Source of the DNA: an uncultured Lachnospiraceae bacterium
GTDB lineage: Bacteria > Bacillota > Clostridia > Lachnospirales > Lachnospiraceae
Length of the DNA: 50,051 nucleotides
Assembly: GCA_946405625.1 (NCBI GenBank)
Contig: CAMJHQ010000025.1
Coordinates: 1 to 50,051 of the forward strand
Direction of reading: 5' to 3'
In this document: piece after piece, positions 1-50,051 of the stretch
Layout of the letters: each line of letters opens with the position of its first letter
Numbering within the stretch: the stretch's first letter is position 1
Program-made: the position numbers and the translations under genes
Notes under the pieces: generated by a model
Seen by the model: only the letters and a program-made list of their open reading frames with translations
What the model was told of the DNA's origin: nothing
The model's database searches: none

Positions 1-162
1 ATCGCCTTTGCTTCGCTCCGGCGATACGCGACGCTCGCCAAAGTATATAACTCACGCTGCCGCAGGCAGCTTATGAAAACAAGAAAGCCACACCAGTGCA
101 AGTAAACTTGCCGGTGTGGCTTCTTTGTTTTCACATGCTACGCATGTGAGTTATATACTTTG
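1..162. repeat. Complex palindromic element downstream of groEL
   Basis: A perfect 17-bp inverted repeat (39-55 with 146-162) encloses three smaller hairpins: a 6-bp stem with a 3-nt loop (56-70), a long terminator-like hairpin (75-132) and a 7-bp stem (132-138 with 142-148). Drawn as RNA or cruciform DNA this resembles a cloverleaf. A further 6-bp inverted repeat (1-6 with 20-25) lies outside it. No ORF is visible in 1-178. The nested arrangement is more elaborate than a simple terminator and could be a dispersed palindromic repeat; copy number cannot be judged from one window. Confidence 0.6.
75..132 (-). terminator. Probable groESL terminator
   Basis: Long imperfect hairpin whose arms share the GCCACACC/GGTGTGGC core and extend into A-rich and T-rich flanks, with an inner 6-bp stem at 98-111. 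It lies about 45 bp past the groEL stop codon, where an intrinsic terminator is expected. The T-rich arms on both sides make it potentially bidirectional. Confidence 0.6.
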
Positions 163-178
163 TCTCGCTGTTAACGCG

Positions 179-1801
<1,623 letters not shown>

Positions 1802-1869
1802 TTAAATTCGCCTCCTAAAATCTATATCAATTCTGTAATTAACAAATATAAAACCGTCTTTATGATCAA

Positions 1870-2163
1870 TTACTCAACTACAGCTAAAATGTTCTCCTGA
1901 CTTACGATTGTATACTTCTCTTCGCCAAGTGTAACATCTGTACCTGAATACTGTGAATAAATAACCTTCTGTCCTACTTTAACAGTCATCGGAACCTTCT
2001 TGCCGTCCTCAACCTTACCCGGTCCTACTGCAACAACCTCTGAATACTGAGGTTTTTCCTGTGAATTACCTGTAAGAATGATTCCTGAAGCAGTTGTCTC
2101 TTCAACTTCTGCAGCCTTAAGCACTACTCTGTCACCAAGTGGTGAAATCTTTAATTTCTTCAT
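1870..2163 (-). CDS. groES: Co-chaperonin GroES (Hsp10)
   Basis: 97-residue GroES, the heptameric lid of the GroEL chamber. The N-terminal core MKKLKISPLGDRVVLK and the C-terminal ILAVVE match the family, and length is normal. The open frame extends 11 codons further upstream, but the ATG at 2163 is preceded by AGGAGG about 8 nt away and starts the family's conserved N-terminus, so the shorter start is chosen. First gene of the groES-groEL operon, with a perfect CIRCE 27 bp upstream, which points to HrcA repression released on heat shock. Confidence 0.98.
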   Translation of the reverse strand: MKKLKISPLGDRVVLKAAEVEETTASGIILTGNSQEKPQYSEVVAVGPGKVEDGKKVPMTVKVGQKVIYSQYSGTDVTLGEEKYTIVSQENILAVVE

Positions 2164-2189
2164 TTTAATGCCTCCTATTAAAATCCTTT

Positions 2190-2216
2190 TTAGCACTCAT
2201 TACACCTGAGTGCTAA
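2190..2216 (-). promoter_or_regulatory. CIRCE operator (HrcA site) of groESL
   Basis: Perfect match to the CIRCE consensus: TTAGCACTC, a 9-nt spacer, GAGTGCTAA. It sits between the groES promoter and the groES ribosome binding site, the classic position for HrcA repression. hrcA itself is not in this window. Confidence 0.97.
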
Positions 2217-2221
2217 TACAG

Positions 2222-2254
2222 ATTATATTGTACTCATTTTTTCAAATAAATCAA
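2222..2254 (-). promoter_or_regulatory. groES promoter
   Basis: On the minus strand, overlapping -10 candidates TACAAT and TATAAT lie at 2222-2232. TTGATT is 16 bp upstream of TACAAT (2249-2254). Transcription would start at the edge of or within the CIRCE, as expected for a housekeeping-sigma promoter repressed by HrcA. Confidence 0.7.
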
Positions 2255-2262
2255 TACTTATT

Positions 2263-3408
2263 TTACCAAAATGTGAAGAAAAATCCCGCAAGCGGCGACA
2301 AAACTATCATTATCACAGAAAATGTAAAGCTTGATATTGACACAAGTGTAGCTCTCTGTTCAGAAGGAAACATATCATTAAGCTTCGCATCCGTCCTTAT
2401 CTGAATAGCATCATCGCATAATGAAGAAATAAATCCGCCTAGTACCATAGGGATAACCGAACCTGTATGTTCGAGCATCACTCCGGTAAGCACACCCACT
2501 GTGCATATGATGAAAAGGTATATGTATCTCACCCTTTTAAATCTAACAATAAGCTTCGATCCTACCACTCCTCCGAGTTCCATAGTAAGAAGCGCAACAC
2601 CCAGAAACCAGTTTGATATTCCCGCAGTTCTAAGTTTACTCTGCAGAAAAAACAGTAGAAGAATGTCTATAGCACCGACAAAAGAATTAAGGAACATAAG
2701 CTTTGTTGCCTTTGGATTTTTTATTAAAAATCGAATACTTTCGACAAAATAATCAATAAGCTTTTTCACTGCTGTTCCGACAGATGCCTTATCACTGTTG
2801 TTTTCAGCACCATCGTTTTCAATACCGTTTTCATCAGCATTATCTGTCTCTTCTATTCTGATCTCCACTAGCTTAAGTGTGAAATACAGCGTAAGAAGTC
2901 CCGTAACGGCACTTATAAGATATGCCTTCCTGTAGCCGAGCCATAAAGCAACGCCTGCGAGGAGTGTTGATATGCCGCTTGCCACACGATATATTATCGA
3001 CTGGTTTGAAGAATATCTCTCATAATATGCTTCCTTCCCTTCAAGCTTCATAGAGTCATAAGCCAGAGCTTCTCCGGATCCCGAAGCGAAGTTATAAGCC
3101 ATCGCATGAAAAGGCATAGCCATACAGGCAACAGCAAAATTTCCGGATAATGCGGTAATGACATCACCTGTTATCGCCATAACATTTCCAAGCGCGAGCA
3201 TTCTTTTTCTTCCGTATACATCCGCCAGCATACCGGACGGAATCTCCATCAGGAGGCTTGTTATATGAAATACAGTTTCGGCAAAACCGATCTGAACCAG
3301 CGAAAAGCCTCTCGATGCCATGATCACAACCCAGGCACCTGTAATAGACAGGTTGCCGAGTATCCCTGTTGTATATAATAATCTTATCTGTTTTCTTAAA
3401 TTGAACAT
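2263..3408 (-). CDS. MFS-family drug-type exporter
   Basis: A 381-residue hydrophobic protein of the major facilitator superfamily, with about 12 membrane segments split by a hydrophilic, acidic central loop (roughly residues 185-215). MFS motif A is visible after the second helix (SGMLADVYGRKRML). The frame is open 14 codons further upstream, but the ATG at 3408 has a GGGAGA ribosome site 6-8 nt away and begins at the hydrophobic domain. The substrate cannot be read from sequence. The gene has its own strong promoter and a small leader ORF (3535-3591), an arrangement known for antibiotic-inducible exporters and ribosome-protection genes, so a drug or toxic-metabolite exporter is inferred. 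No terminator was seen before the groES promoter, so readthrough is possible. Confidence 0.85.
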   Translation of the reverse strand: MFNLRKQIRLLYTTGILGNLSITGAWVVIMASRGFSLVQIGFAETVFHITSLLMEIPSGMLADVYGRKRMLALGNVMAITGDVITALSGNFAVACMAMPFHAMAYNFASGSGEALAYDSMKLEGKEAYYERYSSNQSIIYRVASGISTLLAGVALWLGYRKAYLISAVTGLLTLYFTLKLVEIRIEETDNADENGIENDGAENNSDKASVGTAVKKLIDYFVESIRFLIKNPKATKLMFLNSFVGAIDILLLFFLQSKLRTAGISNWFLGVALLTMELGGVVGSKLIVRFKRVRYIYLFIICTVGVLTGVMLEHTGSVIPMVLGGFISSLCDDAIQIRTDAKLNDMFPSEQRATLVSISSFTFSVIMIVLSPLAGFFFTFW

Positions 3409-3534
3409 AAAAAAATCTCCCTTCAGTTTATAGATGTCATACCAAGACATCTCAGATAAAACCTAAATAGGAGATAATGCGTAAATACCGGTTATAACTT
3501 GTAAACTAACCTAAAAATGAGCGCACTATCCCCC

Positions 3535-3591
3535 TTACGGGAGAATTGTGTAACCTTTAGTCAGTTGTACGTTGTTATTTGTCCAGTACAT
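3535..3591 (-). CDS. 18-codon leader peptide upstream of the MFS gene
   Basis: Short ORF reading MYWTNNNVQLTKGYTILP then TAA. It starts 26 nt after the inferred transcription start and has a weak purine-rich ribosome site (GAAAGAAG). Its stop codon falls in the GTAA loop of a 6-bp hairpin (TCTCCC/GGGGGA), so a translating ribosome would disturb that structure. A second hairpin (GGTTA/TAACC) and a 6-bp GATGTC/GACATC hairpin follow before the MFS ribosome site. The layout fits translation-dependent attenuation. That the peptide is made is inference. Confidence 0.55.
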   Translation of the reverse strand: MYWTNNNVQLTKGYTILP

Positions 3592-3623
3592 TTTTAATCT
3601 TCTTTCGTATTTTTTCTTTTTGT

Positions 3624-3652
3624 ATAGTAACATCCGGTGTCGCAGGAGTCAA
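3624..3652 (-). promoter_or_regulatory. Promoter of the MFS leader transcript
   Basis: Minus-strand TTGACT (3647-3652), a 17-bp spacer and TACTAT (3624-3629) form a near-consensus housekeeping promoter. The predicted 5' leader before the MFS start is about 210 nt, long enough to hold the leader ORF and several hairpins. Confidence 0.8.
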
Positions 3653-3744
3653 GCCACTTGTGAATATCCATGTAAATAAGGCCGCTGATCATTCGGCTTA
3701 TACTTATATATCCGTCCCTGCTCAGAAGACCTTATCACAATTCA

Positions 3745-4401
3745 TTAACTCAGATAATCCCAGCCTTTCGAAACACTGTCAGTTGTGATTTCTTCCTGAT
3801 ATAATCCTATAATTCTCATCTTTTTGATGCCGTGTCTCGCCAGAATATAGTTTCCGTCCTTAACAAAAAATCTGTTAAATCCGCTATACAGACGTTTCTT
3901 TCGGAACTGCATTATATCTCTGTCATAAAATGCGATCAGCAGCCATGTATTTCTATAACCATCATGATATCTCACGGGCACACAGCGCATCTTGACTATT
4001 CCGACATTATCACCGAGTTTAAATATTTTATATATAGCTGTAGCAGCAAACGTCCCGATGAGAAGTAAATATATGACTATCATCGCCTTTATAATGCTTC
4101 CCATATCATCATGATATTTCATCAGGCTCAAGATGAATACGACTACAACAATAAAAGTACTGAATAATATATCGGTCTTTAAACCATGTATCAGACCGTT
4201 TCTATATTCTCTATATGATTTTTCTTCAAGCGGTACAGCGGCTTCCGGCGCCGAAAGCCAGCTCTTCACTCCAACAGGCAGATTTTCCACCAGCTGATAG
4301 TCACGTCTGCTCTTTATGATCAGATATATGATATATCCGAAAACCGGAAGTAATACGATAAGCGAGCAGATTGAAACAATGATGACCATCTCTCTATCCA
4401 T
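3745..4401 (-). CDS. Membrane protein of unknown function
   Basis: About 218 residues with one N-terminal membrane segment, a roughly 60-residue soluble stretch, a central pair of membrane segments and a basic C-terminal domain of about 85 residues. I do not recognise the family. An in-frame GTG exists 9 nt earlier, but the ATG at 4401 is better placed after an AGG-containing ribosome site. It lies one nucleotide past the stop of the glycosylase gene, so it is very likely cotranslated with it at the end of the glnS-containing operon. No catalytic motif seen. Confidence 0.75.
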   Translation of the reverse strand: MDREMVIIVSICSLIVLLPVFGYIIYLIIKSRRDYQLVENLPVGVKSWLSAPEAAVPLEEKSYREYRNGLIHGLKTDILFSTFIVVVVFILSLMKYHDDMGSIIKAMIVIYLLLIGTFAATAIYKIFKLGDNVGIVKMRCVPVRYHDGYRNTWLLIAFYDRDIMQFRKKRLYSGFNRFFVKDGNYILARHGIKKMRIIGLYQEEITTDSVSKGWDYLS

Positions 4402-4402
4402 T

Positions 4403-5308
4403 TTATGCACCTATCTTTCTGTCTTTACCGTAAATAAAGAGGTACTGCTGGGCAATTCCTGCAACATTACCGAATAATTTGCACATTTCTTTTTCTATAA
4501 CGTCCTTTGGAGTATCCTTGTGGAAATACATTTCTTCGCAAACTCTCTTCATCCATACATCAACCGGAAAAGCATCCGTCCTTCCGAGTGAATAAAGCAG
4601 AACACAGTTTGCAACCTTTTCTCCCACTCCCTTCACGGACATAAGCTTTTTTCTCGCTTCGTCGGTCGGAAGATGTTTCAGCTCCTTTGCAGACAGTTCA
4701 CCTGAAGCAACACGTCTTGCGGCATCCATGATATAAGGAGCTCTGAAGCCCGCCTTACAGCCTCTGATGTCATCCTCTGTCACAGCAGCAAGCTGATCCG
4801 GACGAGGAAACAGCGCATCAAAATCAGAGTTGAAGAATCTGATCGTATCGGCGGCTCTCTTATCTCCGCAAAGCGTCGAGATATTTCTGACAACCTGCTT
4901 TATCTGCGGTATCTGCTTATTCTGAGAAATTATAAAGGATATCAGGCATTCGAAAAACTCCTGATTGAGTATCCTGATACCCGGATTTTCGGAAATTATC
5001 TTCTCAAGTCTGGGATCCGCATCTATGATCCTCTTCTTTATATTTCCGTAATCACTTTCCAGATCGAAGTAATGCTTCCATATATGCTCATATTCCCACT
5101 CGTCGGTATCATAAAATGTAAGCTTTATACCATTTACGGAAGGCTCTTCCATAATATGGAGAAACCTTCCGCATGCTACGATATCATATTCATATTTGTC
5201 CGGAATCTCACCACTGTCGGTCCTTGAAAAATGGAAGCACTGTCCACATTCAAGAATCTCCTTCAGATGAAAATCCTTCACATCATCAACTACGTAATCC
5301 TTTTTCAA
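4403..5308 (-). CDS. ogg: 8-oxoguanine DNA glycosylase, OGG1 type
   Basis: 301-residue bifunctional glycosylase/AP lyase that removes 8-oxoguanine from DNA. The N-terminal OGG_N domain (about 1-110) is followed by the HhH-GPD domain. The helix-hairpin-helix (MSVKGVGEKVANCVLLYSL) carries the catalytic lysine at about K231, and the conserved aspartate is in FPVDVW at about D250. The start is a TTG preceded by an AAAGG ribosome site. It lies 14 bp downstream of glnS in the same transcriptional direction. The family assignment is firm; the exact substrate range is inferred from the family. Confidence 0.93.
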   Translation of the reverse strand: MKKDYVVDDVKDFHLKEILECGQCFHFSRTDSGEIPDKYEYDIVACGRFLHIMEEPSVNGIKLTFYDTDEWEYEHIWKHYFDLESDYGNIKKRIIDADPRLEKIISENPGIRILNQEFFECLISFIISQNKQIPQIKQVVRNISTLCGDKRAADTIRFFNSDFDALFPRPDQLAAVTEDDIRGCKAGFRAPYIMDAARRVASGELSAKELKHLPTDEARKKLMSVKGVGEKVANCVLLYSLGRTDAFPVDVWMKRVCEEMYFHKDTPKDVIEKEMCKLFGNVAGIAQQYLFIYGKDRKIGA

Positions 5309-5322
5309 ATCAAATGCCTTTC

Positions 5323-7023
5323 TTATGCCGGCTTATATGAACTCTTTAATCCGACAATTCTGTTAAATACAGGCTCGCCATCCTTTGAATCCTTGCTGTC
5401 TACACAGAAGTATCCGTTTCTGATGAACTGGAATGAATCGCCCGGCTTTGCGTCCTTCAGACAAGCCTCAAGCTTAGCATCCTTCAGAACAACCAGTGAG
5501 TTCGGATTAAGATTGAGCGTTCCGTCCTCGTTCAGCTTACCCTTTTCTTCATCGATTATATTTTCATATAATCTGACTTCAGCTGTCAGGCAGTCTGCAG
5601 CATTTACCCAGTGGATAGTACCCTTAACCTTACGTCCCTCAAAGCCGCTTCCGCTTCTTGTTTCAGGATCATAGGTTGCGTGAATAAGCGTAACATTTCC
5701 GTCAGCATCCTTCTCGCATGAAGTACATTTTACAAAGTAAGCACCCTTAAGTCTTACTTCGTTACCAGGGAAAAGTCTGAAATACTTCTTCGGAGGCTCT
5801 TCCATGAAGTCATCAGCCTCAACATAGAGTTCTCTTGAAAATGTAACCTTTCTGGTTCCTGCATCTTCACTATCCGGATTATTCTCAATATCAAACTCTT
5901 CTGTCTGACCTTCCGGATAATTATCAATAACAAGCTTGATCGGGTTCAGAACGCCCATAAGACGCGGTACAACCGGCTTAAGGTCTTCTCTGATGCAGTA
6001 CTCAAGCATAGCATAATCGCATGAGCCCTGTGACTTCGAAACTCCGGCAAGCTCCATAAATGTCTTAAGTGATGACGGCGTAAAGCCACGGCGTCTCAGA
6101 GCCGCAAGTGAAACAAGTCTCGGATCATCCCATCCGTCAACTATTCCGTCCTCTACAAGTTTCTTGATATATCTCTTACCTGTTACAACATTTGTAAGAT
6201 AAAGCTTTGAAAACTCAATCTGCTTAGGAGGATGAGGATACTCAAGCTCTGTAACAACCCAGTCATAGAGCGGTCTGTGGTCTTCAAACTCAAGTGTACA
6301 GATAGAATGTGTAACACCCTCGATCGCATCCTCGATCGGATGAGCGAAGTCATACATAGGATAAATGCACCACTTATCGCCTGTGTTATGATGTGTCATT
6401 CGAGCTATTCGGTAAATAACCGGATCTCTCATATTGATATTCGGAGAAGCCATATCGATCTTCGCACGAAGAACCTTTGATCCGTCAGCGAATTCACCGT
6501 TCTTCATAGCTTCGAAAAGGGCGAGATTCTCCTCAATCGTTCTATCGCGATAAGGTGAATTCTTTCCCGGCTCTGTAAGTGTTCCTCTATACTCTCTTAT
6601 CTCCTCTGCAGAAAGTTCATCTACATAGGCCTTGCCCTTCTTGATAAGCTTAACTGCAGCTTCATACATCTGATCAAAATAGTTTGATGCAAAAAGCACC
6701 TCACCCCTGAAATCAGCGCCGAGCCACTTTACGTCCTCAATGATCGAATCAACAAATTCTTCTTTTTCCTTTGTCGGATTAGTATCATCGAATCTGAGAT
6801 TGAACTGTCCACCGTATTCTACGGCAAGTCCGTAATTGAGAAGTATAGACTTAGCATGTCCTATATGCAGATATCCGTTCGGTTCAGGTGGGAATCTTGT
6901 CACAATTTTTGTATACTTGCCCTCTTCAAGATCCTTATCGATTATCTGTTCTATAAAATTTTTGGATTTAACTTCTTCTGATCCGCTTACTTCTTCGGAT
7001 TCCTTGATAATCTCATCAGCCAT
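5323..7023 (-). CDS. glnS: Glutaminyl-tRNA synthetase
   Basis: About 566 residues. A class I synthetase with the HIGH motif in [17 protein letters not shown] and typical GlnRS blocks, including WDDPRL and TLRRRGF-like segments. The C-terminal beta-barrel anticodon-binding domain is complete. The KMSKS-equivalent loop reads VVTGKR rather than the VMSKR of E. coli GlnRS, keeping the lysine. The ATG at 7023 is chosen because AGGAGG lies 10 nt upstream; an ATG at 7032 would be only 1 nt from that site. Its start region overlaps the stop of the cohesin gene, suggesting translational coupling. Confidence 0.96.
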
Positions 7024-7028
7024 TCTGA

Positions 7029-9050
7029 TCATTCCTCCTCATCATCCTGTCCCGGAAGTACAACCTTCTTCGCAGGCTTTTCAAAGACCTCGGTATAAAC
7101 CGCTTCAGCCTTCTTCGTATCATTCGCAGCTTCAATCGCCGCCTCAGCTTTATTCTCTATCTCTGCCGCAGCAGAAGCTTCTGTTTTAATTTCATCAGCT
7201 GCCTCGACCGCTGCCTGAACTTCAGTCTTATCGATCACTTCAGCATTAAAGCCTGAAGCATCATCAGCATCACCGGCTACAACATCAAATGCAGAGTCAA
7301 TACCAAACGGTCTTTCCTTCTTTGCACTTTCAATCTTATCCTCACGCTCTTCCTTCGCAAGCGGTACATTTACATTACTGTTAAAATCACTTGCTGTTTC
7401 AAGCATGATCTCACCGGTATCTTCATTAACACCATATGACTTATTCTTGCTGAACTTTTCCTTATCCTCTTCAGCAGCAGCCTTCTCAGCATCCGAAGCC
7501 TTCTCCGAATCCTGTTTCTTTGCCTCTGCATCAATGATCGGATTATCGTTCTCATCATCCGTCATATCTTCCGGATCGATCTTATTCATAAGACTGCTGT
7601 TTCTGACAACGAGAACTATTACAGCAATACACATTATAACGAATAATACAGTCATTGCAATAAGAAGTTTTTTAAGAGCACTTCTGGAAAGTCCATTCTC
7701 TTCCTTCTCATTTCTTACTATAGGCGCCACGGCAGGAGCCTCTGTCGCAGTTGCATTTGTGGCCGGTTCAACCTTTACGGCATCTGTTTTTGAAGCTATC
7801 AGACTTTCAACAGCCGCAAAGCGCATAAAACTCCTGTCTTTTGAATCATATAAATAATAACCGGCTTCACCGTTCAGATTCATTGCATATATAAGAAATA
7901 CTCCGCTGCCTGTACCATCAGAATAAGCCTTATATGCAGTAGTACCTATCTTAAGTTCGGCAGGCTTGAAGCCATTCGGAACATCAAAACTTTCAGGTTT
8001 ATTCAGGATAACATATCTGCCTTTTTCTGCAGGCACCTCCTGATACGGAGTAAGCATGGTGTTATCCTTATCATAAATATACCAGAATATTTCGTCCTTT
8101 TCGTTTTTCAGGCATATAATAGAGAGTCTCTTATTCGGTGCCTGAAATCCCGGAACCTTCTTGTTGTTTATAGTCAGAACAGTTTCCGTAAAGCCTTCAG
8201 GCGGTTCAGGAAGCTCATCCATAACAACCATGAAGTCATGTCCATCTATCTTAAGCTTGATCTCTTCAAGCTCATCGCCGCACATAACCGTAAGATAATA
8301 TTCTTTAACAGCACCGTTTTCAGCTGTAACGGTAATTGTTACGTAATTTGCTCCCTTTTCAAGCGAATTTGCTCCGCTCACACTTGTCGTAGCCTTATCA
8401 CTGTTTGTTATAGCGCTTATTGCTATACTCTTATCCTCTTCCGTAAGCTGTACTGTATAACTTGTGGTTTCAGGACTGAAAGCAGGAGAAAGCTCTCCCG
8501 GAGAAATTGAAAGTGATGAAAGATCACAGTCTTCCGATCTTTTATCCTCTTCTGTTGTTGAATCCTTGTCTTTCTCTTTATCCTTATCCTTTTCTTCTGT
8601 AGTCTGATTCTCAGTAGTTTCAACCGTTACAGAAACACCTGCATGACCGACACTGAGAACATCATAATTTATATCATAGAATTCTTCACCACCGGTAGAA
8701 ATGTATGCAGTACCGTTTGCAATAGCTGTAAAGGAAACAGTTACGGAACCCGGTCCCGCACCCGATGCGGTAAGTGTTCCGCCGCCTCCGCCTACAGTTC
8801 CCGTTGCACCCGCAAATTCAAGAACATCAGCAGAATAAGAAATATACATCGTATAAGCGGAAAGTGTAGAACCGCTTACGGATATTGTCACATCAACCGA
8901 TTGTCCTATTCTTATACTTGACGACGATATAGATATTGAAACGTCAACCGAATCGGCATGAACTATAAGTCCACCGTCAGCTGCGAAAGCTCCGATCAGA
9001 ATAAGCAAAGAAAGGATTATACCGCTAAATGATCTGATAAACCTTTTCAT
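7029..9050 (-). CDS. Membrane-anchored cohesin-domain protein with cadherin-like domain
   Basis: 673 residues, starting at an ATG with a GAGGAGA ribosome site. In order: a signal peptide (about 1-33), a cohesin-like beta-sandwich (about 35-145), a highly charged Lys/Asp/Glu linker (about 148-172), a cadherin-like beta-sandwich (about 176-258), an extracellular region of unknown fold to about 420, a single membrane helix (about 462-483), and an acidic, Ala/Glu-rich cytoplasmic tail of about 190 residues. The gene directly upstream encodes a secreted enzyme with a dockerin, so this protein probably docks it at the cell surface. It is not a cellulosomal scaffold: there is one cohesin and no carbohydrate-binding module. 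The tail's role is unknown. Confidence 0.8.
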
Positions 9051-9084
9051 AATAATTCTCCTCAAATACATTTCATATAATTCA

Positions 9085-10752
9085 TTAGTTTAATGTTTCA
9101 ATTCCGACTATGTGTCTCTGTACCTTAACGATATCCAAAGCACTTACCTTTCCGTCACCGTTGACATCAGCTGCCGAATTGAGAGAATCGGTAGCTTCAT
9201 CCATGCCGACTATAAGTCTCTGAATCTTAACAATATCCAGAGCACTTATCTTACCGTCGCCATTAACATCTCCTTTTCCTGAAGACGCTGCCGGACTGGA
9301 GGCCGTTCCTCTAACTACCGTAATATTATAGTCTCTTACACTTCCTGTATCTGAAGTAACCGAAATAACCAGCCTGTTTGTTCCGGCATTCAGATCTATA
9401 TTTCCCGTTCCGCTTACATTTGAAGATCCTGCAGCCGCAGCAGCAGAAACATATATGCTCGTAACATCCTCTCCGACGATGAGCGAATAATCCATAACAT
9501 CACTCTTAAATGTTGGGGTCAATGAATAATCATCAATAGAAAGATATGCCAGATAATCATTAGGAGTTCCGCTTTCCGAAGGCTTAGTAACAGGATAATC
9601 AGGCATGTTTTCATAAACAGGAATCTTAAATACTATCGAAGAATCAAGAAGTCCGTTTGCTGCATAAGCCCTGTACTGCGAATATCCTTCATTTGCAGGT
9701 GCCTGAACATTTGACATATACTGATGATAAAAGAGACAGGATGTATTCGTTACATTGAACTTCTGAGTATACAGTGTATCCTGTCCACATGCTATATAAG
9801 ACTGTGCAAGGAAATCAGCACCACCGACAATTGATTTGGATGGACTGTCCCACGGTCTTCCGTAGCTTCCGTCAGAAGCTGCCCAGCTGAGTCCGTTATA
9901 TACGGCAGACCCTTCCGGTGAATCAAACGCACCTATATTAAAATAATTATATATTCCCGGAAATGAGTAGCTGTCTCCCGATGCGGCAACGCCCATTTCA
10001 TTTCCCATTTCCTGCTTCATTCTTGATGCAAGGTGATAAGGACTGGCTCCACTCTCTGCGGCAGCATCCATAATGATATCAGAATATGTCTGCCACTCAC
10101 CCGGCGGATACTCATCATACATAAAAGAACCACTGAGTATCGCTTCAACTCCCGATCGTGTCTGCATACCCTCTTGATACGAAAGAGATTCAAAACAGAA
10201 TATATATCCCTCATACAGATAATTTCTCGGATCGAGATAATATCTTACAACATCGTTGGATGCGGCAAACCATGTAGAACCGTCATACGGATACCATGTA
10301 TTGGTATCATAATCATAACCAACCTCTGTGGATCTCCAGTTATAATTCGGTTCATATGATGAACAATAGACAAGATTTTTAACCTGTCCGGATTTGTTTC
10401 TCTCATTCTCAACCAGATCTGCCCAGTCTATACCGGTCTGAACGGAATAAAATGTCCATGACGGATGATCTTCATGAAGTTCACGAAGAAACACCCTATA
10501 ACTCTCCGGAAATCCCTGCTCGGACAGAAAACTTTCAAAGTCCGAACTCGGGGCCATATCAGCCTGATCCGAATCCGAATCTGATGCCACATCCGAAGAA
10601 TCCTCCGGAGCCGAGTCTTCAGTGTCATACCAATCGTCCTCCTCATCAGCATGAACTAACGGTGTATAGAGGAAAAATGATATAAAAACAAGACAAACGG
10701 AGATTATAACAGATATAGCTTTGAACTTTATATTTTTTTCAATTCTCGCCAT
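9085..10752 (-). CDS. Secreted glucosaminidase-like protein with dockerin
   Basis: 555 residues beginning at an ATG with a GGGAG ribosome site. A signal peptide or anchor (about 1-35) precedes an acidic Ser/Asp/Glu-rich linker. A catalytic region of about 70-380 resembles peptidoglycan N-acetylglucosaminidases (GH73/LytB-like); the glutamate in SRMKQEMG, about E248, is the likely catalytic acid. A cadherin-like domain follows at about 400-482. A type I dockerin at about 494-552 has two complete calcium loops (DVNGDGK repeated). Own promoter at 10807-10835. It likely remodels the cell wall and is retained at the surface by the neighbouring cohesin protein. Confidence 0.82.
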   Translation of the reverse strand: MARIEKNIKFKAISVIISVCLVFISFFLYTPLVHADEEDDWYDTEDSAPEDSSDVASDSDSDQADMAPSSDFESFLSEQGFPESYRVFLRELHEDHPSWTFYSVQTGIDWADLVENERNKSGQVKNLVYCSSYEPNYNWRSTEVGYDYDTNTWYPYDGSTWFAASNDVVRYYLDPRNYLYEGYIFCFESLSYQEGMQTRSGVEAILSGSFMYDEYPPGEWQTYSDIIMDAAAESGASPYHLASRMKQEMGNEMGVAASGDSYSFPGIYNYFNIGAFDSPEGSAVYNGLSWAASDGSYGRPWDSPSKSIVGGADFLAQSYIACGQDTLYTQKFNVTNTSCLFYHQYMSNVQAPANEGYSQYRAYAANGLLDSSIVFKIPVYENMPDYPVTKPSESGTPNDYLAYLSIDDYSLTPTFKSDVMDYSLIVGEDVTSIYVSAAAAAGSSNVSGTGNIDLNAGTNRLVISVTSDTGSVRDYNITVVRGTASSPAASSGKGDVNGDGKISALDIVKIQRLIVGMDEATDSLNSAADVNGDGKVSALDIVKVQRHIVGIETLN

Positions 10753-10806
10753 ATAACAGCTCCCGCAAAAAAAGAAAATCTTGTAGTAAAATGCATAGTT
10801 ATAAGC

Positions 10807-10835
10807 ATTATAGCACAAAATGTATTATAAAACAA
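10807..10835 (-). promoter_or_regulatory. Promoter of the dockerin/cohesin/glnS operon
   Basis: Minus-strand TTGTTT (10830-10835), a 17-bp spacer and TATAAT (10807-10812), about 55 bp upstream of the dockerin gene start. The 10836-10924 stretch holds no recognisable gene. Confidence 0.75.
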
Positions 10836-10924
10836 TTTATAATGCCCTTTAACAGATCAAAAGCCTTCCCCGTCAGAGGTCTCCCATAGCCCTCATACAA
10901 AAAGCTGTCCGCCGATATGCGAAC

Positions 10925-10956
10925 AAAAAAAGAGGCCCGCTAAAATGCGAACCTCT
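10925..10956 (-). terminator. Terminator of the TerB-like gene
   Basis: Hairpin with AGAGG/CCTCT and CGC/GCG paired segments around an A/T loop, followed on the minus strand by a run of seven T residues. It lies about 30 bp after the TerB-like stop codon. Confidence 0.85.
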
Positions 10957-10987
10957 ATAATCGACATTATTATTTAATTATTGATCA

Positions 10988-11452
10988 TCAGCCACGTTCT
11001 TCAATATAAGCATCAAACTGATCCATAACTTTCTTCTCAGCTTCCTCAACACCGTTAGAAGTAAGAACGATATCAGAAAGAAGTCTCTTCATAACTTTAA
11101 GATCATCTGCTCTTACATGATCAAGATAGCCCTTTACCTCTTCCCATGTAATATTATGATTTGTTGTAATCTTTTTAATTTCTTCATGAGCTTCATCCGA
11201 AATTCTGGCCTTTGTATTAACTGCACCGATTCCTATCTCTAACTCAAAAAATTCATCAAGAGTAATCTTTCCGTCACATGCAGCAGTGTATATAGAAAGC
11301 GCTGCAGTTGCGATAGCAAGCTTATCAAGATTAATCTTCTTTGGCTTCTCAGGTTCCGGTACCGGTGCCTGCTCCTGAACCGTCTCCTGAACTTCCTTTA
11401 CAACCTTGTCGTCAGCTGTCAGACGTTCCATCATATCACTGAAAATTCCCAT
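10988..11452 (-). CDS. TerB-like domain protein
   Basis: 154 residues. The start at 11452 (MGIFSDMMERL) is chosen over an in-frame start 23 codons earlier because of a GGGAGG site 8 nt upstream. An N-terminal Pro/Glu-rich stretch (about 18-38) precedes an all-helical domain with an acidic AACDGKITLDEF segment, reminiscent of the metal-binding acidic residues of the TerB/tellurite-resistance fold. No membrane segment, so probably cytosolic. It is a single-gene transcription unit with its own promoter, a structured leader and a terminator. Function unknown; TerB assignment is from pattern only. Confidence 0.65.
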   Translation of the reverse strand: MGIFSDMMERLTADDKVVKEVQETVQEQAPVPEPEKPKKINLDKLAIATAALSIYTAACDGKITLDEFFELEIGIGAVNTKARISDEAHEEIKKITTNHNITWEEVKGYLDHVRADDLKVMKRLLSDIVLTSNGVEEAEKKVMDQFDAYIEERG

Positions 11453-11466
11453 AGAATAAACCTCCC

Positions 11467-11576
11467 GAAAAAAATATTTATCACTTTGATAAATGCGAAT
11501 CACACTATTCCATGATAACACTCATACAGATACAGTGCAACCGAAGTTACTGTGAAATATTTAGGCTCATATCTGT
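11467..11576 (-). promoter_or_regulatory. Structured 5' leader with terminator-like hairpin at the ribosome site
   Basis: Within the roughly 150-nt leader a 7-bp stem (11526-11532 with 11570-11576) encloses a hairpin with a TTCG tetraloop and a 2-nt bulge. Downstream a perfect 8-bp hairpin (11476-11483 with 11487-11494) is followed by ATTTTTTT and then directly by GGGAGG. This is the geometry of an intrinsic terminator or translational attenuator placed immediately before the start. No known riboswitch consensus was recognised. Confidence 0.55.
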
Positions 11577-11611
11577 TTATGCCATTCACATATAATCATT
11601 TTGATAATATG

Positions 11612-11640
11612 ATATTATCATACCCGAAATCACCTGTCAA
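11612..11640 (-). promoter_or_regulatory. Promoter of the TerB-like gene
   Basis: Minus-strand consensus TTGACA (11635-11640), a 17-bp spacer and TAATAT (11612-11617). The implied 5' untranslated leader is about 150 nt, unusually long for this window. Confidence 0.85.
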
Positions 11641-11689
11641 TATATTTTCAAAAATGTTTACCACCCATCCAAAACTTTTTATAAAAAAC

Positions 11690-11733
11690 AAAAAAAGAGC
11701 CGAAGCAGTACATGGTTTACATGTATTACTTCG
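11690..11733 (-). terminator. Terminator downstream of tRNA-Thr
   Basis: A 14-position stem with G-U wobbles (11701-11714 with 11720-11733) followed on the minus strand by GGCTC and seven T residues. It ends the tRNA-Thr transcript. Confidence 0.85.
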
Positions 11734-11747
11734 ACTTTTTTCGGCTA

Positions 11748-11820
11748 AGCTGCTAACGGGAATCGAACCCGTGACCTCAACATTACCGATGTTGCGCTCT
11801 ACCGTCTGAGCTATAACAGC
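11748..11820 (-). tRNA. tRNA-Thr (anticodon GGT)
   Basis: All four arms fold: a 7-bp acceptor stem (GCTGTTA with TAGCAGC, one G-U pair), D stem GCTC/GAGC, anticodon stem CAACA/TGTTG with loop TCGGTAA, and T arm ACGGG-TTCGATT-CCCGT. The 3' CCA is not encoded. Position 33, almost always U, reads C here. It sits just downstream of sigH with its own promoter. Confidence 0.92.
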
Positions 11821-11836
11821 ATTTAACAGCTTTCTT

Positions 11837-11865
11837 ATAATAAAATATAAATCCTTTTTTGTCAA
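11837..11865 (-). promoter_or_regulatory. tRNA-Thr promoter overlapping the sigH stop codon
   Basis: Minus-strand TTGACA (11860-11865), a 17-bp spacer and TATTAT (11837-11842). The -35 box contains the TGA stop codon of sigH, so the two genes are packed as tightly as possible. Confidence 0.85.
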
Positions 11866-12464
11866 TTACTACCTTTGAGTTTGTTGCGTATCCTTGTAAG
11901 TGCGTTATTTACGGACTTCTCGTCCTTTCCGATTGCAGCCGCGATCTCCGATCTGGACTTTCCGGATATATAAAGCTTGGCAACAGTTCCCTCAACATCA
12001 CTCAGACGCTTGTCAAGTTCGGCATACATTTCCCTGAATCTTTCACCCTCGATAACCTCTTCCTCAGGCCCCGGTGATTCATCTATCAGCTGCTCATATA
12101 TAGGAACCTCATCCTCTTCATCCTCACCGGAATAAATGGAAATATAGGTATTAAGCGGAATATGCTTCTCTCTGTTGCTTGTCTTAATAAATGTATTCAC
12201 TCTGTTTCTGATACATGTTGTTGCAAATGTACTGAACTTAGCCTTCGAAGCAACATCATAGCTTCTGATCGCAGAAAAAAGTCCTATCATCCCCTCCTGC
12301 ATCAGGTCCTCGACCTCCGCTCCGACAATATAAAGAAATCTGATCTCATATCTGACTATATAGCTGTACTTCTTGATCAGATATTCCTCAGCATCGAAAT
12401 CTCCGCTCTTGGACATTTTAACAAGCTCTGTATCCGAATAAGTACTATAATCCTTATCTGACAT
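11862..12464 (-). CDS. sigH: RNA polymerase sigma factor, SigH type
   Basis: 200-residue sigma-70 family protein. Region 2 includes the LMQEGMIGLFSAIRSYD core-binding and -10 recognition segment. Region 4 is a C-terminal helix-turn-helix (SEIAAAIGKDEKSVNNALTRIRNKL). Size and the cysS-mrnC-rlmB-sigH gene order match the sporulation/stationary-phase sigma factor H of Firmicutes; yacP, which lies between rlmB and sigH in Bacillus, is absent. The ATG follows the rlmB stop codon directly and uses an AGGATG ribosome site inside the end of rlmB. Whether this organism sporulates cannot be told from here. Confidence 0.85.
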   Translation of the reverse strand: MSDKDYSTYSDTELVKMSKSGDFDAEEYLIKKYSYIVRYEIRFLYIVGAEVEDLMQEGMIGLFSAIRSYDVASKAKFSTFATTCIRNRVNTFIKTSNREKHIPLNTYISIYSGEDEEDEVPIYEQLIDESPGPEEEVIEGERFREMYAELDKRLSDVEGTVAKLYISGKSRSEIAAAIGKDEKSVNNALTRIRNKLKGSN

Positions 12465-13331
12465 TTAGCACATCCTTTGTCTGACTATCTCAAACGCGAT
12501 AACTCCCGCAGCAACCGATGCATTAAGTGAATCAATATCACCCTTCATCGGGATACTGATAACATAATCACATTTATCTTTTACAAGCCTGGAGACACCA
12601 CTGCCTTCATTACCGATGACAAGACCTATCGGGCCTTTGAGATTGGCCCTATACATGACTTCTCCGTCCATATCCGCACATGCAAACCAGAGGCCTCTAT
12701 CCTTAAGCTCTTCTATAGTTTTGGAAATATTGGTAACTTTAACGACCGGAGTATAATTTAAAGCCCCGGCTGATGCCTTTGCTACTACCGCAGTAAGTCC
12801 GGCAGCTCTGTGCTTCGGAATTATAACTCCATGTGCCCCCGCAAGATTAGCGGTTCTTATGATCGCGCCCAGATTATGTGGATCTTCAATCTCATCAAGA
12901 ATAAACACAAAAGGATCTTCGCCTTTTTCTTCAGCTTTTCTGAAAATGTCATCTAACTCGGAATACTGATATGCCGCACATCTTGCAATAACTCCCTGAT
13001 GTTTTCCGGTTACCGACATCTGATCGAGCTTCTGCTTTTTAACATAATTAATAAGAGTTCCCGACGACTTAAGCTTTGAAACAAGACTGTTTATGGAATT
13101 ATCCTGGAGTCCCTCCTGAATATAAAGCTTATCTACAGTCTTTCCCGAACGGACTGCCTCAATTACGGCATTACGACCTTCAATAAGATCAGATTCATCA
13201 TCTGTTTCTTCGACATCAGCGCCGGTATCTTCCTCTGATACATTTTTAGGAAATCTGTCATTTCTTTTAAAGCCGTCTCTTCCGTTACTATTCTTATAAT
13301 TCTTTTTATTATTCTTATGATCGTAAGTCAC
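12465..13331 (-). CDS. rlmB: 23S rRNA (guanosine-2'-O-)-methyltransferase RlmB
   Basis: 288 residues, SPOUT/TrmH family. A basic, Asn/Lys-rich N-terminal extension (about 1-45) precedes the SpoU substrate-binding domain. The catalytic domain carries motif 1 (NLGAIIRTANLAGA), motif 2 (LVIGNEGSG) and motif 3 (IPMKGDIDSLNASVAAGV). RlmB methylates G2251 (E. coli numbering) of 23S rRNA. The GTG start overlaps the mrnC stop (GTGA), with GGAG 7 nt upstream. The extension is low complexity and may bind RNA. Confidence 0.93.
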   Translation of the reverse strand: MTYDHKNNKKNYKNSNGRDGFKRNDRFPKNVSEEDTGADVEETDDESDLIEGRNAVIEAVRSGKTVDKLYIQEGLQDNSINSLVSKLKSSGTLINYVKKQKLDQMSVTGKHQGVIARCAAYQYSELDDIFRKAEEKGEDPFVFILDEIEDPHNLGAIIRTANLAGAHGVIIPKHRAAGLTAVVAKASAGALNYTPVVKVTNISKTIEELKDRGLWFACADMDGEVMYRANLKGPIGLVIGNEGSGVSRLVKDKCDYVISIPMKGDIDSLNASVAAGVIAFEIVRQRMC

Positions 13332-13735
13332 ATCAATTCTCCCGCATCATCAAGCATCTGATCAATGATCACATCCAGTCTGTCCTTCATTCCGCACAGA
13401 TAGAGATATCCTATCACTGCCTCAAATCCGGTAGCCTTCTTGTACTCGGCCATTGAAGCATTTTTCGCCTTTGTATGAACAGAAGCATTTCTGCCCCTGT
13501 TATATATTTCCAACTCCTCTTCGGTGAAAAGGTCCTGATGTTCATCCATAAATGCTGCTTGATTACGGGCACACACTATTCCGGACACTCTCTTGTGAAA
13601 CTTTTCAACCTGCATATTATGATGGCCGACTATATATTCTTTGATCATCAGATCAAATACACTGTCCCCCATATATGCCAGCGTCAGAGGCGAATACATG
13701 GAATATTTCTTTCGAACATCTAAGCCTTCTTCCAC
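13328..13735 (-). CDS. mrnC: Mini-ribonuclease III
   Basis: 135-residue RNase III-like nuclease lacking the double-stranded RNA-binding domain, the usual form of Mini-III, which matures 23S rRNA ends. The metal-binding AYMGDSVFDL and ATGFEAVIGYLYL motifs are intact. The GTG start lies inside the 3' end of cysS (16-bp overlap) with a GAGAGGG ribosome site. The overlap with rlmB at the other end supports a tightly coupled operon. Confidence 0.95.
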   Translation of the reverse strand: MEEGLDVRKKYSMYSPLTLAYMGDSVFDLMIKEYIVGHHNMQVEKFHKRVSGIVCARNQAAFMDEHQDLFTEEELEIYNRGRNASVHTKAKNASMAEYKKATGFEAVIGYLYLCGMKDRLDVIIDQMLDDAGELM

Positions 13736-15156
13736 TTCACGCCCTCTCTGGTATCTTCTATAACAATACCCATATCAAGAAGCTTTGCTCTTATAGCATC
13801 TGCTGTAGCAAAATCCTTTGCCTTCTTTGCAGCTGTTCTTTCTGCAATGAGCTTTTCAATCTCAGCAACATCATCAGCAGCCATATCATCTTTCTTACGC
13901 TCTATATGAACACCGAGAACAGTATCGCAAAGCTCAAAAAGAGTATCATATAAAGCTTTTGCAAATGCTGATGATGATTCAGTATCAGTACTTGCATTTG
14001 AAAAACGGATAAGTTCAAAAATTACGGATATTGCATCTGCCGTATTGAGATCGTCATCCATAGCATCATCAAATCTCTTAACATACTTAGGAAGCTCTGT
14101 ATCTAATAATTCCTTTTCTTTATCAGATAAAGGAAGTCCATTTTCCTTAGCAATTATGTCTGTCAGTTTTTCAGCACCGTTTACTATTCTCTCAAGTCCC
14201 TTTGCAGCATCCTCTACAAGTTCCTTCGAGAAATTAAGTGGTGTTCTGTACTGAGCTGAAAGCATGAAGAATCTGAACACCTGAGGATCACACTGCTGGC
14301 AGATATCTCTTACAGTAAAGAAATTGCCGAGAGATTTTGACATCTTATCTCCGTTGATCTTGAGGAATCCGTTGTGCATCCAGTAATGTGCAAATTCTGT
14401 TCCGTTGGCAGCTTCACTCTGTGCAATCTCATTCTCATGGTGAGGGAATATCAGATCCTCTCCGCCTGCATGAATATCGATTGTACCGCCTATATATTTC
14501 TTTGACATGCATGAGCATTCGAGATGCCATCCCGGACGTCCCTCACTCCATGGTGATTCCCAGAAAGGCTCTCCTTCCTTCTTTGGTTTCCAGAGAACGA
14601 AATCCAGCGGATCTTCCTTTTCATCTTCACCACTGACCTTAAGCGCATGTGCCTCTGCTCTGTGGCCTGATTCGAGATCATCTATATTCTTATGTGAGAG
14701 CTTTCCATAGTCCTTGAAGGAACGTGTTCTGAAATAAACCGTACCGTTCTTCTCGTAAGCATGTCCCTTATCTATAAGGATTTTAACAAGCTCAATCATA
14801 TCGGGAATTTCTTTTGTAGCCTGCGGATGTACAGTTGCAGGTCTGACATTCAATGTCTCCATATCCTTTTTACATTCTGCAATAAATCTTTCGGATATCT
14901 CAGAGGCATCAACTCCCTCTTTAATAGCTCTGTTAATTATCTTATCATCTACATCTGTAAAGTTTGAGACGAAGTTAACCTCATAACCTTTATGCTCCAG
15001 ATATCTTCTGAGCGTATCGAAAACTATCTGAGGGCGTGCATTTCCAATATGAATAAAATCATAAACTGTAGGGCCGCAGACATAGATGCCGACTTTACCG
15101 GGTGTTATCGGAACAAACTCCTCTTTTCTTCTTGTAAGAGTATTAAAAATCTTCAT
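13720..15156 (-). CDS. cysS: Cysteinyl-tRNA synthetase
   Basis: 478 residues, full length. Class I synthetase with GIYVCGPTVYDFIHIGNARP (HIGH-type motif and first zinc ligand), the zinc-site block WHLECSCMSKKYIGG with HAGGEDLIFPHHENE, and KMSKSLGNFFTVRDI. It charges tRNA-Cys. First gene of the cysS-mrnC-rlmB-sigH operon. The ATG has a GAAAGG ribosome site. No T-box leader is seen upstream: only about 28 bp separate it from the htpG terminator, so a clear promoter is lacking. Confidence 0.97.
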   Translation of the reverse strand: MKIFNTLTRRKEEFVPITPGKVGIYVCGPTVYDFIHIGNARPQIVFDTLRRYLEHKGYEVNFVSNFTDVDDKIINRAIKEGVDASEISERFIAECKKDMETLNVRPATVHPQATKEIPDMIELVKILIDKGHAYEKNGTVYFRTRSFKDYGKLSHKNIDDLESGHRAEAHALKVSGEDEKEDPLDFVLWKPKKEGEPFWESPWSEGRPGWHLECSCMSKKYIGGTIDIHAGGEDLIFPHHENEIAQSEAANGTEFAHYWMHNGFLKINGDKMSKSLGNFFTVRDICQQCDPQVFRFFMLSAQYRTPLNFSKELVEDAAKGLERIVNGAEKLTDIIAKENGLPLSDKEKELLDTELPKYVKRFDDAMDDDLNTADAISVIFELIRFSNASTDTESSSAFAKALYDTLFELCDTVLGVHIERKKDDMAADDVAEIEKLIAERTAAKKAKDFATADAIRAKLLDMGIVIEDTREGVKWKKA

Positions 15157-15184
15157 TGCTTATTGCCTTTCAAAATATAAATTA

Positions 15185-15218
15185 TTCAGTAGGTTATAGA
15201 TACGTATAACCTACTGAA
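15185..15218 (-). terminator. htpG terminator (perfect 14-bp hairpin)
   Basis: TTCAGTAGGTTATA (15185-15198) pairs perfectly with 15205-15218 around a 6-nt loop. The minus-strand downstream flank is A/T-rich (TAATTTATATTTT), consistent with an intrinsic terminator between htpG and cysS. Confidence 0.75.
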
Positions 15219-15267
15219 CAGCTTCCATAGCAGTTTATCACATTGTTAAATGTAATTCCACATAATA

Positions 15268-17262
15268 TTATTTTGTAAGCTTAACAAGTAACTCATTGCT
15301 TCTCTTTACAAATCGTGTGAGTTCCTCAGCCGTAAGCGGTCTGTTGGCAAGAACAGCAAGATCGTAAAGCTGGCAGCATACATCCGGAGTCAGCTCATCA
15401 TCCGGCTTTTCCATAACAAACTTAACCAGGCTGTTGTTTACATTAAGAACAAGCGTCTCGGCATCAGCACCGAAATCGCCGAAGTTCATTCCACCCATGC
15501 TGTAAATTTTCATCATATCAGCCATACGTCTCTGATCCTCAGACTGAAGGATCATGGATGAAACAGACTCATCCTTAAGCGAACGCGCTTCAAGTGTAAG
15601 CTTTTCTTTGCCAAGCGCTTTCTTGAAAATATCAGTCAGCTTTTCCTTATAATTCTTTGCATCTTCTTCCGAAAGCTCTTCACCCTTCAGGCTGTCGCTG
15701 ATATCCGAATCGATCCTGAGGAACTTAACTCCCTCATTCTTTGCTTCCATACTTGTAATATACGGATTATCGATATTATGAGTAAGGAAAACAGCATCCA
15801 TTCCTTCCTTCTTAAACATATCTATGTACTGAGCCTGTGTCTGCTCATCACTTACATAGAATACCTTGTTCTCGTGCTTTTCCTTGGCTGCATCAAGATA
15901 ATCCTGAAGAGAAATGTATTTGCCCTCAAGATTACGGAATATCATGGATTTTTCCATTTTCTCATTAAACTTATCGTCCTTAAGACATCCGAACTTAATG
16001 AAAGGTGAGATATCTTCCCAGAGACTCTCATATCTTTCTCTGTCTGTCTTAAACATTCCGGTAAGCTTATCAGCAACCTTCTTGGTTATATAGTCGGATA
16101 TCTTCTTTACAAAACCGTCATTCTGAAGAGCGCTTCTCGAAACATTGAGCGGCAGATCCGGACAATCGATTATTCCTTTAAGAACAAGAAGGAACTCAGG
16201 AATGACTTCCTTGATATTATCAGCAACGAAAACCTGATTATTATAAAGCTTAACCTTTCCCTCAAGCTGATCCATATTCGGATTAATTCTCGGGAAGTAA
16301 AGAATTCCCTTAAGATTGAAAGGATAATCCATATTCAGATGTATCCAGAACATCGGTTCCTTGAAATCATAGAAAACTCTCTGATAGAAATCCTTGTACT
16401 CTTCATCTGTGCAATCTCCCGGAGTCCTCATCCAGAGCGGATTAATATCATTGAGAGGCTTCGGTGCTTTATCATCTTCAGTCTCTGCATCCTGATCTGC
16501 TTCAGCTGCATCATCTGTCTTTTCTTCTTCAGCTTCAGGAGCATCACCGATCAGATCATCCTCCTCAGCCTTTCTGGATTTCTTCTTTGTATCTACCTCA
16601 ATTTCCTTTTCCTGCTTCTTTGCCTCATCTTCATTTACGTAATAGATTTCAACCGGCATGAACGAGCAGTACTTGTTGATTATTTCCTTAACTCTGAATT
16701 CGTTTGCGAACTCGAGACTATCCTCGGAAAGATAAAGGGTAATCCTTGTTCCTCTCTCATTATAATTTCCTTCACCCATTTCATATGTGGTACCGCCATC
16801 GCTCTCCCAGTATACAGGCTCAGCACCTTCTTTATATGAAAGTGTTTCAATAGTAACCTTATCGGCTACCATGAATGCAGAATAAAAGCCAAGACCGAAA
16901 TGACCGATTATCTGATCATTTGCATCCTTATCCTTATATTTTTCAAGGAAATCAGCCGCACCCGAAAATGCAATCTGATTAATATACTTATCAACCTCTT
17001 CCTTTGTCATACCAATACCGTTATCTATGAAGGTAATGGTTTTCTCAGTCGGACTGGTCAGAACCTTGATACTGAACTTATTTCCGTCAGGAAGCTCTGC
17101 TTCACCCATAGAAGAAAGTCTCTTAAGCTTTGTAACGGCATCAACACCGTTTGATATAAGCTCTCTGATAAAAATGTCATGATCCGAGTAAAGCCACTTC
17201 TTGATTATGGGAAATATGTTCTCGCTGTTAATTGTTAAATTACCCTTTTCTGTTGACATCAT
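15268..17262 (-). CDS. htpG: Molecular chaperone HtpG (Hsp90)
   Basis: 664 residues. The GHKL ATPase domain shows RELISNGVDAVTKL, the DNGIGM loop and GHFGLGFYSAF. The middle and C-terminal dimerisation domains follow. Between N and middle domains, about residues 211-270, is an acidic/basic low-complexity linker rich in Glu, Asp, Lys and Ala. Bacterial HtpG usually has only a short linker here, whereas eukaryotic Hsp90 has a long charged one. No MEEVD tail. Either of two tandem ATGs can start the protein; AGAGG is 6-9 nt upstream. A CIRCE and promoter precede it, so HrcA control is expected. Confidence 0.96.
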   Translation of the reverse strand: MMSTEKGNLTINSENIFPIIKKWLYSDHDIFIRELISNGVDAVTKLKRLSSMGEAELPDGNKFSIKVLTSPTEKTITFIDNGIGMTKEEVDKYINQIAFSGAADFLEKYKDKDANDQIIGHFGLGFYSAFMVADKVTIETLSYKEGAEPVYWESDGGTTYEMGEGNYNERGTRITLYLSEDSLEFANEFRVKEIINKYCSFMPVEIYYVNEDEAKKQEKEIEVDTKKKSRKAEEDDLIGDAPEAEEEKTDDAAEADQDAETEDDKAPKPLNDINPLWMRTPGDCTDEEYKDFYQRVFYDFKEPMFWIHLNMDYPFNLKGILYFPRINPNMDQLEGKVKLYNNQVFVADNIKEVIPEFLLVLKGIIDCPDLPLNVSRSALQNDGFVKKISDYITKKVADKLTGMFKTDRERYESLWEDISPFIKFGCLKDDKFNEKMEKSMIFRNLEGKYISLQDYLDAAKEKHENKVFYVSDEQTQAQYIDMFKKEGMDAVFLTHNIDNPYITSMEAKNEGVKFLRIDSDISDSLKGEELSEEDAKNYKEKLTDIFKKALGKEKLTLEARSLKDESVSSMILQSEDQRRMADMMKIYSMGGMNFGDFGADAETLVLNVNNSLVKFVMEKPDDELTPDVCCQLYDLAVLANRPLTAEELTRFVKRSNELLVKLTK

Positions 17263-17295
17263 TAGATACCTCTTTTCATTATTAAATAATAAAAA

Positions 17296-17324
17296 ATTTT
17301 AACCCCGAATGATCAAAAAGTCAA
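17296..17324 (-). promoter_or_regulatory. htpG promoter
   Basis: Minus-strand TTGACT (17319-17324), a 17-bp spacer and TAAAAT (17296-17301), giving a short leader to the htpG start. The -35 box lies 7 bp downstream of the CIRCE. Confidence 0.75.
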
Positions 17325-17331
17325 CGAAAAA

Positions 17332-17358
17332 TTAGCACTCACCTTTTATGAGTGCTAA
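17332..17358 (-). promoter_or_regulatory. CIRCE operator of htpG
   Basis: TTAGCACTC, a 9-nt spacer and GAGTGCTAA, identical in both arms to the groESL copy. It lies just upstream of the -35 box, unlike the groESL CIRCE, which lies downstream of the -10. Confidence 0.95.
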
Positions 17359-17380
17359 TCAATTTTAGTCCTGCAACAAG

Positions 17381-17410
17381 AAAAACCCCAGATATAACTC
17401 TGAGGTTTTT
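17381..17410 (-). terminator. Terminator of the DUF5721-like gene (bidirectional)
   Basis: ACCCCAGA pairs with TCTGAGGT (one G-U) around a 6-nt loop, flanked by A5 and T5 on either side. Serves the gene ending at 17524. The 17411-17523 stretch is A/T-rich with no gene. Confidence 0.85.
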
Positions 17411-17523
17411 CTCGAAAAGGACGGTTTTTATTTGTTAATTAATTGTTACATACATTGTAACATTTAATCTGTGAAAAAACAACAAAAATATTCTGCAAAA
17501 ATCAACAAAAATCAACAAATTTT

Positions 17524-18021
17524 TTACAAAATATCGAGTTCTCTGAAGGTATTATGCACAAAAGCATCCCAGAGGCCGTCCAAACTCTTATCAAATGTAA
17601 AAATTTTGTAAGAATTTCCGGATGTTACATTAAGGCTTTCTCTGTCATACATAATATTTATATTCAGAGACTCAACCTCTTCCGGTCGGATATTCACTCC
17701 CGAATCCTTAACAAAATGATTTATAAAATCCTGATCCATTATAAGCGAAACCGAAAACCTGAGCGGCAGCTTGTTTCCTCTTATTGATTCAAAGAACAGA
17801 TTTCTCACATCACCCCATCTGATATAATCAAGCTCATTTCCCTCGGTGGTTATAAGCTCCGCATCATCCGATGAGAAAAACTCTTTGTTGAGACGTCCAT
17901 CCATCTCTATCCTGCAGGCACCCTTAACCTCTGCATGATACAGAAGCGTTCTTCCGAAGAAATCTTCAGTAAGCAGACTCTTTACAAATTTAGCAATATC
18001 AGTTATTTCAAAAATCTGCAT
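17524..18021 (-). CDS. DUF5721-like protein of unknown function
   Basis: 165 residues from the ATG at 18021. Its layout resembles the DUF5721 family of Clostridia: an N-terminal ITDIAKFVKSLL segment, a central IRWGDVRNLFFESIRGNKLPLRF block and a C-terminal TSGNSYKIFTFDKSLDGLWD block. Family assignment is from memory of the pattern. No signal peptide or membrane segment. Function unknown. It lies 63 bp after the transglutaminase-like gene and is probably cotranscribed with it. Confidence 0.7.
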   Translation of the reverse strand: MQIFEITDIAKFVKSLLTEDFFGRTLLYHAEVKGACRIEMDGRLNKEFFSSDDAELITTEGNELDYIRWGDVRNLFFESIRGNKLPLRFSVSLIMDQDFINHFVKDSGVNIRPEEVESLNINIMYDRESLNVTSGNSYKIFTFDKSLDGLWDAFVHNTFRELDIL

Positions 18022-18084
18022 ATTATGCGCAGCGCCCCCTAATAATCTCAAAAACGCATGCAGTTAACATAAGAATATTCATGT

Positions 18085-19224
18085 TTACTTAACTGCAATA
18101 TTCAGTATCCTGTAATCTCCCATATCCGAAACAGCATAACCCACACCATTCACTCCGGAGATTCCGAACATAAACTGAAGATCATCATTATCAACAGAAA
18201 ATCCGTTGATCCTGCACTCCAGTTCTTTCTCACCCTTTACAAAATAATAATTGCAATAGCCTTCCAGTTCTTCGGTACTATAGAACTCCGTTCCCGACTT
18301 TCTGAAATAATTGGCAGCCATGCTTTCACATTTCTCATATTTACTCTTCTTCCACTTATGAGTGTGGGACATGAGTTCATCATCGATATTCATATAAACA
18401 TGGGAAAGCATATCACCGTCACCGACCGGATCGTCCCAGGTAACATCAACGTTATACCAGATACCGTCTATCTTCACCTGATTCCATGCATGATTATCTT
18501 CCATATCTGCCTCGCTGACTCCGTCTGCATCAATATTACTGTTATCATATGCTCTCTGACTTGATTCAGCATAGCCTACAACAAACTTCGAATCCACACC
18601 GGCGCATTTAAGCAGGAGATCCATAGCTGCTGCATATCCGCTGCATACTGCCTTTCCATCAACGAGAGCTCCGTAAGCCGAATATTCTCTCTCCGTTCCA
18701 TCATTAAAGAAACCATATGTACAGTTATTGACTATATAGTCATGTATCGCAAGTTCCTTCTCGAAATCTGTCATTGTCGGCTTAATATACTTTTCCAGAA
18801 TGGATTTCGTTTTCGTTTCAAGTTCCTTGGCCATTTCTTTATTTGCCGGGATTTCTTTTCCGTATTTGATTGAATCCAGCACATAACTGGCATCGGATCT
18901 GTTGACCTGAAGTTCTATCTTTGTAACAGACGATCCCTGACTTATAAGCCTTATATTGGTTACATTTCCCTTAAGAGTGTCCAGGTAAAAATTTATGGAA
19001 GTCAGCTCATTATCGTCAATATTCTTCGCATACACAGTAAGAAGACCTTCTTCACCACGGTTAAGCATTTCCTCAACCTTATCAGCTACCTCCTCCATAC
19101 TGTTACACATATTACGCCCCTTCGATCCGAACGGACCAATATCGAAATAAATGCATACAATAAAAGCGATAATGATCAAAAGCGCTGCAAGTATTATTTT
19201 ATTTATCTTTGAGGAAACTTTCAT
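18085..19224 (-). CDS. Membrane-anchored transglutaminase-like protein
   Basis: 379 residues. An N-terminal membrane anchor or uncleaved signal (about 8-28) is followed by an extracytoplasmic region and a transglutaminase-core domain (about 150-275). The catalytic triad is visible: C194 in KAVCSGYA, H245 in DNHAWNQV and D260 in YNVDVTWDDP. Such bacterial proteins are cysteine-protease-like or crosslinking enzymes of the cell envelope; the true reaction is unknown. The start overlaps the 3' end of argH by 26 bp. Confidence 0.88.
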   Translation of the reverse strand: MKVSSKINKIILAALLIIIAFIVCIYFDIGPFGSKGRNMCNSMEEVADKVEEMLNRGEEGLLTVYAKNIDDNELTSINFYLDTLKGNVTNIRLISQGSSVTKIELQVNRSDASYVLDSIKYGKEIPANKEMAKELETKTKSILEKYIKPTMTDFEKELAIHDYIVNNCTYGFFNDGTEREYSAYGALVDGKAVCSGYAAAMDLLLKCAGVDSKFVVGYAESSQRAYDNSNIDADGVSEADMEDNHAWNQVKIDGIWYNVDVTWDDPVGDGDMLSHVYMNIDDELMSHTHKWKKSKYEKCESMAANYFRKSGTEFYSTEELEGYCNYYFVKGEKELECRINGFSVDNDDLQFMFGISGVNGVGYAVSDMGDYRILNIAVK

Positions 19225-20578
19225 TTATGGCTATTACCTCGCTCATCGCATCCGGTCCCGGAGCACCGATTGTGTTTCTCTTCTCTACACAAGTCTTCAT
19301 TGATATAGCTTCATAAATATCATCTTCGAATACAGGAGAAATACTCTTATATTCTTCAAGTGTCAGTTCTTCAAGCATCTTGGAATTATCAATGCAATAA
19401 AGAACAAGTCTTCCTATTATTCCATGGGCATCTCTGAACGGAACACCCTTCTTAACCAGATAATCCGCAGCATCGGTTGCATTTGTAAAGCCCTGAGCTG
19501 CACTCTCTTTCATTCTGTCCGGATTTACTGTCATTGTGCTGATCATTCCGGTAAAAAGTCTTATACATCCCTTAACCGTATCGATAGCATCAAATGTAAG
19601 TTCCTTATCCTCCTGCATATCCTTGTTATAAGCAAGCGGAATGCCCTTCATTGTAGTAAGCAGTGATGTAAGAGCACCATACACACGTCCTGTCTTTCCT
19701 CTTACAAGTTCTGCAATATCCGGATTCTTCTTCTGTGGCATTATAGAACTTCCTGTGCTGTATGCATCATCAAGCTCTATAAATTTATACTCATTTGAAT
19801 TCCACATTATTATCTCTTCAGAGAATCTTGAAAGGTGCATCATGATAAGTGCACTTGCTGACAGAAACTCGATAACATAATCTCTGTCTGATACGGAATC
19901 CATACTGTTAAGTGTCGGGCCGTCAAACTCAAGAAGTTCTGCAGTATAACGACGATCCAGCGGATAAGTGGTCCCCGCAAGTGCTCCGGCTCCCAGAGGA
20001 CACTCGTTCATTCTCTCTCTGATACTGAGAAGTCTCTTGTAATCCCTCTTGAACATTTCCATATAAGCTCCGAGATGATGAGCAAGCGTAACAGGCTGAG
20101 CCTTCTGCAAATGCGTGAATCCCGGCATATATGTATTTATATGCTCCTTCATAAGTCCATGAAGAACCTTGATAAGCTCTATAACAATATCCTTTGTTTC
20201 ATCGATCTCATCTCTGATATAAAGTCTCATGTCAAGTGCTACCTGATCGTTTCTGCTTCGACCTGTATGGAGTTTCTTACCTGTATCTCCTACCCTGTCG
20301 ATAAGATTCGCCTCAACAAAAGAATGAATATCCTCATATTCGGAGGTAATCTCCAGTTTACCTTCTGATACATCATTATAAATGCTTTCCAGGCCGCCGA
20401 GTATTGTCTCTACCTCTTCCGATGTAAGAATACCGGATTTGCCGAGCATTTTTACATGTGCCTTGCTGCCCTCTATATCCTGTTTAAAAAACTTCTGATC
20501 AAATGATATCGAAGCGTTGAAATTATAGACCAGCTGATCTGTCTCCTTGGTAAATCTGCCTCCCCAGAGCTGTGCCAT
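19199..20578 (-). CDS. argH: Argininosuccinate lyase
   Basis: 459 residues, full length for the fumarase/aspartase superfamily enzyme that splits argininosuccinate to arginine and fumarate, the last step of arginine synthesis. The signature GSSIMPQKKNPD and the TGRSRNDQVALDMRLY block are intact. Ribosome site GGAGG is about 9 nt upstream. A strong terminator hairpin lies only 27 bp before the start, so expression depends on readthrough or an unseen promoter. No argG is nearby. Confidence 0.97.
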   Translation of the reverse strand: MAQLWGGRFTKETDQLVYNFNASISFDQKFFKQDIEGSKAHVKMLGKSGILTSEEVETILGGLESIYNDVSEGKLEITSEYEDIHSFVEANLIDRVGDTGKKLHTGRSRNDQVALDMRLYIRDEIDETKDIVIELIKVLHGLMKEHINTYMPGFTHLQKAQPVTLAHHLGAYMEMFKRDYKRLLSIRERMNECPLGAGALAGTTYPLDRRYTAELLEFDGPTLNSMDSVSDRDYVIEFLSASALIMMHLSRFSEEIIMWNSNEYKFIELDDAYSTGSSIMPQKKNPDIAELVRGKTGRVYGALTSLLTTMKGIPLAYNKDMQEDKELTFDAIDTVKGCIRLFTGMISTMTVNPDRMKESAAQGFTNATDAADYLVKKGVPFRDAHGIIGRLVLYCIDNSKMLEELTLEEYKSISPVFEDDIYEAISMKTCVEKRNTIGAPGPDAMSEVIAINESFLKDK

Positions 20579-20594
20579 TTTATATTACCTCCGT

Positions 20595-20626
20595 AAAAAA
20601 GATTAGAGCTGCCTCTCAGCAGCTCT
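20595..20626 (-). terminator. Terminator between the FHA gene and argH
   Basis: Perfect 8-bp stem AGAGCTGC/GCAGCTCT with a 6-nt loop, followed on the minus strand by AATCTTTTTT. It stands directly before the argH ribosome site. Confidence 0.85.
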
Positions 20627-20640
20627 ATAAAATTTTATAT

Positions 20641-21567
20641 TTATCTTACCCAGAATCTGAATTCCTCATCACCGAGTCTGATGTAATCATCGTTGCTGAG
20701 AATTATCTCAACTCCCGGCTGTAGAAGTTTTCCGTTAACAAAGGTATGATTTGTAGATTCGTTATCTCTTACATAACATTCGCCATTGCTTATTCTGAAA
20801 ATTGCGTGTCTTCTGCTGACCTTCTTGTTGTCTATGATCTGATAATTTGCATCAGCTGATTTTCCTACCATGAATTCCTTTGTAAGAATAGGAATAAGTT
20901 CATTTGTTTTAAGTCTGAGCAGGTAAGGAACCGGATTGCTGTAATTCGACGATGTCGTAAGGACTGTTGTCGAACCTTTGCCTCTGAGATCCGAATCTGT
21001 TCCCGCATCCTCAAGGAGCATATCCTGCTCAAGCGAAAGAACATAATTATAAAAATCCTGAAGATCAAACATAAGCTTGCTGTCAAGGTACTTAAGTATC
21101 TTATCAACCAGCTCTACGCAATCCATATTTGCAAATCTTATCGCACCGATAAACTTCTGTATAAATTCGGTGATATTGCAATCCGCAAACTTCTTGTTTA
21201 CCGGCATATATATAAGCTGAACATCAAGCGTCGAAAGCTCGATATACATATACTGAATATTCAAAAGAAGCTTATTGAGCGGCATCTTGTTCTCATCGAA
21301 ATACATAAGCTGATTCATAATATTCGAAAGAATCGATAAGAACTCGCCCTTATATAACTGCTTTTTCAAGAACAGCTCAAGCGGCAGTGTTGCCGGAATC
21401 TTGAACTGCAGTGCTCTTACATTATCGATCTCAACAACCTGACATTTTGTATTATTTCCAACGAACTCGTAGTTATACATTGTCAGTTCATATTGATCGA
21501 TAGGAACATCTTCTTCAAGCTTAAAATTGATGGTAAATTCCTCGTAGTTTTTTGAATTATCTCCCAT
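20641..21567 (-). CDS. FHA-domain protein with N-terminal DUF6382-like region
   Basis: 308 residues from the ATG at 21567 (GGGAG 7 nt upstream). The N-terminal 190 residues resemble the DUF6382 regions fused to FHA in Clostridia; this is from pattern memory. The C-terminal FHA domain (about 228-306) has the phosphothreonine-binding blocks VGKS, SRRHAIF and STNHTFVNG. It probably reads Ser/Thr phosphorylation, as FHA modules do; no kinase is nearby. No membrane segment. Confidence 0.82.
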   Translation of the reverse strand: MGDNSKNYEEFTINFKLEEDVPIDQYELTMYNYEFVGNNTKCQVVEIDNVRALQFKIPATLPLELFLKKQLYKGEFLSILSNIMNQLMYFDENKMPLNKLLLNIQYMYIELSTLDVQLIYMPVNKKFADCNITEFIQKFIGAIRFANMDCVELVDKILKYLDSKLMFDLQDFYNYVLSLEQDMLLEDAGTDSDLRGKGSTTVLTTSSNYSNPVPYLLRLKTNELIPILTKEFMVGKSADANYQIIDNKKVSRRHAIFRISNGECYVRDNESTNHTFVNGKLLQPGVEIILSNDDYIRLGDEEFRFWVR

Positions 21568-21628
21568 TGCCCTTCTCCCATACAATACATATTAAGCCCC
21601 ACGCCCCACACGTCGTCTTACAACATAT

Positions 21629-21658
21629 ATTATACAAAAAGATTAACATAATATGCAA
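21629..21658 (-). promoter_or_regulatory. Promoter of the FHA gene
   Basis: Minus-strand TTGCAT (21653-21658), an 18-bp spacer and TATAAT (21629-21634). The roughly 55-nt leader is G-rich, with two GGGG runs then GGG-AGAA-GGG overlapping the ribosome site. A weak A/T-rich inverted repeat (AGTATT/AATACT) between this promoter and typA may terminate typA. Confidence 0.7.
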
Positions 21659-21705
21659 GATGCTATTCAATTCTTTTTAGTATTTTTTACCAATTTTTAA
21701 TACTT

Positions 21706-23532
21706 TTAATTGTTATTTCTGTTGGCTCTGAGTCTTAATCTCGAATCAAGAATCTTTTTTCTGATTCTAAGTGATTTAGGAGTAATCTCAAGAAGCTCAT
21801 CAGTATCAAGGAAATCCAGAGACTGCTCAAGAGAAAGCTGTTTTGGCGGAACAAGCTTAAGAGCTTCATCCGATCCTGATGCACGAGTATTTGATAAATG
21901 CTTGGTCTTACATACATTTACCTCAATATCCTCTGCTCTTCCGGTCTCACCGACTACCATACCACCGTATACATCAACACCTGCTCCGATAAAGAGTGTT
22001 CCTCTCTCCTGAGCATTGAAAAGTCCGTATGTAATAGACGTTCCTGCTTCGAAAGCGATGAGTGATCCGTTCTGTCTGTAGGACATATCACCCTTATAAT
22101 AATCATATCCGTCAAATATTGTATTAATGATTCCGTTACCCTTTGTAGCTGTAAGGAAATCACCTCTGAATCCGATAAGTCCCCTTGAAGGAATTCTGAA
22201 CTCAAGTCTTGTCATTCCGCCGTTACCCGGTGCCATACCCGAAAGCTCACCCTTACGAATGCTGAGCATGTTGATGACTGTACCAGAGAATTCTTCCGGA
22301 ACATCTATTATTGCTATTTCGAACGGCTCAAGCTTCTTGCCGCGCTCATCCTCTTTATAAATAACCTCTGCCTTGCTGACTGCAAACTCATATCCTTCAC
22401 GTCTCATATTTTCAATAAGGACTGAAAGATGAAGTTCACCTCTACCGCTTACCTTAAAGCAGTCTGTAGTTTCTGTATCTTCAACTCTGAGAGATACATC
22501 CGTATTAAGCTCCTTATAGAGTCTGTCTCTGATCTGACGTGAAGTTATGAACTTTCCTTCCTTACCTGCAAGCGGAGAATCATTTACCATGAAATTCATG
22601 GAAATAGTAGGCTCCGTAATCTTCTGGAAAGGAATTGACTCCGGTTCTTCAGGTGAGCAGATAGTGTCACCGATCTTAAGATCAGCAATACCTGATACTG
22701 CAACAATAGATCCAACCGTGGCCGAATCAACATCAACCTTATTCAGTCCGTCATATTCATAAAGCTTTGTTATCTTAACCTTCTCACGTCTTGAAGGATC
22801 ATGATGATTTACGATAACAGCTTCCTGATTAACTTTTATCGATCCGTTATCAACCTTACCTACACCGATTCTTCCTGTATATTCGTTATAATCGATTGTT
22901 GATATAAGGATCTGAAGTCCCTTATCCTGATCACCTTCAGGTGCCGGAATTGCCTTAAGTATAGTTTCAAAGAGAGGTTTCATATCCGTACCCTTTTCAT
23001 CAGGTGTATATGATGCAACTCCATCTCTGGCTGATGCATATACAAACGGACAATCAAGCTGCTCATCAGATGCATCCAGATCCATAAGAAGTTCAAGTAC
23101 TTCTTCTTCAACCGCATCAGGTCTTGCATCAGGTCTGTCAATCTTATTTACACAGACAATAACCGAAAGATTCAGATCCAGTGCCTTCTGGAGAACAAAT
23201 CTTGTCTGTGGCATAGGTCCTTCGAAGGCATCTACAACGAGAATAACTCCGTTAACCATTTTAAGTACACGCTCGACCTCTCCACCGAAATCAGCATGTC
23301 CCGGAGTATCAATGATATTGATCTTAACGCCGTTATACATAACAGCAGTATTCTTGGAAAGTATAGTGATACCTCTTTCCCTCTCAATGTCATTCGAATC
23401 CATAACTCTCTCAGCTACTTCCTGATTCTCACGGAATACTCCGCTCTGTCTGAGCAGTCCGTCTACGAGAGTCGTCTTGCCATGATCTACATGTGCAATA
23501 ATCGCTACATTTCTGATGTCTTCTCTTACCAT
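21706..23532 (-). CDS. typA: Ribosome-associated GTPase TypA/BipA
   Basis: 608 residues. A translational GTPase with the P-loop HVDHGKTT near the N-terminus, the switch region DSNDIERERGITI, DTPGHADFGGEV and NKIDRP, followed by EF-G-like domains and the BipA-specific C-terminal domain (GKGELHLS-like and YRQNGSLIAFEAG segments). It assists 50S assembly and stress or cold growth in known bacteria. The ATG at 23532 with GAGG 8 nt upstream is chosen over an in-frame upstream start inside the LTA-synthase-like gene. It lies 16 bp after that gene, probably one operon. Confidence 0.96.
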   Translation of the reverse strand: MVREDIRNVAIIAHVDHGKTTLVDGLLRQSGVFRENQEVAERVMDSNDIERERGITILSKNTAVMYNGVKINIIDTPGHADFGGEVERVLKMVNGVILVVDAFEGPMPQTRFVLQKALDLNLSVIVCVNKIDRPDARPDAVEEEVLELLMDLDASDEQLDCPFVYASARDGVASYTPDEKGTDMKPLFETILKAIPAPEGDQDKGLQILISTIDYNEYTGRIGVGKVDNGSIKVNQEAVIVNHHDPSRREKVKITKLYEYDGLNKVDVDSATVGSIVAVSGIADLKIGDTICSPEEPESIPFQKITEPTISMNFMVNDSPLAGKEGKFITSRQIRDRLYKELNTDVSLRVEDTETTDCFKVSGRGELHLSVLIENMRREGYEFAVSKAEVIYKEDERGKKLEPFEIAIIDVPEEFSGTVINMLSIRKGELSGMAPGNGGMTRLEFRIPSRGLIGFRGDFLTATKGNGIINTIFDGYDYYKGDMSYRQNGSLIAFEAGTSITYGLFNAQERGTLFIGAGVDVYGGMVVGETGRAEDIEVNVCKTKHLSNTRASGSDEALKLVPPKQLSLEQSLDFLDTDELLEITPKSLRIRKKILDSRLRLRANRNNN

Positions 23533-23548
23533 TATTTTTCCTCTTTCT

Positions 23549-25588
23549 TTATTTATCCTGAAAAGGCACTGCATTAGAGCGTGTCAGTTCATGTTTATCC
23601 TTATCAATCTGAGCAACCTCAACCTTAGTGCCTGCTTCCGGCTTATCAGACTCATCCTCCGGTATCACTATCAATGTCTCATCATCGATATATCCGGTAT
23701 CGATTCTTTCATCATCTATGATGACCATCGAAAATGTTGTAAAATTCTGTCCCTTAACTACTATATATCCTGTAGCCTCATTGAACTCTGCAGACTCGAC
23801 AACAATATCATCTATTCCAAGCTTCATATCCGTCCTGGAATATTCTTTGATTCTGTTGTATATATAATGCTCACCGTAAAGCATGTCATACTGCATAGCT
23901 TCTGCGGCAGCTTTAAACGCTTCATCATCACCGGTCTCAGCATCGAAGTATTTCTCATGAAGCCTCTGCATTATACCGCGTTTCATTTTAAGACTTCTCA
24001 TCAGATAGTCCGACAGTTCATAAGTATATATATCTCTGTCTTCCATTTCAAGTCCGATATTATTTACAATTACATATTCTGTCTGATTCTGTTCACCCGA
24101 ACTAAACTGGTCTTCTTCAAAAGGCAGTGCAGGTATATGATCACCGTACAAAACAAGCACATACGGATCACCTCTGCCGTCAAGCATGTCCTTTAATTCC
24201 AGAATCATCTGATCCATCTCATAGCACTGGTTTACATAATACCCGAACATATTTGTGAGATCAGGATCCTCCGAATCAAGTGTAACCTTGACATGCTCCT
24301 CACATTTCAGTTCATCCTTCGGATATCTGCCGTGCCCCTGAACGGAAATGCATAAAATAAAGTCACTTTCTTCATCCGAATCAAGAGCCTTCATTATCTC
24401 CGCAGGAAGACAATCATCTTTAGCCCAGCCTGTCTGAGTATAATTTACATCCTTCATATATTCAAGAGATGTAAATGTATCAAAACCGAGACTGGCATAA
24501 CTCTCATCTCTCGAATAAAACTTCGCTTTGTTATTATGTATCGAATGTGTACCGTAACCGTAAATTCTCTTGAGAACTTGCGGCATACTCTCGCACGGAG
24601 TATCTGTAAGAATTGTCTTATACGGATACTCTCCTGCTCCGAAGATCTTAGACTTCATACCTGTGATTATCTCAAACTCCGTATTAGCAGTTCCTGCCCC
24701 GATTGCGGGAACAGTAAGCCAACCGGACGGATATTCTTCCTGAAATGCTTTAAAATTTGCTATAGGTTCCTTATCGGTATTTACGCCCGTTACTCTTCCG
24801 ATATCAATAAACGATTCAAGCTGTACGACTATGATATCAGGCTTAACCTTCGGATAGGCTTTATCATCAAGATGATATGTATCCAGGAAGTAAGTATTTA
24901 TCATCTTTTGTGAATAATCTTCCGGCTTACCTATACCAACATCAACAACACTGTTTGCAAAACAGTATGCAAAACCGTAATCCTTATAAGCCGTACCAAG
25001 ATTTGTAAACTCATCTGCAATAAGAGTTGTTTTAACTGCAAGGATAGTCATGACATAAACAATGGTAAATGATGTCAGCACTACTATTGAAGCCTTTACG
25101 ATGTGTATCTTTCCTTTCATCTTCGGAATCGTAATAAATGCTACTACGATAACTATGACTACCAGGATAAGTCCACCGAATATCAATATCTGCTGAAGCG
25201 TATTGAAATAAATATCCATCATACTGAATACATCGGATATCATTGTTATATCAATGAATGAGAAAGGCGTTATCCTGTAACCGAGTACTACGCAGTTACA
25301 TACTCCCATTGTCAGCCACAAAAGAAGCACAAACGCCAGAATGAAAACTCGCCTTCTGAAAAGAAGTGCTATTGAAAGTGTCATGAAACATATAGATGTA
25401 TTATACAGAAACACCAATGGATCATGGTACACGAAAAGAGCCGCTTTAAGGATCGATCTTCTACCAAATATCTCCAGAAGAAATTCCAATAAAAAGGAAA
25501 TGAGTAATATTGCAAGAACCCATTTCCACATCGGCTGTTCATACGTTTTTTTGATCTTTTTAAACGTTTTCTTTACCATGGTTTTCAT
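23549..25588 (-). CDS. LTA-synthase-family membrane phosphoglycerol transferase
   Basis: 679 residues with about five N-terminal membrane helices (to about 185) and an extracellular sulfatase-fold domain. Active-site elements: E258 in VQLESFID, the likely catalytic T300 in GAGTANTEFE, H419 in VQGHGRYP, and D483/H484 in LYGDHIP. A C-terminal beta-rich domain (about 585-679) is IPT/TIG-like. The family transfers phosphoglycerol to glycolipids or other envelope glycans; the substrate here is unknown. A strong promoter ends about 9 bp before the first ATG, implying little or no 5' leader. First gene of a unit with typA. Confidence 0.9.
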   Translation of the reverse strand: MKTMVKKTFKKIKKTYEQPMWKWVLAILLISFLLEFLLEIFGRRSILKAALFVYHDPLVFLYNTSICFMTLSIALLFRRRVFILAFVLLLWLTMGVCNCVVLGYRITPFSFIDITMISDVFSMMDIYFNTLQQILIFGGLILVVIVIVVAFITIPKMKGKIHIVKASIVVLTSFTIVYVMTILAVKTTLIADEFTNLGTAYKDYGFAYCFANSVVDVGIGKPEDYSQKMINTYFLDTYHLDDKAYPKVKPDIIVVQLESFIDIGRVTGVNTDKEPIANFKAFQEEYPSGWLTVPAIGAGTANTEFEIITGMKSKIFGAGEYPYKTILTDTPCESMPQVLKRIYGYGTHSIHNNKAKFYSRDESYASLGFDTFTSLEYMKDVNYTQTGWAKDDCLPAEIMKALDSDEESDFILCISVQGHGRYPKDELKCEEHVKVTLDSEDPDLTNMFGYYVNQCYEMDQMILELKDMLDGRGDPYVLVLYGDHIPALPFEEDQFSSGEQNQTEYVIVNNIGLEMEDRDIYTYELSDYLMRSLKMKRGIMQRLHEKYFDAETGDDEAFKAAAEAMQYDMLYGEHYIYNRIKEYSRTDMKLGIDDIVVESAEFNEATGYIVVKGQNFTTFSMVIIDDERIDTGYIDDETLIVIPEDESDKPEAGTKVEVAQIDKDKHELTRSNAVPFQDK

Positions 25589-25596
25589 AATACGAG

Positions 25597-25625
25597 ATTA
25601 TAGCACCGTAACTTTATTGTTTCAA
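25597..25625 (-). promoter_or_regulatory. Promoter of the LTA-synthase-like/typA operon
   Basis: Minus-strand TTGAAA (25620-25625), a 17-bp spacer and TATAAT (25597-25602) with an extended TGC before the -10. Divergent from the tRNA-Gly promoter. Confidence 0.85.
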
Positions 25626-25650
25626 TTACACACTTTTAATAAATTTATGT

Positions 25651-25679
25651 TTGACATATGAGATTGATTGTGATAATAT
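25651..25679 (+). promoter_or_regulatory. tRNA-Gly promoter
   Basis: TTGACA (25651-25656), a 17-bp spacer and TAATAT (25674-25679) on the plus strand, 26 bp before the tRNA. A small hairpin (CGTTGT/ACAACG) lies in the 5' leader. Confidence 0.9.
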
Positions 25680-25705
25680 GTACATCGTTGTGAGAAACAA
25701 CGTAT

Positions 25706-25777
<72 letters not shown>

Positions 25778-25818
25778 CTTTTTTATTTCTAAATTCAAAA
25801 ACTGAAGATCAAAGTAAA

Positions 25819-25857
25819 AAAATAGGGCCGGAACTTTTATGTTCTATGCCCTATTTT
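25819..25857. terminator. Bidirectional terminator between tRNA-Gly and the Lrp gene
   Basis: Perfect 10-bp AAAATAGGGC/GCCCTATTTT stem with an additional GGAAC/GTTC-type inner pairing, flanked by A/T runs on both sides. It separates the convergent tRNA-Gly and lrp-like genes. Confidence 0.85.
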
Positions 25858-25871
25858 CATTCTATATAATT

Positions 25872-26321
25872 CTACTCTTCCGGAAGTAATGCTACTTCTT
25901 CTTTAAGTGTTCTGAGCACGATATGTGTCTCAGTCTTCTCAACACCCTCAAATCCCTTAACATCTCTATAGACATCATCGAGACCGTCTGTTGAGTCGGT
26001 AACTATTTTAAGAACAAAATCAAACTCTCCGGTCTGATAATAGCATGCAGCAATATTGTTGTTCTTCTTGATCAGTTCAACAAAGCTGCTGTAATAATCA
26101 GGATGCTTAAGACTGACATCCATCAGTGCAACCGTACTGTTTCCCACCTTGTTCTGATCTATATCTATCGTATAACCCTTAATAAGTCCGGTATTCTCCA
26201 TTTTCTTGATACGTTCAATGACCGCAGAAACAGAAAGTCCTACCTCCTCACTGATTGCAGAGGATGTGAGCCTTGCATTTTTCTTTAAGGAATTCAGAAT
26301 TTTCATATCAAGCTTATCCAT
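25872..26321 (-). CDS. Lrp/AsnC-family transcriptional regulator
   Basis: 149 residues. N-terminal winged helix-turn-helix (about 5-60; ARLTSSAISEEVGLSVSAVIERI) and C-terminal ligand-binding RAM domain (about 65-145). It probably senses an amino acid and acts as a dimer or octamer. The ATG follows the stop of the LTA-synthase-like gene with no gap, so it is cotranscribed with it. Target genes cannot be inferred from the sequence. Confidence 0.93.
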   Translation of the reverse strand: MDKLDMKILNSLKKNARLTSSAISEEVGLSVSAVIERIKKMENTGLIKGYTIDIDQNKVGNSTVALMDVSLKHPDYYSSFVELIKKNNNIAACYYQTGEFDFVLKIVTDSTDGLDDVYRDVKGFEGVEKTETHIVLRTLKEEVALLPEE

Positions 26322-28469
26322 TTAATTTCCCTCCATAAGTTCTTCTACGTATTTATAATAATCAAGTTCACAGATAGCAGCCGCCATTCTGAAACGGTTG
26401 GACACTGTACTCTTCATACTATTCAATTCTTCATCAGTAACAAACACACCCGGATTCGGATCTACTGTTTCAGTATTTGCATTATACTTATAACTCTCGG
26501 TAATAAAGCTTTCATCCGGCATGATAACAAGTCCCGGTGTATCCGACATTATATCCTTTCCGACTATCATTCTTGAATCATACTTCAAATTCATAAGATT
26601 CAGAACTGTCGGAAGTATATCCAGGGAACTGCACGGCTTATTTACCTTTATCGGTTCCTCCATAGAAGCCGAATAGATAATAAGTGTATTTCTGTAGCAT
26701 TCAAATACCGGATCCAGAATTCTGCCTTCAAGCTCATCAACGATTCCCATATCATTATAAGGAACATGGTCACCACATATTACAATAAGTGTCTTATCGG
26801 CAAGTCCGGCCTTTTCAAGATCTGCATTCAGCTCCTCAAGCATAAGCTCAAATTCGAGCTGGCAGGCTATATATGCCTTCGTCTTATCCGAATACTTAAG
26901 TTTTTCAACTCTGTCACGGTTCTTAGCACTCATTGCGTTTCCGCCGAAATTATACTCAAGATGTCCGCTGACAGTCATATAATAAACATGAAATGGTTCA
27001 TTGTTTGCATATTCTTTAAATGTATTCTCTTCCATAAACGCATCGGACTGCGGCCACATAAGACCTCCGCCCTGATAATTCTCATAAGCGAGACCATTAC
27101 CTACGCCTTTATAATTGTCATAACCGAAAAGCGGTCTGGATATGTTTCTGTCATAATATGTATATTCATTATTATGATAAGCGTAAACATTGTAGCCTTC
27201 GGCTTTTAACTGATTTCCGAGAACAAACGGAAGTGCATTACCCTGATATCCGACCTTCTCCATACTGAGATATGCACCATTCTTAGGCATAAGTCCTGTA
27301 AGGTTGGCATATTCTCCTCCGAGTGTAGATCCATACCAGAGCGGTGTATAGAAATTCCTGAACACAAAACCCTGCGTACTCATCTTATAAAGTTCCGGCG
27401 TCAGCGACTGACTTATAACAGATCCGTCAAATCCCTCTGCCGTAATAAAGATAAGATTATATCCCTCAAACATTCCGGTATAATCATTTGTGTATGTTGG
27501 CTCGGATGTACTTATATAACTATTAAGTTCAAGAACCGATTCATTATCTGTTATCTTACTCATTTCAGCAAGATTAATATCAAGAACCTGAGCATACGAA
27601 GTCTTAACCTCTTCAGTAGCTTCTTCGGTTAATTCTTCAGTCTCATTCTCAAGTTTTGCAGTTTCAACCGTTACTGTCGGAACAGAACCCAGATCCTCGA
27701 ACTGTTTTTCTTCCAGGCTGTCTTCGGTTGTATTGACCGCATACTGTTTATCAGAGGATTTTGAAGCATTCAGCGATTTATCCTCAAATTCAAATCCGGT
27801 ATCTGTATACTTGGAAGCGTCCACATTTTTATCCTGAAAAACATATACCCCGTCTCTGAACATAGATTCAAGAACACCCAGCTTCTGGATGGACATTTCA
27901 ACAGATGAATATTTCATAAAGACAGTATAAGGCGAATTATTGTCATTCCCCTGATAACTGAGCATTATGACATAATAGAACAATGCTGTTAACAGGAAGC
28001 CGCTGAACATCAGATAATACAGTGCTCCGCGTCTTTCGAAGTCCGAAAACTTAACGATATAAAATATCGATCCGGCAAGTACCAGAAGGAAAAGAATAAA
28101 AGGAACCGCTTCCTCAACAACTCCTCCCCAGATGGTCTGCTTAAAATCGAGTGCCTGACCTGCAACACCACCGGTCGCAGAAAAAGAAAAATAATTCGCA
28201 AAAACACTGCTGTAAATAAGTTGTACCAGAAAATAGATTACAAAAAGGCACACTAAAACAATTGACACTACTTTGCCTGCTTTTTTAGGTAAAGCACTGA
28301 CAACAATTCCAATGATAAGACCGATGATCACAGCAAATGTTATCTTATTGAAAAGATAACCTCCCGCGATCCCGTATCTGGTAATATGAAATATGATCTC
28401 AATTACAAGGAAAAAAACAGCAAAGAACCCTTCAGGGCTCTTTACTGCCTTCATTAATTTTTCCGGCAT
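26322..28469 (-). CDS. Second LTA-synthase-family membrane sulfatase-fold enzyme
   Basis: 715 residues. About five membrane helices to residue 172, then an acidic low-complexity linker (about 225-290) rich in Glu and Thr. The extracellular domain has E345 in TAEGFDGS, a likely catalytic Thr in WYGSTLGGEYANLTG (about T382), SGHLEYN and the metal ligands in CGDHVPYND. Divergent from the enzyme at 23549-25588 and longer in the linker, so it probably acts on a different substrate. The ribosome site AGGTGAT is about 8 nt before the ATG. Confidence 0.88.
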   Translation of the reverse strand: MPEKLMKAVKSPEGFFAVFFLVIEIIFHITRYGIAGGYLFNKITFAVIIGLIIGIVVSALPKKAGKVVSIVLVCLFVIYFLVQLIYSSVFANYFSFSATGGVAGQALDFKQTIWGGVVEEAVPFILFLLVLAGSIFYIVKFSDFERRGALYYLMFSGFLLTALFYYVIMLSYQGNDNNSPYTVFMKYSSVEMSIQKLGVLESMFRDGVYVFQDKNVDASKYTDTGFEFEDKSLNASKSSDKQYAVNTTEDSLEEKQFEDLGSVPTVTVETAKLENETEELTEEATEEVKTSYAQVLDINLAEMSKITDNESVLELNSYISTSEPTYTNDYTGMFEGYNLIFITAEGFDGSVISQSLTPELYKMSTQGFVFRNFYTPLWYGSTLGGEYANLTGLMPKNGAYLSMEKVGYQGNALPFVLGNQLKAEGYNVYAYHNNEYTYYDRNISRPLFGYDNYKGVGNGLAYENYQGGGLMWPQSDAFMEENTFKEYANNEPFHVYYMTVSGHLEYNFGGNAMSAKNRDRVEKLKYSDKTKAYIACQLEFELMLEELNADLEKAGLADKTLIVICGDHVPYNDMGIVDELEGRILDPVFECYRNTLIIYSASMEEPIKVNKPCSSLDILPTVLNLMNLKYDSRMIVGKDIMSDTPGLVIMPDESFITESYKYNANTETVDPNPGVFVTDEELNSMKSTVSNRFRMAAAICELDYYKYVEELMEGN

Positions 28470-28503
28470 TCTATTGCATCACCTTTTCACGGTATAAACC
28501 GTA

Positions 28504-28653
28504 TTAGAATAATATATTTCTTCTGTTTTTAAGAAGTACTGCACCATTTACTATATTGAGTACTCCTAATGTAACGCCAGCAACGATAAGAAGTACTCCT
28601 ATTGCTATACTGCCGCCGCCAACCTGCTTAAGAACCTTATATACCTTTTCCAT
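28504..28653 (-). CDS. 49-residue single-pass membrane peptide
   Basis: Short ORF with a good GGAGG site 7 nt before the ATG. The product has a basic N-terminus (MEKVYKVLKQ), a Gly/Ile/Val/Leu-rich hydrophobic centre of about 28 residues (one helix or a tight pair), and a basic C-terminus (LLKNRRN). It lies 34 bp upstream of the LTA-synthase-like gene in the same direction. Function unknown; small membrane proteins next to polymer synthases sometimes modulate them. Confidence 0.7.
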   Translation of the reverse strand: MEKVYKVLKQVGGGSIAIGVLLIVAGVTLGVLNIVNGAVLLKNRRNILF

Positions 28654-28736
28654 ACTATAACCTCCGTAATATCCACTGCATTTATCATAGGATTCCTCAG
28701 ATAAAATCCTTCCATAGAATATATCCTCAGAAAAAT

Positions 28737-29396
28737 CTATTTAACTCCGTATTCAGCATAATAAGCATCAAGTCTGCTCTTTAATTCATCATCGATCACT
28801 TTCTTCTCAACAAGATAATCAATTACCTCATTCATTGAAACGATTGCTGATGTTTCGAATCCGTAAAGATCCTTTATCTCATCAAGAGCTCCCTTGTCAC
28901 CCTTACCTCTTTCACATCTATTAAGAGAAACCATAAGACCGATGATCTTAACATCACCCTGTGCCTTAACGATAGGAATTGTTTCTTCCATAGACTTACC
29001 TGATGTGGTAACATCTTCAACTACCACAATCCTGTCTCCGTCCTTGATTGGACTTCCGAGAAGAATTCCTACATCGCCGTGATCCTTGGCCTCTTTTCTG
29101 TTTGAACAATATCTTACTTCCTTGCCGAAGAGTCTGCTGTAAGCCATTACTGTAGCTACTCCGATCGGAATACCCTTATATGAAGGTCCGAAAATGACAT
29201 CAAAATCATCACCATAAGTATTATGTATAGCCTTCGCATAATACTCACCGAGCTTTTCAAGCTGTGAACCGGTAATGTACAGACCTGCATTCATAAAAAA
29301 AGGTGATTTTCTGCCACTCTTGAGAGTAAAATCTCCGAATCTCAGAACCTCACAATCCAACATAAAATCAACAAATTCCTTTTGATACTGTTCCAT
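28737..29396 (-). CDS. pyrE: Orotate phosphoribosyltransferase
   Basis: 219 residues. Catalyses orotate plus PRPP to OMP in pyrimidine synthesis. The PRPP-binding motif RIVVVEDVTTSGKS and the N-terminal LKSGRKSPFFMNAG block are conserved. Ribosome site AAGGAGG is 5 nt before the ATG. It is separated from the pan operon by a terminator, and no other pyr genes are in the window. Confidence 0.96.
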   Translation of the reverse strand: MEQYQKEFVDFMLDCEVLRFGDFTLKSGRKSPFFMNAGLYITGSQLEKLGEYYAKAIHNTYGDDFDVIFGPSYKGIPIGVATVMAYSRLFGKEVRYCSNRKEAKDHGDVGILLGSPIKDGDRIVVVEDVTTSGKSMEETIPIVKAQGDVKIIGLMVSLNRCERGKGDKGALDEIKDLYGFETSAIVSMNEVIDYLVEKKVIDDELKSRLDAYYAEYGVK

Positions 29397-29436
29397 AACG
29401 CCTCCTTAATTATGCCAAACTCTAATGCAAATAATT

Positions 29437-29466
29437 AATGCCGTTCATGAACTCACGAACGGCATT
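29437..29466 (-). terminator. Terminator of the pan/coaBC operon
   Basis: Perfect 10-bp AATGCCGTTC/GAACGGCATT stem with a 10-nt loop and an A/T-rich downstream flank, between coaBC and pyrE. The T-tract is weak. Confidence 0.7.
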
Positions 29467-29512
29467 ATGATAGCATAAATATTCTATTTTTTCAACGAAA
29501 ATAGCGAAAAAT

Positions 29513-30712
29513 TTACTGTCGCAGTGAAATAATTTTGGTAAGAATCTCGTCTGCCGCTTCTTCTTTGGACATAAGCGGAAGTTCCTTAACCTCATCTGCA
29601 GTAATGAGCGTAATTATATTTGTATCTACCTTGAATCCGGTGCCCGGCACCTTCAGGTTATTGGCACAGATCATATCTGCATTCTTGGAATCCAGTTTTT
29701 TACGCGAGTTTTCGATCATATTCTCGGTCTCCATAGAGAATCCGCAGATAAACTGTCCTTCCTTCTTCGCTTCACCCAGAGTTTTAAGGATATCCTTTGT
29801 CCTTACCATTTCTATATTCAGACCACCGTCTGACTTTTTAATCTTATTTTCAGCTGTAACAGCAGGCGTATAGTCCGCAACTGCAGCAGACATGATCATT
29901 ATGTCAGACTCTGCAGCATATTTCGTCATTTCCTCATACATATCCGCAGCACTGACCACATTTACGACCTTCACTCCAAGAGGAACTGCGAGATTAACAG
30001 GGCCGGAAACAAGCGTAACATCAGCACCTCTTCTTGCAGCCTGTCGTGCTATAGCATAGCCCATCTTACCTGAAGAATGATTTGTAATGATTCTTACAGG
30101 ATCAAGTGACTCCTGGGTAGGTCCCGCATTTACAAGCACCTTAAGACCTTCCATATCCTTCTCATGACTTACAGCCAGTGAGACAGTCTCAACAAGGAGC
30201 TCCGGTGACGGCAGTTTTCCTTTGCCTTCATAACCGCATGCCAGATATCCCGTAGCAGGTTCAATAATGTTATATCCAAGATCTCGCAGCTTTTCGATAT
30301 TCTTCTGAACAACCGGATTCTCAAGCATATATACATTCATAGACGGAGCTATATAAATCGGGCATCTTGCCGGAAGAACCGTCGTTGTAAGCATATCATC
30401 GGCAATGCCGTTAGCCAGCTTTCCGATCACATTTGCTGTTGCCGGTGCAATAAGTATAAGATCAGCTCCAGTACCAAGGGAAATGTGCGGCACCATCACC
30501 TCATCATCCGGATCATCATCAAAAACATCGGTATAAACCTTATTCTTGGTAAGAACCCTGAAAACTTCCGGTGTAATAAGCTTTGTCGCATTTTCTGTCA
30601 TCACAACATGAACATCCGCTCCAAGCTTGGTAAGCGAACTGGCAACATCAGCCATCTTATATGCAGCTATCCCTCCGGATATGCCGAGAAGTATATTCTT
30701 TCCTTTTAACAT
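29513..30712 (-). CDS. coaBC: CoaBC (phosphopantothenoylcysteine synthetase/decarboxylase)
   Basis: 399 residues, bifunctional. The N-terminal flavin decarboxylase half (CoaC, about 1-180) has H76 in VPHISLG, PSMN at 123-126 and the substrate-lid C159 in YLACGYEGKG. The C-terminal ligase half (CoaB, about 188-399) has AGPTQESLDPVRIITNHSSGKMG and the ADYTPA ... KIKK lysine region. It converts 4'-phosphopantothenate to 4'-phosphopantetheine in CoA synthesis. Last gene of the pan operon; GAGG lies upstream of the ATG. Confidence 0.96.
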   Translation of the reverse strand: MLKGKNILLGISGGIAAYKMADVASSLTKLGADVHVVMTENATKLITPEVFRVLTKNKVYTDVFDDDPDDEVMVPHISLGTGADLILIAPATANVIGKLANGIADDMLTTTVLPARCPIYIAPSMNVYMLENPVVQKNIEKLRDLGYNIIEPATGYLACGYEGKGKLPSPELLVETVSLAVSHEKDMEGLKVLVNAGPTQESLDPVRIITNHSSGKMGYAIARQAARRGADVTLVSGPVNLAVPLGVKVVNVVSAADMYEEMTKYAAESDIMIMSAAVADYTPAVTAENKIKKSDGGLNIEMVRTKDILKTLGEAKKEGQFICGFSMETENMIENSRKKLDSKNADMICANNLKVPGTGFKVDTNIITLITADEVKELPLMSKEEAADEILTKIISLRQ

Positions 30713-30763
30713 TGCAATACCTCGTCAAAACACTCTGCATGTAATCATATTGAGTAGGATATC

Positions 30764-31153
30764 TTAAATATCCATAAGCTCCCCGTGCTTCTCGTAATGT
30801 GAGATTCTTGTTATATGATTCTGCTTATCAACAAAAACAACCTTTGGAGGATTATCCTTTATCTCGCTCGGCTCCATCATACAATAGCTCATGATAATTA
30901 CCTTATCACCAACACATGCATATCTGGCTGCCGCACCATTAAGGCAGATCATACCCGATCCTCTTTCACCCGCGATAACATATGTCTCTATTCTGGTACC
31001 GTTATCCACATTTGCAATCTGAACCTTCTCATACTCGATAAGTCCGCATGCATCCATAAGGTCCTCGTCTATAGTTACACTTCCAACATAATTGAGCTGT
31101 GACTCTGTCACTCTGGCTCTGTGGATCTTGCTCTTTAAGTAAAACGCCTGCAT
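30764..31153 (-). CDS. panD: Aspartate 1-decarboxylase
   Basis: 129-residue proenzyme. Self-cleavage is predicted between G24 and S25 (NYVGSVTID), which generates the pyruvoyl group. It makes beta-alanine for pantothenate. Ribosome site AGAGG precedes the ATG. Third step gene in the operon between panC and coaBC. Confidence 0.97.
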
Positions 31154-31261
31154 AATTTTTCCTCTTATATTTATATTTCATATTCTATAGATCAGCAGCT
31201 TTTTAATCATTGAATCATCTCAGAAAACAGGTTTTCGAAGTGGATCTCTGATTTTCACAGC

Positions 31262-32122
31262 CTACTGAACTGTTACATTGTCCATCATGAAGTTATCGAT
31301 AAGTCTGACCTTGTTATTGATCTTGACAGCAATTGCAACAAGGATATCACCCTCGATCTTATCAATACTCTCCATCGTAAGATTATTTACGACCTCAACA
31401 TAATCGATATCTGCCATAGGCTCTGTCTTGATAAGCTCTGTCATCATAGCCTTAACTACAGCAGCGTCTCTCTCTCCGTCCTCAATAAGCTTCTTTCCCA
31501 TAAAAATAGACTTGCTGAGTATAAGAGCTGCCTTTCTCTCCTCGGCATTCATATATGTATTTCTTGAACTCATTGCGAGTCCGTCCTCTTCACGGACTAT
31601 CGGACATCCGACAATCTCAAGATTCATATTGAGATCTTTGACCATTCTCTTGATAACAGCAAGCTGCTGAGCATCCTTCTGTCCAAAATAAGCTCTGTCA
31701 GGTGATGCGATATTAAAGAGCTTGTTACATACAGTACATACTCCTCTGAAATGTACCGGTCTCGAAAGTCCGCAAAGATGATTTGTAAGTCCGTTCATAT
31801 CTACAAATGATACAAATCCGTCCTTATACATTTCAGCCGGTTCAGGATTAAATATGATATCAGCGCCTGTCTTCTCGCAAAGCTCCGCATCTCTCTCAAG
31901 ATCTCTCGGATATGCTTCAAGATCTTCATTCGGTCCAAACTGAATAGGATTTACAAAAACAGATACAACCGTTCTGTCATTCTGCTCTACTGACTTTGCG
32001 ATAAGGCTCTGATGTCCTGCATGTAGAAATCCCATAGTCGGTACAAGTCCGACAGTAAGTCCTTCACGTCTCCATCCCTTTACGATTTCCTTAACCTCGT
32101 CAACTGTCTTAACGATCTTCAT
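31262..32122 (-). CDS. panC: Pantothenate synthetase
   Basis: 286 residues. The nucleotide-binding PTMGFLHAGHQSLI (HxGH) and AMSSRNTYM motifs are intact. It joins pantoate to beta-alanine with ATP. Ribosome site GGAGG; about 40 bp downstream of panB. The 31154-31261 gap to panD shows no gene. Confidence 0.97.
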   Translation of the reverse strand: MKIVKTVDEVKEIVKGWRREGLTVGLVPTMGFLHAGHQSLIAKSVEQNDRTVVSVFVNPIQFGPNEDLEAYPRDLERDAELCEKTGADIIFNPEPAEMYKDGFVSFVDMNGLTNHLCGLSRPVHFRGVCTVCNKLFNIASPDRAYFGQKDAQQLAVIKRMVKDLNMNLEIVGCPIVREEDGLAMSSRNTYMNAEERKAALILSKSIFMGKKLIEDGERDAAVVKAMMTELIKTEPMADIDYVEVVNNLTMESIDKIEGDILVAIAVKINNKVRLIDNFMMDNVTVQ

Positions 32123-32161
32123 AATCTTCCTCCATCTATTATGCCATACCCTATGGTTAAT

Positions 32162-33001
32162 TTATCCAAATGTTTTCTTTACTTCGTCCATTACTTCAGG
32201 AGCGATCGCATAATTATGCTCCTCTGCAGGATAGCTTCCGGCCTTAACCTCTGCATCATAAGCAGCAAAGCCTTCTCTGATAACCTGACCTACATTTGCG
32301 AAATGTTTAACGAACTTTGGCTTATAATCACTGAACATAGCAATCATATCGGCATAAACAAGTATCTGGCCGTCTGTTCCGGCTCCACCACCGATACCGA
32401 TTGTAGGTATATCAAGCTTCTCTGTTACATAGGCAGCAAGCTCTGCCGGTACACACTCAAGCACAACCGAGAAAGCACCTGCTTCCTGAACTGCATAAGC
32501 ATCGTCAACAAGTCTCTTAGCAGACTCGATATCTCTTCCCTGAGCTTTATATCCACCGAAAGCATTTATAGACTGAGGTGTGAGTCCGATATGTCCCATA
32601 ACCGGAATATCTGCCGTCACGATAGCTTTGATCTGATCAAATATCTTACGTCCGCCCTCAAGCTTAACAGCCTGTGCACGACCTTCCTTCATAAGTCTTC
32701 CGGCATTCATTACAGCATCATAAACACTTGCCTGATATGACATGAATGGCATATCCGTAACAACGAGTGAATTCTCAGCTCCTCTTGCAACAGCTGCACT
32801 GTGATGGATCATATCCTCCATAGTTACGGAAACAGTATCCGGATAACCGAGCATTACATTTCCGAGAGAATCTCCAACCAGGATACCGTTAATGCCTGCA
32901 GCATCAACAAGCTTTGCTGTTGAATAATCATAGGCGGTAAGCATTGAAATCTTCTCGCCCTTCTGCTTCATCTGTCTAAATGTAACAGTTGTGTTCTTCA
33001 T
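32162..33001 (-). CDS. panB: Ketopantoate hydroxymethyltransferase
   Basis: 279 residues. TIM-barrel enzyme adding a hydroxymethyl group to 2-ketoisovalerate. [16 protein letters not shown] and [13 protein letters not shown] (metal/substrate blocks) and the C-terminal [13 protein letters not shown] segment are present. AAGGAGG lies before the ATG. It starts 21 bp after the reductase gene, so the two are coupled. Confidence 0.97.
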
Positions 33002-33022
33002 AGTGAGTTCCTCCTTAATGTT

Positions 33023-33868
33023 TTAAAGTAGACTCTCGAGTGATGAGTAGTCTCTGTCCACATTTTTCTTCTTTGCAAGATAAAGTGTTTCCTTAGTAAG
33101 AAGCTTATATAATTCCTTATCCTCATCGGATAAAACTTCAAGATGTTTTAAAATAGTTGAAGTATCACATCTTTCGGCAGGTCCGGTCAGCTGTACCTCC
33201 GGTCCGTTCTCGAAAATGCCGTTTGCATTCGCTATAAAAAGCCCTTTAAGAGCCGCAACAGCATCATCATACGAAAAGCCGCATTCTTCAAGCAGTCTGA
33301 TGGCAGATCCGCAGATACCGCATACGAAATTGCTTGCGAAAACCGAAGCCGCATGATATTTCGGCTTACTTTCAGCACTGATGACTCCGACATGTAAACC
33401 AAGAGACTTATAGAACTCAACGATTTCTCCCAAATGTCGGTGATTTCCTTCAATTGTTATAAAAGCATTCTGGAAGTTCAAATAAGAAGTAAGCTTATCA
33501 CTTACCGCAAAGTTTGGATGAATTGAATATCCGCATACCTCATTCTTGGAATCGGCGAACACCTTCGAGGACATAGCACCACTTGTGTGGCACAGAATCT
33601 TCTCTGACAGATCGTAACGCTCATCGAGTTCATGAAAGACCTCACTTATGGCATTATCGCTGACAGTAAGATATATGCAGTCAGTGTCACGGATAAAATA
33701 ATCAAGATCATCGTAATATCTGGTATTGGTAAACTGTGCAGCCTCCTCAGCATGACTCAGTGTCCGACTGTAATATCCGGACATCCTTACGCCCTTCTCT
33801 CTTAAAAAGCGTCCAAGTGTGCAACCTACTCTTCCTGCACCTATTAATCCAATCCTCACTTCTGTCAT
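33023..33868 (-). CDS. panG: DUF2520/Rossmann reductase, likely ketopantoate reductase PanG
   Basis: 281 residues. An N-terminal NAD(P)-binding Rossmann domain (IGLIGAGRVGCTLGRFL) is followed by the helical DUF2520-type domain with YHAASVFASNFV. PanE, the classical ketopantoate reductase, is missing from this otherwise complete panB-panC-panD-coaBC operon. The PanG enzymes of Francisella, Enterococcus and Clostridioides belong, as I recall, to this Rossmann/DUF2520 family. Position at the head of the operon makes PanG the best call. The ribosome site is CAGGAGG. An ilvC-encoded reductase elsewhere could also do the step. Confidence 0.72.
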   Translation of the reverse strand: MTEVRIGLIGAGRVGCTLGRFLREKGVRMSGYYSRTLSHAEEAAQFTNTRYYDDLDYFIRDTDCIYLTVSDNAISEVFHELDERYDLSEKILCHTSGAMSSKVFADSKNEVCGYSIHPNFAVSDKLTSYLNFQNAFITIEGNHRHLGEIVEFYKSLGLHVGVISAESKPKYHAASVFASNFVCGICGSAIRLLEECGFSYDDAVAALKGLFIANANGIFENGPEVQLTGPAERCDTSTILKHLEVLSDEDKELYKLLTKETLYLAKKKNVDRDYSSLESLL

Positions 33869-33984
33869 CCTCCTGATTTATGAAAAATAGTATATCTTTC
33901 ACACCGGATGATAGATGATCAACTGACCTATCCGCATTTATAAAAATGTAAGGTATAGTTTCTATTCGAATACCATCCACGTGT

Positions 33985-34013
33985 AGTATACTTAATGGTT
34001 TTAAAAATGTAAA
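33985..34013 (-). promoter_or_regulatory. Promoter of the pan operon
   Basis: Minus-strand TTTACA (34008-34013), a 17-bp spacer and TATACT (33985-33990), just after the sensor-kinase stop codon. The implied leader is about 110 nt; only weak stems are visible in it. Confidence 0.75.
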
Positions 34014-34025
34014 GTGAAATTACTG

Positions 34026-37000
34026 TTACGAAATTCCTTTAAGATTGTAATATGTTTCTATAAGATCCTCAAGCTGATCGTAATCTTTATCCGTTACTCC
34101 CTTACCGAGAACTTCAAGGAATTCCATATCATCAGTAACATATTCTTTCTCGGATATCTTTTCAAATATCCTGTCAATCTCAGCATTATTCATATCATCA
34201 ACTGCAGCCTTCAGCTCCTTCAGTTCTTCGATATCAATGATAAGCTTAGCTACTACATTTTCGGTATCTGATCCTGTTACTTCAGATCCGTCAGCATCAA
34301 GATTCTCAACATAAATATCCTGCTCATCTTCCGGTTGCTCAACAGACTTCTTCGATGCAGTCACCTTATGCTGCTCTATATATTCTTTATCGGATATCCC
34401 CTTCTCATCTTCGACAAATTCAAAATAATCTTTGATGTTATCTAAAACAATCTTAAGACTGTCAAGCATCATATCAAGATTATCTCTCGCATAAGTTTTG
34501 TTACCGAGATTGATCGCATTTTCAATTCTGAGCGTGATCTCCGCACAATCGGCAGCACCCATATTCTGACATCCTGTCCTGATATTATGAATTCTCGATC
34601 TGAATCCCCTGTAATCGGAATTGATCCTCTTCTTCAGGTCTTTCACGGCATCCTTATTCTGTTCATAGAATGTTGCAAGGATTCTGTTATATACCTCAAT
34701 ATTTCCGCCGATCCTGTCAAGCGTTCTTACAACATCAAAATTATTCTCCAGCTTCTTAAGGCCTTCACTGTATCTTGATTCTGTCATATACTGCTTAACA
34801 TCATTTGTACGGAACTTGATCTTATCCTTCTCAATGAATCTGAAAAGCACTGAGGCAAGCGTCTGAACATCGAACGGCTTAACGATGACCTCATTAAAGC
34901 CCTCGCCTGTAAGCTCTTCACGATTCTTCATAAGCGCATCCTCGGAAATACCGATTATAGGCATATCCTTAAACTTCTCACCAGCAAGCTCTCTTATCTC
35001 ATGCATTGCATCAACACCGTTCATAACTGGCATTGCGATATCCATGAATACAATATCATATTCAGTGTTCATGACCATATCAATCGCAGAAATACCACTG
35101 GATGCAATATCACACTTCATCTCAAACTTAGAAATAACGCCGAGCGAAACCTCTCTTCCGAGATCGGAATCATCGACAAGAAGTGCCCTGACGTCAGGCG
35201 TCCACATTTTCTCAGCTTCCTCACGTGACAGTCTGTCCGGATTCCTGTCTGTTGCAAGCACAGGATTTGACTCATTATCCGGAGTCGTCTGATCAAGAGA
35301 TATTGTAAATGTAGTACCCGCACCCGGAGTACTTTCAACATCAATCTCCGCACTTATAATATCAGCAAGTTTCTTTGCAATTACAAGATTGATACCGGTT
35401 CTTTCCGAAACGGTATTCTTCTTACTTTCGTTTACATAATATATCTCGAAAATGTGCTCCATCATTTCTTCAGACATTCCGATACCTGTATCTGAAACAC
35501 TGAAGACAAGCCTCTCAAGATTTTCATTCTCCTTATCACTCGGATTCTTATAACTATCAACAGTAAGAGTTATAGATCCTTCCTTGGTAAACTTACATGC
35601 ATTATCCAGGATTATCTCAAGCACTGCCTTGATCTTGTCAAAATCACCTATAAGTATATCCGGAATATTCTCTCCAAGATCAACGAGGAACTTGATAGGT
35701 TTTTCCGACAACTCATTCATCATCTTATCCGAAAGATCGCAGATAAGAGTTGTGAGCGAATAAGCTTCATCTTCTCTTACTACACTTCCCGACTCGAGCT
35801 GAGCCAGCTGAATAGTCTCATCAACCTTTCCTATAACCTCATTACCGGTGAATACTATAGATCTTAGTCCTTCCTTAAACTCATCGGTAACATTTGAATC
35901 CAGAATAAGCTTATTTGCAATGGTTATCATCGCATTTACAGGAATCTTGATATCATTACTCATATTTGCAAGGTAGTCGGTCTTCGCAGTATTACTCTTA
36001 AGTGCAGTCTCATGCTCATGAGCAAGACTTTCAAGCTCCTTATCCTTACCAACCACCTGGCTTCTGACTTTATGAAGGTTGAATAATACAAGAAATACGA
36101 TAAAAAGAAGCAGAACAATAATAGCTATTCTTACACTCAGTTTTTCGAAAAATCCGGGTTCCTTGATTATCGTAAATGTAATCTCTCTGTCGGTCTCAAC
36201 TCCGTCTCCGTTAACGGCACTTGCCGTAAATGTATATACTCCTCCATCAAGGTTTGTATATACAGCCTGAAGATTATCATTTCCCGACAGTGTAACGTCT
36301 GTATTATCAAAGCCGTTAAGCTTATATGTTACTATTATATTTTCACGATTCGTATAACTGAGGACAGAAAATGATATAGCAATTCTCTGAGTATCGGACG
36401 GAACTGTCAGCTCTCCACCGATCTGATCGTAATAATAAATCTTTCCGTCAACATCAACCTCAGATACATTAAGCTTCGGTGCAGTTTCATTAAAGTAAAC
36501 ATTATTCGTATTAAATGTCATAATTCCCGAACTGCAGCAAAGATAGAGCATTCCATTTTCATCAATGGCATTCTTGGAATAAATATTTAATCTCTTACTG
36601 AGTCCGTCACCAGATGAATAATATCTCTCTGAAAGTCCTGCTGTTCCGAGAAGCTCTTCCTCTGTTGTACCGATAAGTCCCTTGGATCCGATGATCCAGA
36701 GTTTATCCCCACTCTTTATAATATCGTAAATATTATTCGAGAAATCAATATTGCTGATACCTCTAAAGGTTTCATCATAATAAGAAAGACCGTTATCAGT
36801 ACCAAACCAGATTCCGTTATCTCCCGGAACGATCGATGATATAACATTTGAAGAAAGTCCGTCATCGGAAGTAATATTTTCAATCTTATCTCCGTCTATC
36901 AGATAAAGACCGCCGCCGTCCGATCCGGCATATAATACACCATCCTCATCCTGATACATCGAAATAATACTCGGAGATTCCATTCCCTGCTCATAACCGT

Positions 37001-38381
37001 AGCCTTCGCTTATGGTATCATCCAACTCAATGATAGATATTCCTTCCTCTGTAGCAATAGCTATCCTTCCATCAGACAATTCGTACGTTATGTTAACCAC
37101 ATTTGTTCTGAGTCCGTCAAATCTGTCATATGTCTTAATCTTTCCCTCGGATGAGAATCTTACAATACCCATACGTCTGTAGACCGTAATCCACAGATTT
37201 CCTTTTGAATCGCACATTATATCTCTGATACTGTTTGTTCCGAGAAAATCTATAAGATTCGCAATCTTCTCATCTTCTACCGGCCTGTTCTTCTCGTCAA
37301 GCACGACAAGACCGTCATCCGTACCTATATATTTGAAATCATCTCGAAATGTAATGCAGTTTGTTGAGCTTTCCGGAACTCCGAAACGATTGTTGAAATC
37401 AGCAAACTTTCCCCTTCCCATGAAAAGAAGACCGTTTCTGGACGAAGAAAACCAAAGATTCCCCTCGTAATCCACGATCATAGATGTGATATAATCATCG
37501 ACTTTCATTCCATAAATGGTAATATAGTCATAATCCTTATTAAGATAACCTGCACCGTTATCTGTACAGATATATATCCTGCCGTTACTCGGATAAATGC
37601 GGTTGATACCTTCTCTGCCTGAATGTATAGGAGTCATTCTGTCAAAATTGCTGAATGTCAGAATATCACTTCCGATAGTACCGACATAAACATTTCCCGC
37701 ATCATCGGATGCGATGGTTGAAAGCTCAAAATCAGTAATCTTCGAAGTTGTTACAGACTGGAAATTACCATCCTTATCAAGTGCGAAAATCTTGTTTCCG
37801 CTGTAGATTCCATATATCTTTCCACCTGAAAGAGTCAGCGCTTTAATATTATGCTTCGCAAGATTTTCATCTCTAACGAGGCGCATTGACATTTCATCAA
37901 CAGTATAAACTCCGTATGCAGTAGCAACATAGATAGTTCCGTCCTCACCCTCACATACGTCATTTACAGTTTTAAGTCCGTTATAATATTCATTTGAAAA
38001 ATGTACTATATCATTTCCCTTGATATAGAAAAGTCCGTAGTTGCCCGTTGCAACCCAGAGTCTTCCGGATGAATCCTGAAAAAGGTTGTTGATGAAATAA
38101 ACATCAGCCTTTTCAGTATCCCACAAGTTGTAGATTTTAAACTCTTTTCCTCCGAAACGGTAAAGACCGCCATCAGTACCTACCCAGATATAACCGGACT
38201 TCGTCTGATATACGCAGTTAACCTCTGTACTGCCGAGGCCGTTATCCTGGTTATAGACTATCTGAACATAATCGGATGGTATGCTGTAATCCGCCCTGAC
38301 CTTAACAACTTGAAAAAGGCATGTGATGACACATGCCAAAATCAGAGGGATTATGAAGTTAAAGATTCTTCTTTTATTCAT
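34026..38381 (-). CDS. Large hybrid sensor histidine kinase with beta-propeller sensor
   Basis: 1451 residues. Signal peptide (about 1-30), then two extracytoplasmic seven-bladed-propeller-like regions built of Reg_prop repeats (GYIWVGTDGGLYRF-type), a Y_Y_Y domain (about 670-740), one membrane helix (about 748-768), a HisKA-like dimerisation region, HATPase (LDNACKFT, DTGIGM), a receiver with phospho-acceptor D1114 (FMDIAMPVMNG) and lysine in VKPF, and a C-terminal HPt domain with H1265 (RIHNIRTGCQNMGA). The H-box reads MSNDIK, so the usual phospho-acceptor histidine is N809. A glycan or polysaccharide ligand is usual for this sensor architecture. No response regulator is adjacent. Confidence 0.9.
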   Translation of the reverse strand: MNKRRIFNFIIPLILACVITCLFQVVKVRADYSIPSDYVQIVYNQDNGLGSTEVNCVYQTKSGYIWVGTDGGLYRFGGKEFKIYNLWDTEKADVYFINNLFQDSSGRLWVATGNYGLFYIKGNDIVHFSNEYYNGLKTVNDVCEGEDGTIYVATAYGVYTVDEMSMRLVRDENLAKHNIKALTLSGGKIYGIYSGNKIFALDKDGNFQSVTTSKITDFELSTIASDDAGNVYVGTIGSDILTFSNFDRMTPIHSGREGINRIYPSNGRIYICTDNGAGYLNKDYDYITIYGMKVDDYITSMIVDYEGNLWFSSSRNGLLFMGRGKFADFNNRFGVPESSTNCITFRDDFKYIGTDDGLVVLDEKNRPVEDEKIANLIDFLGTNSIRDIMCDSKGNLWITVYRRMGIVRFSSEGKIKTYDRFDGLRTNVVNITYELSDGRIAIATEEGISIIELDDTISEGYGYEQGMESPSIISMYQDEDGVLYAGSDGGGLYLIDGDKIENITSDDGLSSNVISSIVPGDNGIWFGTDNGLSYYDETFRGISNIDFSNNIYDIIKSGDKLWIIGSKGLIGTTEEELLGTAGLSERYYSSGDGLSKRLNIYSKNAIDENGMLYLCCSSGIMTFNTNNVYFNETAPKLNVSEVDVDGKIYYYDQIGGELTVPSDTQRIAISFSVLSYTNRENIIVTYKLNGFDNTDVTLSGNDNLQAVYTNLDGGVYTFTASAVNGDGVETDREITFTIIKEPGFFEKLSVRIAIIVLLLFIVFLVLFNLHKVRSQVVGKDKELESLAHEHETALKSNTAKTDYLANMSNDIKIPVNAMITIANKLILDSNVTDEFKEGLRSIVFTGNEVIGKVDETIQLAQLESGSVVREDEAYSLTTLICDLSDKMMNELSEKPIKFLVDLGENIPDILIGDFDKIKAVLEIILDNACKFTKEGSITLTVDSYKNPSDKENENLERLVFSVSDTGIGMSEEMMEHIFEIYYVNESKKNTVSERTGINLVIAKKLADIISAEIDVESTPGAGTTFTISLDQTTPDNESNPVLATDRNPDRLSREEAEKMWTPDVRALLVDDSDLGREVSLGVISKFEMKCDIASSGISAIDMVMNTEYDIVFMDIAMPVMNGVDAMHEIRELAGEKFKDMPIIGISEDALMKNREELTGEGFNEVIVKPFDVQTLASVLFRFIEKDKIKFRTNDVKQYMTESRYSEGLKKLENNFDVVRTLDRIGGNIEVYNRILATFYEQNKDAVKDLKKRINSDYRGFRSRIHNIRTGCQNMGAADCAEITLRIENAINLGNKTYARDNLDMMLDSLKIVLDNIKDYFEFVEDEKGISDKEYIEQHKVTASKKSVEQPEDEQDIYVENLDADGSEVTGSDTENVVAKLIIDIEELKELKAAVDDMNNAEIDRIFEKISEKEYVTDDMEFLEVLGKGVTDKDYDQLEDLIETYYNLKGIS

Positions 38382-38394
38382 TGGTAATCCCGTT

Positions 38395-38419
38395 CGTGAG
38401 GATAATGATCATTCTCACG
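38395..38419. repeat. Imperfect palindrome at the M18 peptidase/sensor-kinase junction
   Basis: CGTGAG and CTCACG flank the self-complementary core AATGATCATT with a 3-nt asymmetric insertion. It covers the stop region of the peptidase gene and lies 14 bp upstream of the kinase start. It could be an operator, an RNA hairpin limiting kinase translation, or chance. Confidence 0.4.
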
Positions 38420-39842
38420 CTTCTTTGAGGAAAGCCTCATAACCCTTTTCTGTTTCATAAATATCAGCCTTTGATGTTACCTCCCAAGGAGCATGCATAT
38501 TAAGTACCGCAACTCCGCAGTCGATAACCTCCATTCCGTAAAGCGAAAGGATATAAGCTATGGTTCCGCCGCCGCCGACATCAACCTTTCCGAGCTCAGC
38601 TGTCTGATAGAATACCTTGTTCTTCTCAAGAATGCCTCTGAGCTTTCCGATATACTCAGCATTTGCATCATTTGAACCTGACTTTCCTCTCGCACCGGTA
38701 AACTTATTGAAAACCATACCCCTGCCGAGGTAGGCTGCATTTTTCTTTTCAAAATTCGCACTGTAAAGCGGATCGTAACCTGCACTGACGTCAGATGAAA
38801 GCATATTGGAATTTGCGAGACATCTTCTGAGTGACAGATTGCTGTTATAGCCTGCAAGTTCAAGAATCTCGGCAAGAGAATTCTCAAAGAACTTGGACTG
38901 CATTCCCGTAGCACCTACAGATCCGATTTCCTCCTTATCAACAAGAAGAGTACATGAAGTCTTCTCAACCTTATCTACCGCAAGCTGTGCATAAAGCGAT
39001 GTAAATGCACATACCTTATCATCCTGTCCGTAAGCAAGGATCATCGAACGGTCGAATCCGAGATCTCTCGGCTTTCCGGCCGGAACAATCTCAAGCTCTG
39101 CAGACATGAAGTCTTCTTCTTCAAATCCATATTTAGCTTTAAGTATCTCAAGCACCTTTGATGTTACGAGACTACCCTTACCCGGCTTCTTCTCATCTCC
39201 ATCAGCCTTTTTAGCTGATGCCTTCTTATCGATAATGATAGGCTTCGAACCGATCAGAAGATCCAGATCCTCGCCCTCTACAGCCTTTGCAGCTTTCTTC
39301 TCCATCTGGTTTGCAGCAAGATGTATCAGAATATCCGTAACGCAGAATACAGGATCTGATTCATCCTCTCCGACAACTACGTCGATAACCGTGCCATCAG
39401 TCTTAACGACCACACCGTGAATAGCAAGTGGAAGTGTAACCCACTGATACTTCTTGATACCACCATAGTAATGTGTATCAAGATAAGCGAGGTCGCTGTC
39501 CTCATAAAGCGGATTCTGCTTTACATCAAGTCTCGGCGAATCTATATGTGCACCGAGAATGTTGATTCCTTCTTCAAGATTCTTCTTTCCGATATTGAAA
39601 AGCGCAACTGTTTTTCCCATGCATACCGAATAGATCTTTGAGCCTGCCTTCAGCTTCTTGCCTGATTTAACAGCCTCATCCAAAGAAATGTATCCAGCAG
39701 CCTTTGCCTTCTCGATTATATACTTAGTCCCTTCTCTTTCGGTCTTGCCGTTAAAAAGGTAATCTTTATATTCGTCACAAAGCTTCTCAAGCTTCTTCTC
39801 ATCCTGTGGCTTATATGAAAGCCATGCGTTCTTTCGCTCCAA
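38415..39842 (-). CDS. M18-family aspartyl aminopeptidase
   Basis: 475 residues. Metal ligands and catalytic residues of M18 are visible in GAHIDSPRLD, YGQDDKVCAF, DKEEIGSVG, LSSDVSAGYD and LNMHAPWEV. It removes N-terminal acidic residues from peptides in the cytosol. A low-complexity Lys/Ala insertion lies at about 205-220. The start is a TTG with AGGAGG 8 nt upstream. It is preceded by two large structured hairpins, so translation or processing of its transcript may be affected. Confidence 0.92.
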   Translation of the reverse strand: MERKNAWLSYKPQDEKKLEKLCDEYKDYLFNGKTEREGTKYIIEKAKAAGYISLDEAVKSGKKLKAGSKIYSVCMGKTVALFNIGKKNLEEGINILGAHIDSPRLDVKQNPLYEDSDLAYLDTHYYGGIKKYQWVTLPLAIHGVVVKTDGTVIDVVVGEDESDPVFCVTDILIHLAANQMEKKAAKAVEGEDLDLLIGSKPIIIDKKASAKKADGDEKKPGKGSLVTSKVLEILKAKYGFEEEDFMSAELEIVPAGKPRDLGFDRSMILAYGQDDKVCAFTSLYAQLAVDKVEKTSCTLLVDKEEIGSVGATGMQSKFFENSLAEILELAGYNSNLSLRRCLANSNMLSSDVSAGYDPLYSANFEKKNAAYLGRGMVFNKFTGARGKSGSNDANAEYIGKLRGILEKNKVFYQTAELGKVDVGGGGTIAYILSLYGMEVIDCGVAVLNMHAPWEVTSKADIYETEKGYEAFLKEA

Positions 39843-39874
39843 TTTTCTGTCCTCCTTAAGGGTATAATACTGAC

Positions 39875-39954
39875 GTCATCCTGTTGTTGGAAGGGCGACC
39901 GAGATGACGCAACTAAAATGGTCACTCGGTCATCCCTTCCAACAGCATGATGAC
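39875..39954. repeat. Tandem covarying hairpin A
   Basis: About 80 bp forming one long imperfect stem: 39875-39895 pairs with 39934-39954 (one mismatch, one G-U), an internal loop, GACCGAG (39897-39903) with CTCGGTC (39925-39931), a 2x1 internal loop, GAC/GTC and a 12-nt apical loop. Hairpin B 23 bp away repeats this architecture with compensatory changes. Confidence 0.8.
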
Positions 39955-39977
39955 TGATTATGAATCAATATACATAC

Positions 39978-40053
39978 GTCTGCCTGATGTCGTAAGGACG
40001 CCTGAGATCACTCGATTGAATAGTGACTCAGGCATCCCTTACGACCGGCAGAC
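39978..40053. repeat. Tandem covarying hairpin B
   Basis: GTCTGCC (39978-39984) pairs with GGCAGAC (40047-40053), then GTCGTAAGG (39989-39997) with CCTTACGAC (40037-40045), GCCTGAG (40000-40006) with CTCAGGC (40027-40033), and CACT with AGTG around a 9-nt loop. The AT-versus-A internal loop next to GAG/CTC is identical to hairpin A. The 39843-40101 region has no ORF. Confidence 0.8.
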
Positions 40054-40101
40054 TGATATTAAACAAAATAGTTTATTATCGCATAAATACGATATCACTC
40101 A

Positions 40102-41316
40102 TTATACCAGCTCAGTAACCACTTCCGAAAGAATCGCAAATGCTTTGTCGATGTCTTCTTTGGATACGATGAGTGGTGGGATCATTCTGATAGTATTTGG
40201 CTTGATTGCTGTAAGCAGAAGTCCCTTATCACCTGCGTTATGCTTTATATCAAAGGCAATATCCTTCTCGAACTCTACTCCGACGAGAAGTCCCATTCCA
40301 CGAACTTCCTTTATTCCCGGAAGTGCCTTCAGTTTGTCCATGAAGTAGTCTCCCATTGCTGCTGCATTTTCAGGGAGCTTTTCCTTGATGATTTCCTTGA
40401 TTTCAGCACATGCTGCTGCAGCACAGACAGGGTTACCGCCGAAGGTTGTTCCATGTGCACCTGCACCGAAGGTACTCATAACCTTTTCGCTTGCACAGAT
40501 ACCTGCTATAGGCATTCCACCACCGAGAGCTTTAGCCATAGATACGATATCAGGCTTAACTCCGTAACGCATATATGCCATGAGGTCTCCTGTACGTCCC
40601 CAACCGGTCTGAACTTCATCAAAGAGAAGAAGCATTCCCTTCTCATCACAAAGCTTTCTGAGGCCCTGAAGGAATTCAGGTGTTGCAGGATAAACTCCGC
40701 CTTCGCCCTGAACAGGCTCAACCATGATAGCTATTGTATCTTCATCACAAGCATCTTCAAATGACTTGAGATTATTAAACTCAGCAAATGTAAATCCCGG
40801 AATAAACGGTGTATAACCATTTGTAAGGGCTGTTCCCGGCTGACCTGTTGCAGCAAGTGTAGCAAGTGTTCTTCCGTGGAAAGACATAGTTGCCGTTACA
40901 ATCTTATATCTGTTCGGTCCATAGTTATCTGTTCCATACTTTCTTGCAAGCTTGATCATAGCTTCGTTTGCTTCTGCTCCGGAATTCTGATACTGGAATT
41001 TATCCATACCGATATTCTCGCAGACAAGTTTTGCAAGCATAGTTTGAGGAATTGTATAAAAATAATTTGAAGAATGGATAAGTGTCTCAGCCTGTTCCTT
41101 GATAGCTTCAACAACTGCTTTATTGCAATGACCTGTTGCATTAACAGCGATTCCGCCGATAAAGTCAAGATACTCCTTACCATCAGCATCTATAAGATAC
41201 ATTCCGTCACCTTTTTCGGCAACGATATCATATCTCTTCATAAGATTCTCATTTAGATATTTATGTGCTGTTTCAATCAGCTCTTCACGTGTCATCCCTG
41301 TACTATTTAAATCCAT
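40102..41316 (-). CDS. argD: Acetylornithine aminotransferase (class III PLP)
   Basis: 404 residues. The PLP lysine is in SMAKALGGGMPIAG and the cofactor-binding aspartate in LLFDEVQTGWGRTG. The N-terminal YLDFIGGIAVNATGHC block is typical of ArgD-type transaminases. It would interconvert N-acetylglutamate semialdehyde and acetylornithine in arginine synthesis; related ornithine or succinylornithine specificities cannot be excluded. GAGG lies 8 nt before the ATG. argH is about 20 kb away, so the arginine genes are scattered. Confidence 0.9.
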   Translation of the reverse strand: MDLNSTGMTREELIETAHKYLNENLMKRYDIVAEKGDGMYLIDADGKEYLDFIGGIAVNATGHCNKAVVEAIKEQAETLIHSSNYFYTIPQTMLAKLVCENIGMDKFQYQNSGAEANEAMIKLARKYGTDNYGPNRYKIVTATMSFHGRTLATLAATGQPGTALTNGYTPFIPGFTFAEFNNLKSFEDACDEDTIAIMVEPVQGEGGVYPATPEFLQGLRKLCDEKGMLLLFDEVQTGWGRTGDLMAYMRYGVKPDIVSMAKALGGGMPIAGICASEKVMSTFGAGAHGTTFGGNPVCAAAACAEIKEIIKEKLPENAAAMGDYFMDKLKALPGIKEVRGMGLLVGVEFEKDIAFDIKHNAGDKGLLLTAIKPNTIRMIPPLIVSKEDIDKAFAILSEVVTELV

Positions 41317-41395
41317 AATTTTTTCCTCTTTTCAAAATACTTATATATGATCAAGTCACCGTATCACGTCATTATATCACTTAATCTGCTTCATC

Positions 41396-42163
41396 TCAAG
41401 AAGACGAGCCGCCCTTTTTCTTTCTTTTCATCCGAACAGACAAAACTGTTACTATACCTGCCAGACACATTAAGAGCATCACGCCGATCATTATTATCTG
41501 CTGTTTTAGTTTTGCTCTGTCTAATGTAGCATCTATTACATACTTCTTAATGATACAATCCTTTTGCGTAACACCGGAATCCAGAACAGTCTGCTCATAT
41601 AATCCGTAATATACATTTATTTCCAACAGCTGACCTGAATACTCAAGAACCGGTAAATCAGAATTATCCTTTAAACTCTCAGAAATATTTACAGGTTCAT
41701 TTAAATACTTATCTATTATACTTTTCTCTCTGTCATTTAAATGAATCGCACAGATCTTATTTTTCTCCGGATTGCCTGATTCATCATATATAACTATCGG
41801 ATAGTAAACGCCGGATCTTCCCTCCGGATAAAAAGGCTTTCCAACGCAGTTAAATCTGACCGTAACATATTCACCCATTTCAGGAGTTTCACCACTAGCC
41901 ACAATACTGTTAAGATCTCTCTTTTTATCAAAAAAAGCATAGGCTCCGTCATCGATAATTGTTACTGTAAGAATAATCGCACTGAAAATAACCGCAAAAG
42001 AAGCAAGTGCAACGAACATAACCGTTAGGCCGTCACCGTCAAAGCTTGATGCAAAAAAGCCTCCACCGCCTTTTTTATTCTTATCCGGAGTCACCTTCAT
42101 GTACATTTCAATCGAAACAATCATCGTAAGAAGTGCCAATATTATCAGTCTTATATTATCCAA
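41396..42163 (-). CDS. Membrane protein of unknown function (255 aa)
   Basis: Two membrane segments in the N-terminal 75 residues, an extracytoplasmic domain of about 130 residues (starting GEYVTVRFNCVGKPFYP) and a C-terminal membrane helix followed by a very basic tail (RMKRKKKGG). The start is a TTG with GGAG upstream. It shares the helix-domain-helix plan and the GEYVTVRFN/GEVVSLNVN-type segment with the gene at 42861-44189, which may be a distant relative. Last of three co-directional membrane genes. Function unknown. Confidence 0.7.
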   Translation of the reverse strand: MDNIRLIILALLTMIVSIEMYMKVTPDKNKKGGGGFFASSFDGDGLTVMFVALASFAVIFSAIILTVTIIDDGAYAFFDKKRDLNSIVASGETPEMGEYVTVRFNCVGKPFYPEGRSGVYYPIVIYDESGNPEKNKICAIHLNDREKSIIDKYLNEPVNISESLKDNSDLPVLEYSGQLLEINVYYGLYEQTVLDSGVTQKDCIIKKYVIDATLDRAKLKQQIIMIGVMLLMCLAGIVTVLSVRMKRKKKGGSSS

Positions 42164-42203
42164 TGATATATTCTCCTGTCCGATTTATATTTTATATTAT
42201 CCA

Positions 42204-42818
42204 TCAAGAATTAACTTTCAACATTACCACAGTAAATATTATTACATATAGTATTGCAGCCACAACTATAACAGCCACCCATTTTCCATTGCCTTTTATC
42301 GGTATTTCTTTTCTTGCAGGCATGTTTCGGAGAACAAAATAATCCGTAGTATCAATCTTAAGCCCTTTCTTTGGTCCATCCGCAGTATCTTTCCAAAGTC
42401 GAAAATACACTCCGAAACATCCTATCAGAAAAGAAAAGATTCCAAGTATGGTATTACCGATCATCGTAAGAATTTTTCTTTCTGTACGGATATAATTAAT
42501 TATATTCCCAAATATTCCACTCAGATCATGTATATTCCAATCGAAATATATATGAAGACAGACCGCTGCGATTTCAGATACCGAAACAAGAATCAATCCG
42601 ATAACCAGACAAATGATAAGTCCGGTTCTGCCGAATGCTCCCGAAAGAAGCATGTAGCCTTTTACTGTAAGAATCGCCAAGGCTAATCCGACAATACCCG
42701 GAATTATTCCAAAAAAGCCGCAGAAAATCCAAAGAGCGAATCCGATCATCGCTCCAATTACAGCTCCGACTGTACCAAGTATTATATTTTCATCATCTGT
42801 ATCGAATTGTTTATTCAT
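42204..42818 (-). CDS. Polytopic membrane protein of unknown function (204 aa)
   Basis: Four or five membrane helices, Gly-rich in the first half (GTVGAVIGAMIGFALW), with a short cytoplasmic stretch (TTDYFVLRNMPARKEIPIKG) before the last helix. AGGAAA lies before the ATG. No catalytic residues or recognisable family. It lies between two related membrane proteins with short gaps, so a three-gene operon is likely. Confidence 0.7.
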   Translation of the reverse strand: MNKQFDTDDENIILGTVGAVIGAMIGFALWIFCGFFGIIPGIVGLALAILTVKGYMLLSGAFGRTGLIICLVIGLILVSVSEIAAVCLHIYFDWNIHDLSGIFGNIINYIRTERKILTMIGNTILGIFSFLIGCFGVYFRLWKDTADGPKKGLKIDTTDYFVLRNMPARKEIPIKGNGKWVAVIVVAAILYVIIFTVVMLKVNS

Positions 42819-42860
42819 TGTATTTCCTGTTGTTTTCTATCTCATTTTTTATATTGCTGA

Positions 42861-44189
42861 TTACAATACCAAACGTTTTTTATATGCATCATACGTCTGT
42901 TTTATTATCTTGATATTATTAACAGCCTTCTTTCCTGCTATATCCATCTGCTCTTCAGCACTGTCTCTGTCACCCGATGCAATAAGCCACTCGGCATAAA
43001 GAACATTATGTATTATGCATTTCTTCTTAGTAGATGCATATGTCATAAGGCGGTCAACACTCTCCTTAGCTCCATCCATATCACCCATGAGCATATTGTA
43101 ATGATACATAAAGATTTCAATTACAAATTTTATTTTGGAATTTTGATGTTCTATTTCAAAATAAGGTCTTGCTTCTTCCATTACCTTTTCAGCAAGATTC
43201 TTATCTCCAATCCCTCTGACCGTTTCCATTTTAGTCGCGAGATATTCATATGTCGGCACTCCGCCATATTTATAAATTAAATCATGATCTTCATTCAGTG
43301 TATTAGCCGAAGTATTACCCAGATACTTCATGGCCTTTTCATAATCTCCCTTCAGACAGCAATAATCTGCTGAATAAAGAATGAAATCTTTGTATGAACT
43401 AAGATCCATTTTCCTGCCTTTATCATTCCCCGGTGCATATTCGGATATAATCCTTTCAGCTTCCGCAAGCATCAACTGTGTATATCCGAAAAGTCTTATA
43501 TTCTTGATAAAATGATCATGCTTCTTTTCCGCTTCAGACTTATACTCATCGTTCCCCGAATTAAGCGAACTAAACGTTTTATTCTTATAAATCTTCCATG
43601 CCGCAAGATACAGACACAATCCCATCAGTGTAAAAAATACTATAAGCATGATGGCCGCTGCCTTATCATCTCCGTCACTCATAGAAACATATCGTACCTT
43701 TGCATCCTGTGAAATAATTCCCGCACTCTTCAGATAATTTACCTCATCCGTAAATTTTGTACTGACACTCTTTTTTTGTTTATTGAGCGTTCCATAAAAT
43801 GTAAGCGAATTAGGATCTTCTCCAGATAATGTAAGCTCCTCCATTCTATCCATATCTTCTTTATATGTCGTAGCAATTATTACCATTACGGAGCCGTCAT
43901 TAAGTCCAACTGCATAATGATAGTATGTTGTCCTATGCCTGCCACCCGATGTTCTCCTATAAAACATTCCGTAACATCTGTTTACATTTAGTGATACAAC
44001 TTCTCCTATCGGAAGCGAATCATCATCCGACATATTTTCTATATATTCATTTAGATTAATACATTCGTTATGTAAGATTAAATTATGATATTTTTCAAAT
44101 GTACTTATCGAGTATATGATCAGTGTGGATCCGAGCACCACCAATATAAGCACCCCGATAATGTCATTTGCGCTTATTCTTTTATTCAC
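42861..44189 (-). CDS. Membrane protein with C-terminal helical repeats (TPR-like)
   Basis: 442 residues from the GTG at 44189, chosen for an AGGTGG site 7 nt upstream (the open frame extends 9 codons further). N-terminal helix, an extracytoplasmic domain of about 130 residues, a second helix (about 180-205), then about 230 cytoplasmic residues of paired helices resembling tetratricopeptide repeats (LKGDYEKAMKYLG, ASGDRDSAEEQMDIAG). Probably a scaffold for protein contacts. The outer domain resembles that of the gene at 41396-42163. Function unknown. Confidence 0.7.
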   Translation of the reverse strand: MNKRISANDIIGVLILVVLGSTLIIYSISTFEKYHNLILHNECINLNEYIENMSDDDSLPIGEVVSLNVNRCYGMFYRRTSGGRHRTTYYHYAVGLNDGSVMVIIATTYKEDMDRMEELTLSGEDPNSLTFYGTLNKQKKSVSTKFTDEVNYLKSAGIISQDAKVRYVSMSDGDDKAAAIMLIVFFTLMGLCLYLAAWKIYKNKTFSSLNSGNDEYKSEAEKKHDHFIKNIRLFGYTQLMLAEAERIISEYAPGNDKGRKMDLSSYKDFILYSADYCCLKGDYEKAMKYLGNTSANTLNEDHDLIYKYGGVPTYEYLATKMETVRGIGDKNLAEKVMEEARPYFEIEHQNSKIKFVIEIFMYHYNMLMGDMDGAKESVDRLMTYASTKKKCIIHNVLYAEWLIASGDRDSAEEQMDIAGKKAVNNIKIIKQTYDAYKKRLVL

Positions 44190-44264
44190 TTTAGGTCCAC
44201 CTTTTATGTGATTCAATGAGTTCTACCATATATCCTTATGCCATATAACATAAATAATAATTTA

Positions 44265-45020
44265 TCATTTTTTCAAATTACTAATTACAATACCGGAAAG
44301 TACCAGTATTATACCTATTATAACTCCAAACTTCATCTTCTCTCCGAACCATATAATGCCATTAAGTGTTGCGATTACCGGCTCTATTGAAGCAATGATC
44401 GATGCCTGCCCGTTTTCAACTGATTTAAGTCCGATAGTATATACCAGGTAGGGAACCACAGTAGAAACAAGGACGAATACAACTGATAGAATAACGCTTC
44501 CTGAAGAGCTTGAAACTACTGATGCAACTTCCAAAGGGCTGGCGAAGAAGATGGTTCCGATCGTCGCGAAAAGAAATGTATAAAAGCTTATGGTATATGA
44601 ATTATATCCTCTTTCGATTGCATATCTTCCGAAAATCGAATAAAGCGCATATCCAAGTCCCGCACCAAGTCCGATGAAAAGTGTCTTTACGGTAAGTCTC
44701 TCGCCACCACCCAGAACACCTGTAACAAAGATAAGCCCGTTAAATGAAAGTATAAGTGCGAGAATCTTATGTCTTGTAAGCTTCTCCTTAAAACAAAAGG
44801 CCGAAATAATCATTACAAATGCCGGTGCAGTATATAGAAGGATTGCTGCAACCGAAAGTGAGGTTATAGTTATTTCCTTAAAATAACAAAGATTAAAGAA
44901 CACTATACTAAGCAGGCCTGTTCCGAGGAAACACCATACATCTTTTAATTTGATTTTAAAAAGTTTTCTATCCTTAATAACAAGAATAAGAGCCATGAAT
45001 ACAGTTGTAAGCACAGCTCG
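44265..45020 (-). pseudogene. EamA/DMT-family transporter, 3' part of an interrupted gene
   Basis: 251 codons starting in frame at RAVLTTVFMALILVIK and covering about nine membrane helices with two EamA repeats. Joined to the 44-codon piece at 46843-46974 it gives a normal 295-residue EamA exporter, with VFL running straight into RAVLTT. The gene is split by the IS200/IS605-type element at 45021-46842. A start inside the element could produce a truncated protein, but without the first helix it is probably non-functional. Ancestral substrate unknown. Confidence 0.88.
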
Positions 45021-45163
45021 TGAACTACTCCGACTTATAGAAGTCGGAGCTTCCTGCTTCAACCACTACTGCGCTGGCTACGATGATACGTAACGGCTCG
45101 TCTTACACAGTGTCCACAGGCGTATAAGTTTGGGCAATTCCATCCCTACTGTCATATTTAGTT
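45021..45163 (-). ncRNA. Element right end, candidate TnpB guide RNA (omega/reRNA)
   Basis: The 143 nt after the tnpB stop end in a perfect 9-bp hairpin (45028-45036 with 45041-45049) just before the element boundary. In this transposon class the transcript of tnpB's 3' end plus the right end forms the TnpB guide scaffold, and the flanking host sequence serves as the guide. Here that would be EamA sequence at about 45000-45020. Expression is inferred. Confidence 0.6.
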
Positions 45164-46303
45164 TCAGGTTACTTCAGTCAGTAGTCGTAATCCTTCATTT
45201 AGGATATTGATAGCGGCGTTCTGGTCACGGCTTATTGTAAGACCGCAATCACATGTCATTTTACGGATAGCTAAATTCTTCATTTCAGGATGTAACATAC
45301 CACAACAATGACATATCTGTGATGACGGGAACCACTTGTCTACCTTGATGAGATACTTATTCCTGTCAGATAACTTATATTCAAGCATAGACAGGAGCAT
45401 GCCATATCCGTTATCAAGAGTAGCTTTGCCGTTACCAAAGCCTTTGTTAGACATAGACTTCATGTTTAAGGATTCTACGCATACAACATCATACTGATTG
45501 GCTATCTCAGTAGATATCTTATGCAGGTTATCCAAACGCTGATTAGCGATATGCCTATGTATCTTATTCACTTTACGGAGTTGCTTTATATAATTATTGG
45601 ACTTAACCTCGTGTTTCTTAGAGCCTTGCATACGTGATAGCTTACGCTGAGCTTTAGCAAGCTTGTTGTGGCTCTCACGATAATACTTATGATTAGTACC
45701 TGTATTGCCATTATTATCTACGTATAAGCCGTCGGAAGCATAATCTAACCCGATGGCATTAGTTTTATCGGCTACATAAGGATTTACGGTATTCTCAAAC
45801 TCAAAGAGTACGGAGATATAATATTTGCCGTCAGATTCCTGTGATACGGTAGCCGATTTAATTGTCCAACTATCGTCAGGCACACGATGGATAACAGCTT
45901 TTACCTTTCCAATCTTAGGGAGCTTAATACATTTGTTGTCTATGATATCAACTGTGCCTTTTTGATTGTTTGTAGTATAGGACTTACGACTATGTTTGGC
46001 AGACTTGAATTTAGGAAAACCGTTTTTCTTCTTACGAGATTTACTAAATGTATTACGAAAAGCCTCCTGTAAGTCCATCTGCTTATTGGCAAGAGCAAGG
46101 CTGTCTACTTCTCTAAGATAAGGATAATCGTTCTTATACTTAGCAGGTGTAACAGTAGGAAACTTACCAGTAGCCTTGTAGCCTTCAATCTTATCTGAAA
46201 GCATGAGATTATAGACCTTACGACAACAGCCAAAGGTCTTAGCAAACATGACAGATTGTTTAGTTGTAGGATATGCTCTGTACTTAATTGCTCTGTTTGC
46301 CAT
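45164..46303 (-). CDS. tnpB: TnpB RNA-guided nuclease of IS605-type element
   Basis: 379 residues. The RuvC-like catalytic triad is intact: D187 in IGLDYASDG, E277 in VVCVESLNMKSM and D360 in ISRDQNAAINI. A zinc ribbon has Cys at 331, 334, 351 and 353. The N-terminal half is basic (KSRKKKNGFPKFKS) for RNA binding. TnpB proteins cut DNA opposite the element-free site with an RNA made from the right end. It overlaps tnpA by 20 bp. No frameshift, so probably active. Confidence 0.95.
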   Translation of the reverse strand: MANRAIKYRAYPTTKQSVMFAKTFGCCRKVYNLMLSDKIEGYKATGKFPTVTPAKYKNDYPYLREVDSLALANKQMDLQEAFRNTFSKSRKKKNGFPKFKSAKHSRKSYTTNNQKGTVDIIDNKCIKLPKIGKVKAVIHRVPDDSWTIKSATVSQESDGKYYISVLFEFENTVNPYVADKTNAIGLDYASDGLYVDNNGNTGTNHKYYRESHNKLAKAQRKLSRMQGSKKHEVKSNNYIKQLRKVNKIHRHIANQRLDNLHKISTEIANQYDVVCVESLNMKSMSNKGFGNGKATLDNGYGMLLSMLEYKLSDRNKYLIKVDKWFPSSQICHCCGMLHPEMKNLAIRKMTCDCGLTISRDQNAAINILNEGLRLLTEVT

Positions 46304-46700
46304 CTTTCTTACCTTGAGATTGGATGTATTGCTTAATAATATCTACCGTAGCACCGCCCGTGGTTAACAGACAAAAGCTCTGCGACCAGAACATCTCTTT
46401 CCAGAGAGATTTACGTATCTGAGGATATTCTTTTTTGATAAGTCTACTGCTTGCAGATTTATAAGCATTGATAAATTTGCTTATTTCCGTATTGGGCTGT
46501 CCTCGAAATAGTATATGTACATGGTCTATGTCGTGATTCCATTCCTCTAACGTGATGTTATAGGAAGGAGCTATCTTCTCAAATATCTCTTTGAGACGGT
46601 TTGAGATTTTATCATCTATCACTTTATTACGATATTTAATGCACATAATAAGGTGATAATGGAGCATGAATACCGAATGATTATTATTGTCTAATTTCAT
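46284..46700 (-). CDS. tnpA: Y1 HUH transposase TnpA
   Basis: 138 residues, full length. The HUH motif is H60-V-H62 (IDHVHILFRG) and the single catalytic tyrosine is Y125 (IIKQYIQSQ). It excises and inserts single-stranded circles during replication. Its promoter is TTGACT-17 bp-TATAAT at 46744-46772 in the left end. Start is at ATG with family-typical length. Intact. Confidence 0.95.
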   Translation of the reverse strand: MKLDNNNHSVFMLHYHLIMCIKYRNKVIDDKISNRLKEIFEKIAPSYNITLEEWNHDIDHVHILFRGQPNTEISKFINAYKSASSRLIKKEYPQIRKSLWKEMFWSQSFCLLTTGGATVDIIKQYIQSQGKKDGKQSN

Positions 46701-46743
46701 AGCATTTATAACCTTTACAATCCTTACGACTGATTACACTATA

Positions 46744-46772
46744 ATTATAATACTATGAGATGCAAAAGTCAA
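46744..46772 (-). promoter_or_regulatory. tnpA promoter in the left end
   Basis: Minus-strand TTGACT (46767-46772), a 17-bp spacer and TATAAT (46744-46749). It lies in the 5' part of the element, so transcription could also run through tnpB into the EamA remainder. Confidence 0.8.
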
Positions 46773-46842
46773 TAAAGCGCCGTGTTTATCGCAATTCATC
46801 CCACAACCTGTAGAGGTGGGGGATTTCTTGCTCACGGCGTGT

Positions 46843-46974
46843 TAAAAATACAATATCCCAGGAATTAAGTCCCTTTTCATTAAGCGGTCTGACAAAGAGT
46901 CCCATGCATCCCCAGAGTATTCCGGCAAGCATGATCAGAAGTTTACTACCCAAATGTTCTATATTCTTATTCAT
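46843..46974 (-). pseudogene. EamA/DMT-family transporter, 5' part of an interrupted gene
   Basis: 44 codons (MNKNIEHLGSKLLIMLAG through NSWDIVFL) encoding the first membrane helix with the typical ILWGCMGLFVRPL segment. The open frame continues 18 codons into the element as unrelated sequence. Continuation is at 44265-45020. Confidence 0.88.
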
Positions 46975-47026
46975 AGTAACAGTCTCTCGATACCATCATC
47001 CATTATGTACTAAAATTTTGTAATGT

Positions 47027-47881
47027 TTATCTGAAAAAACTGGTAGCCAAAGATAACATCACATAACCCATAAATATACTGAAAAGGTTTGCAGCTATAG
47101 CATATTTGATACCCTTTATCGGATGATGATCATCGTACATATCCACAAGATTAATTGCATAGACCACTGATTCTATCGCTATTATAAAGATTTCAATCCA
47201 GCAGCTCAAAACGAACATGAATAATCCCGCATTCCAGAAGATTGCAATAAATGTATTCAGTCCGATCTGTGTTATTGTATTCGTAACAAAGAAACATATC
47301 AGATTTCTTTTATTATTCGGGTATCTGAATATCTTCAGCATAATGTATTCAAAAAGAAGCGTCAGTATATAACATACTATTATCCAGAATATCCTTTTAC
47401 TCAATCCCTCATCTTTATTATTTTCCCTCAATGTTCCCGAAGCAAAATCATAGGTGACTTCAGAATTATACTCAACTACATCTATCTCGTCACTGATCGT
47501 AACCTTACCGTCAGTTGAAATAATTATTACTCTGAACGGATCAGGTACCATATAATCAAAGAGATAGACCCCTTCATCATTCTTCTTATAAACATTATAT
47601 CCCACCGGTGATTCGAAGAAATACCACTTTTGATAATAAAAGTTTTTCAGATATTCTCTCACTGAATCTTCCGTTACACTGTCGATTTTTAACTCTGCTT
47701 CCGGCATATCATATTCAAATTCATTTGAGAGCAGTGCAACATAATAATCTGCCGGTGCATTTACAACCGTAAGCTTGATAGACGGCTTCGGCCCCATATC
47801 TGCACGAACTTTCTCAGGAAAAGCCGCAAGAAATGTGCTTATAACAAGGATTAATATCACAAGTTTCTTTAATCGCTTCAT
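47027..47881 (-). CDS. Envelope protein with extracytoplasmic domain and four membrane helices
   Basis: 284 residues. Cleavable signal (about 1-27, ending VRA-DMGPKPS), an extracytoplasmic domain of about 130 residues, and about four membrane helices in the C-terminal half. The ADMGPKPSI start of the mature protein is a pattern I have seen in uncharacterised Firmicutes membrane proteins; function unknown. It lies between the interrupted EamA gene and the surface-protein terminator, with no visible partner. Confidence 0.72.
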   Translation of the reverse strand: MKRLKKLVILILVISTFLAAFPEKVRADMGPKPSIKLTVVNAPADYYVALLSNEFEYDMPEAELKIDSVTEDSVREYLKNFYYQKWYFFESPVGYNVYKKNDEGVYLFDYMVPDPFRVIIISTDGKVTISDEIDVVEYNSEVTYDFASGTLRENNKDEGLSKRIFWIIVCYILTLLFEYIMLKIFRYPNNKRNLICFFVTNTITQIGLNTFIAIFWNAGLFMFVLSCWIEIFIIAIESVVYAINLVDMYDDHHPIKGIKYAIAANLFSIFMGYVMLSLATSFFR

Positions 47882-47939
47882 ATAGTTTATCCACCAAATT
47901 TATATCCCATAATCCAACAAACAAATTAAATAAGTAACA

Positions 47940-47973
47940 AACCGGAAGGAACTATTAAAGGATCCTTCCGGTT
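47940..47973 (-). terminator. Terminator of the surface-protein gene
   Basis: Perfect 11-bp AACCGGAAGGA/TCCTTCCGGTT stem with a 12-nt loop; on the minus strand it is followed by TTTGTTACTT. About 45 bp after the surface-protein stop codon. Confidence 0.8.
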
Positions 47974-48018
47974 CAATTAATCCAAAGATTATTTTATCAT
48001 AATATTCAGATTATAACA

Positions 48019-50051
48019 TTAAAACTTTTTACGGCGTTTACGTATAGCTAATATAACTATACCTGCTGTCGAAAGTATTAACAATGCTGCAATCAGACCG
48101 ACTGACATATTGTCTCCTGTTTTAACAGATGTAACCTTGCTATCGGTAATTGTTACAGTTGATGTTTTTTCTGTAGTAGTAGTTGTATCGTTTGTTTTTT
48201 CAGCATTTACCACAGGATTTTCAACCATATCCAAAGTAAATATATCTTCGTTTCCAATCTGTACTGTTGCTGTATCTCCACCGTTAACAACTTTACCGGT
48301 TCCACCGTTTGACTTAAGTGCTCCCTCAAGTACTTTTACTCTGAGGGATACTGATCCTTCCTGTCCTGCAGGAACATCTTTAATAGTCCAGATTACAGTA
48401 CCGTTTTCATATACGCCATTATCTGATGAAGTAATATATGATACCTGAGGATCAAGTTTATCTTTAATAGTTACTGTAGCTGAATCATTTGTATAGTTCT
48501 TATACTTGATCTGGTATATTATCTCATCTCCAACTTTTACTTCACCCAATGTTCCGTTTCCGACATATGGGACAACTTCTCTCTTCGTCGGTTTAACAGG
48601 TACCGGAGGTGTTGGTGTGATTTCTTCAATAACCGGATTTTCAACCACCTCAAGTATATATTCCGGATCATTTCCGACTTTAACAGTTGAAGTATCTCCA
48701 CCGTTTACAACCTTTCCATTGCCGCCCTTTGATGCTAGCGCTCCTTCAAGTACTTTTACTGAAAGCGTCACTTCTCCGGTTGTTCCGGCCGGAACATCTT
48801 TTATAGTCCAAACAACCGTTCCATTATTATTTGAACCACCATCTGATGATTTTACATACTGTACATTTGCATCCAGCTTATCCGAAATCACTACGTCAGC
48901 TTTTTCGGTCTTATAATTCTTATAGCTGATTCTGTAAGTTATCTCATCTCCAACCTTTACGTCGCCAAGAATTCCAGTACCCTGATATGGTGTTACCTCT
49001 TCCTTATGTGGCTTCTCAACATCATACTCATCTACAGGATTTTCTACTGTATTAAGCGTATACTCGTTGTCGTTTCCAACCTTTACAGTTGCAGTATCTC
49101 CGCCATTTACGACTGAGCCTGTTCCACCCTGAGACTTAAGTGCTCCTTCGAGTACCTTAACCTTAAGCGTTACTGTTCCTTCCTCTCCGGCCGGTACTGA
49201 CTTGAGCGTCCATGTAACAATACCTGAAGCCAATGTTCCTTCATCAGATGCACTTACAAACTCTACATTCTTATCAAGTGTATCCTTGATCACTACATCA
49301 GCTGCAGTACTCTTGTAATTCTTATAGCTGATCTCATATGTGATCTCGTCTCCAACCTTAACAGATCCGAGTTTGCCCTGTCCCTGATATGGTGCTGTTT
49401 CCTTCTTTGTCGGATTATCCGGTACAGGATTTTCTACAGCTTCAACTGTCTGTTCAGTGTCATTACCAACCTTAACAGTTGTTGAATCTCCACCATTTAC
49501 AACCTTACCCGGTCCACGTTTCGAAGAAAGTGCTCCTTCAAGAACCTTGACTTTGAGTGTTACTTCTCCGGTTGCACCTGCAGCTACATTTGCTATTGTC
49601 CATGTAACCGTTCCGTTTGTATTAACTCCACCATTTGAAGCTTCTACAAATTCAACATTCTCATCAAGTGTGTCCTTGATCACAACAGTTGCAGGAATTG
49701 TCTTATAGTTCTTGTAACTGATCTTATATGTAATTTCGTCTCCAACCTTTACAGGTGAGAGTTCACCTGTACCCTGATATGGTGTTACCTCTTCCTTATG
49801 CGGTTTCTCAACATCATACTCATCTACAGGATTTTCCGCTGTATTAAGCGTATACTCGTTGTCGTTTCCAACCTTTACAGTTGCAGTGTCGCCACCGTTA
49901 ACAACCTTACCCGGTCCTTGTTTAGAAGAAAGTGCCGACTCAAGAACTTTGACTTTAAGTGTTACTGTTCCTTCCTCTCCGGCCGGTACAGACTTAAGCG
50001 TCCATGTAACAATACCTGAAGCCAATGTTCCTTCATCAGATGCACTTACAA
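48019..50051 (-). CDS. Repetitive DUF11-type surface protein, wall-anchored (5' end off the window)
   Basis: At least 677 codons; the frame stays open to the window edge, so the start lies outside. It is built of repeats of 130-140 residues, four complete and one partial, each with VKVGDEITY, a TIKD-type strand, G.VTWTI, VPAG and VVNGGDTATVKVGN, resembling DUF11 beta-sandwich domains that often carry isopeptide bonds. The C-terminus has a Thr-rich stalk, a VKTGD sortase-like signal, one hydrophobic helix and a KRRKKF tail. Probably a fibrillar adhesin stalk attached to the wall. Repeat pairs are duplicated at a 792-nt period. The anchoring motif is a variant of LPXTG, so the sorting enzyme is uncertain. 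Confidence 0.85.
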   Translation of the reverse strand, partial: VSASDEGTLASGIVTWTLKSVPAGEEGTVTLKVKVLESALSSKQGPGKVVNGGDTATVKVGNDNEYTLNTAENPVDEYDVEKPHKEEVTPYQGTGELSPVKVGDEITYKISYKNYKTIPATVVIKDTLDENVEFVEASNGGVNTNGTVTWTIANVAAGATGEVTLKVKVLEGALSSKRGPGKVVNGGDSTTVKVGNDTEQTVEAVENPVPDNPTKKETAPYQGQGKLGSVKVGDEITYEISYKNYKSTAADVVIKDTLDKNVEFVSASDEGTLASGIVTWTLKSVPAGEEGTVTLKVKVLEGALKSQGGTGSVVNGGDTATVKVGNDNEYTLNTVENPVDEYDVEKPHKEEVTPYQGTGILGDVKVGDEITYRISYKNYKTEKADVVISDKLDANVQYVKSSDGGSNNNGTVVWTIKDVPAGTTGEVTLSVKVLEGALASKGGNGKVVNGGDTSTVKVGNDPEYILEVVENPVIEEITPTPPVPVKPTKREVVPYVGNGTLGEVKVGDEIIYQIKYKNYTNDSATVTIKDKLDPQVSYITSSDNGVYENGTVIWTIKDVPAGQEGSVSLRVKVLEGALKSNGGTGKVVNGGDTATVQIGNEDIFTLDMVENPVVNAEKTNDTTTTTEKTSTVTITDSKVTSVKTGDNMSVGLIAALLILSTAGIVILAIRKRRKKF

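Follow-up and report, generated by a model that had tools for sequence, protein, structure and literature searches.

A family of intergenic palindromes at gene ends in one group of Lachnospiraceae, probably in part terminators and shaped by template switching

RESULTS

Two hairpins between an argD-like gene and an M18 aminopeptidase gene

The window analyzed here is a stretch of 50,051 nucleotides (nt) from an uncultured Lachnospiraceae bacterium (genome G000), and all 38 genes called in it by a simple open reading frame (ORF) caller (≥90 amino acids, positions 1 to 50051) lie on the minus strand. A class III aminotransferase (argD-like) gene (40102 to 41316, minus strand; Pfam Aminotran_3, PF00202) lies upstream of an M18 aminopeptidase gene (38415 to 39842, minus strand; Pfam Peptidase_M18, PF02127). 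The gap from the M18 start to the argD end (39843 to 40101) measures 259 bp, as given in an initial annotation made from the sequence alone, and it contains two hairpins. Hairpin A (39875 to 39954, minus strand) is 80 nt long with 31 pairs, and its conserved tip, GAGTGACCATTTTAGTTGCGTCATCTC (39901 to 39927, minus strand), is oriented along argD and the M18 gene. Hairpin B (39978 to 40053, minus strand) is 76 nt long, with four weaker outer pairs possible in addition; its tip, GAGTCACTATTCAATCGAGTGATCTC (40004 to 40029, minus strand), has the same orientation and includes the inner part TATTCAATCGA. Elsewhere in the window, an IS200/IS605-type pair occupies 45164 to 46700 on the minus strand and consists of a Y1 transposase (46284 to 46700) and an OrfB/TnpB-like protein (45164 to 46303).

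Folded alone, hairpin A reached −51.7 kcal/mol on the plus strand and −50.7 kcal/mol on the minus strand, and hairpin B reached −43.5 and −48.0 kcal/mol, respectively. With z-scores of −7.4 to −10.7 and none of 200 shuffles as stable in any of the four tests, the two hairpins described in the initial annotation were borne out. The paired differences that it had pointed out (GACCGAG/CTCGGTC in A, GCCTGAG/CTCAGGC in B) are exactly as stated, and both copies have the AT/A internal loop, which on the minus strand is AT against G. Comparison of the two window copies with Rfam gave no family at gathering score; at an E value of ≤5, there were three matches to microRNA models, all far under their cutoffs.

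The hairpins belong to a family found in one group of close relatives

BLASTN searches recovered one further copy in the same genome and two in a relative. A covariance model (R1) was built from five copies and used to search 61 genomes of the same genus, with stricter filters for many genomes. This kind of search had been proposed initially, on the expectation that a structured element would yield many copies with covarying stems; at an E value of ≤0.01, it returned 30 copies, with covarying stems, in 4 of the 61 genomes (6 in G000, 3 in G001, 9 in G045, and 12 in G060) and none in the other 57. Two weaker matches, in G021 and G060, are purB orthologues, and five more same-genus matches at E values of 0.38 to 0.86 stand outside the copy count. 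G000, G001, G045, and G060, together with G021, are nearest relatives, with purB 98 to 99% identical to that of G021. A second model (R2), applied to a sample of 397 genomes of the family, found no additional member: its matches were confined to the window's genome and to a single weak one in G125, which was rejected as an ordinary terminator-like hairpin. Of eight weak matches inspected, L163, L164, L167, and L169 were rejected on the same ground and L168 because it falls within an ORF. L170 proved to be the G000 copy at purB, and L165 and L166, which may have decayed from full copies, were left out of the counts.

Across 84,980 species, the exact tip pattern occurred in 17 stretches, which came from RUG222, UBA2864, and RGIG9269 (corresponding to G060, G045, and G001) and from one Burkholderiaceae record (L077), a chance match without paired arms. 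A single core match in G067 is probably also due to chance, as the long stem is absent. A search of 11 genomes with the exact inner tip pattern gave 22 matches, of which 21 are known copies, and the reversed-pattern control gave 2. None of the 21 exact inner-tip matches within the five genomes of the group is free-standing; each sits in a hairpin copy, although the pattern misses several true copies. Plasmid and phage collections held nothing similar to the hairpins, the exact tip was not found in viral contigs, and a search of the published, mostly open-access literature found no description of this palindrome family. On these comparisons, A and B are members of a small DNA palindrome family that has so far been seen in a single, small group of closely related bacteria and is located mostly at gene ends.

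A conserved tip on locus-specific, covarying stems

From 5' to 3', the family layout is a variable arm, GAG-TSACCATT-loop-TTGTGTSA-T-CTC, and then the matching second arm. CTC is usually flanked by a bulged T, which is, family-wide, a commoner feature than the AT/A loop of A and B. The tip of ∼27 nt is conserved, and the long stem differs by locus yet still pairs; the tip carries 1.68 bits of information per column, the apical loop 1.22, and the arms 0.72. The arms and ends differ among copies, so that the copies have no common ends. For the covariation analysis, 25 of the 32 candidate copies were used, after removal of two exact duplicates and five weak or short ones. Paired cells made up 96.0%, compared to 76.8% in shuffles that do not keep relatedness. 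Under the same limit, 11 of 17 pairs were changed on both sides (shuffled, 7.8; equaled by 3 of 500 shuffles), and the covariation score was 0.536, compared to 0.169 for shuffled alignments and 0.106 for the best slid version. Between G045 and G060, across five shared gaps that exclude TPP and purB, identity was 0.82 in the tip, 0.68 in the arms, and 0.50 in the flanks (random, 0.47), which suggests that the tip is either kept for some reason or homogenized among copies.

Two loci have unusual surroundings. At L051, on the minus strand, a half copy (5' arm and half of the tip, no 3' arm) lies just upstream, in tip orientation, of a full copy at 2739 to 2782, as though one side of a palindrome were gone. 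At L074, several head-to-tail units of ∼18 nt (like GGTCAGCGTATTTAATTA) at ∼3110 to 3195 lead into the left arm of the G000 copy at the AMP-ligase locus.

Copies are enriched between convergent genes, and many resemble bidirectional terminators

The copies follow genes such as gltX, carB, purB, purE, radA, ftsY, and argD. Sixteen gene gaps with copies comprised 8 convergent, 7 co-directional, and no divergent gaps, and 1 unclear gap. In the radA gap of G045, a plus-strand ORF is called beside the copy; this gap was classed by its G060 orthologue. As a background, we took 114 gaps of ≥50 nt from 12 stretches of 20 kb of G045 and G000. Convergent gaps made up 8 of the 15 firm element gaps (9 of 16 counting the unclear one), compared to 6 of the 114 background gaps (Fisher P = 9 × 10−6). 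Only 9 of the 114 background gaps were divergent, so that the lack of divergent element gaps is unremarkable; it is the convergent excess that stands out. Beside co-directional genes, the tip is sense or antisense depending on the locus.

The arms of the 19 G045/G060 copies (two of which are identical to two others) follow a common grammar after CTC, with a G-rich and then a T-rich part on both strands: G has a frequency of 0.79 to 0.89 at arm positions 4 to 6, and T one of 0.84 at position 9. Among the 12 nt after the G+C-rich part, these 19 copies have on average 7.0 and 7.1 T residues on the two strands, compared to 4.5 and 4.4 in 8 G000/G001 copies. The grammar is weaker in G000 and G001, where most copies are T poor and L072 is the sole T-rich one, and it is missing in A and B, which have 2 to 3 T of 12 on either strand. 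We therefore predict from the arm composition that the G045/G060 copies are bidirectional intrinsic terminators, a role that, given the lack of a T-rich tract, does not extend to the window copies. More likely than a terminator, A and B form a hairpin in the argD-M18 transcript or are a tolerated passenger. A consensus terminator scan was negative at A and B; the same scan also failed on an ordinary terminator and on one of the G060 copies and found only a partial stem in a G045 copy, which makes it uninformative here.

Gain and loss of copies between sister species

At several loci, the close relatives differ in whether a copy is present. Among the matches listed for gltX, the element is present in G045 and G060, and its place is taken in G000 and G001 by an ordinary hairpin with a short loop. 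The clostripain locus of G000, G001, and G021 and the carB locus of G000, G001, and G067 have ordinary hairpins whose stems are different ones. The argD-M18 gap contains the element only in G000 (two copies) and G001 (one copy); G045 and G060 have no copy there, and in G021 the two genes almost touch. At several sites, then, an ordinary terminator replaces the element in a sister species or the hairpin is missing there, which argues for recent gain or loss of copies. Sites without the element had been named in the initial annotation as support for a mobile origin, and such sites do exist in sister species. Derivation of the element stems from local ordinary terminators is unsupported, as these stems resemble the ordinary terminators at their own locus no more than those at other loci (the matched sum was 26.7, and 3 of 5 other arrangements scored higher).

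The gap between the TPP-enzyme and ABC genes (L064, 2880 to 3203; L050, 2178 to 2487) holds two copies in opposite orientation. In aligned 60-nt windows, its noncoding stretch is 0.95 to 1.00 identical between G045 and G060, compared to mostly 0.78 to 0.93 for the ABC gene and 0.82 to 1.00 for the TPP gene; one reading of this is recent recombination.

The tip is inverted between species at several loci

Ten loci have copies in at least two species, and the tip orientation is the same at six and inverted at four, although three or more of the five genomes were assembled from metagenomes or uncultured bacteria, with one per species, so that the orientation could in principle reflect how a palindrome was assembled. 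The AMP-ligase tip matches between species at 20 of 20 positions (1.00) when inverted and at 0.70 as it lies; the corresponding values are 0.95 and 0.59 for the HD/M24 tip and 0.81 and 0.62 for the clostripain tip. A weaker case is purB, where the tip of G001 compared to those of four other genomes gave 0.59 to 0.71 inverted and 0.45 to 0.58 uninverted.

Copy B may have a composite origin. The inner 11 nt of its tip are shared with the two AMP-ligase copies and no others (3 of 32 copies), and one 8-nt arm word is common to B and A alone (2 of 32). Its arms are nearer those of A (0.68, with slightly unequal lengths compared). Its tip has an identity of 0.80 to the AMP-ligase copies and of 0.62 to A; by whole tip, some copies of G060 and G045 are just as similar to it (0.80 to 0.81). 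The shared words are short and hint at an exchange of the tip. The claim that the two hairpins do not reflect recent duplication alone is thus weakly favored by the inner tip common to B and the AMP-ligase copies and is not helped by the whole tip, given the equal identity to other copies.

DISCUSSION

Across the group, the copies display a nearly constant tip of ∼27 nt, paired locus-specific stems, an excess in convergent gaps, gain and loss between species, and inverted tips. This is a real, group-specific palindrome family at gene 3' ends, probably consisting in part of terminators and shaped by template switching. The explanation we favor, with a probability of roughly 60%, is that of group-specific dispersed intergenic palindromes at gene 3' ends in which template switching matches the arms and flips the tip and selection favors a hairpin that works. 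Each copy would be a hairpin-forming 3'-end element, and those of G045 and G060 would work as bidirectional intrinsic terminators. The template switching would take place between the two arms during replication, and the selection would act alongside it. The argD-M18 gap would have been entered by two copies, and for the spread to new loci our leading guess would be ectopic exchange between hairpins.

Plain terminators require no conserved tip, and this palindrome family shares one of ∼27 nt across unrelated loci. In other respects it resembles intrinsic terminators: it has the 3'-end and convergent location and, in the G045/G060 copies, a G run followed by a T-rich stretch on both strands. Its paired stem changes are like those of Bacillus cereus terminators, whose stems are reported to evolve by paired changes under selection (PMC5381666). 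In B. cereus, loops are more variable than stems (62% versus 91% invariant columns), and the constant tip and variable stem of the present family are the reverse (PMC5381666). For template switching between inverted-repeat arms, published accounts describe arm matching with spacer inversion in yeast coding genes (PMC8604942) and loop inversions consistent with the mechanism in the rRNA genes of bacteria and other organisms (PMC8794818). As in those cases, the arms here stay matched and the spacer is inverted between relatives. The sizes differ: the spacer inversions described there changed 2 to 5 bp in the yeast genes (PMC8604942), and the rRNA loops described are mostly of four nt and up to seven to eight nt (PMC8794818), whereas the palindromes described here are dispersed, with an asymmetric spacer of ∼20 nt that is inverted at four loci.

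An unlikely alternative is a miniature mobile element whose dedicated enzyme recognizes the hairpin tip in single-stranded DNA, as with REP elements or integron attC sites. Such an enzyme would account for the constant tip and the indifference to gene orientation, and the asymmetric tip with its bulged T, the restriction of 21 of 22 exact inner-tip matches to known group copies, and the gain or loss of copies at different loci between close species would all fit. A Y1 transposase as the mobilizer was rejected, however. IS200-type Y1 transposases (PF01797) occur in 36 of the 61 genomes and were not found in the copy-rich G045 and G060 or in G021, and they number 3 in G000 and 1 in G001, genomes with fewer copies. 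The arms and ends also differ between copies, and there was no match to plasmids or phages and none of the exact tip to viral contigs. REP/BIME elements are small dispersed intergenic palindromes, some of them in tandem or inverted pairs, and in this they and other small interspersed repeats (BOX/RUP) are like the present family; the family differs from REP/BIME in its constant tip and variable stem (1.68 versus 0.72 bits per column), in its 3 to 12 copies per genome, and in that no Y1 (RAYT-type) transposase was found in G045 or G060. Integron attC sites likewise keep structure with variable sequence and have bulged bases, but their conserved boxes are near the base, whereas here the tip is conserved, and the Pfam-named neighbors of the copies are ordinary chromosomal genes. 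MITEs are marked by target duplication and by terminal inverted repeats common to their copies; the arms of the present family differ from one copy to another. Of the three readings offered initially, a repeat of mobile origin stands by the annotation's own yardstick of many copies with covarying stems and of empty sites, and a structured RNA is disfavored by a tip that occurs in either orientation.

The other alternatives locate the function in the tip or in a transcript. We think it rather unlikely that the ∼27-nt tip itself spreads from hairpin to hairpin, by template switching via the GAG/CTC neck, in either orientation and without a transposase, with B as such a transfer. A role of the tips as putative binding sites for a sequence-specific protein (a regulator or a nucleoid or topology protein), with the stems serving as terminators, seems quite improbable: the tip is conserved above the arms and flanks (0.82, 0.68, and 0.50; 1.68 versus 0.72 bits per column) and is present in either orientation, yet all 21 exact inner-tip matches in the five group genomes are hairpin copies, even if the pattern misses several true ones, and the copy number is low (3 to 12 per genome at E ≤ 0.01). 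Still more improbable is a strand-specific structured RNA, a 3' untranslated region element or small RNA selected for its fold. The strong covariation, the stable folds, and the position beside gene ends would suit such an RNA; against it, the tip runs with or against co-directional genes, depending on the locus, and has opposite orientations in orthologues, the reverse strand bulges on the other arm and so would be a different RNA, and the window copies belong to no Rfam family at gathering score.

If the tip does spread by itself, it would be a very small DNA with ordinary terminators as its hosts and a new kind of dispersed DNA. For the favored explanation, the consequence concerns how hairpins are read. 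Paired base changes are commonly accepted as proof of a functional RNA, and the initial annotation took those between A and B as a sign of selection on structure. That conclusion does not follow here, since the tip is inverted between orthologous loci and template switching yields matched arms together with spacer inversion, so that paired changes alone are no proof of selection on RNA. We expect both template switching and selection on the stems to act in this family. With strong covariation and tip inversion that a replication mechanism could also produce, these palindromes would offer a natural test case for separating selection from template switching in bacteria.
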